From the NCBI GenBank assembly GCA_021776295.1, contig JAJFGE010000181.1, positions 1 through 64,000 of the forward strand: a DNA stretch of 64,000 bases. The letters run 5' to 3'. The translations under genes and the position numbers were made by a program. Shown here in pieces: positions 1 through 64,000 of this stretch. The notes beneath the pieces were generated by a model, which was given only the letters and a program-made list of their open reading frames with translations, did no database searches and had not been told where the DNA came from. This DNA comes from Hyphococcus sp. (lineage in GTDB: Bacteria > Pseudomonadota > Alphaproteobacteria > Caulobacterales > Parvularculaceae). Within the stretch, counting starts at the first letter, position 1. Each line of letters begins with the position of its first letter.

Positions 1-78
1 GAGGCGAAAGAGGGTGTGGGGATTACATGAACGGTGAGGTGTGTTAAGGCACAGGTGGAACATACACACGCCCAACTG

Positions 79-408
79 TTACCCAACCTCAAGAAAAGCC
101 CAAAAAACACCGGCGCTGGTCAGCATACCAATGAACATTGCGGCAAGAAATTTCAGCCGCGTATTTATTGTTATCTCTTTAAGCGGCTCTTCAAGTTTAA
201 ATTCGTCGCGAAAGAGAAACAATATGGCGGCAACCGTTACAGCGCCTCCGGCGATAATAGCAACCCCGTAACCAACCAGTTCAAGGGCCCTGTTGCCGGA
301 GGAGGAATTGCCGACAATGTCTGTGATGGTGTAAATAAACGTCAGCACCGCGATGGCGGCGGCGCCATAGGTTAAGGCGCGTGATTTGAGGGAGGCTTGA
401 TCGGACAT
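79..408 (-). CDS. Small three-helix membrane protein of unknown function
   Basis: A protein of about 109 residues with three hydrophobic segments, at roughly residues 10-28, 38-58 and 82-103, separated by short charged loops; the last loop contains the acidic/basic stretch FRDEFKLEEPLKE. It is probably an inner-membrane protein. An in-frame ATG 21 bases further upstream (ending at 429) would add seven residues; neither start has a clear ribosome binding site, and I prefer the internal one because the extension is polar and adds nothing to the first helix. It reads divergently from the DnaJ-like gene. I do not recognise the family and assign no function. Confidence 0.6.
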   Translation of the reverse strand: MSDQASLKSRALTYGAAAIAVLTFIYTITDIVGNSSSGNRALELVGYGVAIIAGGAVTVAAILFLFRDEFKLEEPLKEITINTRLKFLAAMFIGMLTSAGVFWAFLEVG

Positions 409-519
409 GGCTGGCTCGCGCAGAAGCATTAACGGGAATGAAAACGGAGGTTACGGTTGCGGTCATTTAAGGTCAAATTTCCGACGCGTTTACCCAACAT
501 TGCGCGCATCTGGGAAAGG

Positions 520-558
520 GCCGGGAATTTGAGCGCCGCGCCCCCCAAATTTCCCGGC
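520..558. repeat. Intergenic inverted repeat
   Basis: In the 248-base gap between the small membrane protein and the DnaJ-like gene, a GCCGGGAATTT-type arm (from about 520) is matched by an AAATTTCCCGGC arm ending near 558, with a one-base indel and a GC-rich loop. No T-run follows on either strand, so it is not a convincing terminator. The rest of the gap must hold both divergent promoters, but I could not assign them. Confidence 0.4.
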
Positions 559-677
559 AAAAATTAACCGTAAACTCTTCTATTTCGGAGAAAATCGCTT
601 ATCTCATTGTGTGGGCGCGTCGCGGGGTCTCCGGGGCGCGCTTTAACGATGCGTTAATTTGAACGAAGAGACGAGTT

Positions 678-1592
678 TTGGCGAGAAATCCTTACGCAGT
701 ATTGGGCCTTGCGCCGTCGGCCAGCGATTCGGAGATTCGCGCCGCGTTCCGCAAGTTCGCCAAAAAATACCACCCCGACCGTAATCCTGACGACAAGGCC
801 TCGGAAGAAAAGTTTAAAGAGGTCTCGGCTGCGTTCGACATTGTCGGCGATTCGGACCGGCGTAAGAAATTCGACCGCGGCGAGATTGATGAAGAAGGCC
901 GCGAGCGGGTGAGCCCGTTTGCTCAATATGCGGGCCGCGGCGGTCCCGGCGCTGGCGCGGCGCGGGGGCGTGGTCCGGAGCAGGGCGGCTCGTTTGAGGA
1001 TTTGAGCGACATCTTTTCCGATCTGTTCGGCGCCCGGCGCGCTGCGCAAAGACAACCGCGGCCACAACGTGGGCGTGATATGCGCTATCGCCTCGATGTT
1101 GATTTTATGGATGCAGCTATCGGCGCCAAAAAGCGCGTCACCATGCCGGACGGGCGCACCCTCGACATCGCTATTCCGCCGGGCCTTGAAGACGGTCAGA
1201 CTTTGCGCCTCAAAGGGCAGGGTGAAAAAGGTCCGGCCGGCGCCGGTGATGTTTATGTTGAGGTTAGTGTCAAACCGCACCCGACTTTCGAGCGCAAAGG
1301 CGCCGACATTTATATCGAGGCGCCGATTACGCTGAAGGAGGCGGTGCTTGGCGGCAAGATTACTGTGCCGACCATTTCCGGCGAGGTGAGCGTGACGGCG
1401 CCGAAAAATTCAAGCTCGGGCGCAGTTTTGCGCCTGCGCGGGCGCGGTGTTGCCAAGGGTAAAAAGGGCGTGGCGGGCGATCAGTATGTAACGCTTAAAA
1501 TTGTCCTGCCCGAAGGCGGCGACAAGGCGCTTGAGGAATTCGTCAAGCAGTGGAAGGGCGCTGAGGCGCCCGTGCGCGAAGGCGCACAATAA
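678..1592 (+). CDS. DnaJ-family (CbpA-like) co-chaperone without zinc finger
   Basis: 304 residues. The N-terminal J domain (about residues 4-65) carries the invariant HPD tripeptide at 32-34, which stimulates Hsp70 (DnaK) ATPase. A Gly/Arg-rich linker (about 88-130) follows, then a DnaJ C-terminal substrate-binding module (about 140-290) with no CxxCxGxG zinc fingers, as in class B J-proteins such as CbpA. The start is TTG at 678, preceded by a GAAGAG-type ribosome site; no ATG lies nearby and the J domain begins directly after it. The last codons and the stop are repeated just downstream as a 26-base tandem duplication. The exact paralogue (DnaJ2, CbpA) cannot be fixed from sequence alone. 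Confidence 0.9.
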   Translation: MARNPYAVLGLAPSASDSEIRAAFRKFAKKYHPDRNPDDKASEEKFKEVSAAFDIVGDSDRRKKFDRGEIDEEGRERVSPFAQYAGRGGPGAGAARGRGPEQGGSFEDLSDIFSDLFGARRAAQRQPRPQRGRDMRYRLDVDFMDAAIGAKKRVTMPDGRTLDIAIPPGLEDGQTLRLKGQGEKGPAGAGDVYVEVSVKPHPTFERKGADIYIEAPITLKEAVLGGKITVPTISGEVSVTAPKNSSSGAVLRLRGRGVAKGKKGVAGDQYVTLKIVLPEGGDKALEEFVKQWKGAEAPVREGAQ

Positions 1593-1627
1593 CAAGTAGA
1601 CGCGCGAAGGCGCACAATAACAAGTAG
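1574..1627 (+). repeat. Tandem duplication spanning the stop codon of the DnaJ-like gene
   Basis: A 26-base unit at 1574-1599, beginning GCGCGAAGGCGCACAATAAC, recurs identically at 1602-1627 with a period of 28 bases. A partial third start (GCGCGAAA) begins at the end of the second copy. The first copy contains the gene's final codons and TAA stop; the second lies wholly in the 3' untranslated region. Confidence 0.9.
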
Positions 1628-1697
1628 CGCGAAAGCTTTTGCTGGCGTTTAGTGCGCGCCTGATTTACATACGAGCGGAAGATTTTAAGGCGCGGGC

Positions 1698-3152
1698 ATG
1701 ACCATTTCAGCGCAGAAAAAGCAACAGCTGGCGGCGTTTTTGGGAAGTCTTTCCAATGCGGCGGCGCTGAAGCTGTTTGCCGGGCTTGAGGCGGACCGCG
1801 CCGGCAAGCGCCCATCTAGTGACGGCGTTGGCGCCAATGGCAAACCGGGCCTGCCCCACGATATGCTGCTCAATAATCTGCGTACGCAGCTTCTCGCCCG
1901 CGGCGCCGTTCCGGCGGCGCGCAAATATGACGCCAAGCGGATTTTCTTCTCCCCGTTTGAAGATTTCTTTATCGGCGTCCGCGACGATAAAAAGCGCCGT
2001 GCACGGATCGCGAGAACTTCGCTGGAGCCGATCTGGCGGTTGATGATGACCGAAAAAGTGCTTACCGACGCGGCTTTCGCAGCCGCAGCGCTTGATGACG
2101 CCATCCGCGATGGCGCTGAGGCGGAGGCATTGGAGCGTGCAGTCTTTATCGCCGCCGAGGCGGGCTTCGGACGGATTTGCGAGGAGGCAAAAACCAACCA
2201 GACCGCGCATGCGCGGGTGGTCGAGGCGCTGGGCGACGCGGCGGTGTTCGAAGACATGGAAGAAATCCGCCGCCTGCTGACCGGCGTTGATTTCCTGCAT
2301 CAGCTGCAAGCCCTGATACCAAATGCTGCGCCTTCGCTCACCGAAGAGCAGCTCTATCAGATACGCTCGCTGTTTTTATCCGCTCACGAACAATCTAACA
2401 CGCTCGGCGCCTATATTCTTCTGGCGCTGATCGGCCGGCTGGAAAAACCATGGCGCGCGCTCGGCGTCTATTACCATCTCGCCGGCAGCGCCGATGAGCG
2501 CCTTGATGCGGCCCGTGATGCGGCGGCGGTGTTGCCGCAAACCCTGTTTGAAGAATTTGAAATGCTCGCCCGCGCGCTTGAACGTGACGGCGCCGGCGCG
2601 CTGGACGCTGAGACGGCGCGATTGCGGGTGACGTATTTTGCCGACTATGCGGACGGGCTTGCGCGCCAGGCGAAAAAAATCGGCGATAATGTTTTTCTCA
2701 ATCGGGTTGAAGCCAGCCGCGATGTTGCGGGCGAGGCGTTTGACCGGTTTGTCGAGCAAGCGCTGGCGGCGCTGCGCGCGGCGATGCCGGTGCGCCAGGG
2801 CGGCGGCTCCAGCCAGTTGATGTCGCAGCGCCCGGATATCGCTCATGCGCTCAGCCCAGCGATTGCCGGCCAGGCGGCGGACGCTGCTGTGTTGATCGCC
2901 GCTGCGCCAAGCCTTGCCGCACGGCTTGGCGCCGAGCCCGATTTTTCCTCGCTGATCACCGAAGAGGCGCGCGACAAATGCGCGGTCTTTGCGAAAGATC
3001 TGATTGTTGAAATCCGCGCCGCTGAAGGCGATGAGCGCAAGGCCGCGCGGCGCATGCTGGAGCAAACCCTCTCCGTCGCCGCGCCCTTGCTCGATAGTGA
3101 TGATATCGGCCTCATTCGTGATCGCGCAAAGGCTGCGGCGGTGGCGGTTTAG
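1698..3152 (+). CDS. Conserved-looking hypothetical cytoplasmic protein, unknown function
   Basis: 484 residues, Ala- and Leu-rich and apparently almost wholly helical. No signal peptide, membrane segment, Cys/His metal motif or P-loop is visible. Codon usage matches neighbouring genes and the frame is open throughout, so it is a real gene. A basic segment with FFSPFEDFFIGVRDDKKRRAR near residues 83-103 is the most distinctive part of the N-terminal half. It lies 105 bases after the DnaJ-like gene on the same strand, which may mean co-transcription, but no functional link is shown. I do not recognise the family. Confidence 0.8.
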   Translation: MTISAQKKQQLAAFLGSLSNAAALKLFAGLEADRAGKRPSSDGVGANGKPGLPHDMLLNNLRTQLLARGAVPAARKYDAKRIFFSPFEDFFIGVRDDKKRRARIARTSLEPIWRLMMTEKVLTDAAFAAAALDDAIRDGAEAEALERAVFIAAEAGFGRICEEAKTNQTAHARVVEALGDAAVFEDMEEIRRLLTGVDFLHQLQALIPNAAPSLTEEQLYQIRSLFLSAHEQSNTLGAYILLALIGRLEKPWRALGVYYHLAGSADERLDAARDAAAVLPQTLFEEFEMLARALERDGAGALDAETARLRVTYFADYADGLARQAKKIGDNVFLNRVEASRDVAGEAFDRFVEQALAALRAAMPVRQGGGSSQLMSQRPDIAHALSPAIAGQAADAAVLIAAAPSLAARLGAEPDFSSLITEEARDKCAVFAKDLIVEIRAAEGDERKAARRMLEQTLSVAAPLLDSDDIGLIRDRAKAAAVAV

Positions 3153-3223
3153 GCCTATCTGTTCTTCGCGGCGTCGCGAAGGATAGCAGTGCGCCCCAAC
3201 ACCTCAGCACAAGGACAACATCC

Positions 3224-4417
3224 ATGGACGGTGAAACAAGAAAGACAGAATTTACCGCTGTCAGCGGAGAAAAACTCGCCGCGGCGCTGGAATTGCCGCG
3301 CGGGCGTCCGCGCGCCTATGCGTTGTTTGCGCATTGTTTTACCTGTTCCAAGGACATCAAAGCGGCGCGCGAGATCGCGCGCGCCTTGCGCGCCAGCGGC
3401 ATTGCGGTTTTGCGGTTTGACTTTACCGGGCTGGGCGGCTCGGAAGGCGATTTCGCCAACACTAATTTTTCTTCCAATGTTGACGATCTGGTGAGCGCCG
3501 CGGATTTTTTGCGCGAAGAATTTGAAGCGCCAGGGCTCCTCATTGGCCATTCGCTTGGCGGCGCGGCGGCGATTGTCGCAGCTGCAAGGATTCCTGAAAT
3601 CAAAGGCGTGGTGGTGATCGGCGCGCCGGCGCAAGCCGACCATGTGGTGTTGCAGATCAGTGAAAGACATGAAGAAATCAGACGACAAGGGTTTGCCCAT
3701 GTCTCCCTCGCCGGACGCCCGTTCACGATTAAAAGCCAATTCCTCGAAGACTTGTCCGGCCAGAATGTTTTAAACGCGGCGGCGGTTTTGAAAAAACCGC
3801 TGCTGGTGATGCATGCGCCCCACGACCAGACCGTCGGGATTGACAATGCGACAAAAATCTTCGCCGCGGCAAAGCATCCCAAAAGTTTCATTAGTCTCGA
3901 TACGGCCGATCATCTGCTCTCGAAGACGGGTGATGCACGCTATGCGGCCAGTGTGCTGGCGGCATGGGCGGAGCGATATCTGGATGACGTTCGCGTTGTT
4001 GCGCAGGCCCCGGCCTTCATAGGCGGCGCGGCGGCGCAATCGATCGACGGCGAGCCGCTGGCGGTGGCTTTGTCAATTGACGGTTATGGCATGGTTAGCG
4101 ACGGCGGAACCGAAGACGGCGGCAACGCGCTCGGCCCCAACCCGACGCGGATTGCAGAAGCTGCGTTGGCCGCTTGCGCGGCGATCACGGTGCGGATGTA
4201 TGCGCGGCGAAAGCAATGGGACCTCAAGAGCATTGAGGTAGGCGTCAAGCGAGGTGGCTCAGCTGACGCCCATCGCCCGCGCCTCCTGGAAAAAGCACTC
4301 CGCGTCAACGGCGATCTCGATGCCGCGCAGCGCACGCGATTGCTAGAAATCGCCGACAAATGTCCGGTGCACCGAATGTTAACCGAAGGGGTCGAGGTTC
4401 AATCGCGCCTGGCCTGA
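3224..4417 (+). CDS. Bifunctional alpha/beta hydrolase - OsmC-like protein
   Basis: 397 residues in two domains. Residues about 15-255 form an alpha/beta hydrolase with the nucleophile elbow GHSLGG (Ser110), an FDFTGLGGSEG segment resembling an oxyanion loop, and a late His in the TADHLLS region. Residues about 265-397 form an OsmC/Ohr-type domain with two separated cysteines, one in the AALAACAAITV helix and one in the CPVHRML motif near the C terminus, the arrangement expected for peroxidatic and resolving Cys. OsmC proteins reduce organic hydroperoxides; the hydrolase could release or process an acyl substrate first (inference). Fusions of this kind are known in proteobacteria. ATG 3224 follows an ACAAGGACAAC ribosome site. 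Confidence 0.9.
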   Translation: MDGETRKTEFTAVSGEKLAAALELPRGRPRAYALFAHCFTCSKDIKAAREIARALRASGIAVLRFDFTGLGGSEGDFANTNFSSNVDDLVSAADFLREEFEAPGLLIGHSLGGAAAIVAAARIPEIKGVVVIGAPAQADHVVLQISERHEEIRRQGFAHVSLAGRPFTIKSQFLEDLSGQNVLNAAAVLKKPLLVMHAPHDQTVGIDNATKIFAAAKHPKSFISLDTADHLLSKTGDARYAASVLAAWAERYLDDVRVVAQAPAFIGGAAAQSIDGEPLAVALSIDGYGMVSDGGTEDGGNALGPNPTRIAEAALAACAAITVRMYARRKQWDLKSIEVGVKRGGSADAHRPRLLEKALRVNGDLDAAQRTRLLEIADKCPVHRMLTEGVEVQSRLA

Positions 4418-4536
4418 TATGTTTAACAAATTGTAATGGCCGATCAGTGCTTTGCAGGGCGCGCCGGGATGCTTATCTGGACTATGATCGCGATATAGGA
4501 CTGGGGCGTTTTCAGTAAACGAAGGCGTAAAAACAT

Positions 4537-6036
4537 ATGAAATCGAGTGAGAAAATGATGAGAAATTCCCGATCCGGATGGCTGTTGACGAAATCTGTTT
4601 TAGCGGGCGCGGCGGCTGCGGTTATGGTTGCGGGCGCGCAGGCGCAAGCGCCGCGGTTGATGGCGCCGCCGGTCGCCGCCGACGGCACCTTGTCCTTTGC
4701 CGACCTCGTCGAGCGCGTCAGCCCGGCGGTGGTCTCTATTCTTGTGGAACGCGAGGTTCAGCGCCCGGTTCTGCCGAGCCAGTTTGAAGAATTTTTCAAC
4801 TATCGCTTCGGCGCGCCAAATGGCGACGGCCAGCGCGATCCGTTTGAAGATGACGGCGCCCGGCGGATGCGGGCGGAAGGTTCGGGTTTTTTTATCGACC
4901 GTGAAGGCCATATCGTCACCAACAATCATGTTGTCGCGGACGCAGATAGCGTGAAAGTGCGCCTTCCCAATGGTGACGAGCTTGACGCTGAAGTGGTCGG
5001 CGCTGATCCGTTGACGGATCTTGCCGTGCTCAAGGTAAAAGCCAATGCCAAGCAGCCGTTTGTTGAGTTTGCTGAGGACGTGAATTTGCGGGTCGGCGAT
5101 TGGGTGGTCGCGGTCGGCAATCCGTTTGGTCTCGGCGGCACCGTCACCAGCGGGATTGTTTCGGCTATCGGCGGTCAGAACCGTGAAAACCAGTATCTCG
5201 ATTTTATCCAGATTGATGCGCCGATTAATCGCGGCAATTCCGGCGGTCCGACCTTTGATCTCAAAGGCCGCGTCGTCGGCGTCAACACGGCGATATTCTC
5301 GCCCAATGGCGGCAGCGTCGGGATCGGTTTTGCAATCCCCGCCAAAGTCGCGCGCGACACTATTGCGCAACTGATCGCCAACGGTTCGGTAACGCGGGGT
5401 TGGCTTGGCATTCAACTGCAAGAAGTCACCACAGAAATCGCCGCAGCCCTCGGGCTGAAAGATCGCGGCGGCGTTCTGATCGCCGAAGTGATGGACGATA
5501 CGCCGGCAAAAAAATCCGGACTTGAAAGCGGCGACGTAATCTTAGGCGTTTCCGGCGTTAAAGTCGCCAGTCCAAATGAGCTTTCGCGGCGCGTGGCCTC
5601 GTTCTCGCCGGGCAAGAAAATCCAGCTCAAAATTTTGCGCGATGGAAAAAATCGCAACATCACCGTGACGCTTGGCGAGCGCGATGGCGAGACGCTGGCG
5701 CAAAATGATGAACCGGCCAATGACAATGATACGCTAGCCTCCGATGTCGGCTTGCGGGTGACGGAGCTTAATGACGCGCTGCGCCTGCAATATCGCGTGC
5801 CGGACGAGGTTGAGGGCGTCATCGTCACCGGCGTCCGCTCCGGCAGCCCGGCGCAGAATGCGGGACTTCGCGCCGGCGCGGTTATACTGCAAATTGACGG
5901 CGAGGATGTGCGTACCGGCAAGGCGCTCCGTGACAAGATTAATAACGCCAAGAAGGACGGCAAAGAAGCGGTGCTTTTGCGCATGCAGCTGGGCGCTAAT
6001 CGTCAGTTTGGCGCGCTTTCTCTGGATAAAGATTAA
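4537..6036 (+). CDS. degP: DegP/HtrA-type periplasmic serine endoprotease
   Basis: 499 residues. An N-terminal signal peptide (basic n-region, hydrophobic stretch about 18-35, AQA-type cleavage near 38) exports it to the periplasm. The trypsin-like domain shows the complete catalytic triad: His131 in NNHVV, Asp161 in LTDLAVL and Ser235 in GNSGGP. Two PDZ domains follow (about 290-385 and 405-495), as in Do/DegQ proteases, which degrade or refold damaged envelope proteins. An OmpR-type regulator and sensor kinase lie directly downstream on the same strand, an arrangement suggesting an envelope-stress unit (inference). Length and domain order are typical. Confidence 0.96.
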   Translation: MKSSEKMMRNSRSGWLLTKSVLAGAAAAVMVAGAQAQAPRLMAPPVAADGTLSFADLVERVSPAVVSILVEREVQRPVLPSQFEEFFNYRFGAPNGDGQRDPFEDDGARRMRAEGSGFFIDREGHIVTNNHVVADADSVKVRLPNGDELDAEVVGADPLTDLAVLKVKANAKQPFVEFAEDVNLRVGDWVVAVGNPFGLGGTVTSGIVSAIGGQNRENQYLDFIQIDAPINRGNSGGPTFDLKGRVVGVNTAIFSPNGGSVGIGFAIPAKVARDTIAQLIANGSVTRGWLGIQLQEVTTEIAAALGLKDRGGVLIAEVMDDTPAKKSGLESGDVILGVSGVKVASPNELSRRVASFSPGKKIQLKILRDGKNRNITVTLGERDGETLAQNDEPANDNDTLASDVGLRVTELNDALRLQYRVPDEVEGVIVTGVRSGSPAQNAGLRAGAVILQIDGEDVRTGKALRDKINNAKKDGKEAVLLRMQLGANRQFGALSLDKD

Positions 6037-6045
6037 AGTGCCGGG

Positions 6046-6136
6046 CGAAAAAGTGGAAACCGGTTTTTCGACACTCCGGCGCGCAGTAAAGAATCTAGAC
6101 CATCGGGCGGTTCCTGTTAATCGCTTGATGGTCTAG
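6046..6136. repeat. Dispersed palindromic intergenic repeat, copy 1
   Basis: In the gap between degP and the response regulator, a near-palindromic core (AAAAGTGGAAACCGGTTTTT, 6049-6068) is followed by a second dyad, CTAGACCATC (6095-6104) with GATGGTCTAG (6127-6136). The same core and the flanking AAAGAATCTAGAC string recur elsewhere in the window (near 7000, 9150, 17640 and 44790), defining a dispersed intergenic family. Confidence 0.75.
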
Positions 6137-6246
6137 GCGGAATTGAACGCGCTTTGCGGTGCGTTCCAAAAGCGGTCGCGCGGGGCTCCCCCAAAACTCG
6201 CGCGGCCGTCTTTGCATTCAACTTAAAAAAAGCATAAGTAGGGTCC

Positions 6247-6933
6247 ATGCGAATTCTCTTGATCGAAGACGATGCGGAAGCGGCGGCGTTTGCCGCTAAG
6301 GGCCTACGCGAGGCCGGGCATGTGGTTGACCACGCGCTGGACGGCGAGGCCGGTCACAAGATGGCGTCGGCAGGCGATTATGACGCCTATGTGGTCGACC
6401 GGATGCTGCCGAAACTCGACGGGCTGGCGCTTTTGTCGCGTCGCCGCAAAGAGGGCGACGAGACCCCGGCCCTGTTCCTGTCGGCGTTGGGCGAGGTAGA
6501 TGATCGGGTGTCGGGTCTGAAAGCCGGCGGCGACGACTATCTGGTCAAGCCCTACGCGTTTCAGGAATTGCTGGCGCGGGTCGAAGCGCTGGGACGGCGT
6601 GGCGCGGCGCCGGCGTCGGCGGATGTGACAACCCGCTATCAGGTTGGCGATCTGGAAATTGACCTTATCACCCGGACCGTGCGCCGGGCGTCCAAGAAAA
6701 TAGACCTTCAGCCGCGCGAATTCCGGTTGCTTGAATATCTGATGCGTCACGCCCGCCAGGTGGTGACGCGCACCATGCTGTTAGAAAATGTCTGGGAATA
6801 TCATTTTGATCCGCAGACCAATGTCATCGACGTGCATATCTCGCGGCTGCGCTCGAAGATCGATAAAGATTTTGACAAAGCCCTGTTAAAAACCGTTCGC
6901 GGCGCCGGCTATACAATTTCGGATATCGACTAG
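6247..6933 (+). CDS. OmpR/PhoB-family response regulator
   Basis: 228 residues. The receiver domain (1-120) has the acidic pair (EDD near residue 7), the phosphoacceptor Asp51 in VVDRMLPKLDG and the conserved Lys in DDYLVKPY. The C-terminal winged-helix DNA-binding domain (about 130-225) carries the typical LQPREFRLLEYL start and NVIDVHISRLRSKID recognition-helix region. It is paired with the downstream histidine kinase; the intercistronic space is filled by a palindromic repeat. Given degP upstream, it may control an envelope-stress response (inference); no operator could be assigned. Confidence 0.94.
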   Translation: MRILLIEDDAEAAAFAAKGLREAGHVVDHALDGEAGHKMASAGDYDAYVVDRMLPKLDGLALLSRRRKEGDETPALFLSALGEVDDRVSGLKAGGDDYLVKPYAFQELLARVEALGRRGAAPASADVTTRYQVGDLEIDLITRTVRRASKKIDLQPREFRLLEYLMRHARQVVTRTMLLENVWEYHFDPQTNVIDVHISRLRSKIDKDFDKALLKTVRGAGYTISDID

Positions 6934-7035
6934 AGCATCATGCATTTTATAGCGATGAACATGATGCTCTATATTTTTTGTTTCGAGCGCCCGTTTGTGC
7001 GAAAACCGGTTTCCACTTTTCGCACGGCGCTCTAG
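6932..7035. repeat. Dispersed palindromic intergenic repeat, copy 2
   Basis: This element fills the space between the response regulator and its kinase. It has an 11-base dyad, AGAGCATCATG (6932-6942) with CATGATGCTCT (6960-6970), then the family core in reverse orientation (GAAAACCGGTTTCCACTTTTC, about 7001-7021), ending in GCTCTAG. Its first bases overlap the stop codon of the regulator and its last lie one base before the kinase start codon. Confidence 0.8.
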
Positions 7036-8472
7036 GTGATGCTGCGGCTGTTCCGCACGACGTCGTTTCGCTTCACGCTGGTCTTTGTTTTGCTGTTCAC
7101 CCTGGCGGTCGGCATTCTTGGCGCGGTGGTGTATCGTGCGTCATTCGGCGCCGCGGCGCGCCAGACCGACCAGACCATCGATGGCGAGCTTGCCGTACTG
7201 GCCGATCTTTTTTCCGAAAGCGGGCCCGGCATGTTAACGCGGGTTATCCGTCAACGCACGGCCTGGCGCGATGACAGCATCTATATGCTGATTGGCGCGC
7301 CGTCCGGCGCCGTGCTCGCCGGCAATCTCACCGCGCTGCCGCCGGAAGCTTTAAACACCGAAGGCGGTTTTTTCGACTTTGCGTTTGAGCGCCCGGTGCT
7401 CGATGCGGCGGGCCGTGAGGTTGGCGTTGAGCAGCGCAATGCGCGCGGCAAGGTGATGCGGTTTCGCTCCGCGCCGGATGCGCAGCAGTCTTTCCTGGTG
7501 GTGGTCGCCCGCGATATTGCCGCGCGCGATGATCTCCGTTCCAGCCTGGTCAATGTTCTTGTACGCTTGCTTGCCGCGACCGTTGCGCTCGGCGTCATCA
7601 TCGGGATTTTATTCTCGCGCTCGCTGTTGAGCCAGGTGGAGGCTGTCAGCCGCACCGCGCGGGCGATTCGCGGCGGCGATCTCACCCGGCGCATTCCGCG
7701 CACCGGGGCCGGTGATGAGCTTGACCATTTAAGCGGTAATCTCAATGCCATGCTCGACCAGATCGAACGGTTGATGACCGGTATGCGCGATATCAGCGAT
7801 AATATCGCCCATGATTTGCGCTCGCCGCTCACCCGCATTCGCAACCGCCTCACCGATGCGATGAAAGGCGATGCGACCGAAAGGGAAGACGCTTTGCGCG
7901 CCACGCTCGACGACACCGAGCGCATGCTGGTGACGTTCAACGCGCTATTGTCGATTGCGCGTATTCGCTCCGGTGAAAGCGCCGGCGTGATGCAGCCGAT
8001 TGACCTTGTGGCGATCGCTGAGGAAATGGCCGAGCTTTATGAACCGGCGGCGCAAGATGCGGGCTTTGAGCTTGCCCTCATCACCGCACCGACGCCGCCG
8101 GTCAATGGCTCGCGCGAACTGGTGTCGCAAGCGGTTGCGAACTTTCTCGACAATGCGCTGAAATACGCCGGGGGCGGAACTCGCATCGAACTGAAAGTCA
8201 CGCGCGCCGCTCGCGGCAAAGCAGAGCTGAGCGTAAGCGATGACGGGCCGGGGATAGACCCGGACGACCGCGCGCGCGTGTTGGAGCGCTATGTCCGGCT
8301 CGAAAAAAGCCGCACCACGCAAGGCAGCGGCCTCGGGCTCTCCCTGGTGGCGGCGATCGCCCAGGCGCATGGCGCAAAAATCACTCTCCAGGATGCAAAC
8401 CCGTCCGCCAAGGACGACGCCCGGCAGGGCTTGCGGATTGCGATGATTTTTCCGTCAGCGGATAGGAAATGA
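7036..8472 (+). CDS. Membrane sensor histidine kinase paired with the OmpR-type regulator
   Basis: 478 residues. Transmembrane segments at about 13-33 and 172-194 enclose a periplasmic sensor domain. A HAMP linker (about 195-245) precedes the dimerisation domain with phospho-acceptor His259 in DNIAHDLRSPLTRI. The ATP-binding domain shows N (NFLDNALKYA), G1 (DDGPGIDP) and G2 (GSGLGLSLV) boxes. It would phosphorylate the upstream regulator. The start is GTG 7036 or the adjacent ATG 7039; both lie immediately after a palindromic repeat, so no ordinary ribosome site is visible, and translation may depend on coupling or on repeat structure. Confidence 0.93.
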   Translation: MMLRLFRTTSFRFTLVFVLLFTLAVGILGAVVYRASFGAAARQTDQTIDGELAVLADLFSESGPGMLTRVIRQRTAWRDDSIYMLIGAPSGAVLAGNLTALPPEALNTEGGFFDFAFERPVLDAAGREVGVEQRNARGKVMRFRSAPDAQQSFLVVVARDIAARDDLRSSLVNVLVRLLAATVALGVIIGILFSRSLLSQVEAVSRTARAIRGGDLTRRIPRTGAGDELDHLSGNLNAMLDQIERLMTGMRDISDNIAHDLRSPLTRIRNRLTDAMKGDATEREDALRATLDDTERMLVTFNALLSIARIRSGESAGVMQPIDLVAIAEEMAELYEPAAQDAGFELALITAPTPPVNGSRELVSQAVANFLDNALKYAGGGTRIELKVTRAARGKAELSVSDDGPGIDPDDRARVLERYVRLEKSRTTQGSGLGLSLVAAIAQAHGAKITLQDANPSAKDDARQGLRIAMIFPSADRK

Positions 8473-8642
8473 CGCCGCAGCCTTTCAAATTCGTCAACAA
8501 AAAACAGGCATTGATGGAAGATTTGCCCTTGCGGCGATGAGGAAATCAGTTCTTGGTGATTTCGCGCCATCGGTCGCGATGGCCAATGAATTGGTAACCG
8601 GGTGCATCATTTTTTCTGCGACTTAAACTAAAGGAACCTGTT

Positions 8643-8927
8643 ATGAGCAAAGCTGAATTTATCGCCAATGTTGCGAAAACCGGCGACATGAGCAACGCCG
8701 AAGCAAAACGCGTTGTTGAACTTGTTTTCGGTGAAATCGAAAACGGTCTGAAACGCGCCAAGAAAGAAGGCAAATACACCATCGGCACGTTTGGCACTTT
8801 CATGATTTCAAAACGCGCTGCACGCAAGGGCCGCAACCCGCGCACCGGCGAAGAGATCAAAATCAAAGCCTCCAAGAGCCTGCGCTTCCGTCCGTCGTCT
8901 TATCTTAAAGGCGCTGCGGGCTGCTAG
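8643..8927 (+). CDS. hup: HU/IHF-family DNA-binding protein
   Basis: 94 residues, the usual length for HU-type nucleoid proteins. The helical dimerisation part (about 1-45) is followed by the beta-arm region with the family signature GRNPRTGEEIKI (about 63-74), which inserts into the DNA minor groove, and a C-terminal segment that is basic (SKSLRFRPSSYLK). ATG 8643 follows an AAAGGAACC ribosome site. The gene is monocistronic and ends in a run of hairpins and a T-rich terminator. It has an unusual C-terminal Cys. HU versus an IHF subunit cannot be decided with certainty, but the sequence is HU-like. Confidence 0.93.
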   Translation: MSKAEFIANVAKTGDMSNAEAKRVVELVFGEIENGLKRAKKEGKYTIGTFGTFMISKRAARKGRNPRTGEEIKIKASKSLRFRPSSYLKGAAGC

Positions 8928-8942
8928 CATAAGCCAAGGTTC

Positions 8943-8997
8943 GGGTTGAGGGGTTTTGCCCCCCAACCCATGATGGTCGTCAGCCTCTCGGGCTGAC
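8943..8997 (+). other. Two hairpins in the 3' region of the HU gene
   Basis: A GGTTGAGGGG / CCCCCCAACC stem lies at about 8944-8968 and a GTCAGCC (8979-8985) / GGCTGAC (8991-8997) stem follows. Together with the terminator just downstream they make three consecutive stem-loops in the presumed 3' untranslated region of the HU mRNA. Confidence 0.6.
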
Positions 8998-9002
8998 TTG
9001 AG

Positions 9003-9037
9003 ACCGCCGCCGGTTTTACCGCGCGGCGGTTTTTTTA
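9003..9037 (+). terminator. Rho-independent terminator after the HU gene
   Basis: The stem ACCGCCGC (9003-9010) / GCGGCGGT (9023-9030) is followed by a run of T residues. Confidence 0.85.
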
Positions 9038-9147
9038 TGTGCGCCCGATTTTTATGCGCGCCTCTCTAGCCTTCTTTGCCGGAGCGTGATGAAATCGGGG
9101 TTGATGACGCGTGATAAAACTCCGGTTGAAATAACGCCCGCGCACTT

Positions 9148-9238
9148 CCCGAAAAGTGGGAACCGGTTTTCGGATAAAGAAGTGCGCAAAACAAAGGACA
9201 AGAGCATTTGCGCGATTCAAGGCAAGGCGGAAATGCTC
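9148..9238. repeat. Dispersed palindromic repeat, copy 3, overlapping the glnE 5' end
   Basis: The core CGAAAAGTGGGAACCGGTTT is present at 9150-9169. It is followed by a CGGATAAAGAAGTGCGC stretch and an ACAAAGGACAAGAGCATTT stretch that, read in reverse complement, matches the copy near 44755-44810. A dyad GAGCATTT (9202-9209) / AAATGCTC (9231-9238) lies within the first codons of the longest glnE reading frame. Confidence 0.75.
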
Positions 9239-12093
9239 TCGGCGAGGCGATTGCGTCTGTGCCGAAGGCTTATGATCGCGATGCGGCGCCACGGTTGCGC
9301 GAGGCGGTTGGCGCCGGGTTTGATCCGCTGACGCCGCGAGAAGTTGCGCTGGTTGAGGGCGTTGCCGGGTGCTCGCCTTACCTCTCCCGGTTGATGGCCC
9401 GCGATTTTGCACTTGTAGTCGAAATTTTACGCGCACCGCCACGCCAGATGTTGATGCGCGCCTGTGCAACGGCGGCTAAAGCCGGCGCCGCGAGCGCCCA
9501 AGCCGAGCAGATCAAAACCTTGCGCCGAGCGAAAGATGAAGCCGCACTGGCGATTGCGCTCGCTGATATCGCTGGCGTCTGGACGGTGATGGAGGCGGCC
9601 GGCGCGGTCTCGACCTTCGCTGACGCCGCCGTCAACGCCGCGCTCGCCGCCGCCGCCAGATTTGCAAAGCTTGAACACGGGGTCCGCGGCATTGCGGTGC
9701 TGGCGATGGGCAAGCATGGCGGCGAGGAGTTAAACTATTCCAGCGACATCGATCTGGTGTTGGTGTTCGACCATCAGGTGATGGGGTTTGCGACCAGCAG
9801 CCAGGCGCAGGCCGGCGCGGTGAAAGCCGCGCGCGAAATGGTTCATTTGCTACAAACGCAAACGCCGGACGGATATGTTTTCCGTACGGACTTACGGCTG
9901 CGGCCCGACCCCGGCGTTTCCGCGCTGGCAATTTCCGCCCACGCGGCGGAGGCTTATTATGAAGCCTATGGCCAGAACTGGGAGCGCATGGCTTATATCA
10001 AGGCGCGCGCGGCGGCTGGGGACATCGCCGTCGGGACCCGATTTCTGGAGGCGCTGCGCCCGTTTGTGTGGCGCAAACATCTCGACTTTGCGACCATCGA
10101 GGACGTCCATGCGGTCAAGCGGCAAATCCAGTCGGCCAAGGGCGGCGCGAGGATTGAGTTTGAAGGCCACGACATCAAGCTCGGCCGCGGCGGCATTCGC
10201 GAGATTGAATTTTATGCCCAAACCCAGCAGCTCATTCTGGGCGGTAAAAACCCGGCGCTGCGCAGTCGCAAGACGCTGGCGGCGCTGGCGGCGCTGGCCG
10301 CAAATGGCCATATCAGCGATGCGGTGTGCGATGAATTATCCGCCGCCTATCGTTATCTGCGCATGTTCGAACACCGCCTGCAAATGGTCAATGACGAGCA
10401 GACCCACCGCATCCCCCAAGACGCCAACGCGATAGACCGGCTCGCGCATTTTACCGGCGAGAAAGACGTCGGCGCCTTGCGGCGAAAGCTTATAGAAACG
10501 CTCACCCGCGTAGAGCGGCGCTATGATGATTTGTTCCGTGACAAGACCGCTGAGACGCTAGCCGTCGGCCCGCTGGTGTTCACCGGCGTGGAGAACGACC
10601 CGGCGACGCTGGCGACGCTGGAAGGGCTCGGCTTTAAACGCGCAGGCGAAATTTGCGCGGCGATCCGCCGCTGGCATGCGGGCGGCATGCGCGCGACGCG
10701 CACCGAACGCGCGCGCCTCCTCCTCACCAAGCTGATGAACCCGCTTCTGGTGGCATTGTCGAAGGCTGGCAATCCTGATGATGCATTTTTTGCATTTGCT
10801 GATTTTCTCGCCAACCTGCCGTCGGGGGTGCAAGTCTTTTCTCTGCTGGCGAACAATCTTGCTCTGTTCGACGTGTTAATCCGGATCATGACGATCTCTC
10901 CGTTTCTCGGGCGTCAGCTGTCGAAGCGCATCAACATCATCGAAGGCTTTATCGAGACCGGACTGGTGGAACCGCCGCCGCCACTCACCGATTATGCACT
11001 GGCGCTAACGAATATTTTGTGCGCCGCTGACAGTTTTGAAGACGCGCTTAATCTCACCCGGCGCTGGGCGGGCGAGCATAAATTCCCCATCGCCGCGCAG
11101 CTCGCTGCCGGGCTCTGCCCGCCGCGCCAAGCCGCCGCGCATTTCAGCGCCATTGCCGACGCTTGCATCACCGCGCTGACGCCAGCGGCGCAGGAAGAAA
11201 TGCGCGCCGCCCACGGAACTATCGACGGCGGCCTGGCGGTCGTCGGTCTCGGCCGGCTCGGCAGCCGACAGATGACGGCGACGTCGGATATCGATTTGAT
11301 GTTCATCTATGACGCGCCGGCGGAGGCCGTCTCCGATGGTCGTCGGGCGCTACAGGCGAGCGAATATTTCACCCGTCTCGTCCGCCGCATCATTACCGCA
11401 CTGTCGGCCGCAACGCCGGAAGGTGCGCTTTACGACGTCGACATGCAATTGCGCCCATCCGGTCGCGCCGGGCCGGCTGCGGTCAGCCTGTCGGCGTTCC
11501 GGCAATATTATGAAAAAGACGCCTGGACATGGGAGCAGATGGCGCTGACCCGGGCCCGGACCATCACTGCGCCGGATGCGCTCGCCGCCAGCATCGAGGC
11601 GGAAATTGAGCACATTCTGCGCCGCCCCCGCGAGCGGGCCAGGGTCGCCGAAGATGTTAACGACATGCGCCGGCGTTTGCTTGACGCCAAGCCGGGCAAA
11701 AGCCCATGGGATGTAAAGAATATCTTAGGCGGGCTCACCGATATTGCCTTTATCTGCCAATATCTTGCGCTCGCGACGGGTAAGGATTTTGGCCGGCCGC
11801 CGCGTGCCACTGCTGACGCGGTGAAATGGTTTGCGCAGAGAGGAGAGCTGAATGATAAACACGCAAGCGCGCTTAGTGATGCGCAAGCCCTCTTCGATGC
11901 GGTGCTGCATGGCGCCCGCGCGGCTACCGGCGGGGTCTTTGCGCCGGACGGAGCCGGTGAAATGTTGACCGCGCACATGGCCTCGCTTTGCGGCGCGGCG
12001 TCGATTGACGAAGCTGAGCGCAATTTAATCCGACGCCAGTCTGCGGTTGCGCAAATCTGTCGTAGCGTGATGAAACTGAACCCGAGCCCATAA
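9208..12093 (+). CDS. glnE: Bifunctional glutamine synthetase adenylyltransferase/deadenylase
   Basis: Up to 961 residues. GlnE attaches AMP to, or removes it from, glutamine synthetase in response to nitrogen status. Two nucleotidyltransferase domains are evident. The N-terminal deadenylase has MGKHGGEELNYSSDIDL (Asp180/Asp182), and the C-terminal adenylyltransferase has GLGRLGSRQMTATSDIDL (Asp694/Asp696). The helical inter-domain region and RLRPDPG / QLRPSGRAG motifs are also present. Length is near normal. The start is uncertain: the longest frame begins at TTG 9208 inside a palindromic intergenic repeat, whereas GTG 9259 (removing 17 residues, with a GAGG at 9244-9247) lies beyond the repeat and is a reasonable alternative. 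Confidence 0.95.
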   Translation: MRDSRQGGNALGEAIASVPKAYDRDAAPRLREAVGAGFDPLTPREVALVEGVAGCSPYLSRLMARDFALVVEILRAPPRQMLMRACATAAKAGAASAQAEQIKTLRRAKDEAALAIALADIAGVWTVMEAAGAVSTFADAAVNAALAAAARFAKLEHGVRGIAVLAMGKHGGEELNYSSDIDLVLVFDHQVMGFATSSQAQAGAVKAAREMVHLLQTQTPDGYVFRTDLRLRPDPGVSALAISAHAAEAYYEAYGQNWERMAYIKARAAAGDIAVGTRFLEALRPFVWRKHLDFATIEDVHAVKRQIQSAKGGARIEFEGHDIKLGRGGIREIEFYAQTQQLILGGKNPALRSRKTLAALAALAANGHISDAVCDELSAAYRYLRMFEHRLQMVNDEQTHRIPQDANAIDRLAHFTGEKDVGALRRKLIETLTRVERRYDDLFRDKTAETLAVGPLVFTGVENDPATLATLEGLGFKRAGEICAAIRRWHAGGMRATRTERARLLLTKLMNPLLVALSKAGNPDDAFFAFADFLANLPSGVQVFSLLANNLALFDVLIRIMTISPFLGRQLSKRINIIEGFIETGLVEPPPPLTDYALALTNILCAADSFEDALNLTRRWAGEHKFPIAAQLAAGLCPPRQAAAHFSAIADACITALTPAAQEEMRAAHGTIDGGLAVVGLGRLGSRQMTATSDIDLMFIYDAPAEAVSDGRRALQASEYFTRLVRRIITALSAATPEGALYDVDMQLRPSGRAGPAAVSLSAFRQYYEKDAWTWEQMALTRARTITAPDALAASIEAEIEHILRRPRERARVAEDVNDMRRRLLDAKPGKSPWDVKNILGGLTDIAFICQYLALATGKDFGRPPRATADAVKWFAQRGELNDKHASALSDAQALFDAVLHGARAATGGVFAPDGAGEMLTAHMASLCGAASIDEAERNLIRRQSAVAQICRSVMKLNPSP

Positions 12094-12111
12094 GCTGCGA
12101 GCTGAGCACTG

Positions 12112-13455
12112 ATGACAGCGACATTTGATTTATTGGTAATCGGCGCTGACGAGGCAAGTTTCTCGGCGGCGGCGGTTGCTGCGCGCAGCGGCGCATCGGT
12201 CGCGATTATTCGCCCGCGCAAACGCAAGAACATGGCGGCGACGTATTGCGACATGCCGAATTTCGTCTGGCGCCGGCTTGACCTCCACGAATATGGATTA
12301 TCACTTGAACGCATCAGCGCCCGGGTGACGCTCGGCCCGGACGGTGCGACGGTAACCACCCATGAGGGGGTGCGTGAGACCCAAGCGGCGCTGGCGCAAG
12401 AAGGCAAGGCTGACCATCTTCTGTGGGCGGACTTTGTTGATGAGATGACGGCGCTTGAAGCCGGACGCAGATTGCGCGATGCGGCGACCTCTGCGCCGAA
12501 AAATGGCGCGGCAGGATTTTCCCTGTTCAGCGGCAGCGTGCGCGACTGTGCCGCGCTTGGTCAGGCGACCGGTTCCTGCGCTGCCGTACTTGATGATTAT
12601 CTCGGCGATGACGCGTTAAAAACTCATATCGCCGCTCATGCGCTCGGCCCGTCCGGTCTTGGCGGCGGCGAGCCCGGCTCTGGGTTGGCCTTGTCTGAAT
12701 TTTTTGACGCCCATGCCTGGCGGGTGCGCCCTGATGAGGATGGGCCGTCGCTATTGTCGACATTGGAGACGGCTTGCAAGGATAGCGGCGTTGAATTTTT
12801 CACCAAAGACCTCACCGAGATTGCGCGCGATGGCGCCCGGCAGGTCACGGTCAGCCTTGCCGACGGCGAAACAATAAAATCCCGCTATGTGTTATTTGCC
12901 TCGCCAGGCGCAGCGTTAAAAGCTGGCATGCGCGCCTCGGTCTGTCCTTTGGCAGGCCATGGTGCGGCGACGGCTGTGTTGCGCATCGCCCTCAAAAGAC
13001 CGATGCCGCCGGCGGCGCAAGATAACAAAGCGGTGTTTCAAGTTCTCGATGGCGCCGGCGATCTGCAAGTCGCGCGAGAGGCTGCGCTGGACGGGCGCCT
13101 GCCTGATAATTTGCCGGTTGAGTTTGAATATGCCGCCAATGGCGACATCATTGTGCGCACCGCCTATTGCCCGGCGGCGTTTCGCGATGATGATGGCTGG
13201 CGCGAATGGACCGGGCAGGACCGCCAGGCGGCGGCGCGGCGGATGATCGATCAGCTGGCGCGGCGCATCCCGGAATTTTCCGCCAATGTCCGCAAAACTA
13301 AACTCGAAGTCACTGGCGCGGCGTCGCCTGACCGGCCGCCAATCTTTATGGAATCTGCATTCGCCGGAATGGAAAACATCATTATACAGCCGAACCGCCA
13401 CAACGCGGTCGCCGCAGCGGTGCGGTTGGTGGACAGGATCCTTGCTGGTGAGTGA
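12112..13455 (+). CDS. FAD-oxidoreductase-like protein with degenerate dinucleotide-binding motif
   Basis: 447 residues. The N-terminal beta-alpha-beta unit (LLVIGADEASFSAAAVAARSGA, about residues 7-28) looks like a Rossmann FAD-binding fold of the phytoene-desaturase/amine-oxidase type, but the expected GxGxxG is reduced to GADEAS. The C-terminal part ends with an FAGMENIIIQPNRHNAVAAA segment resembling the closing FAD-contact region of this superfamily. It is the first of three overlapping co-directional genes, with a second FAD-like protein and a GcvT-like protein. Its substrate is unknown. Whether it binds FAD strongly is doubtful given the motif, so it could be a partner subunit of the second protein (inference). 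Confidence 0.75.
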   Translation: MTATFDLLVIGADEASFSAAAVAARSGASVAIIRPRKRKNMAATYCDMPNFVWRRLDLHEYGLSLERISARVTLGPDGATVTTHEGVRETQAALAQEGKADHLLWADFVDEMTALEAGRRLRDAATSAPKNGAAGFSLFSGSVRDCAALGQATGSCAAVLDDYLGDDALKTHIAAHALGPSGLGGGEPGSGLALSEFFDAHAWRVRPDEDGPSLLSTLETACKDSGVEFFTKDLTEIARDGARQVTVSLADGETIKSRYVLFASPGAALKAGMRASVCPLAGHGAATAVLRIALKRPMPPAAQDNKAVFQVLDGAGDLQVAREAALDGRLPDNLPVEFEYAANGDIIVRTAYCPAAFRDDDGWREWTGQDRQAAARRMIDQLARRIPEFSANVRKTKLEVTGAASPDRPPIFMESAFAGMENIIIQPNRHNAVAAAVRLVDRILAGE

Positions 13456-15013
13456 TGTTGAACACAAACCCGGCGCCGGACGCATCGAAGGCGGGATTGA
13501 CGCGATTGTCATCGGCGCCGATGCGGAAGGGCTGACGGCGGCGGCTTATCTTGGCCGCGCCGGCTATAACACGATTTTGCTTGAGGCTGGCGTTGAAATT
13601 GGCGGCGCGGTGTGTGCGCGCGAGTTAAGCCCGGGGCAGAGCTATGTCGATGGCGAACATCTGATTTCCATTCTCGATCCCGCCGTCATCGCCGATCTCG
13701 ATCTTTACCGCCATGGCGTATCTTATGCTGCGCGGTGTCTTGATACGGCCTATTTCTTTGAAGACGGCGAAACATTACAGCTTGGCGGCGATTTACAAAT
13801 GGCGGCGGCGGCGTTTGACGACGAGGAGACCGGCCCGGCGTTTCAGAAATTCATCACCGACGTGTTTGAGGCGGCGGCGTTTTGCCGTCCTGGATTTGAA
13901 GCCGGGCCGGCAAGCGATATTGAAAAGGCAATGCGCGCGGCGCCCCGCGCTTTGGCGGCGCGGTTAAATTTCTTTTCCCTCGCCCCGGCGCAAGAAGTGC
14001 TCGACGCCTATCTGCCTGACGGCCCGTTAAAGACTGCGCTGTTGTCCGAGACGGGGTTTCGCTCCGCCGCTGCGCCGCATGAACCGTTCAGTTTTATGAC
14101 GCTGGTGCGCCGCTGGGCGGGTGAAATTGCCGGGCTTCAGGGCGCCTGCGCTTACCCGCAAGGAGGCGCGGCGGCGGTGGTGACGGCGCTGCGCCGTGCG
14201 GCGCAAGCGGCGAGGGTTGATATTCGCGCCGCCACTGGCGTTGCCTCTATATTGATTGAACAAGACCACGCCGCCGGGGTGGAGCTTGAGGGCGGCGGGC
14301 AAATTCGCGCGCCGATCATTGTCGCTGCTGGCGCTGCGCGGCGGGTGTTCATGGAGATGATTGGCGCGGCGGTTATCGATATTGAATTTCAACGCGCCAT
14401 CACCGCCGCCAGACCGCAGCTTGCCAGCGGGCATCTGCATCTCGCACTCAAGGGCGTTGCGCGCGATGAAAAAACCCGCGGCCATATGAACCGGCGCCTG
14501 GTCTATGCGCCGCCGCGCGAGGCCTTGCGCCGGGCGTTTGCTGATGCACGCGCCGGACGCGTGCCGAGTGATGTAATGATTGAAGCGGTGTTTCCGGACG
14601 TGCTCGACGAAGAGGCCGGCGGCGAGAAAATGCAACTCCTCTCCGCCATCGCGCATCCCTTGCCGTTTGACGAGGCCCTGAATGCGGACCAGCGCGGCGA
14701 AATTGAAAAAACCATTCTCGCCAATATCGAAAAATTCGCGCCCGACATCGAAGACCGCATCAAAGCGCGTGCGCTGCGATTGGCGAGCGATGTTGCGGAT
14801 TCGACCGGCGCGTCGGCGCAAGATTACGCCGCCCCGCCGAGCATTATAGAACAGGTGGCGCTGGCGCGGGTCGCTAGCTCTGCCGGTTATGTCGGCGGGT
14901 TATATTTCTGCGGGCGCGAGGCGCGCATTGGCGCGGGAATTTCCTGCGCCGCCGGCCGCATGGCCGCGAAAGCTGCGCTCTTCGAGGCCAAACGCGGAGG
15001 CCGCGCGGCATGA
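13448..15013 (+). CDS. NAD(P)/FAD-dependent oxidoreductase, phytoene-dehydrogenase-like
   Basis: About 521 residues from GTG 13448, which overlaps the end of the preceding gene by eight bases; the longer upstream extension is merely the other frame of that gene. The N-terminal FAD-binding strand-turn-helix reads AIVIGADAEGLTAAAYLGRAG with an acidic residue ending the second strand (LLEAG), then GGAVCARE, as in CrtI/PYROXD2-like enzymes. The expected GxGxxG is GADAEG, lacking the central Gly. A C-terminal YFCGREARIGAGISCAAGRMAA segment matches the family's closing FAD motif. The function is probably redox chemistry on an unknown hydrophobic or amine substrate together with its two neighbours. 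Confidence 0.8.
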   Translation: MSDVEHKPGAGRIEGGIDAIVIGADAEGLTAAAYLGRAGYNTILLEAGVEIGGAVCARELSPGQSYVDGEHLISILDPAVIADLDLYRHGVSYAARCLDTAYFFEDGETLQLGGDLQMAAAAFDDEETGPAFQKFITDVFEAAAFCRPGFEAGPASDIEKAMRAAPRALAARLNFFSLAPAQEVLDAYLPDGPLKTALLSETGFRSAAAPHEPFSFMTLVRRWAGEIAGLQGACAYPQGGAAAVVTALRRAAQAARVDIRAATGVASILIEQDHAAGVELEGGGQIRAPIIVAAGAARRVFMEMIGAAVIDIEFQRAITAARPQLASGHLHLALKGVARDEKTRGHMNRRLVYAPPREALRRAFADARAGRVPSDVMIEAVFPDVLDEEAGGEKMQLLSAIAHPLPFDEALNADQRGEIEKTILANIEKFAPDIEDRIKARALRLASDVADSTGASAQDYAAPPSIIEQVALARVASSAGYVGGLYFCGREARIGAGISCAAGRMAAKAALFEAKRGGRAA

Positions 15014-16164
15014 TCTTTCCCGCCGAAGATGTGATTGTCGATAGCCCGCGCGCAACTCCGCTTTATGCAGCGGCCGCATCTGCGAGCGAGGCCAATATCT
15101 GGACCTCGGTCAATGGCTGGTCGCTGGCGCGGGTTTTCACCTCGGTGGAAAAAGAATATCACGCGGCGAAAAATTCAGCGGCGATTGCCGATCTTGGCGC
15201 TCTGTCGCGCTGGGCTGTGCGCGGACGCGAAGCGGCGCAGTTTTTATCGCGCATCACCACCGCGCCGGCGCCGCGGCTTGGCGTTGGCGAAAGCGCGCGC
15301 GGGTTAATCCTCGATGGCGACGGCGGGGTGCTCGATCTGGCGGAAGTCTCGCGGCTTTCGGACGATTTGTTTTTATTGACCACCCCGACAGCGCATGCGC
15401 GAAGGTTGCAACTTGGCGCGCGCGGCGTGGATGCGCTGGGCGAGGATATTTGCCAGGCGGTTGCGGCGATCGGCGTGTTCGGCCCGCGCGCCAGTGAAGT
15501 TTTAAGCGCTGCGGGCATGAAAATGCCGGGCGAGGATGTCGCCGCCTCGGCGGTGGTGCGCGGTGTTGAAACTGCGGCGCGGCCAATACAGTTCGGCGCG
15601 CTGGCAGGCGTTGAGTTGATCTTTCCCGCCGCCGATGCGTTGACCATCTGGGAGCGGCTGGTGCGTCGCGGCAAGGCCGGGCCTATCGGACTTGATGCGA
15701 TGGAAATTTTGCGCATTGAAAGCGGCGCGCCGCGACCGGGGGTTGATTTTGTCGCCGCCGATCATCCGGGTACGGCGACACGGCGCACGCCCGCAGAAAT
15801 CGGATTGCCACATTTGGCGCCGCTGGATCGCGGCTGGTATAATGGCCGCCGCGGCCTGCGGTATGTCGCAACCCGGCCCGAGCGGCGCCTGGCCACCCTG
15901 TCGGTTGACGATGAACGCTCCATGCCGGGCGCAGCCGTTTTTGCCGGCGGCAAGCCGGTCGGGCGCATCACCAGTTGCGCCTGGTCGCCGGCGATCAAAC
16001 GGGTGGTGGCGTTCGCCGATGTGGCGCGGCCGGTGGGGGTGAAAGACTATGAAATCGCAGTCCCCGCGCCGGGCGAGGGACGCGTTGCGGCCAAGCTTTT
16101 TGAGACGCCGGAAAGTGCGCTGGCGAAAGCGTTTCGCCAAGCACAAGATGCGGTAACGGGTTGA
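15010..16164 (+). CDS. GcvT-like (aminomethyltransferase fold) folate-binding protein
   Basis: 384 residues. The N-terminal region has the GcvT arrangement: HAAKNSAAIADLGALSRWAVRGREA around residues 50-75, with the Asp that contacts tetrahydrofolate in GcvT. A C-terminal barrel-like part (about 290-380) contains SMPGAAVFAGGKPVGRITSCAWSP, matching the GcvT C-terminal domain. It overlaps the preceding FAD-like gene by four bases (ATGA), so translation is probably coupled. GcvT homologues beside FAD proteins often accept formaldehyde-level carbon onto folate, as in sarcosine and dimethylglycine dehydrogenases; a similar demethylation role here is inference. It is not the canonical glycine-cleavage T protein, since no gcvH or gcvP is nearby. 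Confidence 0.82.
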   Translation: MIFPAEDVIVDSPRATPLYAAAASASEANIWTSVNGWSLARVFTSVEKEYHAAKNSAAIADLGALSRWAVRGREAAQFLSRITTAPAPRLGVGESARGLILDGDGGVLDLAEVSRLSDDLFLLTTPTAHARRLQLGARGVDALGEDICQAVAAIGVFGPRASEVLSAAGMKMPGEDVAASAVVRGVETAARPIQFGALAGVELIFPAADALTIWERLVRRGKAGPIGLDAMEILRIESGAPRPGVDFVAADHPGTATRRTPAEIGLPHLAPLDRGWYNGRRGLRYVATRPERRLATLSVDDERSMPGAAVFAGGKPVGRITSCAWSPAIKRVVAFADVARPVGVKDYEIAVPAPGEGRVAAKLFETPESALAKAFRQAQDAVTG

Positions 16165-16190
16165 GCCGTGACTGACTGACGGCGCGCCAA

Positions 16191-16994
16191 TCAATCCCTA
16201 GACCGATCAATTCTGAACGAGGCCACGAACGGCAAATGGTCCGAGACTTCGGTGCGAAATTTCTCGCGGCCCATATCCAGCGTCCAATGCATCGGAAACA
16301 GCCGCAGGCTGCCGCGAATATATTCCGTGGAATAGGTGCGTGAGATGGCAAACCCGTCAAGCAGGTTGGCGCGGCCTGCGGGAAGGATGTGAGAAAACCG
16401 CGCCTGCAAATCCCAGGACGACAGAAAGTTCATCAAATCGTCGCCGCCAAGGTGATGGAAATTGCTCGCATCCTCGCCGGGGATCATATTGAAGTCGCCC
16501 ATCAACAAGATGTCCTCGCGAGAATTGGCGCGCATGTCGGTGATGAACTGGCCGATAATTTTGCACTGCGCGTCGCGGGTTTTTTGCTCATCGCGGCCTC
16601 TGCCGGATTTCAGATGCACGGCGATTAATGTGAAGTCGAATTTACCGACCTTCATATCGACGGCCATTGCCTTGCGCTTGCCCGGATCGCCAAGGTCGGA
16701 ATTATCAATAAAGCGCGCATTCGCCGCCTCGACGCCTTTCTTGAAGAGAACGCCAATATTCAAATTACTGGTCTGCGGCAGCATCACGGATTGATATTGG
16801 CATCCCTTCGCCGCCAGACCGTCAATCAGGTCTTGCATATGACTGAAGGGTTTAACCTCAACCAGCGTCACAACCTCCGCATCGAGAATTGAAAGCCCTT
16901 CAACCTGGCGCTTAAGTCGGTCAGGAGAAATCGTGTTGAAGCCAGCCAGGTTCCAGGCGGCAATTTTCGCCGTCGTATGATCGAAATGAGACAT
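16191..16994 (-). CDS. Endonuclease/exonuclease/phosphatase-family hydrolase
   Basis: 267 residues. The fold of DNase I, AP endonucleases and sphingomyelinases is recognised from AAWNLAGFN (the Asn-containing first strand, near residue 15), a VTLVEVKP segment carrying the metal-binding Glu, GDFNMIPGED (the catalytic Asp/Asn pair) and SDHLPFVASF (the closing Asp-His). No signal peptide is visible, so it is probably cytoplasmic. ATG ending at 16994 follows a strong GGAGG ribosome site. The real substrate (nucleic acid, phospholipid or phosphosugar) cannot be told from the sequence. The gene converges with the GcvT-like gene and is divergent from the next small membrane protein gene. Confidence 0.88.
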   Translation of the reverse strand: MSHFDHTTAKIAAWNLAGFNTISPDRLKRQVEGLSILDAEVVTLVEVKPFSHMQDLIDGLAAKGCQYQSVMLPQTSNLNIGVLFKKGVEAANARFIDNSDLGDPGKRKAMAVDMKVGKFDFTLIAVHLKSGRGRDEQKTRDAQCKIIGQFITDMRANSREDILLMGDFNMIPGEDASNFHHLGGDDLMNFLSSWDLQARFSHILPAGRANLLDGFAISRTYSTEYIRGSLRLFPMHWTLDMGREKFRTEVSDHLPFVASFRIDRSRD

Positions 16995-17185
16995 TTATTG
17001 ATCCTCCATAGTTGACTAGGAAGTCTTGAAATACACGCGCAAATATACAGGAATGAACTCGGTGAGAATAATGTTATCATATGTGCCGGGCGCCTCAAAA
17101 CCAGACTGAGCGCATTGCGTTGCGTCAATGGGTCAGCGAAGCCGTCACGATACTTTTGCAAAGCTTAGACGCAGGAGAAATTTTC

Positions 17186-17629
17186 ATGCAGCAAAAAATA
17201 CCGAGCTTTTGGCTTCTTCAGGCGCCGGGCTGGTTGTTGTTTTTATACCTTCTTATTGCGCAAGGCATTCCAGCTTTTGATTATGAACTCGGCGTTGCCA
17301 TGGGCGTGCAGGAATCAGCCGAACGCATAACAGAGGTTGGCGTTGCGTTTTGGACCGGCTTTGCCGTCGGAGATCTCCTGACATATATTCCATTGCTCGC
17401 GGTCGGCTTGGCAGGGCATATTGCCGGCAAAGCATGGGCGCGTATCATACTCGCCGCCGCGCTCGGGATTACTGTCTATTGGCCGATCGTATCACTCGCG
17501 ACGGTGGCCGCAGCGCGCGACGCTGAGGGCTGGAGCCTGACCGGAGAAGCTGCATACTGGATCGTCTTGCCGCTAATCGCCCTTTGGGGCGCGTGGGGAT
17601 TATGCAGCCTCGTGCGTTCGGGCCGCTAG
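17186..17629 (+). CDS. Small multi-pass membrane protein, unknown
   Basis: 147 residues with about four hydrophobic segments (roughly 9-28, 50-75, 80-103 and 120-142). I choose ATG 17186 because a clean AGGAG lies at 17173-17177 with eight-base spacing; the longer open frame from 17081 would add 35 polar residues with no membrane character. The family is not recognised. It is followed at once by a large dispersed palindromic repeat region. Confidence 0.75.
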   Translation: MQQKIPSFWLLQAPGWLLFLYLLIAQGIPAFDYELGVAMGVQESAERITEVGVAFWTGFAVGDLLTYIPLLAVGLAGHIAGKAWARIILAAALGITVYWPIVSLATVAAARDAEGWSLTGEAAYWIVLPLIALWGAWGLCSLVRSGR

Positions 17630-17834
17630 AGCGCATTCACAAAAAGTGGGTGCGGTTTTTGGGTTCGAATGCGCGATCACGAAAGAATCTAGACTACGTT
17701 CTACGATTCAATAATTTGCGAACGCGGTCTAGAGCAAATCCGAGTTAAATTGAATCGTGGCTTTGCTCTAGGTTCTTTGTTTGCCGCATTTGTATCGGAT
17801 AACCGCGTCACGCTTATCCGGAAATGCTCTAGAG
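17626..17834. repeat. Dispersed palindromic repeat region, copy 4 (compound)
   Basis: The 213-base gap between the small membrane protein and the histidine kinase consists of consecutive dyads. They are GCGCATTC (17631-17638) / GAATGCGC (17667-17674) enclosing AAAAAGTGGGTGCGGTTTTT; TCTAGACTAC with a later GCGGTCTAG; and AGAGCAAA (17731-17738) / TTTGCTCT (17762-17769). A GGTTCTTTGTTTGCCGCATT stretch and CTTATCCGGAAATGCTCTAG follow. The last part resembles the copy near 44755-44836. The region overlaps the end of the upstream gene by a few bases. Confidence 0.75.
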
Positions 17835-17842
17835 GGCCGGCC

Positions 17843-20083
17843 CTACTCCGCTGCTTGGGTAACCTTAAAGCTTGGCGCGGCGGCTTCATCGCCGGTCAGC
17901 ACATGGGCTTCCTTGCGGATGAATTGCGGCAGGCGGACGGATGCGTCTTTGCGGCGCGGGAACGTGGCGCAGGCGACGGTGCCTTTGCCGGGCTGGCTGG
18001 CGATGGCGAGAATGCCGCCTTGCATTTGCATCAGCGATTTAGAAAGCGCCAGGCCCAGCCCGGAGCCGGTATTGGCCTTGGAGAAATGACTTTCCGCCAG
18101 CTCAAACGGCGCGCCGAGCTTTTTCAATCGCGCGCGTTCAATGCCGGCGCCGGAATCGGCGATGATGATGGTGACGCCGTCAAGGTCAGCCTCGGCGGTG
18201 AGCGTCACCTCGCCGCCTTGCGGGGTGAATTTTAAAGCGTTCGACAACAGGTTGAGCGTGACTTGTTTGACCGCGCGCGCATCGGCCCAGACCGGCGGCG
18301 CATGACCGACCGACGCGGTGAGCCTCACGCCCGCATCGCTCGCCCGCGGCGCCACAAGCCGGCTCGCCTCATTGAGCAGTTTTTCAAGCTCGACTTTTTT
18401 GGGCTCCAGCTTGAGCCGGCCAGCCTCGATTTTTGACATGTCGAGAATGTCTTCAATCAATTCGAGCAGATGTTTGCCGCTGGCCAGAATATCGCCGATA
18501 TATTCCTTATACTTCGCATCACCGAGTGGTCCGTAAAGCTCCGACTGCATCACTTCCGAAAACCCGTTAATCGCGTTTAAGGGCGTTCGCAGCTCATGGC
18601 TCATATTGGCGAGAAACTCGCTCTTTGACCGGTTGGCGTCCTCGGCGCGGTATTTCTCGTATTGGTATTTTAACATCGTCTCGGACAGATCGCGGCGCGA
18701 GGCTTCCAGATCTTCGACGGTTTGTTGCAACTCGCGCTCTTTTTTCTTCTGCGCGCTGGCGCGGAGTTTCAAGTCGGTGACGTTGGATGCAACACAGACC
18801 CAGCCGCCTTCAGCCGTGCGCCGGCGCGAGACATGCGCCCATCGCTCTCCGGGCAGCGCCACCTCAACAGCCTCCGGCGCCTCGCTGTCGAGCGGGCCGA
18901 AATGCTGGTTGAGAATATCGCCGCCCACCGTCGCGCAGGTTGAGACTTCGTCAACGGTGAAGCCGGGTTTTAAAACTTTCGCCGGCAGCCGGAAGGTTGA
19001 AGCGAAGCGTTTGTTCCAAATCGCCAGCCGTCCGTTTGCGTCCCACAGAACGAACGCCTCGGGGATCGCCTCAATCGCATCGCGCAGCCGGGTCTCGGCA
19101 ATCGCCGCGCCGGGGGAAATCGCCTTGGCGCCGGACAGGTCAAAGGCGACGCCGGCGCGTTCAAACCGCGTCGCATCATTAGCGGTGCGCAGATAGGTTT
19201 TCAGCCAGCGCCCGCCAGGGTCGCGAAACCGCACCAGCCCTTCATTGACGCCGGAAGGCTCGCCGCAGAGAACCGCAATCGCGGTGCGCAAATCGCCCGG
19301 GTGCACAATCGCCGAGATTTCCCGCAACGTGAAAGAGCGGTCGCGGGCGCCAAGGCCTAAGGGTTCAAGGAAAGCGCGCGAGAACGCAATCATGCGGTCG
19401 CTCTTTTTGTAAAACCATGGCGCACAGCGGCCGCCAGCCATTGCGGCTTGGAAATCGGTCAGCGTCGTCAGCGCGAAAGCCGCATTTGCCGCCGCCCGGC
19501 TCTGGCGAATGAACGCCGCCATCAGCGAGATGATGACAACGCTGAGGGCAATGAGAACGACCGCGTAAACAATCCAGATTTGTGAGCGATCATAGATGTC
19601 GCGCGCCGGCGCCGCCGCCAGCAGAATCTCGCCATTGTCGAGCGGGCGCCACACCGCCGCGATCTTTCCCCCCGCAAGGTCAAGCACGCCCTTGCCGCGG
19701 GCGTTAAGCTCCAGCGTGCGCAACGCCGGCGCCGGGATCTGCACAATATCGGTGCGGCCCGACGTGGTCAGAACATCGCCCGCCGGCGAGAGATGATAAA
19801 GCGCGCTATAGCCGCCCGGCCACATGCCTGTCAGCACCTCGCGCGCCGGCGCGCCGGTCATGATGGCGATATTCATCGCCGCGGCGCTGTCGCTGGCTGC
19901 TTGCTCCAGGCGCAGCTCGGTTTCGACCCGGCGCGAGGCGGCTTTATCGTTGATTTCAAACACCAACAGCACCGCCAGCACCAGGATAAACCCGCCGGTG
20001 AGATAGGACAGGCGCCGAGGCGAGAGCGCATCAATGCGCGCCGCCAAGTCCAAGCCGCTAATATCTTTCGGGTTTTTCGTCAT
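17843..20083 (-). CDS. Membrane-bound PAS sensor histidine kinase, PleC/DivJ/PdhS-like
   Basis: 746 residues. Transmembrane segments at about 25-43 and 170-192 flank a periplasmic sensor region. Cytoplasmic PAS-type regions (about 205-310 and 330-440) and a short coiled coil precede the HisKA domain, with phospho-acceptor His496 in FLANMSHELRTPLNAINGFSEVM. The LYGPLGDAKYKEYIGDI segment after it is characteristic of PleC/DivJ/PdhS-type kinases that act on DivK in alphaproteobacteria. The ATPase domain has N, G1 (DSGAGIERA) and G2 (GSGLGLALSKSLM) boxes. No response regulator is adjacent, consistent with an orphan kinase. A role in cell-cycle or developmental control is plausible but inferred. 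Confidence 0.9.
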   Translation of the reverse strand: MTKNPKDISGLDLAARIDALSPRRLSYLTGGFILVLAVLLVFEINDKAASRRVETELRLEQAASDSAAAMNIAIMTGAPAREVLTGMWPGGYSALYHLSPAGDVLTTSGRTDIVQIPAPALRTLELNARGKGVLDLAGGKIAAVWRPLDNGEILLAAAPARDIYDRSQIWIVYAVVLIALSVVIISLMAAFIRQSRAAANAAFALTTLTDFQAAMAGGRCAPWFYKKSDRMIAFSRAFLEPLGLGARDRSFTLREISAIVHPGDLRTAIAVLCGEPSGVNEGLVRFRDPGGRWLKTYLRTANDATRFERAGVAFDLSGAKAISPGAAIAETRLRDAIEAIPEAFVLWDANGRLAIWNKRFASTFRLPAKVLKPGFTVDEVSTCATVGGDILNQHFGPLDSEAPEAVEVALPGERWAHVSRRRTAEGGWVCVASNVTDLKLRASAQKKKERELQQTVEDLEASRRDLSETMLKYQYEKYRAEDANRSKSEFLANMSHELRTPLNAINGFSEVMQSELYGPLGDAKYKEYIGDILASGKHLLELIEDILDMSKIEAGRLKLEPKKVELEKLLNEASRLVAPRASDAGVRLTASVGHAPPVWADARAVKQVTLNLLSNALKFTPQGGEVTLTAEADLDGVTIIIADSGAGIERARLKKLGAPFELAESHFSKANTGSGLGLALSKSLMQMQGGILAIASQPGKGTVACATFPRRKDASVRLPQFIRKEAHVLTGDEAAAPSFKVTQAAE

Positions 20084-20164
20084 CCGCCCGCGCGCTGCTC
20101 AACTTTCTTAGCCAATAAACCGCCAACCGTAGCAAACGGCCCACATGCACGCCATGCGCCCCTT

Positions 20165-20181
20165 GTTTACCTTTTGTAAAC
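20165..20181. promoter_or_regulatory. Operator-like dyad between the kinase gene and argF'
   Basis: The perfect inverted repeat GTTTAC (20165-20170) / GTAAAC (20176-20181) with a five-base spacer lies in the 226-base divergent gap between the histidine kinase and argF'. A second stem, CGCCCCGG (20219-20226) / CCGGGGCG (20248-20255), lies nearer argF'. The 17-base dyad has the size of a dimeric repressor site; the regulator is unknown. Confidence 0.45.
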
Positions 20182-20309
20182 TATTCTGCTTCGCCTCCTT
20201 CTGTCACCCGCGAATCAACGCCCCGGCGGCTTAAGTTTTCCCATGCTCCGGGGCGGTGCAGCGCGTTCTTTTTCTTGGATTTTCCGGTTTGTCCAGCTAA
20301 CCAGAGGCG

Positions 20310-21329
20310 ATGAGACATTTTTTGAACACTGCAGATTGGTCCAGGCCTGAATTACAGGCGATGATTACCGACGCCAGGGCGATGAAGTCAGCGCCTCAAG
20401 GGCCAGTAGTGGGCGCAGGCGCCGTGGATGCTTTGAGGGGCAAAACGGTTGCGTTGTTATTTCTTAACAACTCGCTGCGGACCCGGACCTCGTTCGATGT
20501 CGGCGCCCGCCAGCTTGGCGGCCATGCTGTGGTGCTGTCGCCTTCGGGCGGAATGTGGCCGCTGGAATTTGAGGACGGCGTCGTCATGGACGGCGAGGCG
20601 GAAGAACATGTCAAAGAGGCGGCGAAAATCCTGTCGCGTTATTGCGACATGATTGGCGTGCGCGCCTTCCCGAAATTTGCCGACTGGCAGGAGGACCGCA
20701 AGGACAAAATTTTGCGGGCGTTTGCGAAATACGCCGACGTCCCGGTCATCAATATGGAGACTATCACCCATCCCTGTCAGGAGATGGCGCATATCATGGC
20801 GCTGCAAGAACGGCTCGGCGATCTTGAGGGCAAAAAATTTGTCCTCACCTGGACCTATCATCCCAAGCCGCTCAACACCGCCGTCGCCAATTCGGCGTTG
20901 ATGATCGCCGCAAAGTTCGGGATGAAGCCGACGCTGCTGTGTCCGACGGAAGACTATATTCTCGACCAGCGCTATATAAGCCAGGCCTCAAAAGACGCCG
21001 GCGCCAACGGCCATGCGCTGACGATTTCCCACGACGTTGCCGAGGCCTATGACAGCGCTGATGTCGTCTACGCCAAAAGCTGGGGCGCGCTGCCGTTTTT
21101 TGGCAACTGGCAACCAGAAAAAGGCATCCGCGACCGCTTCAAACATTTCATCGTCAATGAAGAAAAAATGGCGATGACCAACAACGCGCTGGTCTCCCAC
21201 TGCCTGCCGATGCGCCGCAATGTGAAAATGACCGACGCGGTTTTTGATGGGCCGAATTGTATTGCCTATGATGAAGCGGAGAACCGGTTGCATGTGCAGA
21301 AGGCGATTATGAAGGCGCTGGTGGGGTGA
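20310..21329 (+). CDS. argF': N-acetylornithine carbamoyltransferase (Xanthomonas-type ArgF')
   Basis: 339 residues. It transfers the carbamoyl group to N-acetyl-L-ornithine, giving N-acetylcitrulline, in the acetylated arginine route. From memory it is closely similar to the Xanthomonas enzyme along its length: HFLNTADWSR at the start, the carbamoyl-phosphate loop SLRTRTSF (55-62), METITHPCQE, LTWTYHPKPLNTAVANSA, YAKSWGALPFFGNW and SHCLPMRRNVK. The AEEH segment keeps the Glu (Glu98, equivalent to Xanthomonas Glu92) that favours acetylornithine; succinylornithine enzymes have Pro there. The Lys after RRNV is the one carboxylated in Xanthomonas. It overlaps the next small gene by four bases; argAB and argC follow further on. 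Confidence 0.95.
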   Translation: MRHFLNTADWSRPELQAMITDARAMKSAPQGPVVGAGAVDALRGKTVALLFLNNSLRTRTSFDVGARQLGGHAVVLSPSGGMWPLEFEDGVVMDGEAEEHVKEAAKILSRYCDMIGVRAFPKFADWQEDRKDKILRAFAKYADVPVINMETITHPCQEMAHIMALQERLGDLEGKKFVLTWTYHPKPLNTAVANSALMIAAKFGMKPTLLCPTEDYILDQRYISQASKDAGANGHALTISHDVAEAYDSADVVYAKSWGALPFFGNWQPEKGIRDRFKHFIVNEEKMAMTNNALVSHCLPMRRNVKMTDAVFDGPNCIAYDEAENRLHVQKAIMKALVG

Positions 21330-21682
21330 ATACAGAATTATTCTTGAGCTTGTTCACGGCGGCAGGGTTGGGGTCTGTTTTTACAGTCTTGGTTCAAAGC
21401 TGGCTGCAATCTCGTAAAGAGAAAAATGCAAGAATTTTTCAAGAACGCAAAGAAGCATATTTGGGGTTACTACGAGCCCTTCATGATGCAGCAGTTAAGC
21501 CGTCAGATATGGCCAGCAAAGAATTTGCATACTGGCAACTTCGTTGCGAGTTGATTGCGGAGGTAGAAGTGCGACTGGCAATTCAAAGGGTTGTAGACAC
21601 GAACGAATTGCCTGCCAACAGAGCCGTAGCGTATGATGATTTAAAACGTATACTCCGTGCGGACCTCGGAGTGGCAGAATAA
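21326..21682 (+). CDS. Orphan small protein with one membrane segment inside the arginine cluster
   Basis: 118 residues from GTG 21326, which overlaps the argF' stop codon (GTGA). A single hydrophobic segment (about 5-24) is followed by a charged helical region (RKEKNARIFQERKEAYLGLLRALHDA). The base composition looks visibly more AT-rich than its neighbours, suggesting later acquisition. The family is not recognised, and nothing in it suggests an arginine-related role. Gene reality is supported by the tight overlap and the uninterrupted frame, but it is not certain. Confidence 0.55.
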   Translation: MNTELFLSLFTAAGLGSVFTVLVQSWLQSRKEKNARIFQERKEAYLGLLRALHDAAVKPSDMASKEFAYWQLRCELIAEVEVRLAIQRVVDTNELPANRAVAYDDLKRILRADLGVAE

Positions 21683-21684
21683 TT

Positions 21685-21750
21685 ATGACCCCTCCCGCTT
21701 CCATCCGCCAGACTCTCGTCCAGTCGCTCTCCAATATCAACGACGGAGCC
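21685..21750 (+). pseudogene. Diverged partial duplicate of the argAB 5' end
   Basis: ATG 21685 begins a stretch encoding MTPPASIRQTLVQSLSNIND, which aligns with the argAB start MTSSTSTRQTIVQLLSNMSD at 22200. By hand count 13 of the first 21 residues and 47 of 63 bases agree. Similarity stops at about codon 21, where unrelated and repeat sequence begins. It looks like an old duplication or leftover of the gene start rather than a functional gene. Confidence 0.65.
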
Positions 21751-21843
21751 TTTCACCTCTCCCCGATGAGGCTAAGATGTGCACACATTTATGGACGCCG
21801 GATTCTCTGTGCTCTGACGTTTCGATTTTCATCCAGCGCTGTT

Positions 21844-21964
21844 ACCCCCTCCGTCCGCTTTGCGGACACCTCCCCCGTAAACGGGGGAGGAATAAGGTTG
21901 TGCTTGCGGTACGGTTGTTCTTCCCCCGTTTACGGGGGAAGTGCCGCGAAGCGGCGATGGGGGT
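21844..21964. repeat. Composite inverted repeat (two roughly 46-base arms)
   Basis: The left arm (21844-21890) contains CTCCCCCGTAAACGGGGGAG and the right arm (21920-21964) contains TTCCCCCGTTTACGGGGGAA. Each arm is itself a double hairpin (a CCGCTTTGCGG or CCGCGAAGCGG stem beside the C5/G5 stem), and the arms are near-complete reverse complements of each other. No coding capacity or transposase is present. Confidence 0.85.
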
Positions 21965-22012
21965 CTTGCGGCGGTTCAACAGGCGCTAGTGGGGTAATGC
22001 TTATAACAACAC

Positions 22013-22191
22013 CGTCATCCCGGATGCGCCGCAGCACCCGCGTGCGAATGCACGCAAACTTTAATTCGACCGCCTTCGCGGTCGGGCGCTGCTGCGCTGG
22101 TCCGGGATCTGTCGCCGGGAAGGCGTCAGCATTGATAGAGATCCCGTGTCTGCAAAGCAGCATTGCATGCTGCATCGCGCATGGGATGACG
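22013..22191. repeat. Palindrome-bounded intergenic element before argAB
   Basis: A roughly 179-base element is bounded by CGTCATCCC (22013-22021) and its reverse complement GGGATGACG (22183-22191). It contains internal dyads such as GACCGCCTTCGCGGTC and GCAGCATTGCATGCTGC. It ends eight bases before the argAB start codon, leaving little room for a ribosome site. This resembles the short mosaic intergenic repeats common in alphaproteobacteria. Confidence 0.7.
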
Positions 22192-22199
22192 TATTCGTC

Positions 22200-23525
22200 A
22201 TGACCTCATCAACCTCAACCCGCCAGACCATTGTTCAGTTGCTCTCCAATATGAGCGACGGCAAGGAAATTCGCTCCTATCTCAACCGTTTTGCTGAGGT
22301 CGATCAGACGCGCTTTGCAGTTATCAAAATTGGCGGCGCAATCCTCGCTGACCAGCTGGAAGAGACCGCTGCGGCGCTTGCCTTTTTGCATACTGTCGGG
22401 CTGACGCCGATTGTGTTGCATGGCGGCGGGCCGCAGCTTGATGAGGCCCTGAAAGAGCGCGGCGTTAAAACCCCGAAGATCGAGGGCTTGCGCGTAACCT
22501 CCGCCGCAGCGCTCGATGCGGCGCGCGATGTTTTTACCGCCGTCAATATCGCCCTGGTGGAGGCAGTGCGGGCGCAAGGCGTCGAGGCGCATTCGCTCAC
22601 CGCCGGGGCGATTGAGGCGGACTATCTTGATAAGGATAAATTCGGCTTTGTCGGCAAGCCGACCAAAATTCATCTCGAACTCATTCGCTCAGTGGCGCAA
22701 TCGGGGGCGATTCCAATCCTCACCTGCCTCGGCATCGCGCCTGGCGGGCAGGTCTTAAATGTCAATGGCGATACGGCGACGCGCGCGCTGGTGCATGCAT
22801 TGCAGCCGATGAAAATCATTTTCCTGTCCAGCGTTGGCGGTTTGCTTGATGGCGCCGGCGAAATAATTCACTCGATCAACCTCGCCTCGGACTATGACGA
22901 ACTGGTGGCGCAGGACTGGGTCAAGGACGGCATGTTGTTGAAGATTGAAGAGATCAAGCGCCTGCTGGACGACGCGCCGCTCTCCTCGTCGGTGTCGATT
23001 ACCACGCCTTCGGGGCTGGTGCGTGAATTATTCACCCATGGCGGCTCGGGCACGCTGGTGCGGATGGGCGAGCGTATCTTTGAGGCCGCCTCAAAAGACG
23101 CGCTCGACCGCGCGAAAACCGAGACGTTGGTCGAAGGTGCGTTTGGCGCCAGGTTGAAAACTGGCTGGTGGGCCGGGCTCGACATCCACGAAGTCCATAT
23201 GTCCGAGAGCTATCGCGCCGGGGCGATTTTGACCAAGCTCGACGATATTATTTACCTCGACAAATTCGCCGTCCTTGGCGATGCCCGCGGCGAGGGTTTG
23301 GCGCGCACCGTCTGGCGGCAGTTTGCCGAGAAGAACCCGGTATTCTACTGGCGCTCGCAGACTGCCAACGGGTTTAACAGCTTCTACCATGAGGCCGCCG
23401 ACGGCTCGGTCCGAAAAGGTCCGTGGACGGTATTCTGGATTGGCGCCTCGGATTTGTCACAGATTGCGCCTATAGTGGAGCGCATCGGCGCGCTTCCGGC
23501 GTCGTTTGAAGGCGAGGCGCTATGA
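22200..23525 (+). CDS. argAB: Bifunctional N-acetylglutamate synthase/kinase
   Basis: 441 residues. The amino acid kinase domain (about 1-290) has VIKIGGAILADQ, LHGGGPQLDEAL, LNVNGDTATRALV and SVGGLLDGAGE, the typical N-acetylglutamate kinase landmarks. The C-terminal GNAT acetyltransferase domain (about 300-441) supplies synthase activity; IYLDKFAVLGDARGEGLARTVW carries the acetyl-CoA loop. This two-domain architecture is the vertebrate-like NAGS/K known from Maricaulis and Xanthomonas. It catalyses both first steps of arginine synthesis. ATG 22200 is chosen because TRQTIVQLL matches, from memory, the N terminus of the Xanthomonas enzyme. No good ribosome site is visible because a palindromic element ends just upstream. 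It overlaps argC by four bases. Confidence 0.95.
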   Translation: MTSSTSTRQTIVQLLSNMSDGKEIRSYLNRFAEVDQTRFAVIKIGGAILADQLEETAAALAFLHTVGLTPIVLHGGGPQLDEALKERGVKTPKIEGLRVTSAAALDAARDVFTAVNIALVEAVRAQGVEAHSLTAGAIEADYLDKDKFGFVGKPTKIHLELIRSVAQSGAIPILTCLGIAPGGQVLNVNGDTATRALVHALQPMKIIFLSSVGGLLDGAGEIIHSINLASDYDELVAQDWVKDGMLLKIEEIKRLLDDAPLSSSVSITTPSGLVRELFTHGGSGTLVRMGERIFEAASKDALDRAKTETLVEGAFGARLKTGWWAGLDIHEVHMSESYRAGAILTKLDDIIYLDKFAVLGDARGEGLARTVWRQFAEKNPVFYWRSQTANGFNSFYHEAADGSVRKGPWTVFWIGASDLSQIAPIVERIGALPASFEGEAL

Positions 23526-24472
23526 GCGAGCCTTTTCTTGTCGGGTTAATCGGCGCTCGCGGCCACACCGGCCGCGAGTTGATCCGCCTGATTGCCGGCC
23601 ATCCGGAGCTGATGTTGGCTTACGCGGTCAGCCGCGAATGGGCGGGGCGTGCGGTTGCGGAGATGGCGCCAGAGGACCGCGATGAGTGCATTTTTGAGGC
23701 GCTCGGCCCGGAAGAGGCGGCGCGGCGGCGCGCGGATGTGGTGATTCTCGCCGTTCCTGACGGGGCTGCAAAACCTTATGTCGATGCGCTTGAACGCGAT
23801 GCGCCGCACCGGATCATTATCGATCTGTCGGCCGATTACCGCTTTGACGACGCGTGGGTTTATGGCCTACCGGAGCTTGGCCGCAAAAAAATTGAACGCG
23901 CCAAACGCATTGCCAATCCCGGTTGTTACGCCACCGCGATGCAGCTCGCGCTGGCGCCGTTGATTGACCGTCTTGACGGCGTGCCGGCAGTGTTTGGCGT
24001 CTCGGGTACTTCCGGCGCCGGGACAAAACCTTCGCCGCGCAACGACCCCGAACGTCTTAAAGACAATCTGATGCCTTATGCGCTGACCGGCCATAAGCAT
24101 GAGCGCGAGGCGGTGCGCCATCTTGGCGTTGCCGTCCGGTTCATGCCGCATGTGCATCCGGCATTTCGCGGGTTGATCGTCACCGCGCATATTCCGCTGA
24201 GCGAGCCGCTGACGGCGGGGACGCTTGCCGAAATCTTTGAGCAAAAATATTCAAACGAGCCGTTGATCGCGCTTCGCAATGCGCCGCCGGAGTTAAAAGA
24301 CGGCGCAGAGCGCATGGGTGTTATGATTGGTGGTTTTGATGTCAGCGATGACGGCAAAAACGCCGTCGTTGTGGCCGTAGAAGACAATCTTCTTAAAGGC
24401 GCGGCGGTGCAGGCGATCCAGAATGTCAATCTGGCGCTCGGCCTTAAGGAGTTAACCGGGATCGTGCAATAG
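23522..24472 (+). CDS. argC: N-acetyl-gamma-glutamyl-phosphate reductase
   Basis: 316 residues. It reduces N-acetylglutamyl phosphate with NADPH, the third step of arginine synthesis. The Rossmann start GLIGARGHTGRELIRLI binds NADPH, and the catalytic Cys135 sits in IANPGCYATAMQLAL, the family signature. HVHPAFRGL near residue 220 carries the conserved His region. The start overlaps the argAB stop (ATGA), so the two are translationally coupled. Length matches the type found with ArgAB/ArgF' systems. Confidence 0.95.
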   Translation: MSEPFLVGLIGARGHTGRELIRLIAGHPELMLAYAVSREWAGRAVAEMAPEDRDECIFEALGPEEAARRRADVVILAVPDGAAKPYVDALERDAPHRIIIDLSADYRFDDAWVYGLPELGRKKIERAKRIANPGCYATAMQLALAPLIDRLDGVPAVFGVSGTSGAGTKPSPRNDPERLKDNLMPYALTGHKHEREAVRHLGVAVRFMPHVHPAFRGLIVTAHIPLSEPLTAGTLAEIFEQKYSNEPLIALRNAPPELKDGAERMGVMIGGFDVSDDGKNAVVVAVEDNLLKGAAVQAIQNVNLALGLKELTGIVQ

Positions 24473-24474
24473 CA

Positions 24475-26259
24475 ATGTCAGCCGGTGGCGAAAGCGATTT
24501 TCTCATTCAGGCGGCGACGTATCTTGGCGCTGCGGTGATCGCGGTTCCGATATTTAATCGCTTTAAGCTCGGCTCCATCCTCGGCTATCTCGCCGCCGGG
24601 GTCGCGGTCGGACCGTTCGGGTTTAAACTTCTGCATCAGCAAGAAGGCGTCTTCGACATTGCCGAGCTTGGCGTGGTGTTGTTCTTATTTGTCATTGGGC
24701 TGGAGCTGTCGCTGTCGCGCCTGTGGTCGATGCGTCATCAAATCTTCGGGCTCGGCGCCGCGCAAGTGGCATTGACCGGCGCGCTGATCGCCGGTCTGTT
24801 CGTCCTTGCTGACGTCATGCCCGCCCCGGCGGCGACAATTGCCGGCCTGTCGCTGGCGTTTTCCTCGACCGCATTTGCGTTGCAACTTTTAAAAGACCGC
24901 GGTGAGCTGAATACGCATTACGGCAAGCAGTCCTTTTCAATCTTGTTGTTTCAGGACCTCGCGGTCATTCCGCTTCTGGCGGCGATTCCGTTTATTGCCA
25001 GTATTGGCGTTGCAGCGGGTGTTGATGGCGCGGGCGGCATCCAATGGGCGTCGGTCGCCAAACCGGCAGGCGTTCTGGTCGCGCTGGTGGTTATCGGCCG
25101 ATACGGGCTGGACCGCGCCTTTCGCATTGTTGCCAGTTCCGGCTCGCGCGAGGCGTTTGCCGCAGCGGCGCTGCTGGTCGTAGCCTTGACCGCGCTTGCG
25201 GTGTCCTGGGCCGGGTTGTCGATGGCGCTGGGCGCCTTTCTCGCCGGCGCCTTGCTTGCGGAATCCTCCTACCGCCATCAGATTGAGACCGACATCGAAC
25301 CGTTTCGCGGCTTGCTGCTCGGGTTGTTTTTCATCTCTATCGGCATGCGCCTCGACCTCGCCGTTATTGCCGCGTCCTGGTGGATCGTTATCGGCGGCGC
25401 GGCCGGGCTGGTGGCTCTCAAGGCGGCGTTGCTCTATGGCCTGGCGCGGGCGGCGAAGTCTGGGCATCACGATGCCTTAAAAACCGCCGCGGTCCTGTCG
25501 CAAGGCGGGGAGTTTGCGTTTGTGGTTATCAGCCTCGGCGTTGAGGCTTTGTTGTTCACCAATGGCGCGGCGACGATGTTGTCGGCCATCGTCACCATCT
25601 CAATGGCGTCAACGCCGCTCTTGGTGATGGCGGCGCATCGCGCGGCGAGAGACAACACCGATAGCGGCGAAGATTTGGAAGGCCCGCAAGGCGGCGCCGA
25701 TCATGTGATCGTCGCGGGCTTTGGCCGGGTCGGACAAATTGTCTCGCAAGTGCTGCGCAATTCTGGCGTCAGCGTCACTGCGATTGACCGCGCCCCGGCG
25801 CATATTCGCAATGCGCAGCGTTTCGGCTTTCAGGTTTATTTCGGAGACGCCTCAAGGCTCGACGTGTTGATGACGGCGGGCGCGATGGATGCGCGCGCGG
25901 TGTTGCTTTGCATGGATGATGTGCAATCGGTCAATCATGCGGCGGAGGCGTTGCGCGCGGCGGTTCCGAACCTGACGATAATCGCCGTTGCGCATGACCG
26001 CGCCCATGAAATTGATTTGGCGCCTTTGGGCGCGGATGTGATTATTCGCGAGACTCTTGAATCCAGCGTGTTGATGGCGCGGGAGGTGTTGGCGCGAATG
26101 GGCCATGATGAAGACGCAATTGAAGACTATGTCGGTCAGTTCAGAAAAATCGACCGCGAACGCCTGCTGGCGCAGCGGGACTATGGCCCAGAGGCGGGCA
26201 AGGAACTTCTTCACCAGCCCTTTGTGCGGCCAGAAAAATCTTCTGGCAAGCCTTCATAA
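24475..26259 (+). CDS. Kef-type monovalent cation:proton antiporter (CPA2) with RCK domain
   Basis: 594 residues. About a dozen membrane helices (residues about 10-385) have the CPA2 landmarks LGSILGYLAAGVAVGPFG, LFLFVIGLEL, SFSILLFQDLAVIPLLA and ALGAFLAGALLAES. A TrkA-N/RCK domain (about 405-520) binds nucleotide through HVIVAGFGRVGQIV. Such proteins exchange K+ (or Na+) for H+, often under glutathione or nucleotide control. It begins two bases after the argC stop codon, so it is likely read with the arginine genes, though the functional link is unclear. KefB versus KefC cannot be decided. Confidence 0.92.
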   Translation: MSAGGESDFLIQAATYLGAAVIAVPIFNRFKLGSILGYLAAGVAVGPFGFKLLHQQEGVFDIAELGVVLFLFVIGLELSLSRLWSMRHQIFGLGAAQVALTGALIAGLFVLADVMPAPAATIAGLSLAFSSTAFALQLLKDRGELNTHYGKQSFSILLFQDLAVIPLLAAIPFIASIGVAAGVDGAGGIQWASVAKPAGVLVALVVIGRYGLDRAFRIVASSGSREAFAAAALLVVALTALAVSWAGLSMALGAFLAGALLAESSYRHQIETDIEPFRGLLLGLFFISIGMRLDLAVIAASWWIVIGGAAGLVALKAALLYGLARAAKSGHHDALKTAAVLSQGGEFAFVVISLGVEALLFTNGAATMLSAIVTISMASTPLLVMAAHRAARDNTDSGEDLEGPQGGADHVIVAGFGRVGQIVSQVLRNSGVSVTAIDRAPAHIRNAQRFGFQVYFGDASRLDVLMTAGAMDARAVLLCMDDVQSVNHAAEALRAAVPNLTIIAVAHDRAHEIDLAPLGADVIIRETLESSVLMAREVLARMGHDEDAIEDYVGQFRKIDRERLLAQRDYGPEAGKELLHQPFVRPEKSSGKPS

Positions 26260-26345
26260 GATTCAGGCGTTTTGGCGGCTTCAGAGCCTGTTTTAAAAAC
26301 GAACTGAGCCATTGCACTCAGTTAACGTCAGTGAACCCTCCCCGT

Positions 26346-26428
26346 GTCATTGCCGGACTTGTTCCGGCAATCCAGGGCTGCAAATAGTGGAGTAATTTCT
26401 GGATCACCGGGACAAGCCCGGTGATGAC
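26346..26428. repeat. Intergenic inverted repeat between kef and the serine hydrolase gene
   Basis: A 30-base arm (26346-26375, containing TTGCCGGACTTGTTCCGGCA) is matched in inverted orientation by 26399-26428 (containing CACCGGGACAAGCCCGGTG). Each arm is itself a hairpin, and GTCAT/ATGAC ends bound the pair. It sits between two converging genes and could act as a bidirectional transcription block. Confidence 0.8.
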
Positions 26429-26479
26429 AACACTGATAATGCGTACTTTTTTTGAGACAGCACTCAGCCACGCAAAATT

Positions 26480-27952
26480 TTATTCGGGCGTCGCTGCGGG
26501 CGGTTCAACGGCGTCATAGAGTGCGGCGATCAGCGGCGCTGACGCCGCCATTGCGGGTGTTCCCCGAGTGATGCCGGTACGGACAATCACCATGTTCTTC
26601 GAAGGGATAATAAACACAAACTGACCTTCATGGCCGGACATAAAATAAGCGTCTTCCGGCAGGCCGGGAACAAATCGCGCGCGTGTGGTTTCATCCTGCC
26701 CGCCTTCGCGTGTGGTTTCATCTTGCCCGCCTTCGCGGGCGGTTTCATCTTGCCCGCCTTCGCGGCCGGGGTCACCGTCGCGGTTGAGCCAAAAATAGGC
26801 GCCATATTGATTGTCGGACGCGGTTGCCGGGATGGCGACATAGTCAGACCAGCCTTCGGGCAGGATGCGCCTGTCTCCCCAGACGCCGCCGCGAAGATAT
26901 AATTCACCCAGCCGCGCCCAGTCGCGCGCGGTGGCGTAGACATAAGACGAGCCAATTGGCGTCCCCGACGCGTCAGGCTCCATGGTGATGCTGGCCGCGC
27001 CAATTGGCGCATAGATCACATCGCGCGCAAACCCATAATAGTCGGCGCCAGCGTCTTCCAACACTTGCCGTAATGTGCGCGCCAGCAAGTTCACCGTACC
27101 GCTGGAATAGGCCCAATGCTCCCCTGGCGGATAAATCGCCGGCTTGTCAGCGGCATAGGCGCCGGCGTCGGCCTCGTGAAACAACATCAAATTAACATCG
27201 GATCGCAAGCCGGCGTAATTTTCGTCAAACGCCAGTCCGCTCTGCATATGCAGCATGTCGCTCCAGGTAATTTTCGAGCGCGCCGCATCGCCCTGCCATT
27301 CGCGAACCGGCGCCGGATCATCAAGGCCAACCAGACCCTGCAACACCGCAGCGCCAAGCACGGTTGCGGTAACGCTCTTGGCCATCGACCAGGAGGCAAG
27401 CCGCGTGGTTTTGGAAAATCCGTCGGCATAGCCCTCTGCGACGATCTCGCCGTCAACCGCGACCAGCAACGCCCGGTTGCCGGCGGCGCTGTCGGCAAAG
27501 GCGGCCTCGATAAGCGCGTTGAGTTGTTCTGTGTCGACGCGGTCAGTTGTGTGACCGGAATTTATCGTCGCGTCGCTCCACGGCTCAGCCGTGACCGGCG
27601 CGATGGTCGGTAATGCCGCGAGCCGTGTTTGGTTTTCAAGCGTGCAGCCATAACCGTCGCGATAGAGCGCGCTTGCGCGGCCTAGACCGAGGGGACCGGC
27701 GGCGATGGTCTGGCGTTTGGCGTCGTCCACCGTAACCGGCATGCGGTCCAGTAGAGGGTCGATATTTTCAAAGTCTGATGCAAGCACCGCTTCGCGCGTT
27801 CGTCCGGCGAGAAAAATTTCCGAACAGGCGACCTTGGCTTTGTAAGCGGCGCCGGTATGGGCGATGGCGTTTAGCCGCACGCCCGCAAATGTCAGGCCCA
27901 GCGCTATCGCACCGCCGCCAAGCAACGCCCAATGGCTAAGCTTCAATCCCAT
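26480..27952 (-). CDS. Class C beta-lactamase-fold serine hydrolase, membrane-anchored or exported
   Basis: About 490 residues from the ATG ending at 27952; the open frame extends seven codons further to a TTG. A hydrophobic N-terminal segment (about 6-25) is a signal peptide or anchor. The catalytic SxxK motif SMAK (Ser189/Lys192), a Tyr motif in HWAYSSG (Tyr282) and the closing HEG triad place it with penicillin-binding-protein-like serine hydrolases (esterases, peptidases). Its substrate is unknown. An in-frame run of three nine-residue units (EGGQDETAR, then EGGQDETTR twice) is inserted before the C-terminal HEG region and is encoded by a 27-base tandem repeat. Confidence 0.88.
   Translation of the reverse strand: MGLKLSHWALLGGGAIALGLTFAGVRLNAIAHTGAAYKAKVACSEIFLAGRTREAVLASDFENIDPLLDRMPVTVDDAKRQTIAAGPLGLGRASALYRDGYGCTLENQTRLAALPTIAPVTAEPWSDATINSGHTTDRVDTEQLNALIEAAFADSAAGNRALLVAVDGEIVAEGYADGFSKTTRLASWSMAKSVTATVLGAAVLQGLVGLDDPAPVREWQGDAARSKITWSDMLHMQSGLAFDENYAGLRSDVNLMLFHEADAGAYAADKPAIYPPGEHWAYSSGTVNLLARTLRQVLEDAGADYYGFARDVIYAPIGAASITMEPDASGTPIGSSYVYATARDWARLGELYLRGGVWGDRRILPEGWSDYVAIPATASDNQYGAYFWLNRDGDPGREGGQDETAREGGQDETTREGGQDETTRARFVPGLPEDAYFMSGHEGQFVFIIPSKNMVIVRTGITRGTPAMAASAPLIAALYDAVEPPAATPE
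26682..26762 (-). repeat. In-frame 27-base tandem repeat (three units) within the serine hydrolase gene
   Basis: Units at 26682-26708, 26709-26735 and 26736-26762 differ at only a few positions and each encode EGGQDET(A/T)R on the minus strand. Each unit contains TGCCCGCCTTCGC, which resembles the stems of intergenic palindromes in this genome. Confidence 0.9.
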
Positions 27953-28095
27953 AGGGACATAATGTAACAGCAATCAGCATTATGGGGACAAGTTTTCGCA
28001 GCCGGTAAAATCCGGCCTTTATTTCAGCCAGCGACCCCGTGGACGCGCAATTGCTTTTGCGCTACTCGAAGGGCAAATTTACCGGAGGCTTTTCG

Positions 28096-28800
28096 ATGAA
28101 GAAAATCTTTCCCGACGCAAAGGCCGCGCTGGACGGGCTGGTGTTTGACGGCATGATGGTGATGTCCGGCGGGTTCGGGCTTTGCGGCATAGCTGAAAAC
28201 CTGATCACCGCGCTCAGAGACACCGGCGTCGCCGACCTCACAGTGGTTTCCAATAATGCCGGGATCGATGATTTCGGGCTCGGCTTTTTGCTCCAGACCC
28301 GCCAGATCAAAAAGATGATTTCCTCTTATGTCGGCGAAAACAAGGAGTTTGAACGCCAATACCTCGCCGGTGAGTTAGAGCTGGAATTTAATCCGCAAGG
28401 AACGCTGGCTGAGCGTTGCCGCGCCGGCGCCGCCGGCATTCCCGGTTTTTACACCAAGACCGGCGTCGGCACGGTTATCGCCGAAGGCAAGGAACACAAA
28501 GAGTTTGGCGGCGAGATCTATATTCTCGAAACCGGCCTTGTCGCCGATCTGTCGATTGTCAAAGCCTGGAAGGGCGACGAACAGGGCAATCTCGTCTTCC
28601 GCAAAACCGCGCGCAATTTTAATCCGATGATGGCCGCCGCCGGCAAGGTGACGGTGGCTGAAGTCGAAGAGATTGTACCTTTAGGCAGCCTTAATCCGGA
28701 TTGCATTCACACGCCGGGCATTTATGTCCAGCGCATCATCCAGGGCGAGCATGAAAAGCGCATTGAACAACGCACGGTTCGCGAAAGGGAGAGCGCATAA
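28096..28800 (+). CDS. scoA: 3-oxoacid CoA-transferase subunit A
   Basis: 234 residues. It is the A subunit of the SCOT-type enzyme that moves CoA from succinyl-CoA to a 3-oxoacid such as acetoacetate. The [15 protein letters not shown] segment near the start matches the family's CoA-binding loop, and [14 protein letters not shown], the [21 protein letters not shown] stretch and [17 protein letters not shown] follow. ATG 28096 follows ACCGGAGG with seven-base spacing; the longer frame from 28039 has no such site. It overlaps subunit B by one base (TAATG). Confidence 0.94.
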
Positions 28801-29444
28801 TGGCCTGGGATAGAAATCAAATGGCGGCGCGCGCGGCGCGCGAACTCAAAGACGGGTTTTATGTTAATCTCGGCATTGGCATTCCGACGCTGGTCGCCAA
28901 TCATATTGACGAAGGCATTGACGTAACCTTGCAGTCAGAAAACGGCATGCTCGGCATGGGCCCGTTTCCCTATGACGACGAGGTTGACGCCGACCTTATC
29001 AACGCCGGCAAGCAGACCATTACCGAATTGCGGCGGACATCTTATTTTTCATCCGCTGATAGCTTCGCGATGATCCGCGGCGGGCATATCGATCTGTCGG
29101 TGCTTGGCGCGATGGAAGTGTCTGAGAAGGGCGATCTCGCCAATTGGATGATTCCCGGCAAGATGGTCAAAGGCATGGGCGGGGCGATGGATCTGGTCGC
29201 CGGCGTCAAGCGCGTCGTTGTGGTGATGGACCATGCGTCTAAATCCGGTGCGCCGAAGCTATTGCATGAATGCGCGCTGCCGTTGACCGGTCGTGCAGTA
29301 GTTGATTTGGTGATTACCAATCTTGGGGTTTTTGAAATTGAAGCCGGCAAGGGCATGACGCTGATCGAGCTGGCGTCCGGCGTTTGCGTCGACGATGTTA
29401 AAAATTTGACGCAAGCAGATTTCGACGTTGCGGTGTCAAACTAG
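28800..29444 (+). CDS. scoB: 3-oxoacid CoA-transferase subunit B
   Basis: 214 residues. It is the catalytic B subunit: the LQSENGMLGMGPFP motif contains the Glu (Glu47) that forms the glutamyl-CoA thioester intermediate, preceded by NLGIGIPTLVANHI. HIDLSVLGAMEVSEKGDLANWMIPGK is also typical. Together with subunit A it allows use or release of ketone-body-like acids. The start overlaps the last base of the subunit A stop codon, indicating coupled translation. A long perfect palindrome follows the stop. Confidence 0.95.
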   Translation: MAWDRNQMAARAARELKDGFYVNLGIGIPTLVANHIDEGIDVTLQSENGMLGMGPFPYDDEVDADLINAGKQTITELRRTSYFSSADSFAMIRGGHIDLSVLGAMEVSEKGDLANWMIPGKMVKGMGGAMDLVAGVKRVVVVMDHASKSGAPKLLHECALPLTGRAVVDLVITNLGVFEIEAGKGMTLIELASGVCVDDVKNLTQADFDVAVSN

Positions 29445-29481
29445 AACGTCGGGCGATAAATCTGAGCCACGCACCAACATT

Positions 29482-29564
29482 CCGCTCATTCCCGCGAAAG
29501 CGGGAATCCAGAACGACGCGCAACGGATATGGCTCTGGATTCCCGCTTTCGCGGGAATGAGCGG
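29482..29564. repeat. Perfect 31-base inverted repeat after scoB
   Basis: The arm 29482-29512 (containing CTCATTCCCGCGAAAGCGGG) is the exact reverse complement of 29534-29564, separated by 21 bases. Each arm also forms an internal CCCGC...GCGGG hairpin. It lies between scoB and the converging HxlR-type gene and probably blocks read-through. Confidence 0.9.
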
Positions 29565-29605
29565 GAGATGGATTTGGGCTTGAATTTGAACAATCGCTCG
29601 ATGAG

Positions 29606-30340
29606 CTAAACGACGGCTGCATGCGCTGTCGGCGCCAGTTCTTGTTCCGCATGTTTTTCCGCATGGACGATGCATCTGAGAAGATGGGTGATGACTTTGT
29701 CATGGCCGGACAGCTTCATGCGCGCTTTGGCCTCGTCGAGGTCAAGCTCTTTTCGAAACGCCTGCATGATGGTGGCGACATCGGTTGTAATATTGGCGAC
29801 CGCCGGCGTGTCGGCGCCGCGCCGCGTCACCATCTCGCCGTTCATATAGTAAAATGTATACGGAAAATCATCGATATAAATATGTGCGACGTAATTAAGA
29901 TCCGGTTCCGGGCAGTATTTGGCAAACAACTCAACCGCGAGCGCAACGCTATCGGGCTCAAGATGGTCGGTGTAAATACATTCATGCGCCGGCGATAATT
30001 CCGGCCGCTCCATAAAATATTCAATCGACCAGCACATCATTTCGCGGATCGCCGGCCGCAGGCCCTCGCCCTGGGGCGACAGCCGATAGCCGGCGCCGGC
30101 TTCATTCGATGTCGGTGCGACAATGATGTCCGCCTGTTCAAGCTCCTTCAGGCGTTTGCTCAACAGGTTGGCGCCGATGCCCGGCAGGCCGGCCTGCAAG
30201 TCGCCAAAGCGCTGCGGCCCTAAAAACAAATCGCGCAAAATCAGGAATGTCCAGCGCTCGCCCAGTAGATCGAGAGCATGGGCGAGAAGGCAGTCCTTAT
30301 TATAGGTGCGCGACATAGGGGTCCTTTGCGATTTAGCCAT
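29606..30340 (-). CDS. HxlR-family transcriptional regulator with C-terminal SCP2-like domain
   Basis: 244 residues. The N-terminal winged helix (about 14-105) is of HxlR type: CLLAHALDLLGERWTFLILRDL, FGDLQAGLPGIGANLLSKRLKEL and YRLSPQGEGL. A C-terminal extension (about 130-235) resembles a sterol-carrier/SCP2-like fold and may bind a hydrophobic ligand (inference). Start at 30340 is supported by GAGGA spaced seven bases upstream. The gene is divergent from a small secreted protein gene, and the intervening region contains palindromes that could be its operator. Confidence 0.87.
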   Translation of the reverse strand: MAKSQRTPMSRTYNKDCLLAHALDLLGERWTFLILRDLFLGPQRFGDLQAGLPGIGANLLSKRLKELEQADIIVAPTSNEAGAGYRLSPQGEGLRPAIREMMCWSIEYFMERPELSPAHECIYTDHLEPDSVALAVELFAKYCPEPDLNYVAHIYIDDFPYTFYYMNGEMVTRRGADTPAVANITTDVATIMQAFRKELDLDEAKARMKLSGHDKVITHLLRCIVHAEKHAEQELAPTAHAAVV

Positions 30341-30412
30341 CGGCTGGTCCTCGATAGTTACTCTATTTGCGACGAATCTGTCGTCCTTGCAAAAATATCA
30401 CATGCTTCCTTA

Positions 30413-30443
30413 AATAGCTATTGACACTATAAAAATATATAGT
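30413..30443. promoter_or_regulatory. Overlapping palindromes in the hxlR-like divergent promoter region
   Basis: AATAGCTATT (30413-30422) is a perfect 10-base palindrome. It is followed by ACTATA (30426-30431) / TATAGT (30438-30443), an 18-base dyad. A TTGACA lies at 30421-30426. The block is markedly AT-rich and central to the divergent gap, as expected for promoters and an operator, perhaps of the HxlR-type regulator itself (inference). Confidence 0.5.
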
Positions 30444-30519
30444 AAACCGTAAAGTGTACCAACCGGCGCCCCTGAAATCTGCGCTGCCGGGCGCAAACCC
30501 CAACGATGGAGCCATTCCC

Positions 30520-30804
30520 ATGGTTAAGAAGTTATTTTCCGGTCTTTTTGTAAGCGTTTTCGCCCTCGCGGCGGTCCCAGCCCATGCTGCGAGCATCAGC
30601 GAGCAGGTCAACATGTGCGCGGCGGAGATCGACGCTCAGGAACTGGCGGTGGTCAGCGAATATAGTGTGAAATTTATCCGCACCACGAGCGGTTCCGCCA
30701 AACGGCTGAGCCTGGAGCTTATCCCGCATGATGACGGCGAGGTTCTGCGCGCTGAGTGCAAAGTCCGTCGCGGCAAAGTTCTCGAAGTTGCGTTGAACTC
30801 CTGA
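30520..30804 (+). CDS. Small secreted protein, unknown
   Basis: 94 residues. A clear signal peptide (MVKKLFSGLF, hydrophobic core, AHA cleavage near residue 23) predicts export. The mature part has two cysteines (NMCAAE and RAECKVRR), which could form one disulfide. ATG 30520 is chosen because it gives the signal peptide and follows a GATGGA ribosome-like site; the longer frame from 30454 adds a polar leader. It is divergent from the HxlR-type regulator, which may control it (inference). The family is not recognised. A good terminator follows about 120 bases on. Confidence 0.75.
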   Translation: MVKKLFSGLFVSVFALAAVPAHAASISEQVNMCAAEIDAQELAVVSEYSVKFIRTTSGSAKRLSLELIPHDDGEVLRAECKVRRGKVLEVALNS

Positions 30805-30870
30805 ACAACCCCGCGCGTGGTCGAACAGAAAAGCAATTCCCACTTTTCCTGATCGCGCGTCATAAAAAAT

Positions 30871-30909
30871 AGAGCAGGGGTCAAGTCCGACCAAAGACGG
30901 TTCTGCTCT
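30871..30909. repeat. Short dyad related to the dispersed repeat family
   Basis: AGAGCAG (30871-30877) pairs with CTGCTCT (30903-30909). Just before it lies AAGCAATTCCCACTTTTCCT, a fragment like the family core. It is a degenerate or partial copy between the small secreted protein gene and its terminator. Confidence 0.45.
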
Positions 30910-30925
30910 AACTTCCCAGCAACTT

Positions 30926-30957
30926 AACGCGTCCACATCCGTGGGCGCGTTTTTTAT
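30926..30957 (+). terminator. Rho-independent terminator for the small secreted protein gene
   Basis: The stem AACGCGTCCAC (30926-30936) / GTGGGCGCGTT (30941-30951) is followed by TTTTTATT. It overlaps the last codons of the converging hydrolase gene by a few bases. Confidence 0.8.
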
Positions 30958-31820
30958 TGCGTTGTGAGCGACTTATAGGCGGTGCGGACCATCTTCTCAG
31001 CGGTAATGAACCGCCACGCCCATTTCTCGTTGAGGTCAGCCAACGGATCTGCCGCGACGGCGGCGTCTTCATCCAGTCCTTGATCGATTAACACCTGGAT
31101 GCGCCCACGCACGTCTTTGAGCATTGCAATCGAGCGTTCAATGTCAGCCTTTGACGAAAGAGGCCCGTGCCCGGGAATGACCTTGACGTCGCCGTCAATC
31201 ATTGCGGCAACGCTTTGAAGCGAAGCAATATAGCCGGCAAGGCTGCCGCCTGCGTCAATATCGATATACGGATACCACCCAGAAAATAGCGCATCGCCCA
31301 TATGCACCACCGCGCGGTTGCGAAAATACACAATCGCATCGCCATCCGTATGCGCGTTTTCGGGATGGAAGATGTAAATCTCCTGATCGTTCCAGTGGAA
31401 TGTCGTCGTGTCTGAAAACGTAATCACCGGCAGGGCGGCGGCGGGCGTTTCCGCTTCGGCCTTGGCGAGGCGGGCGCGAACATTGTCATGCGCAACAATA
31501 TGGGCGCCGGATTTGCCGAGCGGCTCATTCCCGCCCGTGTGATCGCCGTGGTAGTGAGTGTTGAGCACAAACTCCACCGGCTTGTCGGTGACGGCGGCGA
31601 TTGCCGCCAGGATTTTCTCATTCAGCGGGGCGAACTGGTCGTCTATGAGAAAAGCGCCATCCTCGCCAACCGAAAGACCAATATTGCCGCCCGCGCCGGC
31701 CAGCATGTAAACGCCCTCAGCGACTTGCGTGGTCTTGAATTCAACCTCGGAGAAATCATTCTGGGCGACAGCGGGCGCGCAAGCCATCAAGATGGCGGCG
31801 GCGTAGAGGGTGGATTTCAC
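30954..31820 (-). CDS. Exported metallo-beta-lactamase-fold hydrolase
   Basis: About 288 residues from a GTG at 31818-31820 that follows AGGAG with eight-base spacing; the longer frame would run across the DAHP synthase start and is rejected. A signal peptide (MKSTLYAAAI with an AVAQ end near residue 20) sends it to the periplasm. The metal-binding signature THYHGDHTGG (His89, His91, Asp93, His94) is intact, and further His/Asp ligands appear in ENAHTDGD, HMGDALF and PGHGPL. Asp rather than Cys in HMGDALF suggests a binuclear hydrolase of the SoxH/QuiP type rather than a true B1 lactamase. The substrate is unknown. Confidence 0.88.
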   Translation of the reverse strand: MKSTLYAAAILMACAPAVAQNDFSEVEFKTTQVAEGVYMLAGAGGNIGLSVGEDGAFLIDDQFAPLNEKILAAIAAVTDKPVEFVLNTHYHGDHTGGNEPLGKSGAHIVAHDNVRARLAKAEAETPAAALPVITFSDTTTFHWNDQEIYIFHPENAHTDGDAIVYFRNRAVVHMGDALFSGWYPYIDIDAGGSLAGYIASLQSVAAMIDGDVKVIPGHGPLSSKADIERSIAMLKDVRGRIQVLIDQGLDEDAAVAADPLADLNEKWAWRFITAEKMVRTAYKSLTTQ

Positions 31821-31960
31821 GGGACAGGCTCCTGAAAATTGCAAGCGCTGTTTGGTAGCAGCCTGGCGCGTTGATGCGAAGTCACGAAAACGACAGGACG
31901 CGAATTTGTTGCGATGCGGCGAAGCCCGCGCTACAGACATGTATTGGTTGGAGTTTTGAG

Positions 31961-33325
31961 ATGACTTGGACGGTAGATAGCTGGCGGAAAAAGCCGGCGC
32001 GGCACATTCCGGAGGACTATCCCGACCCGGCTGCTTTGGCGGCGGTGGAAAGGGAGCTGTCGACCTACCCGCCACTGGTGTTTGCCGGCGAGGTTAGAAC
32101 CTTGCGCGCCTCCCTGGCGGAGGTCGCGCGCGGCAAGGCGTTTTTGCTTCAGGGCGGCGATTGCGCGGAGAGCTTTAAGGAGTTTCATCCCGATAATATC
32201 CGCGACACCTTCCGGGTGCTGCTGCAAATGTCGGTGGCGTTGACCTTTGGCGCGGCGACGCCGGTGGTGAAAGTCGGCCGCATCGCCGGGCAATACGCCA
32301 AGCCGCGCAGCGCGCCGACCGAGACTAAAGGCGGCGATACCTTGCCGAGCTATCGCGGCGACAATATCAACGGTTCGACGTTTGCGGCAGCGACGCGCAC
32401 GCCGGACCCGCAACGCCTATTGAAAGCATACGGACAATCGGCGGCGACGCTCAACCTGATACGCGCCTTTGCAACCGGCGGCTATGCGGATTTGCGCAAT
32501 GTCCATCGCTGGAATTTGGAATTCGTTTCCGGCAACAGCCAGGAACATCGCTATCGCGCTCTTGCCGATAAAATTTCCGAAGCGATCAACTTCATGGAGG
32601 CCTGCGGCGTTGACGGCGGCGATGTGCGGGCCATTCGCGAGGTCAATTTCTACACCAGCCATGAAGCACTGCTGCTCGGCTATGAAGCAGCGATGACGCG
32701 CGTCGATTCCACCACAGGCGGCTGGTACGACACCTCCGCGCATATGGTCTGGATTGGCGATCGTACGCGCCAGCCGGATGGCGCGCATGTTGAGTTCTGC
32801 CGCGGTATTGAAAACCCGATTGGCGTTAAATGCGGGCCCTCGCTTGAGCCTGATGAGTTGATCCGCATTCTCGATGTGATCGATCCCAATAATGAAGCCG
32901 GCCGCGTGGTCCTGATCGCCCGCTATGGGGCCGACAATGTCGCCGGCGGTTTGCAACCCCTGTTGCGGCGGATAGAGTCCGAAGGCCGCAATGTGGTGTG
33001 GTCCTGCGATCCCATGCACGGCAACACCATCAAGACCGAGGTCGGCTATAAAACCCGGCGGTTTGATTCAATTTTATCGGAAGTGCGCAATTTTGTGGAT
33101 GTCTGCCGCGCTGAAAGCGCCCATCCCGGCGGCGTTCATATCGAGATGACCGGTCAGAATGTCACCGAGTGCTTGGGCGGATCGCAGGAAATCTCCGAGG
33201 CTGATCTTTCCTCGCGCTACCACACCCATTGCGACCCGAGACTAAATGCCAGCCAAGCGCTTGAATTGGCTTTCATTCTCGGCGACAGCTTCAAACATAA
33301 CCGCAATGTTAACGGCGAGAAATAA
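31961..33325 (+). CDS. aroG: Class II (plant-type) 3-deoxy-7-phosphoheptulonate synthase
   Basis: 454 residues. It condenses phosphoenolpyruvate and erythrose 4-phosphate, the first shikimate-pathway step. Class II landmarks are present: [14 protein letters not shown] (the metal/PEP Cys), [68 protein letters not shown] and [21 protein letters not shown] 31961 follows TTGGAG with good spacing and gives the normal N terminus [13 protein letters not shown]; the longer frame from 31871 is not supported. It appears to stand alone as a transcription unit. Confidence 0.96.
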
Positions 33326-33404
33326 GTATCGGGATGTGTGAAATAGCCCGAAACATAGTTTGACCATTTGCGTGAACTAAGGCAATTGCTCACAAGGAAA
33401 CCAC

Positions 33405-34442
33405 TTGTATGGTGTCGCGGAAATCGGCGGGAGAGCCGGTATTGTTACCAGTACGAACGGGGGTTTGTGCGTGCCGCCATCATTGAGAATGGGTGTTGCC
33501 GGGGCCGGTGTATTCGGCTCCTACCACGCCGCAAAGCTTGCTGACCGCGACCTTGTGGACGACAGCAATATTCTATTTGCCGGCGTCTACGATATTGATG
33601 CGGAGCGCGCGCAAGTGTTGGCGCAGAAATTTAACACCAAGACCTATCAGAGCTATGACGCGTTCCTGCAGGAGATGGACGCAGTGGTGATCGCTGCGCC
33701 GGCAAGCGATCATTTTTCGCTTTGTGAAGCAGCGTTGTTAAAGGGTTGTCATTGTTTTGTAGAAAAACCGCTTGCGCTGACGGTTTGCGCAGTTGATCGG
33801 TTAGTTGCGCTTGCAGATACTAAAAATCTTGTGCTGCAGATAGGTCATCAAGAGCGTTATGTTTGCGCTGCGGTGGGGCTTTTCTCGCGCGCGCGCGCGC
33901 CGGTCAGGATTGAGTGCGTGCGGCGCGTGCCACACACTGGGCGCTGTGACGATGTTTCGGTTGCATTTGATTTGATGGTGCATGACCTTGATATTGTGCG
34001 CCAGTTGTCAGGGGCTGATATCAGCACCGTCTATGCGAGCGGCAATGTGGATGAAATTTCCGCCGAGCTTCTGCTTGAGAACGGAACCATTGCTATCCTG
34101 GAGGCCGCCCGCCGGTCGAGAGTTCCGGAACGCCGCATGACGCTGGTCTATGATGACGGCGTCATCGATTTTGATTTTATTGAACGGACCATGTCCAACA
34201 CCACGCCAGCCAAGCTCAACGCTGATATTTCGCCGGACAAGGCGCCGCTGGCGATCCGCGATCCGCTGGCCTATGGTGCAGCTTTGTTTATCGAAGCCAT
34301 TCGCCTTTCGAAAACGCCTGTCGTTTCTGGTTCTGATGGCCGGGTGACAGTTTCCTGGGCGCAGCAGATTGAGCAAGCCGCCCAGATTGGGGTCGAACAG
34401 ATTGACGCCGAAGCGGAAGTCGACAAAAGGTTGCGCGCGTAA
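33405..34442 (+). CDS. Gfo/Idh/MocA-family oxidoreductase
   Basis: Up to 345 residues. The N-terminal Rossmann fold MGVAGAGVFGSYHAAKL binds NAD(P), and the sugar-dehydrogenase landmark EKPLALT (with the Lys of the EKP motif) and a DLMVHDLDI segment with a catalytic-type His are present. Such enzymes oxidise or reduce sugars or sugar nucleotides; the substrate here is unknown. The start is uncertain. TTG 33405 has an AAGGAAA site, but the conserved fold begins only at about residue 29, so GTG 33471 or ATG 33489 are also possible. A (CG)7 run lies at 33886-33900. Base composition is slightly lower in GC than the neighbours. Confidence 0.85.
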   Translation: MYGVAEIGGRAGIVTSTNGGLCVPPSLRMGVAGAGVFGSYHAAKLADRDLVDDSNILFAGVYDIDAERAQVLAQKFNTKTYQSYDAFLQEMDAVVIAAPASDHFSLCEAALLKGCHCFVEKPLALTVCAVDRLVALADTKNLVLQIGHQERYVCAAVGLFSRARAPVRIECVRRVPHTGRCDDVSVAFDLMVHDLDIVRQLSGADISTVYASGNVDEISAELLLENGTIAILEAARRSRVPERRMTLVYDDGVIDFDFIERTMSNTTPAKLNADISPDKAPLAIRDPLAYGAALFIEAIRLSKTPVVSGSDGRVTVSWAQQIEQAAQIGVEQIDAEAEVDKRLRA

Positions 34443-34573
34443 CCGCTTTGCCCGCCGCCCGTTGCGTCGCCGCGGCAAACAAATATTTGCTTCCCCATTG
34501 GCGAGACCATATCTACTCTGACAGAGAGGTTATGACTTGCGCTTAAGGCGCAAGTTTGCTGGCGGTTAAGCTT

Positions 34574-36232
34574 ATGACGGATCAGTACTCGATTGCGGTG
34601 GCGCAAATCGCGCCGGTTGTCGGCGACATCGACGGCAATGTTGTGCGCATCCGCGAAGCGCGGCGGGAGGCCGCCGACGCTGGCGCTGACCTTGTTGTCT
34701 TTTGCGAACTGGTTGTGGCGGGTTATCCACCGGAAGACCTTGTGCAAAAGCCATCTTTTCAGCGCGCCTGCCGCGATGCTGTCCTGGCGCTTGCAGCTGA
34801 TACCGCCGATGGCGGTCCGGCGATGATTATTGGCGCCCCATGGAAGGACGGCGACAATCTTTATAACGCGGCTTTCGTATTGCACGCCGGCGAGATTGTC
34901 GCGACGCGCTATAAAGTGCGCCTGCCCAATTACGGCGTCTTCGATGAGCCGCGCCGGTTCACGCCGGGGCCTTCATTTCCCGAACCCGTTAACCTCAACG
35001 GCGTTCGCCTCGGGCTGATGGTTTGCGAAGATATGTGGCTGCCGGGGGCGGGGGAGGCGTTGCAAAACGCTGGCGCCGAAATTTTTATCGTGCCGCACGG
35101 ATCACCGTTTCGCGAAACCTCGCTTGCTGAGCGCGCCGATGCGGCGCGCGAGTGCGTTCGCCAAACTGGGCTGCCGCTGATTTTCGTCAACCAGCTTGCC
35201 GGGCAAGATGAAGTGCTGTTTGAGGGCGCCGGTTTTATCATGGATCGGGCCGGCGAAATTATCTTCCGGGCGCCGCAATTTATCGAAGGCGTGTTCCTGA
35301 CCCGGTGGCGGCGCGACGGGAAACGCTGGATTTGCGAGGACGGCCCGCGCGCGCAATGGGTGGACGGCGCGGAGATGACCTATCGCGCGGTGACCATGGC
35401 GGTGCGCGATTATGTCAACAAGAACCGCTTTAAAGGCGTCATCATTGGCCTGTCGGGCGGGGTTGATTCAGCGCTGACGGCGGCGATAGCGGTTGATGCG
35501 CTGGGCGCGGACCGGGTGCGCTGTGTGATGATGGCGTCGCGCTATACGTCGCGTGAAAGCTTTGAGGATGCGCAAGCATGCGCGGCGCTGCTGGGCGTTG
35601 ACTATCGCTCAATCAGCATTGAACCGGGCGTTGCCGCGTTTGACGAGATGCTGGCGCCAGTATTTGGCAATCTCGACAAGGACACGACGGAAGAAAATAT
35701 CCAGTCGCGCCTGCGCGGGGTTCTTTTAATGGCGTTGTCCAACAAGTTTGGCGACATGGTGTTGACCACTGGCAACAAGTCGGAAATGTCGGTTGGCTAT
35801 GCAACGCTCTATGGCGACATGAATGGCGGCTATAATCCGCTCAAGGACATTTACAAAACCGATATTTTCGCGCTCAGCCGCTGGCGCAATGAAAACCACG
35901 CGGTAGACCTGCAAGGTCCGAGCGGCAGCGTTATCCCGGAACGCATCATCACCAAACCGCCCTCGGCGGAGCTGCGTGAAGACCAAAAAGACGAGGACAA
36001 TCTGCCGGCCTATGACATCCTCGATCCGATCCTCGAGATGCTGGTCGAAAAGGAAATGGCGGTGTCGGAGATTGTCGCACAAGGCTATGACGAGGCGGTA
36101 GTGCGGCGCATTGAGCATTTGCTATATGTCGCCGAATACAAACGCCGCCAGGCCGCGCCGGGACCGAAAGTCACGGCGGTGAATTTCGGCCGCGACCGGC
36201 GCTATCCGATCACCCATGGCTGGCGCGACTAA
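34574..36232 (+). CDS. nadE: Glutamine-dependent NAD+ synthetase
   Basis: 552 residues. The N-terminal nitrilase-fold glutaminase has the Glu45-Lys114-Cys151 triad (FCELVVAGYPPEDL, RYKVRLPNYGVFDE, LMVCEDMW), which releases ammonia from glutamine. The C-terminal synthetase has the PP-loop SGGVDS (294-299), TTGNKSEMSVGYATLYGDMNG and KPPSAELR. It amidates nicotinate adenine dinucleotide with ATP. ATG 34574 starts the usual MTDQYSIAVAQ; a TTG six codons upstream is less likely. GltX follows 64 bases downstream. Confidence 0.95.
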   Translation: MTDQYSIAVAQIAPVVGDIDGNVVRIREARREAADAGADLVVFCELVVAGYPPEDLVQKPSFQRACRDAVLALAADTADGGPAMIIGAPWKDGDNLYNAAFVLHAGEIVATRYKVRLPNYGVFDEPRRFTPGPSFPEPVNLNGVRLGLMVCEDMWLPGAGEALQNAGAEIFIVPHGSPFRETSLAERADAARECVRQTGLPLIFVNQLAGQDEVLFEGAGFIMDRAGEIIFRAPQFIEGVFLTRWRRDGKRWICEDGPRAQWVDGAEMTYRAVTMAVRDYVNKNRFKGVIIGLSGGVDSALTAAIAVDALGADRVRCVMMASRYTSRESFEDAQACAALLGVDYRSISIEPGVAAFDEMLAPVFGNLDKDTTEENIQSRLRGVLLMALSNKFGDMVLTTGNKSEMSVGYATLYGDMNGGYNPLKDIYKTDIFALSRWRNENHAVDLQGPSGSVIPERIITKPPSAELREDQKDEDNLPAYDILDPILEMLVEKEMAVSEIVAQGYDEAVVRRIEHLLYVAEYKRRQAAPGPKVTAVNFGRDRRYPITHGWRD

Positions 36233-36296
36233 TATGCGGTTTGACCGCAGCGCGCCGAGGCGTTAATCCCTCGCGACTCAAATTTGTGGAAATATC

Positions 36297-37625
36297 ATGA
36301 CCGTCACCGTTCGTTTTGCGCCGTCGCCAACCGGCAAGCTCCATGTTGGCAATGTCCGCGCCGCGCTTTGGAACTGGCTTTTGGCCCGTAAGCAAGACGG
36401 CCGGTTTATCCTGCGCATCGACGACACCGACCAGGAGCGCTCGACCAAAGCCTATGAGGAGGCGATCAAGGCTGACCTTGCCTGGCTCGGGCTCGACCAT
36501 GACGAGACGGTGAACCAGTCCGACCGGTTTGACCGCTATGACGCCGCACGCGACAGGCTGATCGCCGAGGGCCTGCTCTATCCTTGCTACGAGAGCGCTG
36601 ACGAGCTTGACCGCAAGCGCAAGCTGCAGCGCGCGCGCAGTCTGCCGCCGGTTTATGATCGCGCCGCATTATCGCTCAGCGAGGCGGAGCGCCAAGCCTT
36701 TGAAGCGGAAGGGCGCCGTGCGCATTGGCGGTTCAAGCTGTCGCACGCGCCAGCAGTGTGGACTGATTTAATCCGTGGAGAGACCAGCGTCGACACCGCA
36801 AGCGTCTCCGACCCGGTATTGATCCGCGAAGATGGGATGTATCTCTACACCTTGCCGAGCTGTGTTGATGATATCGAGCTTGGCATAACCCATGTGATGC
36901 GCGGCGAGGACCATGTCACCAATACCGGCGTGCAGATCGAGATATTCAAAGCCCTTGGCGGAGAGCCGCCGGCCTTTGCGCATCACTCGTTGTTGGTTGG
37001 CGCTGATGGGGGCAACCTGTCGAAACGCCTTGGCTCGCTGTCGATCGAGGCGATGCGCGACGACGGGCTTGAAGCGGCGGCGATCACCAGTCTGCTTGCC
37101 AAGCTCGGCACTGCCGATCCGGTTGAGCCGGTCCGCGACCTTGGCGTGTTGGCCCAAAGCTTTGATTTTGATCGCATCGGCCGCGCCCCGGCGCGGTTTG
37201 ACGAAGCCGAGCTTGAGGCGCTCAACGCCAAGCTCCTGCACGAAACGCCGTTTGGCGATGTTGAAGCGCGTCTTGGCGATATGGGTGTCAGTGAAGCCAT
37301 CTGGAATGCGGCGCGCGGCAATATTACCCGGCTCAGCGACGTCGCCCATTGGGTGACGGTCATCAACGGAGAGATTGACCCGGTGATTGAAGATAAGGCG
37401 CTTACGGATGAAGCGGCGAACCTGATTGAGGGCGATCTTAATGACGAGAGCTGGACGGTCCTGACCAATGCGCTGAAAGAAAAAACCGGCGCCAAGGGGC
37501 GGAAACTGTTTATGCCGCTGCGCCTTGCTTTGACCGGCGAAGCGCGCGGCCCGGAAATGGCCGCGTTGTTTCCGCTTATCGGCGCAAAAAAGGCGCGCGC
37601 ACGCTTCCGCGGCGAGCACGCCTGA
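36297..37625 (+). CDS. gltX: Glutamyl-tRNA synthetase, second alphaproteobacterial type
   Basis: 442 residues, shorter than most bacterial GluRS. The class I signature is HVGN (16-19, for HIGH), and the second ATP motif is NLSKR (240-244, where KLSKR is usual). RFAPSPTGKLH, DDTDQERS, DRYDAARDRLIAEGLLYPCY and RGEDHVTNTGVQIEI are typical. The sequence fits the second GltX paralogue that many alphaproteobacteria carry beside a standard GluRS. In organisms without GlnRS it may charge tRNA-Gln with glutamate before GatCAB amidation; that is family knowledge, not visible here. Confidence 0.92.
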   Translation: MTVTVRFAPSPTGKLHVGNVRAALWNWLLARKQDGRFILRIDDTDQERSTKAYEEAIKADLAWLGLDHDETVNQSDRFDRYDAARDRLIAEGLLYPCYESADELDRKRKLQRARSLPPVYDRAALSLSEAERQAFEAEGRRAHWRFKLSHAPAVWTDLIRGETSVDTASVSDPVLIREDGMYLYTLPSCVDDIELGITHVMRGEDHVTNTGVQIEIFKALGGEPPAFAHHSLLVGADGGNLSKRLGSLSIEAMRDDGLEAAAITSLLAKLGTADPVEPVRDLGVLAQSFDFDRIGRAPARFDEAELEALNAKLLHETPFGDVEARLGDMGVSEAIWNAARGNITRLSDVAHWVTVINGEIDPVIEDKALTDEAANLIEGDLNDESWTVLTNALKEKTGAKGRKLFMPLRLALTGEARGPEMAALFPLIGAKKARARFRGEHA

Positions 37626-37637
37626 TCGTTTTGATGC

Positions 37638-38192
37638 TTAGGCTTTAGCGCGCAACAATTGTTGCTCAGCGGCGGGGAACACCTCTTCGACGCTGGAAAC
37701 GAAAACCGTATCGTTCAACAGCTCCTTGTCGGCAAAGCCCTGCGATACAACGTGTTCGAACAGTTGTTGCAGCGGCGTCCAGAAGCCGTTGAGATTGAGG
37801 ACGATAATCGGCTTGCGGTGAAGCGCGAGCCGCGCCCAGGAGAGGACTTCGATCAATTCTTCCAGCGTGCCGATGCCGCCGGGCAACGTCAAAATCGCAT
37901 CGGATTCTTCAAACATCAGCATTTTACGTTCATGCATGGTGTCGACGATTTTATGATCGACGCCCTCCAGAATGCCCTCAAGCTCGACCAGAAAATCCGG
38001 AATGACGCCAAAAACATCGCCGCCAGCGTCGCGTGCAGCGCCCGCTGTCGCCCCCATCAGGCCCATTTTACCGCCGCCATAGACAATCCGGCAGCCCCGG
38101 TGGGCCGCCTCTTTTCCGATTGCAATGGCTGCTTCTTCAAAAGCGGGGTCTTTTCCCGGCCGGGACCCGCAGTAAACACATAATGATTTCAT
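37638..38192 (-). CDS. LOG-family protein (cytokinin-activating-type phosphoribohydrolase)
   Basis: 184 residues from an ATG ending at 38192, giving the family N terminus MKSLCVYCGSRPG; longer starts at 38225 and 38267 would add unrelated leaders. The GGGKMGLMG nucleotide loop and the PGGIGTLEEL signature, with the Glu that hydrolyses the N-glycosidic bond, are intact. These enzymes remove ribose 5-phosphate from nucleotides such as AMP or isopentenyladenosine phosphate. It converges with gltX with a 12-base gap and is divergent from the LysM protein gene. Confidence 0.92.
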   Translation of the reverse strand: MKSLCVYCGSRPGKDPAFEEAAIAIGKEAAHRGCRIVYGGGKMGLMGATAGAARDAGGDVFGVIPDFLVELEGILEGVDHKIVDTMHERKMLMFEESDAILTLPGGIGTLEELIEVLSWARLALHRKPIIVLNLNGFWTPLQQLFEHVVSQGFADKELLNDTVFVSSVEEVFPAAEQQLLRAKA

Positions 38193-38294
38193 AACTTTGT
38201 ACGTTTCTTGTTGTTGGCTGGGCATTGTACGCAGATTTTCTTTTGGGTAAAGTAAAATCGCGGTCATGGCAGTTCATCTAAGGAGCGGCGTCTT

Positions 38295-39281
38295 ATGCGC
38301 GTGGTAATCATTGTCCTCTTACTGATTGTTCTCGGGTTCATTGGCTGGAAGGCGGTGGAACGTTTCAAGATTATTGACGATGCCGAACCGGATGCTGTGG
38401 CGGTGGACGCCGATACGGGTGATGATGCGGACACGGCTGCGAAAGAGCCGGCGCTGCCGAGCTTCGACATTGTTTATGTCACCCGCAGCGGGTACGCGAC
38501 AATTGCCGGGCGTGCAAAACCCGGCGCCACTGTAAATCTGTTCGCCAATGGCGAGGATCTGGCCGAGACCGTTGCGGAAGCGGATGGCTCATGGGCGTTG
38601 GCGACCGACACGCCGCTGGCGTCAGGCCCGGTCGAGCTTAGCCTGTCGATGACCACGAAAGACGGGCTGACCATCCGCTCCGAGGAGACGGTGTTGATTT
38701 ACGTGCCGGAGCGCGAAGGCGACCGGCCGCTGGTGTTGCGCACCACGCCGGGCGGCGCGACGGAAGTTCTGCAAGACCCGCGCGAGACGCCCGAAGGGCT
38801 CGGCCCGCTCACCCTTGACGTTATCGATTATGACGACAGCGGTGCGGTGATTTTTTCCGGACGCGCCGAGCCTAACCGCATGGTGCAGCTGTTCATTAAT
38901 CGCCGCATGCTGGGGCAGGCGCCGTCGTCGCAAGCCGGACGTTGGACGCTGGCGCCGGAAGGCCAGATTGCGCCTGGCGTTTATCAATTGCTGGTCATTC
39001 AGCTCGACGAAAATGGCCGGCCGATCTATGCAATTGAACTGCCGTTTGAACGCGCCAGTCCGCATCAGATCCAGCTGCGCGACGGCAAGGTCGTGGTTCA
39101 GCCGGGCAACAGCCTGTGGCGCATCGCCCGGCGCGCTTATGGCCGCGGCGCCCAATACACCATCATCTATCAGGCCAATGCCGACCAGATCCGCGATCCG
39201 GATCTGATTTATCCCGGCCAGATTTTCGAAGTACCAGATTCTGGCGCGCCTGATACGCAAGAGGCTGAGCCTAGCCAATAG
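38295..39281 (+). CDS. LysM-domain protein with N-terminal anchor and Ig-like region
   Basis: 328 residues. One N-terminal membrane segment (about 2-20) exports and probably anchors it. Residues about 55-260 contain two Ig-like beta-sandwich repeats (compare YATIAGRAKPGATVNLFANG with AVIFSGRAEPNRMVQLFING-like text, both followed by a short GxW segment). A C-terminal LysM domain (about 268-318; VVQPGNSLWRIARRAYG to IYPGQIFEVP) binds peptidoglycan glycan. It likely acts at the cell envelope. ATG 38295 follows AAGGAG. It ends two bases before the converging RND permease gene. Confidence 0.9.
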   Translation: MRVVIIVLLLIVLGFIGWKAVERFKIIDDAEPDAVAVDADTGDDADTAAKEPALPSFDIVYVTRSGYATIAGRAKPGATVNLFANGEDLAETVAEADGSWALATDTPLASGPVELSLSMTTKDGLTIRSEETVLIYVPEREGDRPLVLRTTPGGATEVLQDPRETPEGLGPLTLDVIDYDDSGAVIFSGRAEPNRMVQLFINRRMLGQAPSSQAGRWTLAPEGQIAPGVYQLLVIQLDENGRPIYAIELPFERASPHQIQLRDGKVVVQPGNSLWRIARRAYGRGAQYTIIYQANADQIRDPDLIYPGQIFEVPDSGAPDTQEAEPSQ

Positions 39282-39283
39282 CT

Positions 39284-42200
39284 CTACTCAGCGGCGCGCT
39301 TATAATCGACCTCAAGCGGCGGCGCATTGGCGGTGTGGCCGGGCCCGCTGCGGCGACCGGTCAGTCTACTGAATAGTCGCATGACAATGTTGGCGGCGGC
39401 GGGAATGCGTTTGCGCAAAACCGCTGGCGCCGCGAGCATCACCGGTGTTAAAATTAGGGTCAGCATGGTTGAAAAGGCGAGCCCGAACACCACCGCCGAA
39501 GATAACAGCACCCACCAGTCCGATGTTGTCGAGCCGCGCGAGATTGTCCCTGAGCCGAAGTTGACGGTGATTTCAAACACCATCGGCAACAGCCCAAGAA
39601 TGGTAGTGACAGTAGTCAGCAATACCGGGCGCACCCGTTGGGCGGCAGTGCGGATGACCGCATTTTCAACAGAAAGGCCCTTGCGCCGCAAATATTGATA
39701 AGTGTCGATAAGGACGATGTTGTTGTTCACGACGATCCCCGCCAGCGCGACAATCCCGGTCCCGGTCATAATGATGCTGATATATTGCCCGGATAAAGCA
39801 ATCCCAAAAAGAACACCGAACACGGATAATATCACTGATGAAAGCGTCAGCGCGGCGTGGTAAAAGCTGTTAAACTCAAGCAGCAGGATCATCGCGATCA
39901 TAAATAGAGCCGCCGCCATCGCGCCTTGAAAAAACTTCGCCGCATCCACGGTTTCTTCGTCTGCGCCACGCATGATCCAGCTGACGTCTTCTACCAATGC
40001 GCCCGAGGAGAGCCATTGCTTCATATCGGCTATCGCTTGGCCCTGGCTCACTTCATGGCCTTCCGCACGGGTGTTGCCATTGGCCTTGATTTCGATGATG
40101 CGCCGGCCGTCGCGCCGGACGATGCGGTCAACCTGAGGGCGCGCGGTGCGGGTGACAAAATTCGACAGCGGCACCGAGCCTTCAGGCGTTTGAATCCGAA
40201 CCGCGTCCAATGCGAAAATATTGCGGTACTCTTTCGGATACCGGATGCGGATATCGATTTCATCATCGGCGTCGTCGGGGCGGTATTTATCGAGCAAGAG
40301 CCCGTCAGTGACAAACTGAAGCACGCCGCCGGCCTGTTGAACCGAAAGTCCATAGCGACCGGCAAGCTCGCGATCAACCTCAACCGACCACTCGATACCG
40401 GGTAGCGGCAGCGTGTCTTCCTGGTCCATATAGGTTGGCACGTCCTGTCCGTTTACGGTCAGGCTCGCCGTGTCGGCATAGGCGCGCACTTTTTTCGCTG
40501 CGCGCAACATAGCGTCAAAATCGACAGCGGTAATCTCTACCTGGACATCCTTGCCGACCGGCGGGCCGCTTTCGCGCTGGCGCACCTCGACGATGACGCC
40601 AGGCACGCCCTGAACCAGATCGCGCAATTGTTCTAAGATGATAGTGGAGTGCTCACGTTCGGTATAGGCAATCAGATCGACGCCGACCTGACCGATAGTT
40701 TCTGACGGCACATCGCGGCTGCGCCCTAGCGCCGGCCCGGTTTGCAAATAAAGATGCTCAATTGCCGGATGGTCCTCAATGCGCGCGGAGACTTCTTTGA
40801 CGATTTCAATCTTCTGCTGCTCCGACATATTGCCGCGGCCGAGCACCAGGAGATTGAGCTGCTCGTCGTCGTTGCGAATAAAAAATTCTACATCCGGCGC
40901 GGCGCGGATGAATAAAGCAAGGCAGATAGACACCAAGATGCCCGCCGCCAGCAGCACCAGCAACGGACGGCGCACCAGCCGGGTCAGAAAGCGGGCGTAA
41001 AACGCGACCGGTCCGTCAAGCGTGGTTGGGTCAACTTCATCGACCAGCAGCTGTTTGGTCGGCGCGTCGGATTTTCCTTTAATGTTGAACTTCTTCTTCA
41101 TCCAGTCCGGCAGCCCTAACAGCCCGCCCAGCACCGGCAGAAAGATCAGTGCGACGACGAGCGAAGACAACAGCACGAAAATCAGCGTTAACGGCAAAAA
41201 TTTCATGAACTCGCCGGGCAGCGATTGCCAGAACAAAAACGGGATAAAAGCGGCCAGCGTCGTCGCCGTTGAGGTGACGACCGGCCAGAACATGCGCTTG
41301 GAGGCTTCTGCGTAAGCGAGACGACGCGGCGCGCCTTCCGCCATCCGCCGGTCGGCATATTCAACAATTACAATCGCCCCGTCGACCAACATCCCGACTG
41401 ACAAGATCAGTCCGAACATCACCATCATGTTGAGCGTGTAGCCAAACACCGTCAGCAATAAAAAACTAATCAGGAACGATGTCGGGATCGCTATCCCGAC
41501 CATGACCGCTGAACGCATGCCGAGGGCGGCGATGATAACGATCATCACAAGCAGGATTGCGGTCACAATCGAAGAGGTCAGGCCTTGAAGATTATCCTTC
41601 ACAGTGATCGATTGATCGCTCAGAAACTCATGGCGGATGGTTGTCGGCCACAAGGCGGCTTCACGTTGGACGACCGCGCGCGCTTGTTCGATGGTATCGA
41701 CGATATTGGCCCCGGCGCGTTTTGATATTTCAACACCAATCGCCGGCTGGCCGTTGAACAGGGCGTAGCCGTTGCGGTCTTTAAAGGTGCGGCGCACCTC
41801 GCCGAGATCGCCGATAGTCACGACATTATCGCCATTGACGCGCACCGGTATAGACATCAGATCGGCGGCGTTTTTGATCAGCCCGGGCGCTTTGATGGCG
41901 AACCGGCCATCGGCGAGGTTGATCGAACCGGCGGTGACCAGCTGGTTGTTGGCGCCGACGGCGTTGATCACTTCAACTTCGGTGAGATTGAAGGATTCCA
42001 GCACTTTGGGGTCGATGATAACTTCGAGCAGCTCTTCGCGCGCGCCGGTGAGGCGTGCTTCAAGAACCCCTGAGATACTGTCGAGATGGTCTTGCAGTGC
42101 TATTGCGGTCCTGTAAACCGCGCGTTCCGGCGCGTCGCCAAAAAGCATGACCGTCAAAATCGGAAACTCGTTTTGCAGATTAAACTCGGTGACGATCGGT

Positions 42201-42577
42201 TCTTCCGCATTCGAAGGATATTCCGCCTTTGCCCGATCAACCGCTTCACGCACGTCAAGAACGGCCTGGTCGACGTCAATGGTGGTCAAAAATTCGAGGA
42301 TGATTTGCGCTGCGCCGTCAAAGGCCAGCGAGTCCATTTGTTTCAGACCCTCGATGCTTTGAAATTCCAGCTCGGTCGGGCGGATCAGCAACCGCTCGCC
42401 GTCTTCCGGCGACACGCCTGGCAGCGGTAGCGTTACCAGTATGAACGGCGCCGGAATATCCGGCTCGGCCTCGCGCGGTATGGTGTTGAAGGAATTGACG
42501 CCGAAAATGATCATCACGATCAGCGCCGTCATGACGACGCGCGTATGCGAGAACGCAGCGTCTATCAGGCCGTTCAT
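39284..42577 (-). CDS. RND-family efflux permease
   Basis: 1,097 residues, the normal size for an inner-membrane RND pump, with a first membrane helix at about 13-30, two large periplasmic loops and the usual 12-helix pattern. In the fourth helix the proton-relay region reads SVGMLVDGAIVIVEY: the first Asp (399) is present, but Gly400 replaces the second Asp found in AcrB. This is seen in other RND branches, so function is not excluded. It overlaps its adaptor gene by four bases. No outer-membrane channel gene is adjacent, so a distant TolC-like partner is expected. The substrate is unknown. Confidence 0.95.
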   Translation of the reverse strand: MNGLIDAAFSHTRVVMTALIVMIIFGVNSFNTIPREAEPDIPAPFILVTLPLPGVSPEDGERLLIRPTELEFQSIEGLKQMDSLAFDGAAQIILEFLTTIDVDQAVLDVREAVDRAKAEYPSNAEEPIVTEFNLQNEFPILTVMLFGDAPERAVYRTAIALQDHLDSISGVLEARLTGAREELLEVIIDPKVLESFNLTEVEVINAVGANNQLVTAGSINLADGRFAIKAPGLIKNAADLMSIPVRVNGDNVVTIGDLGEVRRTFKDRNGYALFNGQPAIGVEISKRAGANIVDTIEQARAVVQREAALWPTTIRHEFLSDQSITVKDNLQGLTSSIVTAILLVMIVIIAALGMRSAVMVGIAIPTSFLISFLLLTVFGYTLNMMVMFGLILSVGMLVDGAIVIVEYADRRMAEGAPRRLAYAEASKRMFWPVVTSTATTLAAFIPFLFWQSLPGEFMKFLPLTLIFVLLSSLVVALIFLPVLGGLLGLPDWMKKKFNIKGKSDAPTKQLLVDEVDPTTLDGPVAFYARFLTRLVRRPLLVLLAAGILVSICLALFIRAAPDVEFFIRNDDEQLNLLVLGRGNMSEQQKIEIVKEVSARIEDHPAIEHLYLQTGPALGRSRDVPSETIGQVGVDLIAYTEREHSTIILEQLRDLVQGVPGVIVEVRQRESGPPVGKDVQVEITAVDFDAMLRAAKKVRAYADTASLTVNGQDVPTYMDQEDTLPLPGIEWSVEVDRELAGRYGLSVQQAGGVLQFVTDGLLLDKYRPDDADDEIDIRIRYPKEYRNIFALDAVRIQTPEGSVPLSNFVTRTARPQVDRIVRRDGRRIIEIKANGNTRAEGHEVSQGQAIADMKQWLSSGALVEDVSWIMRGADEETVDAAKFFQGAMAAALFMIAMILLLEFNSFYHAALTLSSVILSVFGVLFGIALSGQYISIIMTGTGIVALAGIVVNNNIVLIDTYQYLRRKGLSVENAVIRTAAQRVRPVLLTTVTTILGLLPMVFEITVNFGSGTISRGSTTSDWWVLLSSAVVFGLAFSTMLTLILTPVMLAAPAVLRKRIPAAANIVMRLFSRLTGRRSGPGHTANAPPLEVDYKRAAE

Positions 42578-43671
42578 GGCGTCGCCCCGGCGTCCTGGCT
42601 TGGCCCTGCTTTCATGGCCTCAACATCAACCGCCTCAACCATTTGACCGGCGCTGACAAAATCCTGACCGCGCACAATCAGTTGCGACTCGCCATCAAGG
42701 CCTGCAACCCATACCCCGCTCGGGTCTTCGCCGAGGAGGCGGACAGATTTAAACTGAACCGCGCTGTCGGCGCCAAGCGTGCGCACGCCGATGCCGCCAT
42801 CATCGCCCAAGGTCAGTGATGACCGCGGTATATGATGCGCGGCGCGCTCTTTGGCGAAGATAGTGAAGTCAGCAGTGACGCCGTCGCGCAAGGCGCCGTC
42901 ATCGTTCGGGACTTGTAACTCGACAGTGAAGGTGCGCGTTGCAGGGTCAGCGGCGGCGGCGACAAACCGAACAACGCCTTTAATGATTTCTCCGGTCGCC
43001 AGGCGTGCAACGCCGCGATCATTTTTTGAAATCTTCGCAACATCCTTTTCGGAGACCGCGCCAATCACCAAAAACGGCGATCGCTGGATAACGGTGCCGC
43101 AGGGGTCCCCGACGCTTAAGAAATCACCAACCTCGACATTGCGGTGGTCAAACACGCCGTCAAATGGCGCGGAGATTTTGGTTTTCGACAGAACTATGCC
43201 GGTGCGCGCTGTGCTGGCGACGGCCAGGTCGAGCGCTGCTTTTGCCGCTGCAACGGCGGTCTGCGACCGAAACCCGCCTTCATGGAGTTTGACCGCGGCG
43301 TTGTAATCAAGCCGTGCTTTGTCGAGCGCTGCGCGTGCTTCGGCCAGTTCCGCCTGGCGCGCATTCACCTCAATCTGGCACAGAACATCGCCCTTGCGCA
43401 CAGACGCGCCTTCCGGCGTTGGCGTCGCTGCAACCGCGCCGGCGATTTCTGCACGGACGATGACTTTGCGCTCGGCGGCGGTGCGACCGCGCACGACGAT
43501 TTCAGCTTGCCATGTTTGTGGCGATACGGTTTGCGTGACCACTGTGAAGCGGGCTGGCGCCGCGGCGTCGACGGCCTTGCCCCCGTCGCCAAACAGCCCG
43601 CTGGCGAGGAAATAGAGCGTAGTGAGCACGACAATAAGCGCCGCGAACTTAACTGACTGAGAAACCTGCAT
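42574..43671 (-). CDS. RND efflux periplasmic adaptor (membrane fusion protein)
   Basis: About 365 residues from an ATG ending at 43671. An N-terminal membrane segment (about 10-30) is followed by barrel-sandwich (lipoyl-like) halves around a hairpin: VVRGRTAAERKVIVRAEIAGAV, a coiled coil with ARQAELAEARAALDKARLDYN, and KISAPFDGVFDHRNVEVGDFL. A beta-barrel and membrane-proximal domain follow. The open frame extends 23 codons upstream (to 43740) but that leader has no adaptor character. Its stop overlaps the permease start. It links the inner-membrane pump to an outer-membrane channel. Confidence 0.93.
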   Translation of the reverse strand: MQVSQSVKFAALIVVLTTLYFLASGLFGDGGKAVDAAAPARFTVVTQTVSPQTWQAEIVVRGRTAAERKVIVRAEIAGAVAATPTPEGASVRKGDVLCQIEVNARQAELAEARAALDKARLDYNAAVKLHEGGFRSQTAVAAAKAALDLAVASTARTGIVLSKTKISAPFDGVFDHRNVEVGDFLSVGDPCGTVIQRSPFLVIGAVSEKDVAKISKNDRGVARLATGEIIKGVVRFVAAAADPATRTFTVELQVPNDDGALRDGVTADFTIFAKERAAHHIPRSSLTLGDDGGIGVRTLGADSAVQFKSVRLLGEDPSGVWVAGLDGESQLIVRGQDFVSAGQMVEAVDVEAMKAGPSQDAGATP

Positions 43672-43890
43672 ATCCGCCCGATGTAAAGCAGCGGTTCGAT
43701 TACGATAAAACGCTGACAATTCGGTGAACAAAAGCTTCACCAGCCATTATACTGGGTGGTTTACTGGCCGGATCAAGCGGTATGGCCAGTCAAATCCCGA
43801 AATATAAGGGTTTTTGAGGCCAGAATCTCTTCAGGACTGCATTTGGAGTCGACTTTAAGGCGCCGTCTGGTTTTTCCAAGAAAGGTTTGA

Positions 43891-44712
43891 TTAATAATAT
43901 TGGTTGGCCATCAGCGCGCGCGGTGATTTATTCAGGACCGTGCCGATCACATTGGACTTGGCAAGGATGCGTTTTGCTTCCTTCAATTCCGCCACCTGGG
44001 TCTGGCCGCTGGCGGCGACAAGCAGGACGCAATCGACTTTCGGTAGAAAGGCGAGCGTGTCGTCGCAGCCGAGCAGCGGCGACATATCGAAAATCACGGT
44101 GCGCGCATGATAGTCAGTGGTTGCTGTATGGATGAGTTGATCGGTTCGTTCGGAGGTTAAAAACTCTGCGCCTCTGCGGGTCACGCGCTCATTTGGCATC
44201 ACCAGCAAATCGTTAAGATCCGGGCGCACCGTGACCTCATCAAGCTCGCGTTTGCCTTCAAAATAGTCGAGCAGAGAGGGGGGCTCGCGAAAGCCGAGAT
44301 AGCGCGCCACGCTAGGCCGGTAAAAATCGAGATCGACGAGCACCGGATGCATGCCGGTTTTTGCGCCGATGGCGATCGCCAGATTAATTGCAGTAACGGT
44401 TTTTCCTGCGCCGGCGCCGGGAGAGACGATGGCTATGGTCTTCCATCCGGCGGCGTCCATCTTCTGTAAAACGCGGGTGCGAAGAACACGATAGGCGTTG
44501 AGCACCGGGTCTTGTTCGTTTGAAATGATGCGATGGGCGCTGAACCTGTCAAAATCGCATGCCGCCGGCGCAAAACGGTCATCTGAAGGCGGATGATCGC
44601 CGCCAGCGTCATTGGGCGCGAGGCGCGGCGCCGGCGGGCGTTTCGTAGCCGTTAGGGCGGCTTGTGTTGCGCCGCTGCGCGCGCGCGTTACTGCTTGTCT
44701 AATACGATCCAT
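43891..44712 (-). CDS. Polysaccharide-associated tyrosine-autokinase-like P-loop ATPase
   Basis: 273 residues. The ATPase core has Walker A GAGAGKT (99-105), an A' motif LVDLDFYRPS and Walker B VIFDMSPLL, as in BY-kinases such as the cytoplasmic half of Wzc and the XrtA-associated kinases. The usual Tyr-rich C-terminal tail is reduced to two tyrosines at the very end (NQYY). It lies on the minus strand just after the Wzz-like protein gene, its expected membrane activator; together they would control polymer length and export. A dispersed palindromic repeat fills the space between the two genes. Confidence 0.9.
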   Translation of the reverse strand: MDRIRQAVTRARSGATQAALTATKRPPAPRLAPNDAGGDHPPSDDRFAPAACDFDRFSAHRIISNEQDPVLNAYRVLRTRVLQKMDAAGWKTIAIVSPGAGAGKTVTAINLAIAIGAKTGMHPVLVDLDFYRPSVARYLGFREPPSLLDYFEGKRELDEVTVRPDLNDLLVMPNERVTRRGAEFLTSERTDQLIHTATTDYHARTVIFDMSPLLGCDDTLAFLPKVDCVLLVAASGQTQVAELKEAKRILAKSNVIGTVLNKSPRALMANQYY

Positions 44713-44721
44713 TACACCAAC

Positions 44722-44836
44722 CTAGAGCATTTTCGTCTTTTTGAATTGTGTAACTGCTCTAGTCCTTTGTTCTGCGTACTTGTGTATCCGTAAACCGGTT
44801 CCCATTTTTCGCGAAGGGCTCCAATCGGAAATGCTT
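44722..44836. repeat. Dispersed palindromic repeat, copy 5, inside the polysaccharide operon
   Basis: It begins CTAGAGCATTTTCG and contains GCTCTAGTCCTTTGTTCTGC and the core in reverse orientation (TAAACCGGTTCCCATTTTTC, 44791-44810), ending in CGGAAATGCTTAAGC. It parallels the copies near 9150 and 17760. It separates the chain-length gene from the kinase gene and overlaps the former's stop codon. Confidence 0.75.
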
Positions 44837-46454
44837 AAGCCGCTTCCGGCATGTTATCGACGCCAATCTTGCGTTGTCCGAACAATGAGAGAAATGACGG
44901 TTTTTTGTCTTTGTCGGCAGGTATATAGGGAATGACGGCGATGGGATGTTCGTCCACTAGCCCGGCCACATGATTACGGCCGCGGATGGTGGAAAATAAA
45001 ATTTCGGCCGCAAGCCCAATGCCGCCGCCGGCGGCAAGAGAGGCAAAAATAGCCAGGATGCTGAGTTTAATACGGTCCGGGCTGGTCGGACGATCCGGCC
45101 GCAGTGCTGGCTCAAGTATGGAGAATTTTTCCGCCTGTCTGTTTTCCTCGAGGTTTTCAGCAAGCTGGGCGTCCTGTTGTTTACCGCGAACGTCCTGATA
45201 CTCCTGGAATGTGTTTTCATAATCGCGCGTCAGGCCGGCAAGGTCGCGCTCGACCGCAGGGGTTCTGCCGATGCGGGCCTCATAATCTTTAATCTGGGCG
45301 CGCAGGCCGTCAGATGATCGGTCCAGCATGCGGATACGGTTTTCAATAATCGCGAGCCGGCCTTCCATTTGTACGCCGGAAATATCCGTCGCCCCGTTGC
45401 GGGTCTCGCGCGAAATTTTTTCGCTGAGCGTATCGCGCGCGATCGTTACCGTGACTTCTGCAGCGGCGATGTCTTCGGCGCTCGCCGTTTCGGTTCGCTC
45501 GGTTGCAAACAGCGCCGCCTCGGCGTCGCGTAACGCCGCCCGCAGCCGTTGAATTTCCGCGCTCGGCGCCAGCTGGCGTTTGATTGCGGCGATTTCGCTG
45601 CGCTTGGCCTGAATTTCCGGATAGGTGTCCAGATAAGTTCCCCGCAGCCGCGCCAGCTCGCCTTCAAGACGCAATAACTCTTGCGACAATCCGTTCTCGG
45701 AACCGACGTTAGAGGTCAATTGAGTTTCCAGGAAGCGTTTTTCTTCTTCCAAGGCTTCGATGGATCGCTGCGAACTATTCAATTCGCGCGTCGTGCGTTC
45801 CAGCATATCGAGATGCATGTTGAGATGTTCAGGCAATGCATCTGTATTCTCGACTTTAAAATTTGAAATCCGGCTTTCAATCGCACTGACTTCCGCACGT
45901 AACTTCGCCGCTTCGCGCTCAAAAAATTCGGTTGTGTTAGAGGCGCCGGCAGTTCGTGTGCTGACATCTTCGCTGAGGAACAGCGTCATGAATTCGTTGG
46001 CGACGAGATAGGCTTTGGCGGGATCGCGATCGGTATAGGAAATGGTGAAGGCAATGGTGCCGTCTTTGGCCGAGCGCCGGCCGCGGTCAATTGTGATCAG
46101 GGATACGTTAAGGCCGGATCGCATCAAATCAACGCGCTCGCTTTCAGACAGGCGCGTGGTCCGCGGAAACACAGTATATTTGTCGGCGACCTGAAGCAGC
46201 CGATTGCGCGTCATCACCCGCTGGCGGATGGTTTGGATGCGCTCCTGGGCGTAGGCGTTGATGGTCGAGCGGATGAACTCGGTCGGGATCTGCTGCGATT
46301 CCACCAAAATCGTACCCTTCGCGGTGTATTTGGGGGGCAGCAACATCACTGTCAAAATGCCAAGCGGCGCAATCACCAGCACGGGGATGAGGAAATACCA
46401 AACCCGGCGCTGTAGGATGATCAGCACATCTTCAAGTGAAAATTCGTCGCCCAT
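44835..46454 (-). CDS. Wzz/GumC-type polysaccharide chain-length determinant (XrtA-locus-like)
   Basis: About 539 residues from an ATG ending at 46454 (a TTG five codons upstream is less likely). Transmembrane segments near 21-42 and 465-490 flank a large periplasmic part with long coiled coils (about 160-420), including ESRISNFKVENTDALPEHLN. A PERDL-type RTPAVERDLAGLTRDYENTFQEYQD region precedes the second helix, as in PEP-CTERM-locus chain-length proteins. It partners the downstream kinase and divides polymer into modal lengths or gates export. It diverges from the WecG-STAS gene across a 597-base region. Confidence 0.92.
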   Translation of the reverse strand: MGDEFSLEDVLIILQRRVWYFLIPVLVIAPLGILTVMLLPPKYTAKGTILVESQQIPTEFIRSTINAYAQERIQTIRQRVMTRNRLLQVADKYTVFPRTTRLSESERVDLMRSGLNVSLITIDRGRRSAKDGTIAFTISYTDRDPAKAYLVANEFMTLFLSEDVSTRTAGASNTTEFFEREAAKLRAEVSAIESRISNFKVENTDALPEHLNMHLDMLERTTRELNSSQRSIEALEEEKRFLETQLTSNVGSENGLSQELLRLEGELARLRGTYLDTYPEIQAKRSEIAAIKRQLAPSAEIQRLRAALRDAEAALFATERTETASAEDIAAAEVTVTIARDTLSEKISRETRNGATDISGVQMEGRLAIIENRIRMLDRSSDGLRAQIKDYEARIGRTPAVERDLAGLTRDYENTFQEYQDVRGKQQDAQLAENLEENRQAEKFSILEPALRPDRPTSPDRIKLSILAIFASLAAGGGIGLAAEILFSTIRGRNHVAGLVDEHPIAVIPYIPADKDKKPSFLSLFGQRKIGVDNMPEAA

Positions 46455-47051
46455 TCTAGAACATTCCAATTCAACGCAGCGTCAGATATCGCGCCAATGT
46501 GGCCGTTATTCGGCCTCCAGGCCATGGGTTGCAAGCCCAGACTGTAAGCCCCGTACTGCGCCATGGGCGCCAGCTTCGAGGTTGCAAGCTTCAGGCCGGT
46601 TAATAAATTGCGCGCGAGCGGCTACAGCGACCCGCTAAGCTGTTCGTTTGGCTGTGACATTTGGCGCAATATAATATTCAGAACAGGCCCTCTGCAACTG
46701 TCCATATCCTGACGGAATGCCGCAATTGGCTGGCCGGTGACGCCGGTTACACCGCTAAAGGTGGTTTTTGGGCGCATGCGCGCCTTTTGGGCTTTGTCGC
46801 TAGCCTGTCTTTGGGTTAATTTAATCGCCAAAATGCCGCTATAAAGGGTTAAACTTGCCGGCGGCTGATGGCGGCGCAGGGCTTTTCGCTTATGACCGCC
46901 GGCTGGGCCAAGGCCCAGGCGGGCAAACGAAAAGCTGGCCCGGGCCTTGCTCAATACCGGCCAGATGACCGGTCAAAGGGTCGTTAACGCCGGCTCAGGG
47001 TTCAGTTTGGAACGCTGTTTTTGTTAACCAGAATATCAAAGGCGCGCTTTT
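46455..47051. other. Divergent intergenic region of the exopolysaccharide locus
   Basis: These 597 bases hold no convincing gene. A minus-strand open frame at 46622-46954 has an atypical, low-complexity composition. GGTTGCAAGC occurs twice (46527-46536 and 46580-46589), each a few bases after a CCATGGG. Two GTTAAC palindromes lie near 46983 and 47025. A plus-strand promoter-like pair is listed separately. Confidence 0.6.
46648..46675 (+). promoter_or_regulatory. Candidate promoter toward the glycosyltransferase genes
   Basis: TTGGCT (46648-46653) and a perfect TATAAT (46670-46675) are separated by 16 bases. It lies about 380 bases upstream of the WecG-STAS start, so the leader would be long; the match could be chance. 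Confidence 0.3.
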
Positions 47052-48338
47052 ATGGCAGGATTACGGGCAAAACCTTCTTCAGCGCCAGACGGCGCTGTGG
47101 AAGACGGCGCTGTGGAAAAAGATCCAGCCAAGCAATCCGCGCCTCAACCAGGGCCTCCAGGCGTTGCCGGACAGGCGACACAGCTTGCGCCAGGCGATGA
47201 TTTTGATCGTGACGTTTGGTGCCTGTTGGGCCTTCCGGTTGACGCCGCTAGCGTTGATCGGGCGGTTGCGGAGATCGATGCGGCGGTGCGGACCGGGCGC
47301 AAGCTTTCTTTTGTTACGCCGAATGTGAACTGGCTGGTGCGGGTCTTGAGGGATGGCGCTGCGCGGCGCGAGGTTCTGGACGCTGATCTTAGTTTTATCG
47401 ATGGCGCGCCGCTGGTTGCGATGGCGAGAATGCTGGGCATTCCGGCGCCGTCGCGTGTTGCCGGCGCGGATATATTTGAAGCTCTGCGGCGCCGCCCGGG
47501 TTTTGGCGCGCGCCGTACAAAAGTGTTTTTCTTCGGCGGGCGCGACGGCGCGGGCGCGGCGGCGGTAGAGGCTTTGGACGAAGAGCAAGGCGGCGTAGAG
47601 GCGGTTGGCTGCCTCAATCCGGGGTTTGGCGACGTTGAGACCATGAGTGCGCCGAAGATTATCGCCGAGATCAATGCTGCGCGCCCGGACTTTGTCGTTG
47701 TTGCGCTGGGCGCCGCGAAAGGCCAGGCTTGGATTGATCGCAACAAGGATCGATTAGATGCGCCAGTGATCGCGCATCTTGGCGCGGTGGTGGATTTCAC
47801 CGCCGGCCAGGTCGCGCGCGCGCCGGAGATGGTTAAAAAGCTGGGCCTTGAATGGCTCTGGCGGATCAAAGAAGAACCTGCATTGTGGCGGCGTTATGTT
47901 GGCGATGGCGCGGCTCTGCTGACGGTCATAGCGCGACGCTTAGCGCCTCAATTGTTGGCGTTGCGTCATCGGCAAAGCAACAATGCAGCGGCCCCGGCTC
48001 AGGCCGATGTCCGTCGCGGCGCATCGCGGACCGCCATCGTCCTTTCCGGGACGTTTACGGCGGCAAACCTTGCCGCTGCCCGTAAGGCGTTTCGGAGCGC
48101 GGCCGAGCATGGGAGCGATGTCGTGCTTGACCTTTCCGCGGTGCGCAAATTTGACCGGTCGTTTCTCGGGCTGGTCTTGATGTTGGAAAAACATGTCGCC
48201 AGAAGCGGTCGGACGCTTTACGTAGACGGCGCGACGGCGCGTCACCGAGCGATGCTGCGGGCGAACGCTATGGATTATCGCTCTGTGGTTACGGCTGAAG
48301 AACGAATTTTGGATACCGGGCGCGCCGCAACGGCATAG
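47052..48338 (+). CDS. WecG/TagA/CpsF-family glycosyltransferase fused to a STAS domain
   Basis: 428 residues. Residues about 55-290 are a WecG/TagA/CpsF transferase: LSFVTPNVNWLVRV, ADLSFIDGAPLVAMARMLG (Asp117-Gly118 at the active site), VFFFGGRDG and GAVVDFTAGQVARAPEMVKKLGLEWLWRI. Such enzymes add an N-acetylmannosamine-type or related sugar to a lipid-linked intermediate. Residues about 318-420 form a STAS/anti-anti-sigma-like fold (RTAIVLSGTFTAANL, DVVLDLSAVRKFDRSFLGLVLML), with Ser370 where SpoIIAA is phosphorylated. The two parts are joined by a basic linker. A 15-base direct repeat (47088-47117) encodes DGAVE twice near the start. It is first in the rightward exopolysaccharide series. 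Confidence 0.88.
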   Translation: MAGLRAKPSSAPDGAVEDGAVEKDPAKQSAPQPGPPGVAGQATQLAPGDDFDRDVWCLLGLPVDAASVDRAVAEIDAAVRTGRKLSFVTPNVNWLVRVLRDGAARREVLDADLSFIDGAPLVAMARMLGIPAPSRVAGADIFEALRRRPGFGARRTKVFFFGGRDGAGAAAVEALDEEQGGVEAVGCLNPGFGDVETMSAPKIIAEINAARPDFVVVALGAAKGQAWIDRNKDRLDAPVIAHLGAVVDFTAGQVARAPEMVKKLGLEWLWRIKEEPALWRRYVGDGAALLTVIARRLAPQLLALRHRQSNNAAAPAQADVRRGASRTAIVLSGTFTAANLAAARKAFRSAAEHGSDVVLDLSAVRKFDRSFLGLVLMLEKHVARSGRTLYVDGATARHRAMLRANAMDYRSVVTAEERILDTGRAATA

Positions 48339-48463
48339 ATAGCGGCGCCGAAAGCGTTATGAGATCAAAGAGTTTGGACCTGTTTAGGGGGAAGTAAATG
48401 CCTAGCAAAATGAACCACCCGTCAATCGACCGGCTACGCAGTGTTAAGCAGCGAGGAAATATT

Positions 48464-50842
48464 ATGCGTCGGATCCAGATTGCAGCAATCGCTGCGCTTG
48501 GCATGATTTCAGCGGCCTGCTCATCGCCGGAAGCTAAGATTGAGAAGTATTACATCAGCGGACAGGAATTTCTTCAAAATGGCGAATACGGAAAAGCCAA
48601 TGTTCAATTTCAAAATGTATTGAAAATTGATGAGACCCATGTGCCAGCGTTGATTGGCATGGCGGAAATTGCTGAAAGCAAGCAAAACCTAAAAGCGATG
48701 TTCGGGTTGTATCAACGGGTTGTGCGGCTCGACGCCGCCAACACCTTCGCCCATATCCAGCTTGGCAAACTTTATTTGATCGGCAGCGATGAATCCGCTG
48801 CGCTCGAATCTGCTGAAACTGCGCTTAAGCTTGAACCAAATTCTATCGACGCCATTGCACTGAAATCCGGCGTCTTGCTGCGCCTCGGCGATACGGAAGG
48901 CGCCGTTAGATTGGCGCGCCAGGCTGTCGCCGTTCAACCGGCGCATGTAGAGGCAACCACCGTGCTTGCGACAGTGCGCGGCATGAGCGGCGATATGGAA
49001 GGCGCCATCAGCGAGCTTGATCGCGCACTTAATGTAGATCCTAAGATTGCCGTGCTTCAGCTTTTGCGCATTCAGTTATTCTCGCAGCTCGGGCGCGATG
49101 AAGATGTTCTTGAAGGCTTTGCGCAACTGGTAAAACTGTTCCCAGAAGAACCGGCCTACCGGCGGGCTTATGCGATGGAATTCATTAAGCGGAAGAATTT
49201 TGCCGACGCTAGGGAACAGATGGAAATCCTTGTTGGTTTGGACGTTGAAAATGATGAAGCCAAGCTGGATGTCGTACGGATTGTAAACGCGGAAGATGGC
49301 GCCGAGGCCGCCGAAGCCCGGCTCCAGGCTTTTGTCAAAGAGTTTCCGAAAAACCAGGGCTTACGGTTCGCGCTAGTCGATCTGTTGCATGATCGGGGCG
49401 CCTTGGATGCATCGGTCGCTGCGCTTGAGCCGCTGATGAAGTCCGATGACGTTGCGATTGTGTTGCGCGCAAAGAACAAGCTTGCGGTTTTGTATTTGCG
49501 CGAAGGCGATCGCGACAAGGCGGAAGCGCTGGTCAATGAAATTCTTGACGAAGATGGCAACAATACTGATGCGCTCATCCGCCGGGCGAGTTTTCAGCTT
49601 GATAACGGTGAGTATGAAAGCGGCGTTGCCGATTTGCGCACTGCGCTCAACAACAACCCCGACCTGGTTGAGGCGATGGTTTTGATGTCGAGTGCGTTTG
49701 AGCGTCAGGACAATATCGACTTTGCCAGAGCCGAGCTTGCAAAAGCGTTTGAAACCAGCGGCAAGACGGCGCTTGTTGCAAATATTTACGCGAAATTTTT
49801 AACCCGTCATGGCGATTCAAGGCGCGCGGAAGACATTTTGGTGCAATCGCTGGCAGCCTTTCCTGGCGATTTGGATAATCTGAAACTTCTCGCCGCTGTG
49901 CGCCTTGATATTCAAGATTGGCAGGGCGCGGACGAAATCGCGGCCATTATATCATCGCTTGATGTGGCGGCTGAAAATGATCTTGCGAGCCAGATACGCA
50001 CAGTAGCGCTAAGCGGTCTCGGCGATTACGACCAGATCATCGATATGCTGACGGCGCAAAATAAAAGCGCGCCGCTGGAAAGCCGGCCCTTGGCGATGCT
50101 GGTCTCCGCTTATTTGAAAGCGGACCGCATTGATGAGGCTGAAGAGCTTTTAAAAAATGTCATTGCGTCGGATAAAAATAATTATGCCGCCTACGTGCTG
50201 CTGGCGCGAACATACGGCGCGCGCGACGATGCTGCTGCTGGCGAGACGATTCTGCTTGAGGCTGTTGACGTCGAGCCGTCCCGTGGCGAGGCGTTTGAAA
50301 TTCTCTACCGCTACTATCTTGCCCGCGGCGAACGCGATAAAGCGATTGCGCTTATTGACGACGGCATTGTGCGAGCGCCGGATAACGCCGCACTGAAGTT
50401 CTTCAGTGCTGACTATTTGGTAACTGCCGGCAAGCTGGAACAAGCGCTTGATATCTATAGCGACTTGATTGAAGAGCGCCCGAGCGACCGCATTATCGCC
50501 AATAACTTTGTCAGCCTGTCGAGTGACTTGCGCAAAGATAAAAAGAGCATCGCGCGCGCACTCGAAGTCGCACGCGTGCTCGAGCAAGATGAAACTGCGC
50601 TGGTCCAGGATACGGTTGGCTGGGCGTATTATCGCGCTGAGCAATATGACCGCGCTTTGGAGTTTCTAACCAAGGCGGCGGCCGCGACGAATAATGGGGA
50701 AATATTCTACCATCTCGGCGCGGCGCAAATCGCCGCTGGCGAGACTGAAGCCGGCCAGGCCAGCCTGAACAAGGCGCTGGATGTTGGTGGAGGGAATTTT
50801 CGATTTGAATCCGAAGTGCGCGCGCTTCTCAATCAGCAATAG
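48464..50842 (+). CDS. prsT: PrsT-like TPR-repeat lipoprotein of the exopolysaccharide/PEP-CTERM type locus
   Basis: About 792 residues from ATG 48464, which follows a GAGGAAAT ribosome site and gives a lipoprotein signal peptide (MRRIQIAAIA with a SAAC lipobox). A longer start at 48398 also has a GGGGGAAG site but would bury the signal, so it is less likely. The rest is a long array of TPR-like helical pairs (for example GQEFLQNGEYGKANVQFQNVL, then many repeats to the end). PrsT-type proteins are encoded in XrtA loci and probably scaffold export across the periplasm. Its place beside the ATPase/GT fusion and chain-length genes supports that assignment. Confidence 0.88.
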   Translation: MRRIQIAAIAALGMISAACSSPEAKIEKYYISGQEFLQNGEYGKANVQFQNVLKIDETHVPALIGMAEIAESKQNLKAMFGLYQRVVRLDAANTFAHIQLGKLYLIGSDESAALESAETALKLEPNSIDAIALKSGVLLRLGDTEGAVRLARQAVAVQPAHVEATTVLATVRGMSGDMEGAISELDRALNVDPKIAVLQLLRIQLFSQLGRDEDVLEGFAQLVKLFPEEPAYRRAYAMEFIKRKNFADAREQMEILVGLDVENDEAKLDVVRIVNAEDGAEAAEARLQAFVKEFPKNQGLRFALVDLLHDRGALDASVAALEPLMKSDDVAIVLRAKNKLAVLYLREGDRDKAEALVNEILDEDGNNTDALIRRASFQLDNGEYESGVADLRTALNNNPDLVEAMVLMSSAFERQDNIDFARAELAKAFETSGKTALVANIYAKFLTRHGDSRRAEDILVQSLAAFPGDLDNLKLLAAVRLDIQDWQGADEIAAIISSLDVAAENDLASQIRTVALSGLGDYDQIIDMLTAQNKSAPLESRPLAMLVSAYLKADRIDEAEELLKNVIASDKNNYAAYVLLARTYGARDDAAAGETILLEAVDVEPSRGEAFEILYRYYLARGERDKAIALIDDGIVRAPDNAALKFFSADYLVTAGKLEQALDIYSDLIEERPSDRIIANNFVSLSSDLRKDKKSIARALEVARVLEQDETALVQDTVGWAYYRAEQYDRALEFLTKAAAATNNGEIFYHLGAAQIAAGETEAGQASLNKALDVGGGNFRFESEVRALLNQQ

Positions 50843-50919
50843 ACAGGAGCGCAAATCCATTTACGTTGAGGGTGCCCCAGGCTTACTGATTTGGGGCGCG
50901 CCGATTTGGCAAGCTTGAA

Positions 50920-52998
50920 ATGTACGAACAATTTTTTGGTCTGACTGAAAAGCCTTTTTCGATCCAGCCCGACCCCGCTTTTTTATATTGGGGCCGGACC
51001 CACAGACTTGCTTACGCCATGCTCGAATATGGCGTTCTCAACCATGCCGGCATATCGGTCATTACCGGCGAGGTCGGGTGCGGCAAGACCACTCTCGTCC
51101 ATCGGTTGCTCGACCAGCTATCCGACACCCATACTGTCGCGCTACTGTCGAATATCCAGCAAGGCCGCGGCGATTTGTTAAGCTGGGTGCTGATGGGCTT
51201 TGGCGAGCCGTTTGCCAATAAGACCCATGTTGAGCTGTTCTCACATTTGCAATCTTTCTTTATCAGCGAATATTCCAAAGGCCGGCGCGTCGTCTTGATC
51301 ATTGACGAGGCGCAAAACCTTTCCACTGACATGCTCGAAGAATTGCGCATGCTGTCCAACATTAATGCTGGCAAAGACCAACTCTTACAGCTTATTTTGG
51401 TCGGGCAACCGGAATTGAAGGAGCTTCTCAACAGGCCGGAACTGTTGCAATTGGCGCAGCGCGTCGGCTCGGATTTTCACCTTACGCCGCTCAATGTAGA
51501 GGAAGTCCACGCCTATATCGATACTCGCCTGGCGATAGCCGGCTGCCGTCGAAGGGTATTTACTGACCGCGCAATTGATTCGATTGCAGAGCATTCGCGC
51601 GGCGTTCCCCGAGTTATTAACATCATCACCGACACCGCCCTTGTCTATGCTTTTTCCTCTGAGGAGTTGGTCGTCGGTGTGGAGACTATTCGTAATGTTA
51701 TTCGCGACAAGTCGGAATTTGGCGTGTTTGGACTGGCGTCTGATGAGGCCGCCGCGCCGCCGCTAAGACCGGCTAGCGAGGCCGGCATTGACGCTTTCGC
51801 CGATAGCTCAAAAAAAAACCGACGTAACGACGTCGACGAAGCCATTACAGTAGAGCGCGATGACCGGCGCCCGCAATCGCCCTCGCCGCAGGGCGAGCCT
51901 TTCGAGAGCCAACAGCGCGACCACGACGTTATCGTCGATGTTGCGCCGCGCGCTGGCGGTCAAATGCACGAGGCGAGCCCTCGTTTTTCCGGCGTGAAAG
52001 AAGAATCCTCCATTACCGGCGTTGTTGTCGTTGCATCCGGCAACAAAACCTCGCCTGAGGCGGCGATCCGCTCTGCAGGAGACGGGCGGGCTATTGTTTT
52101 TGTGGCGGTCGGCGGTGCGCCGGATGCGACCGCAATTGCCAAAAGCGCGGGCGCGGTTATAGCCAAAGGACCGGAACGCTCGTTCAGTCCTGCGGGCCGC
52201 GCGCGCAATGCTGGCTATCGGCAGCTGAAGAAGATCGCGCCGCATCTGCAATATGTGCAGTTTGTTGATGCTGAAACCGCGCTTGACCCGGACTGGATTA
52301 CAACGGCGGAAAAATTTATGGCGCGCCGCCCTGAAGTGTCGATTGTGACCGGCGCTATCAGATCACCGCGCGGATCGAAGATAGCCTTGGCGCCGGTGGG
52401 CGGGCGCGATCATGGCGATGATGAAGGCGAGATCCAGTGCGTCTTCGGCGGTTCGGCCTTGATGCGTGTAGAAAGCTTTGAGGCGGCGGGCGGTTTTCGC
52501 GGCGATCTGTTGACGGCGGAAACAGTGGATTTATGTATCCGCCTGCGACGGCGCGGGGCCCGGATTTGGCGCTTGGGCGAGGGGATGGCGCTGTGTGAGC
52601 CTGCGCCAAAATCTGGCGGCTGGTGGGCGCAAAGCCGCCAACGCGGGTTTGACAATGCCTATTGCGCCTCGTTGCATGGCGGGCCGCCCGAACGCATCGG
52701 CATATTGGACACTGTATTGGCGGTTTTATGGGGGTTTTTATTTCCTGCAGCGGTCATCATTGCGGCGCTGCTGGGCGCATTTGTGGCGATAAAGCTTTCT
52801 CCGGCAACGCCGCCGATATTTATTGCGGGCGCCATTCTGGCCTTCGGCGCTGGCGTATTTGTCTTCAGGATGGCCGCCTCGGTTGTGGTGCGGGGCGTGT
52901 TCAGAGCCTCGTCCTGGAAGGCTGCATTCCCGGCCGTCATGGGACGGTTTCCAGAATTTTTGGGCGCTTGCAAGTTGTGGTTCGGGGCAAAGCGATAA
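50920..52998 (+). CDS. ExeA/XrtA-type AAA ATPase fused to a membrane glycosyltransferase-2-like domain
   Basis: 692 residues in one uninterrupted frame. Residues 1-270 match the ATPase of XrtA exopolysaccharide loci (MYEQFFGLTEKPFSIQPDP start, Walker A GEVGCGKTT 50-58, Walker B VVLIIDEAQ with Asp129/Glu130, then VGQPEL and SRGVPRVIN). A disordered acidic/basic linker runs from about 275 to 362. Residues about 365-570 look like a GT-A fold: GRARNAGYRQL, the metal-type motif FVDAETALDPDW (Asp450-x-Glu452), GGSALMRVESFEAAGGF and ETVDLCIRLRRRG. Two membrane helices near 600-622 and 632-652 follow. The ATPase alone is usual; this fusion is not. The UDP-sugar-binding N-terminal strand of the GT part is weak, so catalysis is uncertain. 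Confidence 0.85.
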   Translation: MYEQFFGLTEKPFSIQPDPAFLYWGRTHRLAYAMLEYGVLNHAGISVITGEVGCGKTTLVHRLLDQLSDTHTVALLSNIQQGRGDLLSWVLMGFGEPFANKTHVELFSHLQSFFISEYSKGRRVVLIIDEAQNLSTDMLEELRMLSNINAGKDQLLQLILVGQPELKELLNRPELLQLAQRVGSDFHLTPLNVEEVHAYIDTRLAIAGCRRRVFTDRAIDSIAEHSRGVPRVINIITDTALVYAFSSEELVVGVETIRNVIRDKSEFGVFGLASDEAAAPPLRPASEAGIDAFADSSKKNRRNDVDEAITVERDDRRPQSPSPQGEPFESQQRDHDVIVDVAPRAGGQMHEASPRFSGVKEESSITGVVVVASGNKTSPEAAIRSAGDGRAIVFVAVGGAPDATAIAKSAGAVIAKGPERSFSPAGRARNAGYRQLKKIAPHLQYVQFVDAETALDPDWITTAEKFMARRPEVSIVTGAIRSPRGSKIALAPVGGRDHGDDEGEIQCVFGGSALMRVESFEAAGGFRGDLLTAETVDLCIRLRRRGARIWRLGEGMALCEPAPKSGGWWAQSRQRGFDNAYCASLHGGPPERIGILDTVLAVLWGFLFPAAVIIAALLGAFVAIKLSPATPPIFIAGAILAFGAGVFVFRMAASVVVRGVFRASSWKAAFPAVMGRFPEFLGACKLWFGAKR

Positions 52999-53021
52999 GC
53001 GGTGATTGAGCGCGGCGCATC

Positions 53022-54236
53022 ATGAAGCTGGCTTATTTTATTAACCAGTATCCCGGCATTTCCCATAGTTTCATCCGCCGTGAAATCCAGGCGTTGGAGC
53101 GTGGCGGCGCTGAGGTTTTTCGTTACGCCATCCGTCCGTCCAAGGATGAGGTGATCGCGCAGGAAGATTTCGATGAGAACGCCAAAACACACCACATCAT
53201 AACCTCCGGCGCCGGCCCGATAATAAGATCGATTGCCAGTGAAATCGTGGCCAACCCGCTGGGCGCTGTGCGGGCGCTGGGTGCGGCGGCTTCCATGGGC
53301 TGGCGGTCGGAGGCTGGGCTGGTGCGGCATCTGTTCTATTTTGGCGAGGCGCTGGTCCTTGCCAATTGGCTAAAGCGCGATGGCTTGCGCCATGTCCATG
53401 CGCATTTCGGCACCAATGCGGCGACGATTGCGATGCTTGCGGCGCCGCTGGCGCAAGCGCGCTTTAGTTTCACAGTTCATGGCCCGGAGGAGTTTGAAAA
53501 GCCGGCGCTTATTTCGCTTCGGCGCAAACTGGAGAACGCCGCGTTTAGCGTCGCTATTTCACAATTCGGCGCGAGCCAGTTGAAGAAGCTTTCTTCCCCT
53601 TCCGTCTGGTCTAGAATAAAGATCGTTCGGTGCGGTATAGAGCGCACCTTCTACCAGGGCGCCGGAAGCGATGTTGTCTCTGCGCCGCATTTCATTTGCA
53701 CGGGCCGTCTGTGTGCAGAAAAAGGCCAGATAGATCTGGTTGAAGCGACGGCGCGTGTCGTGAAAGATGTTCCTGACATCAAAGTCACGCTGATCGGCGA
53801 CGGGCCGATGCGTGGTGAAATCGAGGCGGCAATTAAAAAGCACGACATTGCCGGCAATATTGTGCTGGCGGGGTGGCGGACGCCGAGCCAGGTGCGTGAT
53901 GCGCTGCTTGGCGCGCGCGGGTTTATCTTGCCGAGCTATGCGGAAGGTTTGCCGGTTTCAATCATGGAGGCGCTGGCGTTGCGTCGGCCGGTGATCACAA
54001 CTTACATTGCCGGCATTCCTGAATTGGTGACGGATAGTGTTTGCGGCTGGTTGACGCCGGCCGGCGATGTCGAGGCGATCGCTGCGGCGTTGCGCGTGGC
54101 TATCAGCGCCGGTGATGAGCAGATTGCACAGATGGGCGATGAGGGGCGCCGCCGGGTAGAGGCGATGCACGATATCGATATCGAAGCCGGGCGCCTTGCT
54201 GAGCATTTCTCAGCCGTTCTGGATGCGCGCCGATGA
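53022..54236 (+). CDS. GT4-family glycosyltransferase
   Basis: 404 residues with the GT-B fold. The N-terminal acceptor domain begins MKLAYFINQYPGISHSFIRREI, and HVHAHFGTNAATIA and FTVHGPEEF are typical of GT4 enzymes of exopolysaccharide pathways. The C-terminal donor domain has FICTGRLCAEKGQIDLVEA, LIGDGPMRGEIE and the E(x7)E-type motif in PSYAEGLPVSIMEALALRRPVI. It would transfer a sugar to a lipid-linked repeat unit on the cytoplasmic side of the membrane. Its stop overlaps the next GT gene by four bases. Confidence 0.92.
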   Translation: MKLAYFINQYPGISHSFIRREIQALERGGAEVFRYAIRPSKDEVIAQEDFDENAKTHHIITSGAGPIIRSIASEIVANPLGAVRALGAAASMGWRSEAGLVRHLFYFGEALVLANWLKRDGLRHVHAHFGTNAATIAMLAAPLAQARFSFTVHGPEEFEKPALISLRRKLENAAFSVAISQFGASQLKKLSSPSVWSRIKIVRCGIERTFYQGAGSDVVSAPHFICTGRLCAEKGQIDLVEATARVVKDVPDIKVTLIGDGPMRGEIEAAIKKHDIAGNIVLAGWRTPSQVRDALLGARGFILPSYAEGLPVSIMEALALRRPVITTYIAGIPELVTDSVCGWLTPAGDVEAIAAALRVAISAGDEQIAQMGDEGRRRVEAMHDIDIEAGRLAEHFSAVLDARR

Positions 54237-55429
54237 GCACAGTTTTTATTATTGTGCTTTGGGGTGTCGTGCTGGCGGTGTCGGCGCCGGCGGTCCTGCT
54301 CGCTATCGAAACCCTGGCGGCGTTTTTCCCGCTGCGCCGCCCATCCGCCTCAGCACCGCCTTCGTCTGTGGCGGTAATCGTGCCCGCGCATAATGAAGGC
54401 CGTCATATTGTTGCGACGTTGCGCGACCTTCGCGCACAACTGCGCCCGACCGATCGGCTAATCGTTGTCGCCGATAATTGCACCGACGACACCGCCGCGA
54501 TTGCGCAACAATGCGGCGCGGAAGTTTTTGTTCGCGTCGCACCCGATCATCGCGGCAAGGGCTATGCGCTGCAATATGCGATTGATCGTCTGCGCGATGC
54601 GCCGCCGGAATGCGTTGTCTTCTTTGACGCCGACTGCCGAGTGGGGGAGGGTGCGCTACACTATTTGGCCGGCGTCGCATCAGCAACCGGGCGCCCGGCG
54701 CAGGCGCTATATATTATGAATGCGCCGGACGATGCCGGGCCCGGAACCGGTGTTTCCGCCTTTGCCTGGATTATGATCAACCGTGTACGCATGACCGGGG
54801 TTTCAAACCTTATTGACGCCACACGGTTTACCGGGGCGGGGCTTGCCGCGCCATGGGCGCTGATCTCCCGTTTGGATTTCGGCGCCGGCGACATTACCGA
54901 AGATCTGGTGATGACCCTGAAGATGGCGCTTGCCGGCGCGCCGCCGGTATTTGCGCCTGACGCACGGGTGATCAGTTTTTTTCCGACCGCAGAGGACGCC
55001 AACGTCACTCAGCGCGCACGGTGGGAGCATGGATCGCTGGAGATAATGGCGCGCCGTGCGGCGCCGGCGATGCTGTGCGGAATTTTCCGGGCCGATGTGA
55101 GGCTGATGCTGCTGGCCGCCGATGCAATGATACCGCCGCTGGTTGCGCTTGGCGCCGGGTTGAGCTTTGCGGCGCTGGCGTCGGCTTTAGCGCTCGGATT
55201 TGCCGGGCCTGGACCGTTGATCGCCATACTGACGTCAATGGCGCTCTTTGCACTGGCGCTTATCGCCGGGTGGCTGCGCTTTGGGCGCGCGGTTCTGCCG
55301 CCGTCTCAATTATGGGCGTTGGCGCCATTTATGCTTCAGAAGCTGAAAGTCTACGGGCGTCGCGGGCGGGCCTCTTCAAAGACCTGGACCCGCACCAAGC
55401 GCGGCGATGATGGCGGTGAGACGCGTTAA
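54233..55429 (+). CDS. Membrane GT2-family glycosyltransferase
   Basis: 398 residues. An N-terminal membrane segment (about 3-27) precedes a GT-A domain with VAVIVPAHNEGRHI (nucleotide-sugar strand), VVADNCTDDT, RGKGYALQYAIDRL and the metal motif FFDADCRV. A later ITEDLVMTLKMALAG segment carries the acidic catalytic motif (TED), and QRARWEHG matches the QxxRW-like motif of processive GT2 enzymes. Two or three helices follow (about 300-355). The start overlaps the preceding GT4 gene (ATGA). It probably builds part of the repeat unit or polymerises. Confidence 0.9.
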   Translation: MSTVFIIVLWGVVLAVSAPAVLLAIETLAAFFPLRRPSASAPPSSVAVIVPAHNEGRHIVATLRDLRAQLRPTDRLIVVADNCTDDTAAIAQQCGAEVFVRVAPDHRGKGYALQYAIDRLRDAPPECVVFFDADCRVGEGALHYLAGVASATGRPAQALYIMNAPDDAGPGTGVSAFAWIMINRVRMTGVSNLIDATRFTGAGLAAPWALISRLDFGAGDITEDLVMTLKMALAGAPPVFAPDARVISFFPTAEDANVTQRARWEHGSLEIMARRAAPAMLCGIFRADVRLMLLAADAMIPPLVALGAGLSFAALASALALGFAGPGPLIAILTSMALFALALIAGWLRFGRAVLPPSQLWALAPFMLQKLKVYGRRGRASSKTWTRTKRGDDGGETR

Positions 55430-55570
55430 GCGGCCGAATTCGTCGCATTGTGAAGGAAACTACTTTAGCGGATACATAATTCGACAGGGGCCTGCGATGC
55501 GATATTGGTATTGGGTTGCTGGCTTGTTCGGCGAAGGCGGGCTTCGCCGCCGGAAAAGAGGGTGGCGTTT

Positions 55571-56398
55571 ATGAGCTATCTTGAAGTCGCAGATACGCAA
55601 TTCGGATTCTTCGATGTTATGGAGATGAAGGAAAAGGGCGCCGATCTCCACAATAAATATGTTTCGGCCGAACCGTTCCCGCACATCGCCATTGATGATT
55701 TTTGTTCGCCGCAAATTTTGGACGCGTGTATCGACGCGTTTCCGCAAACGCCGGACCCTGACAGTCGCAGCTTCGACCGCGATCAGGAGCGTTACAAGAC
55801 AAGTTTCAATCCGGACTTTCTGACGCCGCAATTGCGTTCGTTTTTTTACTCACTGAATTCACGGCCGGTTATTGAATTTCTGGAAAACATGACCGGCATC
55901 ACAGGGCTTATTCCAGATCCTTACTTCACCGGCGGCGGATTTCATCAGACTAAGCGTGGCGGCCATCTTGATGTGCATGCCGACTTTAATCTCCATCGCA
56001 AACTTGGCCTTGAGCGGCGCTTGAATCTTTTGATTTATCTCAACAAGAATTGGGAGGAAGGTTTCGGCGGCGAGCTTGAGCTTTGGGATCGCGATATGAA
56101 AAATCGCTTCCATAAAATAGTTCCGTTGTTTAATCGCTGTGTCGTGTTTTCAACTAGCGGCAATAGCTATCATGGACATCCGGCGCCGGTCGCACATCCC
56201 CACGGCGATGCACGCCGCTCTATTGCTCTTTATTACTATACGGCAACGTGGGACAAAGCCGCTCGGGCGAAGACGACGCAGTTCAAACCTCGACCGCAAA
56301 CGGGTGATAAAACCGATTGGGGTGTGAGGCGGAGCGAGATCATTAACGATTTGTTACCTCCGATAGTGGTGCGGGGCTTAAGGAAACTTAGCCGTTAA
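55571..56398 (+). CDS. 2-oxoglutarate/Fe(II)-dependent oxygenase-like protein of the polysaccharide locus
   Basis: 275 residues from ATG 55571 after an AAGAGGGTGG site; the longer frame from 55505 adds a leader with no homology character. The double-stranded beta-helix region has GGHLDVHADFN (candidate HxD pairs His132/Asp134 or His136/Asp138), LNLLIYLNKNWEEGFGGELELW, a distal His in SYHGHPAPV (201 or 203) and RRSIALYYYT with the Arg that usually binds 2-oxoglutarate. This matches 2OG-Fe(II) oxygenases of the prolyl-hydroxylase-like type. In this context it may oxidise a sugar, a lipid carrier or a protein side chain (inference). Confidence 0.85.
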   Translation: MSYLEVADTQFGFFDVMEMKEKGADLHNKYVSAEPFPHIAIDDFCSPQILDACIDAFPQTPDPDSRSFDRDQERYKTSFNPDFLTPQLRSFFYSLNSRPVIEFLENMTGITGLIPDPYFTGGGFHQTKRGGHLDVHADFNLHRKLGLERRLNLLIYLNKNWEEGFGGELELWDRDMKNRFHKIVPLFNRCVVFSTSGNSYHGHPAPVAHPHGDARRSIALYYYTATWDKAARAKTTQFKPRPQTGDKTDWGVRRSEIINDLLPPIVVRGLRKLSR

Positions 56399-56715
56399 GC
56401 GCCTCGCGCCAGCCTGTCGGTTTTTCGGCAGGCTTAGGTTGATAAAATTTTAGATTCATTTTCAGGGCGCCTATAGTAACTTGGTCTTCGTGATCGAGGA
56501 TTCGTGCGGTCGCGCTTGAAACTTGTGAAAATTTAATCCGTAATCGGCTTATTTTCATCAAATTTTTTTCAGGAGCTTTAGACAAAAGAAATCTAAGGTT
56601 CCTAATTTCTTACCTGTTGCACAATCGCATCGTGCAAGGAAATTTTGTACGAAGTGTGGCGAGAAAGATACTATTTACTGTTCGATTGCAGACAAATGTG
56701 TGAGTGAGCCTGATT
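56399..56715. other. Intergenic region upstream of the G8 protein gene
   Basis: The 317 bases have no gene. A stem GCCTGTCG (56412-56419) / CGGCAGGC (56426-56433) follows the oxygenase gene but has no T-run. A near-perfect palindrome lies at 56617-56637. The region is clearly more AT-rich than the genes around it, consistent with a promoter for the G8 gene. Confidence 0.6.
56617..56637. promoter_or_regulatory. Operator-like 21-base palindrome upstream of the G8 gene
   Basis: TTGCACAAT (56617-56625), three central bases CGC, then ATCGTGCAA (56629-56637): the arms match at eight of nine positions. It lies about 80 bases before the start codon in an AT-rich stretch, the size and place of a dimeric regulator site. 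The regulator is unknown. Confidence 0.5.
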
Positions 56716-59700
56716 ATGAGCAAATATTTTCGCTCCGGCGATACTGTTCTTTCTGCCAATTCAATGAACATAAACGATTTGTTAATGGCCAGCCGGCTTG
56801 GCGCCATCAAGGCGCCGCTGGCTAAAGGCCGCCGCGCAAGAAAACGCGAAAGCCGTAAGAAGATGATGAGCGCCAGCCTGTTGGCGCCGCTGCTGGCGGC
56901 GGAAGGTTGCCTCAGTGTTGGCAAAGAAGATATTGACCTTGGCGCTGCGGCGCCCGCGCCGCCCGCGCCGGATAATGGAAATGATGCTGGCGGTGTTGAT
57001 GTTGAACTCAGCGCGGTCGATGACCACGTTCACGCTGAAGTCGGTCAGCCGCTGCATATTCCCGTTTCACAATTGCAAGCCAACGACGCCAACGCAAACT
57101 CGGGCGGATTGGAAATCGTCCGTGTCTTTGATGCGGTCAATGGAACCGTATCTTTGGACAGTTCTGGCGTAATGTTTGTACCAACTGCAGGCTTTAAGGG
57201 GGTGGCGACATTTTCCTATGAAGTCCGGGATGCGGATGGTTCGGTCAGCACGGCATCCGTTGAGGTTATTGTAGGCGATGTGCCGCATGAAGAGCCCGCC
57301 GGCTTCACTGAGCATGGCGAGTCTGGCGGGCACGAACATTTTGGCGGTTCGAAAGCAGAAGAGCATGCAGGCCTTTTAAATCTCGTGCCGGTGGAAGAGG
57401 CGACGCATGTCGCCGTTAATAATGGGTCCTGGTTTGATCCCAATACCTGGGCGAACGGTCAGGTGCCGCCGGACGGCGCGAAAGTCTTGATCTCCGAGGG
57501 TGTTACGGTCGCCTATGATGGCGAAAGCGCAGTTTCCCTGTTTACTGTCCGTGTCGATGGCGTGCTTGATTTCGCTACGGATCAAAATACCTTTATGGAA
57601 GTTGACACACTGGTTGTTTCGCCAGCCGGCACGTTGACTATCGGCTCCGCCGACAATCCGGTGGCGCCTGGCGTCGAGGCAGTTATTCAGATCGCTGATA
57701 ATGGCCCGATCGACGTTGCCTGGGACCCTCTGCTGTTGTCTCGTGGGGTTGTCAGTCAGGGAACGATTGAAATTTATGGCGACCAAAAGGACACATTCCT
57801 GAAAGTAGAGATAGATGCGATGGCGGGCGACACATCGCTTACCCTTGAGGCGCCGCCGGATGGCTGGTCTGTCGGCGATAGACTGGTTTTAACCGGGACG
57901 AAATTGCCAGTTGTTGATTGGGTGCCAGCCGGCACAAAACGCGACATCCCGACAGAAGATGAAGAACTTATCATCACAGCAATCAACGGCAACGTCATCA
58001 CATTCGATAGACCGCTGGAATTTGATCACGATACGCCGCGCGCTGACCTGAAGGCGTATGTCGCCAACTACACGCGCAATGTTCGGTTTATTACCGAAAA
58101 CGCAGAAGATTTGCCGGTATACCAACGCGGCCATGTGATGTTTATGCACTCGGACGACATTGATGTTCGCTATGCAGAATTTACTGATTTAGGACGTACG
58201 GATAAATCTGAGCGCGCCTTTGATGTGGCCAAATTGGACTCAGTAGAGTTCGACACCAATATAAAAGCACGCTACCCCTTACATATCCACCGCGCCGGCG
58301 TCAGCGATCAAGACAATCCAGCTGAACTTGTCGGCAACGCTGTTTGGGGGTCTCCGGGCTGGGGCGTGGTCCATCACGATTCAAATGCGATCATAGCCGA
58401 TAATGCCGCCTATGATGTATTTGGCGCGGCGTTCGTTGCTGAGACCGGCAACGAGACCGGGCGATGGGTCAGCAATATTGCGATCAAATCGATTGGTCTG
58501 GCCGGGATCGGGAATGACAACAATCCAAAACTTGGCGATGACGTTGCAGCGTTTGACCTTGGGCGCACTGGCGCCGGGTTTTGGTTCCAGAGCAGAATGG
58601 TTGATGCGGTAGACAATGTCGCCGCCGGCATTCCCAGCGGGCAAGGATTTATCTACTTTTCACGTGGGCTGGATGGCGATATAATTAAGATCGATCCCGA
58701 TAATTCACCCTACCCGGAAAGCTTGAACTACGCCGATGCAGCGCAGATATACAGGCCTTCAATATCTCAGTTCGACGGCAACGAGGCGTTCGCTGTGGGG
58801 TCAGGGTTTTATGTCGTCAAGCCAGGTCCCAATCAGCGTCATGATTTGCGTTCCCTCATCGAAGATTTTACAGCCTGGGAAACGCGCCTTGGCATACGCC
58901 TGGAATATACCGGCAGCTACACGCTGAAGGATATTGATCTCATTGGCGCCGGACATGGCGCTAGCGGCATTGCCCTTGGGCAAAATACTTTCGACATGGT
59001 TGTGAACAACGCCAATATCGCAGGCTTTGATATCGGCGTCACCATGGACAAAACCACCACCTTCACTAACTTTGACGGCGACTTCCGATATGTGTTCATT
59101 GATGTCAATATTAGCGGTGCCGCCACTGATTTCACTAATATTGATGCGAACGATCAATTCCTGACAGCAGCAGATCTCGTTGCCGGCCGGCTGGAATTTG
59201 TGTCCGGACTTGCAGATTTTCCACTTTTCGAACCGATCGGCGCGCCTTTTTACGGGATGAATTTACCGGGCGTGAAAACCGATAGCATCGGCTCTATCGA
59301 GCTTGGCCAGCTGGACCCCCATGTCTTTCGCGGCGAGGCGCTTGGTAATGCGATTGAACGCGAGGGCTATTGGACATTGCCCGATGGGCGGGCGGTGACA
59401 GTTTTCGAACGCTATTTTTCCGACCGCGCAACAGGCGAGACGATCAAACAGGCAACATTTATTGAAATTCCTGGCGGCGAGGCGTGGGCGCAACAGCAAA
59501 CCGGGCTTGGGACGCCGGTCTACCATGGCGTCCTTGACGTCAATAGCGCGGCGCCGGTGGCGGTGCATGACCAGGATGCGATTGTCAGTTCAGGGAGTTC
59601 GGTTATCATCGACGTCCTCGCAAACGATTTCGATCCTGATGGCGATGCGATTGCCGTGGATGGGTTCGCGCATCCGACAAATGGCCGCGTGGATTTGAAT

Positions 59701-59826
59701 GCCGATGGAACCGTAACCTATACGCCGGATCCAAACTTTGTCGGGATGGATGAGTTCTGGTATTGGGTTGAAGACGACAATGGCAACTTCGCCAAGGCTG
59801 AGGTTTACGTCACCGTTGAGCCGTAA
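56716..59826 (+). CDS. Large G8-domain beta-helix protein with cadherin-like ends (putative surface polysaccharide-acting protein)
   Basis: About 1,036 residues from ATG 56716; GTG 56704 four codons upstream is an alternative, and neither has a strong ribosome site. Numbering here is from GTG 56704. An unusual N terminus has a basic cluster (KGRRARKRESRKK, 41-53) before a short hydrophobic stretch ending in AAEGC, perhaps an export signal. A cadherin-like Ig domain (about 98-192) is followed by a G8 domain (about 239-325; GSWFDPNTWANGQVPPDG, VRVDGVLDF, GTLTIGS). A right-handed beta-helix region then carries KARYPLHIHRAGVSD, resembling the RYPIHFH motif of CEMIP/TMEM2-type proteins. A second cadherin-like domain (about 948-1040; VLANDFDPDGDAI) ends the protein. 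No PEP-CTERM or membrane C terminus is present. Confidence 0.85.
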   Translation: MSKYFRSGDTVLSANSMNINDLLMASRLGAIKAPLAKGRRARKRESRKKMMSASLLAPLLAAEGCLSVGKEDIDLGAAAPAPPAPDNGNDAGGVDVELSAVDDHVHAEVGQPLHIPVSQLQANDANANSGGLEIVRVFDAVNGTVSLDSSGVMFVPTAGFKGVATFSYEVRDADGSVSTASVEVIVGDVPHEEPAGFTEHGESGGHEHFGGSKAEEHAGLLNLVPVEEATHVAVNNGSWFDPNTWANGQVPPDGAKVLISEGVTVAYDGESAVSLFTVRVDGVLDFATDQNTFMEVDTLVVSPAGTLTIGSADNPVAPGVEAVIQIADNGPIDVAWDPLLLSRGVVSQGTIEIYGDQKDTFLKVEIDAMAGDTSLTLEAPPDGWSVGDRLVLTGTKLPVVDWVPAGTKRDIPTEDEELIITAINGNVITFDRPLEFDHDTPRADLKAYVANYTRNVRFITENAEDLPVYQRGHVMFMHSDDIDVRYAEFTDLGRTDKSERAFDVAKLDSVEFDTNIKARYPLHIHRAGVSDQDNPAELVGNAVWGSPGWGVVHHDSNAIIADNAAYDVFGAAFVAETGNETGRWVSNIAIKSIGLAGIGNDNNPKLGDDVAAFDLGRTGAGFWFQSRMVDAVDNVAAGIPSGQGFIYFSRGLDGDIIKIDPDNSPYPESLNYADAAQIYRPSISQFDGNEAFAVGSGFYVVKPGPNQRHDLRSLIEDFTAWETRLGIRLEYTGSYTLKDIDLIGAGHGASGIALGQNTFDMVVNNANIAGFDIGVTMDKTTTFTNFDGDFRYVFIDVNISGAATDFTNIDANDQFLTAADLVAGRLEFVSGLADFPLFEPIGAPFYGMNLPGVKTDSIGSIELGQLDPHVFRGEALGNAIEREGYWTLPDGRAVTVFERYFSDRATGETIKQATFIEIPGGEAWAQQQTGLGTPVYHGVLDVNSAAPVAVHDQDAIVSSGSSVIIDVLANDFDPDGDAIAVDGFAHPTNGRVDLNADGTVTYTPDPNFVGMDEFWYWVEDDNGNFAKAEVYVTVEP

Positions 59827-59829
59827 AGT

Positions 59830-60951
59830 TTAAGGCGCCCATTCGGCGAGCACGTCTGCATCGTTTTCGTGTTCTATAAAACGCCGCCGCAAGACGGCGA
59901 TATCTTCCGCCTCCAGCAATTGCCGCAACGCCCAAATCGCGGCGCCGCGGACCAGCGCATTGTTGTCGGTGAGTAGCGCTTGCACTGACAGCGCCAATGC
60001 TGGATTTTGCGAATTGCCGATGGCGATCAAGACATTCCTGACAAACCGGTCGCGGCCTGTGCGCTTGATCGGCGAGCCGGAAAACATATCCCTGAATGCG
60101 CGATCATCTAATGCGACAAGTTCAGCAAGGTCTGGCGCGCGCAAAGTTTCGCGGGCGTGAAATGCGGTCTCGCGCGATAGCGATGCAAACTTGTTCCATG
60201 GGCAGACCGCCAAACAATCGTCACAGCCATAAATCCTGTTGCCCATGGCTTTGCGGAACCGAGCCGGGATCGGGCCGCCATGTTCGATAGTGAGATAAGA
60301 CAGGCACCGCCTTGCGTCGAGTTGATAGGGCGCGGGAAAGGCGTCGGTCGGGCAGATATCGAGGCAGTTTTGGCATGAACCGCAATGGTCTGCCTCCGGC
60401 GCATCGGCGCCAATGTCGAGCGTTGTGAAGATCGAGCCGAGAAACAGCCACGCGCCAAAGTCGCGCGAGACAAGATTGGTGTGCTTGCCCTGCCAGCCGA
60501 TACCGGCTTTTGTCGCCAGCGGTTTTTCCATCACCGGCGCGGTATCAACAAAGACTTTAACATCGCCGCCATGGTTCTCAATCAGCCAACGGGCGAGGCG
60601 CTTGAGGCGCTTTTTGATAAGCTGGTGGTAGTCTTTGTTTTTTGCATAGACGGAAATGCCCGCCGATGATTTTTGGCTGAGCGCCTTGAGTGGATCTTCG
60701 TCCGGCCCGTAATTGACGCCGAGCATAATCACGCTACGCGCCTCGGGCCAAAGCGCCTGCGGCGCGCTGCGCTGTTCCGCGCGCGCCTCCATCCACGCCA
60801 TCTCGCCGTGACGGCCGAGCGCCAGAAATTGCGTTAAGTTGTCTCCAGCCTCTAACGGCAGCGCCGCCGGCGCAAACCCAACCGCGTCAAAGCCGAGCGC
60901 GCGGGCGCGGGCGCGGATGTCATCATTGCAGGCGCCGGGGGGCACGCTCAA
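59830..60951 (-). CDS. queG: Epoxyqueuosine reductase
   Basis: 373 residues. It reduces epoxyqueuosine to queuosine in tRNA using cobalamin and two [4Fe-4S] clusters. The cluster motifs CGSCQNCLDICP and CDDCLAVCPWNKF are intact, and HEAT-like helices follow at the C terminus (VRNVLIAIGNSQNPALALSVQALL). Length is normal. Its start overlaps the stop of the GST-like gene by four bases, so the two are co-transcribed. It converges with the G8 gene with a three-base gap. Confidence 0.95.
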   Translation of the reverse strand: MSVPPGACNDDIRARARALGFDAVGFAPAALPLEAGDNLTQFLALGRHGEMAWMEARAEQRSAPQALWPEARSVIMLGVNYGPDEDPLKALSQKSSAGISVYAKNKDYHQLIKKRLKRLARWLIENHGGDVKVFVDTAPVMEKPLATKAGIGWQGKHTNLVSRDFGAWLFLGSIFTTLDIGADAPEADHCGSCQNCLDICPTDAFPAPYQLDARRCLSYLTIEHGGPIPARFRKAMGNRIYGCDDCLAVCPWNKFASLSRETAFHARETLRAPDLAELVALDDRAFRDMFSGSPIKRTGRDRFVRNVLIAIGNSQNPALALSVQALLTDNNALVRGAAIWALRQLLEAEDIAVLRRRFIEHENDADVLAEWAP

Positions 60952-61628
60952 AAATCCAAATCATCATAGTGGCGCGGCGGTGGCAGCCCGGCGATGCGGT
61001 CGCGCAGGACCGGCCGCATGGCGGGGCGTGATTTCACCCGCGCATACCACTCCTTCACCAGCGGAAAGGCGCCCCAGGGCATTGCATCGACGTAATCGAC
61101 GCAAGAGATAAAGGCGGCGGCGGCAATATCGGCGGCGGTGTATTTTTCTCCCGCAAACCAGCTTCGCTGATCGAGCAGCCAGTTGAAATAATCCATATGC
61201 CAAGCCAGCGCCTCGCCGCCCTGCTTTAACAACTCATAATCGGGCTGCCCAAGACGCATCAATCGCTTGTCAATCCGCTCACGAATGATGGGCGTGATGA
61301 CATCAGCTTCAAATTTACCAGTGAACCAGGCGCAGAGCCGGCGGACTTCGGCGCGGGCGGCGGAAGTTGACGGAAACAGCGGCGCGGCGGTGTAGGCGTC
61401 TTCAATATATTCGATGATGACTGCCGCGGGCGCTGCATTAATCACGCCGCGGGTCGGCGGCTCGTCGATGAGCACCGGAACCGCACCCGCAGGGTTTGCC
61501 GCGACCAGCGACCCATCGTCGTCCCATGGCCGCTTCTCGACCAACTGCACCGGCAGTCCCTTTTCGGCAAGCGCAATGCGCACCATCCGCGAGGCGGGGT
61601 CGAGGGGCATATGAAAAAGCGTACGCAT
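60948..61628 (-). CDS. Glutathione S-transferase family protein
   Basis: 226 residues. The N-terminal thioredoxin-like domain has FHMPLDPASRMVRIALAEKG and the cis-Pro motif GAVPVLID, followed by a glutathione-binding VIIEYIEDAY segment with the family's acidic residue. The C-terminal helical domain (about 90-226) contains YTAADIAAAAFISCVDYVDAM. The active-site residue is probably a Ser in the DPASR turn. The substrate is unknown. It is upstream of and overlaps queG; such pairing is common and need not mean a shared pathway. Confidence 0.9.
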   Translation of the reverse strand: MRTLFHMPLDPASRMVRIALAEKGLPVQLVEKRPWDDDGSLVAANPAGAVPVLIDEPPTRGVINAAPAAVIIEYIEDAYTAAPLFPSTSAARAEVRRLCAWFTGKFEADVITPIIRERIDKRLMRLGQPDYELLKQGGEALAWHMDYFNWLLDQRSWFAGEKYTAADIAAAAFISCVDYVDAMPWGAFPLVKEWYARVKSRPAMRPVLRDRIAGLPPPRHYDDLDF

Positions 61629-61795
61629 TAACCCTAACCATAGCAGTGCGGAGCGCCGCGCAAAGCCGCAAACGACTGATATCGAAAGATTTTAACATTG
61701 GGCGCAGCACTTCGGCAAAGCAATTGCAGTTTTACCGTTAAGGATTTTCAAAGCGCGCCGCTTTGAGACAAGACACAAGGCTGAATGCAGGTAAA

Positions 61796-63436
61796 ATGAG
61801 CGCCAACAGCGACAATTGGGACCGCGATGAAGACTTCGCCTGGCGCCGCCCGGCGCCGGTTGCACGCGGCGCGGCGATGGTGGTTTATTCGTGGCGGGAA
61901 CCCGGCTGGTCGTTCCTCTGGTCGGTGCTGGCGGCGGCGCCGTTTGTTCTGGCGGCGGTTCTGGCGCCGGCCCTGTTAAGCCTGTCGCCGACGGTTGATA
62001 TGATTGCGCCAATTGCCGAGGCGCGTGCGATTAACGCTGGCGCCGAGGCGCTTAGCGACAACCCGTCGCCGTTCTATGTGATGCTGCTTTTAGCGGCGGA
62101 TATTTTCGCCGAAGCGCCGGGACGCATTCACCTTATCGCCAAAGCCTTGAGCGCGCTGTTCGTTGTCTATCCGATGGCGTATTTTGCCTCATCGCGGCTG
62201 CCGATTATTCCAGCCGCGTTAACCACTGGCGCCTTGGGCGCTTATGTCGCCTCGCCATTTGCAGGCCCGAGCGAGTTTGCGCTGGCGATATTTCTGGCGA
62301 CGAGTTTTTGTTTTATCGCCGCCTCGGCGGACAACGCGCCGGCGCGCGCGCGCTTTGAGGGCCTGATTGCGGGCGTCGGCCTGTTCGCGCTGTGGCAGCT
62401 TAATCCGGTGTTTTCACTGGCCGGCTTCATCGCGCTTTCCGCATGTCCGTTTCTTTCCGGTCGCTGCGGTCTGTCGCGCTATGCGGCAACGCTGGCGGTG
62501 TTTGCTGTTCTTGCCGGCCTTGCAGAATGGCTGGCGCCCAGCATCAATATCGCACGTGCTTCAGCGGCGAGCGGCGTCTTGCAAGTCAGCGCATCTTTTT
62601 CTGGCGGTGACGGCGCCATGGGGCTCAGCGGCGTTGCAGTGAGCACGGTGTTAATTCTGCTTTCCGCATCGGTGTTTGGCGGCCGCGAACATTTGCGGTC
62701 ATGGTTGACGGCGCTGTTGCTTGGCGTCACCGCTTTCATCGCCGCGCGTTTAACCGGCGCCAATGCGCTTCCAGTATTCGTTCTGGTCGCAGCGATTGCA
62801 GTTTTCTCAGTGTCCTCGCCATTCTATGACGGCCTGTTTCGCAGCCATGACCGCGCCAGCGTTTCGGTCGCCCTGACCGGCGGCGCGCTGACGCTGTTCT
62901 GGACTGTTGCAATTGTGGTTCATGCGGCCGGACAGTTTGCGCTTCAATATCAGGTTGCAGCAGCGGCGCCGGAGAATATCCGCACCGAATTGGCGCTGGT
63001 GCAACCGGGCGGGCCGACCATTGCGCAGTGGATTGAAGAGGGGCGTTTTTCAACTGTTGAAGCGCGTGAGTTCTTTGCGCTGGCGCCGGTGGACCAGTCG
63101 ATGATGCTGCTTGAGGCGGCGGGCCGAGCCAAATCAATGGCGGCTGAAGGCTGGGGCGTTGCGATTTTAACCGGCGCCGATACGGCTTGCGTTCTGGCGG
63201 AAAAGCGACAATGTGAGGCTACGGGTGATGCGGCGGCGAGTATGGCGAATGTGGTGTTCGTGCCGCGCCTCGACCTCGACCCGGCGACGACGGCGGCGAT
63301 TGGGCGCGCTGAGGCGTTGCTCTACACTGAATTTAAACTAGTTGAACAAACCCCGGTCTGGGAAATCTGGGTGCGCCGCGGCGCGACGGTTCCTGCAAAC
63401 CTGCTCAAAACATCAGGCGCCGTTCTCTACCGTTAG
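61796..63436 (+). CDS. Large multi-pass membrane protein with C-terminal periplasmic domain, unknown
   Basis: About 546 residues from ATG 61796 (a TTG 11 codons upstream is possible). A polar N-terminal segment of about 35 residues is followed by roughly ten hydrophobic segments (about 40-390), then a soluble C-terminal domain (about 395-546). The first large loop after helix 1 has acidic residues (VDMIAPIAEARAINAGAEAL), which recalls GT-C-type glycosyltransferases or arabinosyltransferase-like proteins, but no decisive motif is present. The function is unknown. It converges with the CysQ-like gene, and their stop codons overlap. Confidence 0.75.
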   Translation: MSANSDNWDRDEDFAWRRPAPVARGAAMVVYSWREPGWSFLWSVLAAAPFVLAAVLAPALLSLSPTVDMIAPIAEARAINAGAEALSDNPSPFYVMLLLAADIFAEAPGRIHLIAKALSALFVVYPMAYFASSRLPIIPAALTTGALGAYVASPFAGPSEFALAIFLATSFCFIAASADNAPARARFEGLIAGVGLFALWQLNPVFSLAGFIALSACPFLSGRCGLSRYAATLAVFAVLAGLAEWLAPSINIARASAASGVLQVSASFSGGDGAMGLSGVAVSTVLILLSASVFGGREHLRSWLTALLLGVTAFIAARLTGANALPVFVLVAAIAVFSVSSPFYDGLFRSHDRASVSVALTGGALTLFWTVAIVVHAAGQFALQYQVAAAAPENIRTELALVQPGGPTIAQWIEEGRFSTVEAREFFALAPVDQSMMLLEAAGRAKSMAAEGWGVAILTGADTACVLAEKRQCEATGDAAASMANVVFVPRLDLDPATTAAIGRAEALLYTEFKLVEQTPVWEIWVRRGATVPANLLKTSGAVLYR

Positions 63437-64000
63437 GAAGTCTTTCCCCAGGCGATAAAATAAGGATTGTCATAGCCCCGCGCTTCTTTTCCGTATGCCA
63501 ACGGTTCGCCGCCCGGGTGGACGACCACTTTGCCGCCGGCTGCTTCGAGCACCGCCTGGCCGGCGCCGGTGTCCCATTCCATGGTGCGGCCGAGCCGCGG
63601 ATAAATATCCGCTTTGCCTTCGGCGATGAGGCAAAACTTCAGCGAAGACCCAGCGGCGGCGAATTGGGATATGTTCATCGCGCTTAGAAAATCATCGGTC
63701 TCGGGCGAGCGATGCGACCGGCTGGCGACAGCGACAAGGCCGTCGCCCGGCGCTTTGCGAGCGCGTATTTCCGTCCGCTCGCCCGCCGCACCGGTCTTGG
63801 AAATTTCCTGCAACCACGCGCCGTCATTTAAAATGCCGCAATAAAGTTTGCCGAGCGCCGGCGCATAAACCACGCCGATCACCGGGCGGCTGTCTTTCAC
63901 CAAGGCAATGTTGACGGTAAATTCGTCGGTCTTGTTGACAAATTCCCGCGTTCCGTCGAGCGGATCGACGAGGAAAAACACATCGCCCAATTGCGGGATA
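63433..64000 (-). CDS. cysQ: CysQ-like 3'(2'),5'-bisphosphate nucleotidase, cut by window end
   Basis: The last 189 or so residues of an inositol-monophosphatase-family enzyme; the N terminus lies beyond the window. The metal-binding motif VDPLDGTREF is visible near the break, and the closing motif GRTMEWDTGAGQAVLEAAGGKV matches the family's WD segment. CysQ proteins hydrolyse 3'-phosphoadenosine 5'-phosphate produced during sulfate assimilation and other sulfo-transfer reactions. An ATG at 63990 lies inside the domain and is not the true start. Confidence 0.9.
   Translation of the reverse strand, partial: IPQLGDVFFLVDPLDGTREFVNKTDEFTVNIALVKDSRPVIGVVYAPALGKLYCGILNDGAWLQEISKTGAAGERTEIRARKAPGDGLVAVASRSHRSPETDDFLSAMNISQFAAAGSSLKFCLIAEGKADIYPRLGRTMEWDTGAGQAVLEAAGGKVVVHPGGEPLAYGKEARGYDNPYFIAWGKTS

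Follow-up and report, generated by a model that had tools for sequence, protein, structure and literature searches.

The EPS locus

The window, i.e., the whole 64,000-nucleotide stretch of DNA that was analyzed, contains an exopolysaccharide (EPS) locus in which two minus-strand genes diverge from a run of plus-strand genes. The minus-strand pair encodes an XrtA-type tyrosine autokinase (43891..44712; TIGR03018-like at 128.8 bits, below the cut-off of 230.65) and a chain-length determinant/co-polymerase (44835..46469; TIGR03007-like at 196.8 bits, below the cut-off of 278.85), both of which are conserved neighbors. The plus-strand run begins with a WecG/TagA/CpsF glycosyltransferase that carries a C-terminal STAS domain (47052..48338) and continues with a PrsT-like TPR lipoprotein (48398..50842; TIGR02917 at 260.2 bits, below the cut-off of 312.2). 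The latter ends 77 bases upstream of the subject of this report, a plus-strand gene (50920..52998) that joins an XrtA-type AAA ATPase, a disordered linker, a probable pseudo-glycosyltransferase, and two membrane helices in a single 692-residue protein. Its adjoining XrtA-type partners each score below their own equivalog cut-offs. Beginning 23 bases after the fused gene are genes for an EpsE-like, GT4-type glycosyltransferase (53022..54236), an EpsU-like, GT2-type glycosyltransferase (54233..55429), and a 2OG-Fe(II) oxygenase (55505..56398). A large protein with G8, CEMIP-type beta-helix, and tandem-95/cadherin-like repeats (56704..59826) marks the end of the locus.

About 30 relatives have broadly the same gene order, with genes for QueG and FzlA at the end; the GT4 and oxygenase genes are absent from some of the relatives' loci. 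The large G8/tandem-95 protein is kept at the end of most EPS loci. The STAS part of the WecG protein is retained in 34 loci, and this WecG-STAS protein represents a second putative regulatory fusion, encoded two genes upstream of the ATPase fusion.

Architecture of the fused protein

An earlier reading of this DNA (the original prediction) had proposed an in-frame fusion of an ATPase to a glycosyltransferase-like domain with neither a stop nor a frameshift. The sequence bears this out: the gene starts with ATG and runs from 50920 to 52998 as one uninterrupted frame with no internal stops. The ATPase domain occupies residues 1-268 (50920..51723; this and all following coordinates within the gene are on the plus strand) and has TIGR03015-like (280.7 bits) and AAA_22 (101 bits) matches. 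Its Walker A motif, GEVGCGKTT, is found at residues 50-58 (51067..51093), and its Walker B strand (51286..51309) ends in Asp129-Glu130, precisely where these elements had been placed. In an alignment of the 31 full-length fused sequences, G50, G53-T58 (including K56 and T57), D129, and E130 are invariant, and the two motifs as a whole are invariant or almost so.

An Ala/Pro-rich linker (residues 271-362; 51730..52005) follows the ATPase; in homologs, its length is 96-204 residues. We used the 31 fused sequences to build an AlphaFold2 model of the protein, in which the linker has pLDDT values below 50 at residues 271-342 and 344-362, as befits the disorder that had been predicted for it. Beyond the linker are a catalytically degenerate GT-A (GT2-like) domain (residues 363-592; 52006..52695), identified by a profile match and by structure comparison, and two membrane helices (residues 595-626 and 632-658; 52702..52893). 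The model is moderately confident for the ATPase core and confident for the GT-A domain, and the two C-terminal helices in it are long. They coincide with the hydropathy segments 593-631 and 629-658, and thus the predicted pair of membrane helices is present by both measures. The relative placement of the ATPase and GT domains in the model is unreliable (pTM 0.47). Hydropathy analysis revealed no hydrophobic helix in this genome's canonical ATPase or in the two unfused ATPases tested.

Family placement of the ATPase

Many EPS loci encode an ATPase of the XrtA type. The fused ATPase is homologous to the TIGR03015 family over 1-265 of 269 positions, its Walker A and B motifs are intact, and it is encoded with XrtA-type EPS genes (those for the chain-length protein, the tyrosine kinase, and the PrsT-like TPR protein). 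Two features set it apart from that family, namely its C-terminal pseudo-glycosyltransferase with two membrane helices and its score: residues 1-263 match TIGR03015 at 280.7-283.9 bits, below the cut-off of 324.5, which marks the domain as a divergent sister of the canonical XrtA ATPase. Judged by sequence, then, the fused ATPases are a sister clade to the canonical XrtA/PEP-CTERM ATPase. The same genome encodes a canonical XrtA ATPase as a separate copy (331.5 bits) on contig C139, where it is flanked by a gene whose sequence suggests an outer-membrane beta-barrel and by a polysaccharide-deacetylase-like gene; this contig also has one Wza-type exporter. The exosortases of this genome are found on other contigs, away from the EPS locus. 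A sequence search of the PDB with the ATPase returned no matches at E 0.01.

The supposition that this ATPase normally stands alone finds no support as worded, as TIGR03015-type ATPases often bear other C-terminal extensions. When the long ORFs of other such ATPases were checked for a hidden GT domain, their C-termini proved to be SPOR, RodZ_C, or polysaccharide deacetylase; two further long ORFs have long low-complexity tails. Among other alphaproteobacterial ATPases of this type, those at L166:1479-3455 and L167:97-2409 end in SPOR or RodZ_C, and the C-terminus of the ATPase is therefore a recurrent slot for extra domains. In a genome of the same genus (G163, contig C130), the canonical XrtA ATPase and the neighboring polysaccharide deacetylase form one in-frame fusion (L168:266-2530, minus strand; domains AAA_22, Polysacc_deac_1, and DUF3473).

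Retention of the GT-A fold and loss of catalytic residues

The original prediction had suggested that the C-terminal part be searched against profiles by itself. This search, with the C-terminal 326 residues, yielded the glycosyltransferase family PF13632 at 28.6 bits as the sole match above the cut-off (27). The usual donor-binding half of GT2 enzymes, PF00535, scores only 12.1 bits in the fused protein, versus 57-60 bits in free paralogs. Because sequence searches of the PDB were empty (the fused GT profile likewise gave no matches at E 0.01), structure comparison was needed to judge the fold. The modeled GT domain aligned with solved glycosyltransferases, and the Z-scores were 19.9 for 6p61, 19.6 for the mannosyltransferase PcManGT (over 275 residues), and 17.7 for SpsA. 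The GT2/GT-A fold is clear in the model; because of this clarity, the absence of such a fold, which had been named in advance as an outcome that would speak against the prediction, did not occur. As in PcManGT (6yv7) and the membrane GT2s, the GT-A fold is followed by helices. The fused GT also shares the motifs RARNxG and CxRxR with its free paralogs, which themselves have a weak similarity to MftF (TIGR03965).

We compared the catalytic positions of the 31 fused domains with those of 30 free paralogs. The positions were assigned by their strict conservation in the free paralogs and by the donor, DxD, base, and metal-site roles established for GT2 enzymes (SpsA and BcsA motifs); the assignment is based on alignment rather than on residue mapping to a solved structure. 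The donor-site Asp is replaced by Ala396 (52105..52107) in the window protein and is found in 0/31 fused versus 30/30 free domains. Residues 450-452 (52267..52275) read DAE, a degenerate form of the DxD motif that is DGD in all 30 free paralogs, and both of its Asp residues (450 and 452) are kept in 6/31 fused versus 30/30 free domains. Thr535 (52522..52524) occupies the place of the catalytic base, which is Asp/Glu in 1/31 fused versus 30/30 free domains, and Cys559 (52594..52596) that of the metal-site His, which is conserved in 0/31 versus 30/30. Finally, the Asn of the N-terminal strand (position 374) is kept in 3/31 versus 30/30. The whole catalytic set is present in none of the 31 fused members. 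Decay has therefore not been uniform, given the six members with both DxD Asp residues and the sole member (L038) with an Asp at the base position.

Two outcomes follow for the original prediction. Its reservation about a weak donor strand and a possibly regulatory domain is strongly upheld by the clade-wide loss of catalytic residues. The designation "glycosyltransferase," on the other hand, cannot stand as worded, because with these residues lost in the whole fused clade the domain is very probably not an active enzyme.

Despite this loss, the GT globule is under purifying selection. In pairs with measurable dS, dN/dS is 0.015-0.033 for the ATPase, 0.055-0.151 for the GT globule, 0.10-0.18 for the helices, and about 0.17-0.29 for the linker. 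Positions specific to the clade have also become fixed in this domain, with Arg or Lys at many of them (R434, K437, R469, R470, R544, R545, and R592). A degenerate catalytic site in a selected fold fits a pseudoenzyme, and the sequences indicate that the GT part is very probably a conserved pseudo-glycosyltransferase, which may have a binding or structural role. The fused clade thus departs from the membrane GT2s in having lost the donor Asp, the metal His, and the catalytic base, and in being joined to an ATPase.

A free GT of the same family, with intact catalytic motifs, is found in the EPS locus of many relatives. There is no free GT in the locus in the window's closest clade, and the window genome's own free paralog is located on contig C28. 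The notion that the in-locus free GT is the direct parent of the fused domain found no support: a long branch parts the fused clade from all free GTs. In Amphiplicatus metriothermophilus, a single frame of 729 residues (L065:6345-8534, minus strand) contains both the in-locus EpsU-like GT2 and the free GT.

Distribution of the fusion

The 31 full-length fused sequences comprise that of the window and those of 30 relatives, all in the same EPS locus. These orthologs have 45-95% overall identity, represent several genera, and include those of two isolates, Marinicaulis flavus SY-3-19 and A. metriothermophilus; because the fusion recurs in them, it is not an artifact of assembly or sequencing. 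The nearest named matches of the GT part, at 84-93% identity, are in the metagenome-assembled genome (MAG) JAADIQ010000066.1 and in Marinicaulis sp. MAGs; the window's genome is a Parvularculaceae genome near Marinicaulis.

A TIGR03015-type ATPase is present in 60 of 62 genomes of Parvularculaceae, a family of marine bacteria. The window's ATPase clade has 35 members, 31 of which are complete and fused. The other four comprise two that are incomplete but have a visible GT part and two that are cut by the end of a contig before the GT part would be reached; hence, among these 35 members from the 62 genomes, there is no complete gene that lacks the GT part. In G005, G020, and G169, three genomes of the same genus that are nearly complete, the second ATPase is absent altogether. 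Both the GT tree (100/100) and the ATPase tree (98/92) unite the fused sequences in a single clade.

Outside the family, the ATPases that are nearest in identity (58-60%) are 310-326 residues long, unfused, and adjoin a PrsT-like gene. Sister genera within the family also have an unfused ATPase beside PrsT and, in one case (L164), beside WecG as well. A phylum-wide search of 398 genomes with the full-length profile found a match in 109; beyond the window itself, the listed matches all ended within position 350 of the 728 in the profile, and thus no fusion was seen outside Parvularculaceae. When the fused GT profile was searched across the class, its only matches outside the family were free GTs of 314-386 residues. 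The scan of genome contigs for the fusion employed two short peptide patterns, which may miss distant fused forms. As far as tested, then, the fusion is restricted to one Parvularculaceae clade. The alternative raised at the outset, that related homologs are always fused, is correct within this clade and incorrect outside of it, where the closest ATPases are unfused. The parsimonious reading of these sequences is that a single fusion event took place in the Marinicaulis/Amphiplicatus ancestor, onto an ancestral PrsT-ATPase pair.

Discussion

In this report, we describe a protein in which an XrtA-type ATPase with intact Walker motifs is joined to a pseudo-glycosyltransferase. We found no description of this fusion in the literature searched, and the combination is a new domain architecture.

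The reading that we favor, with some reserve, is that the pseudo-glycosyltransferase serves as an inner-membrane anchor for the EPS ATPase and probably also as the part that docks it to the EPS assembly complex. The starting point would have been a second, XrtA-type EPS ATPase that acquired a membrane glycosyltransferase, which later lost catalysis. An ATPase that is otherwise soluble would then be held against the inner membrane, on its cytoplasmic side, by the GT-A domain and the two helices. For docking, these parts could either bind a lipid-linked glycan acceptor or form a pair with an active GT2, and ATP binding and hydrolysis in the AAA domain may remodel or gate the EPS assembly complex. 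The docking at the membrane, the partner that is bound, and the step that ATP drives are all inferred from the features described above. The original prediction that the fusion ties the ATPase to the polymer-building stage may be counted as supported.

A more specific possibility, to which we give considerably less credence, is that the pseudo-glycosyltransferase senses substrate for the ATPase: it would bind a lipid-linked EPS intermediate without transferring a sugar and couple this binding to ATP-driven remodeling of the polymerization complex.

It is rather unlikely that the GT part is a mere relic and that the sole function of the fusion is to hold the ATPase at the membrane via its two helices. 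The lack of membrane helices in the unfused ATPases examined and the gain of two in the fusion would suit such an arrangement, as would the disappearance of the catalytic residues. But the GT globule (232 residues) is under selection, with dN/dS similar to or below that of the helices, and it has conserved, clade-specific residues of its own; a pure tether would have no need of such a globule.

We regard as less likely still that the domain is an unconventional glycosyltransferase that is active, binds its donor and performs catalysis with other residues, and has its activity coupled to the ATPase. The intact fold and its purifying selection would be expected of such an enzyme, Glu534, Asp537, and the DLCxRxRRRG helix are largely retained, and a few members have both DxD Asp residues or an acidic base. 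Nevertheless, no member has the whole catalytic set, and the donor Asp and the metal His are lost in all 31. Further, the lost positions vary among the members with no convergence on an alternative set, whereas all 30 free paralogs are intact, and the PF00535 signature has been lost. Finally, although the window's genome assembly is fragmented (85.5% complete, 6.1% contamination, 186 contigs), the recurrence of the architecture in 30 full-length orthologs from several genera, two isolates, and independent assemblies, together with strong purifying selection, renders a chance fusion, an assembly artifact, or a functionless pseudogene extremely improbable.

The favored reading, that of a membrane-anchored and probably docked ATPase, has parallels in known systems. 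Production of the EPS promonan by Sphingomonas LM7 depends on the AAA+ ATPase PrmE, and the authors of that work stated that this ATPase had not earlier been linked to polysaccharide assembly (PMC11340318). Like the fused protein, PrmE is an AAA+ ATPase that is encoded with Wzz, tyrosine kinase, and WecG genes (PMC11340318). It differs in being annotated only as a single AAA+ ATPase; the comparison is one of annotation and gene order, and from the latter we infer that PrmE belongs to the same ATPase family. The GtfA/GtfB system offers an analog of how the pseudo-glycosyltransferase might work: its catalytically inactive subunit is the acceptor-binding partner of an active transferase (PMC12809243). 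The fused GT combines catalytic loss with a selected fold. GtfA/GtfB is unlike it in serving the protein O-glycosylation of accessory-Sec cargo, in being of the GT4 type, and in having no ATPase fusion, and we claim no homology.

The fused domain is a clear example of a GT-A pseudoenzyme in bacteria, and free paralogs that look active are encoded in the same genomes, often within the locus itself. The fusion also offers testable single-protein constructs in culturable strains (M. flavus and A. metriothermophilus). The union with a dead glycosyltransferase is a natural clue to the function of XrtA-type ATPases, one that points to the glycan-assembly step and to the inner membrane on its cytoplasmic side. 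If the pseudo-glycosyltransferase does act as a substrate sensor, EPS ATPases would act on the cytoplasmic, glycan-building side of the process, and not in export.
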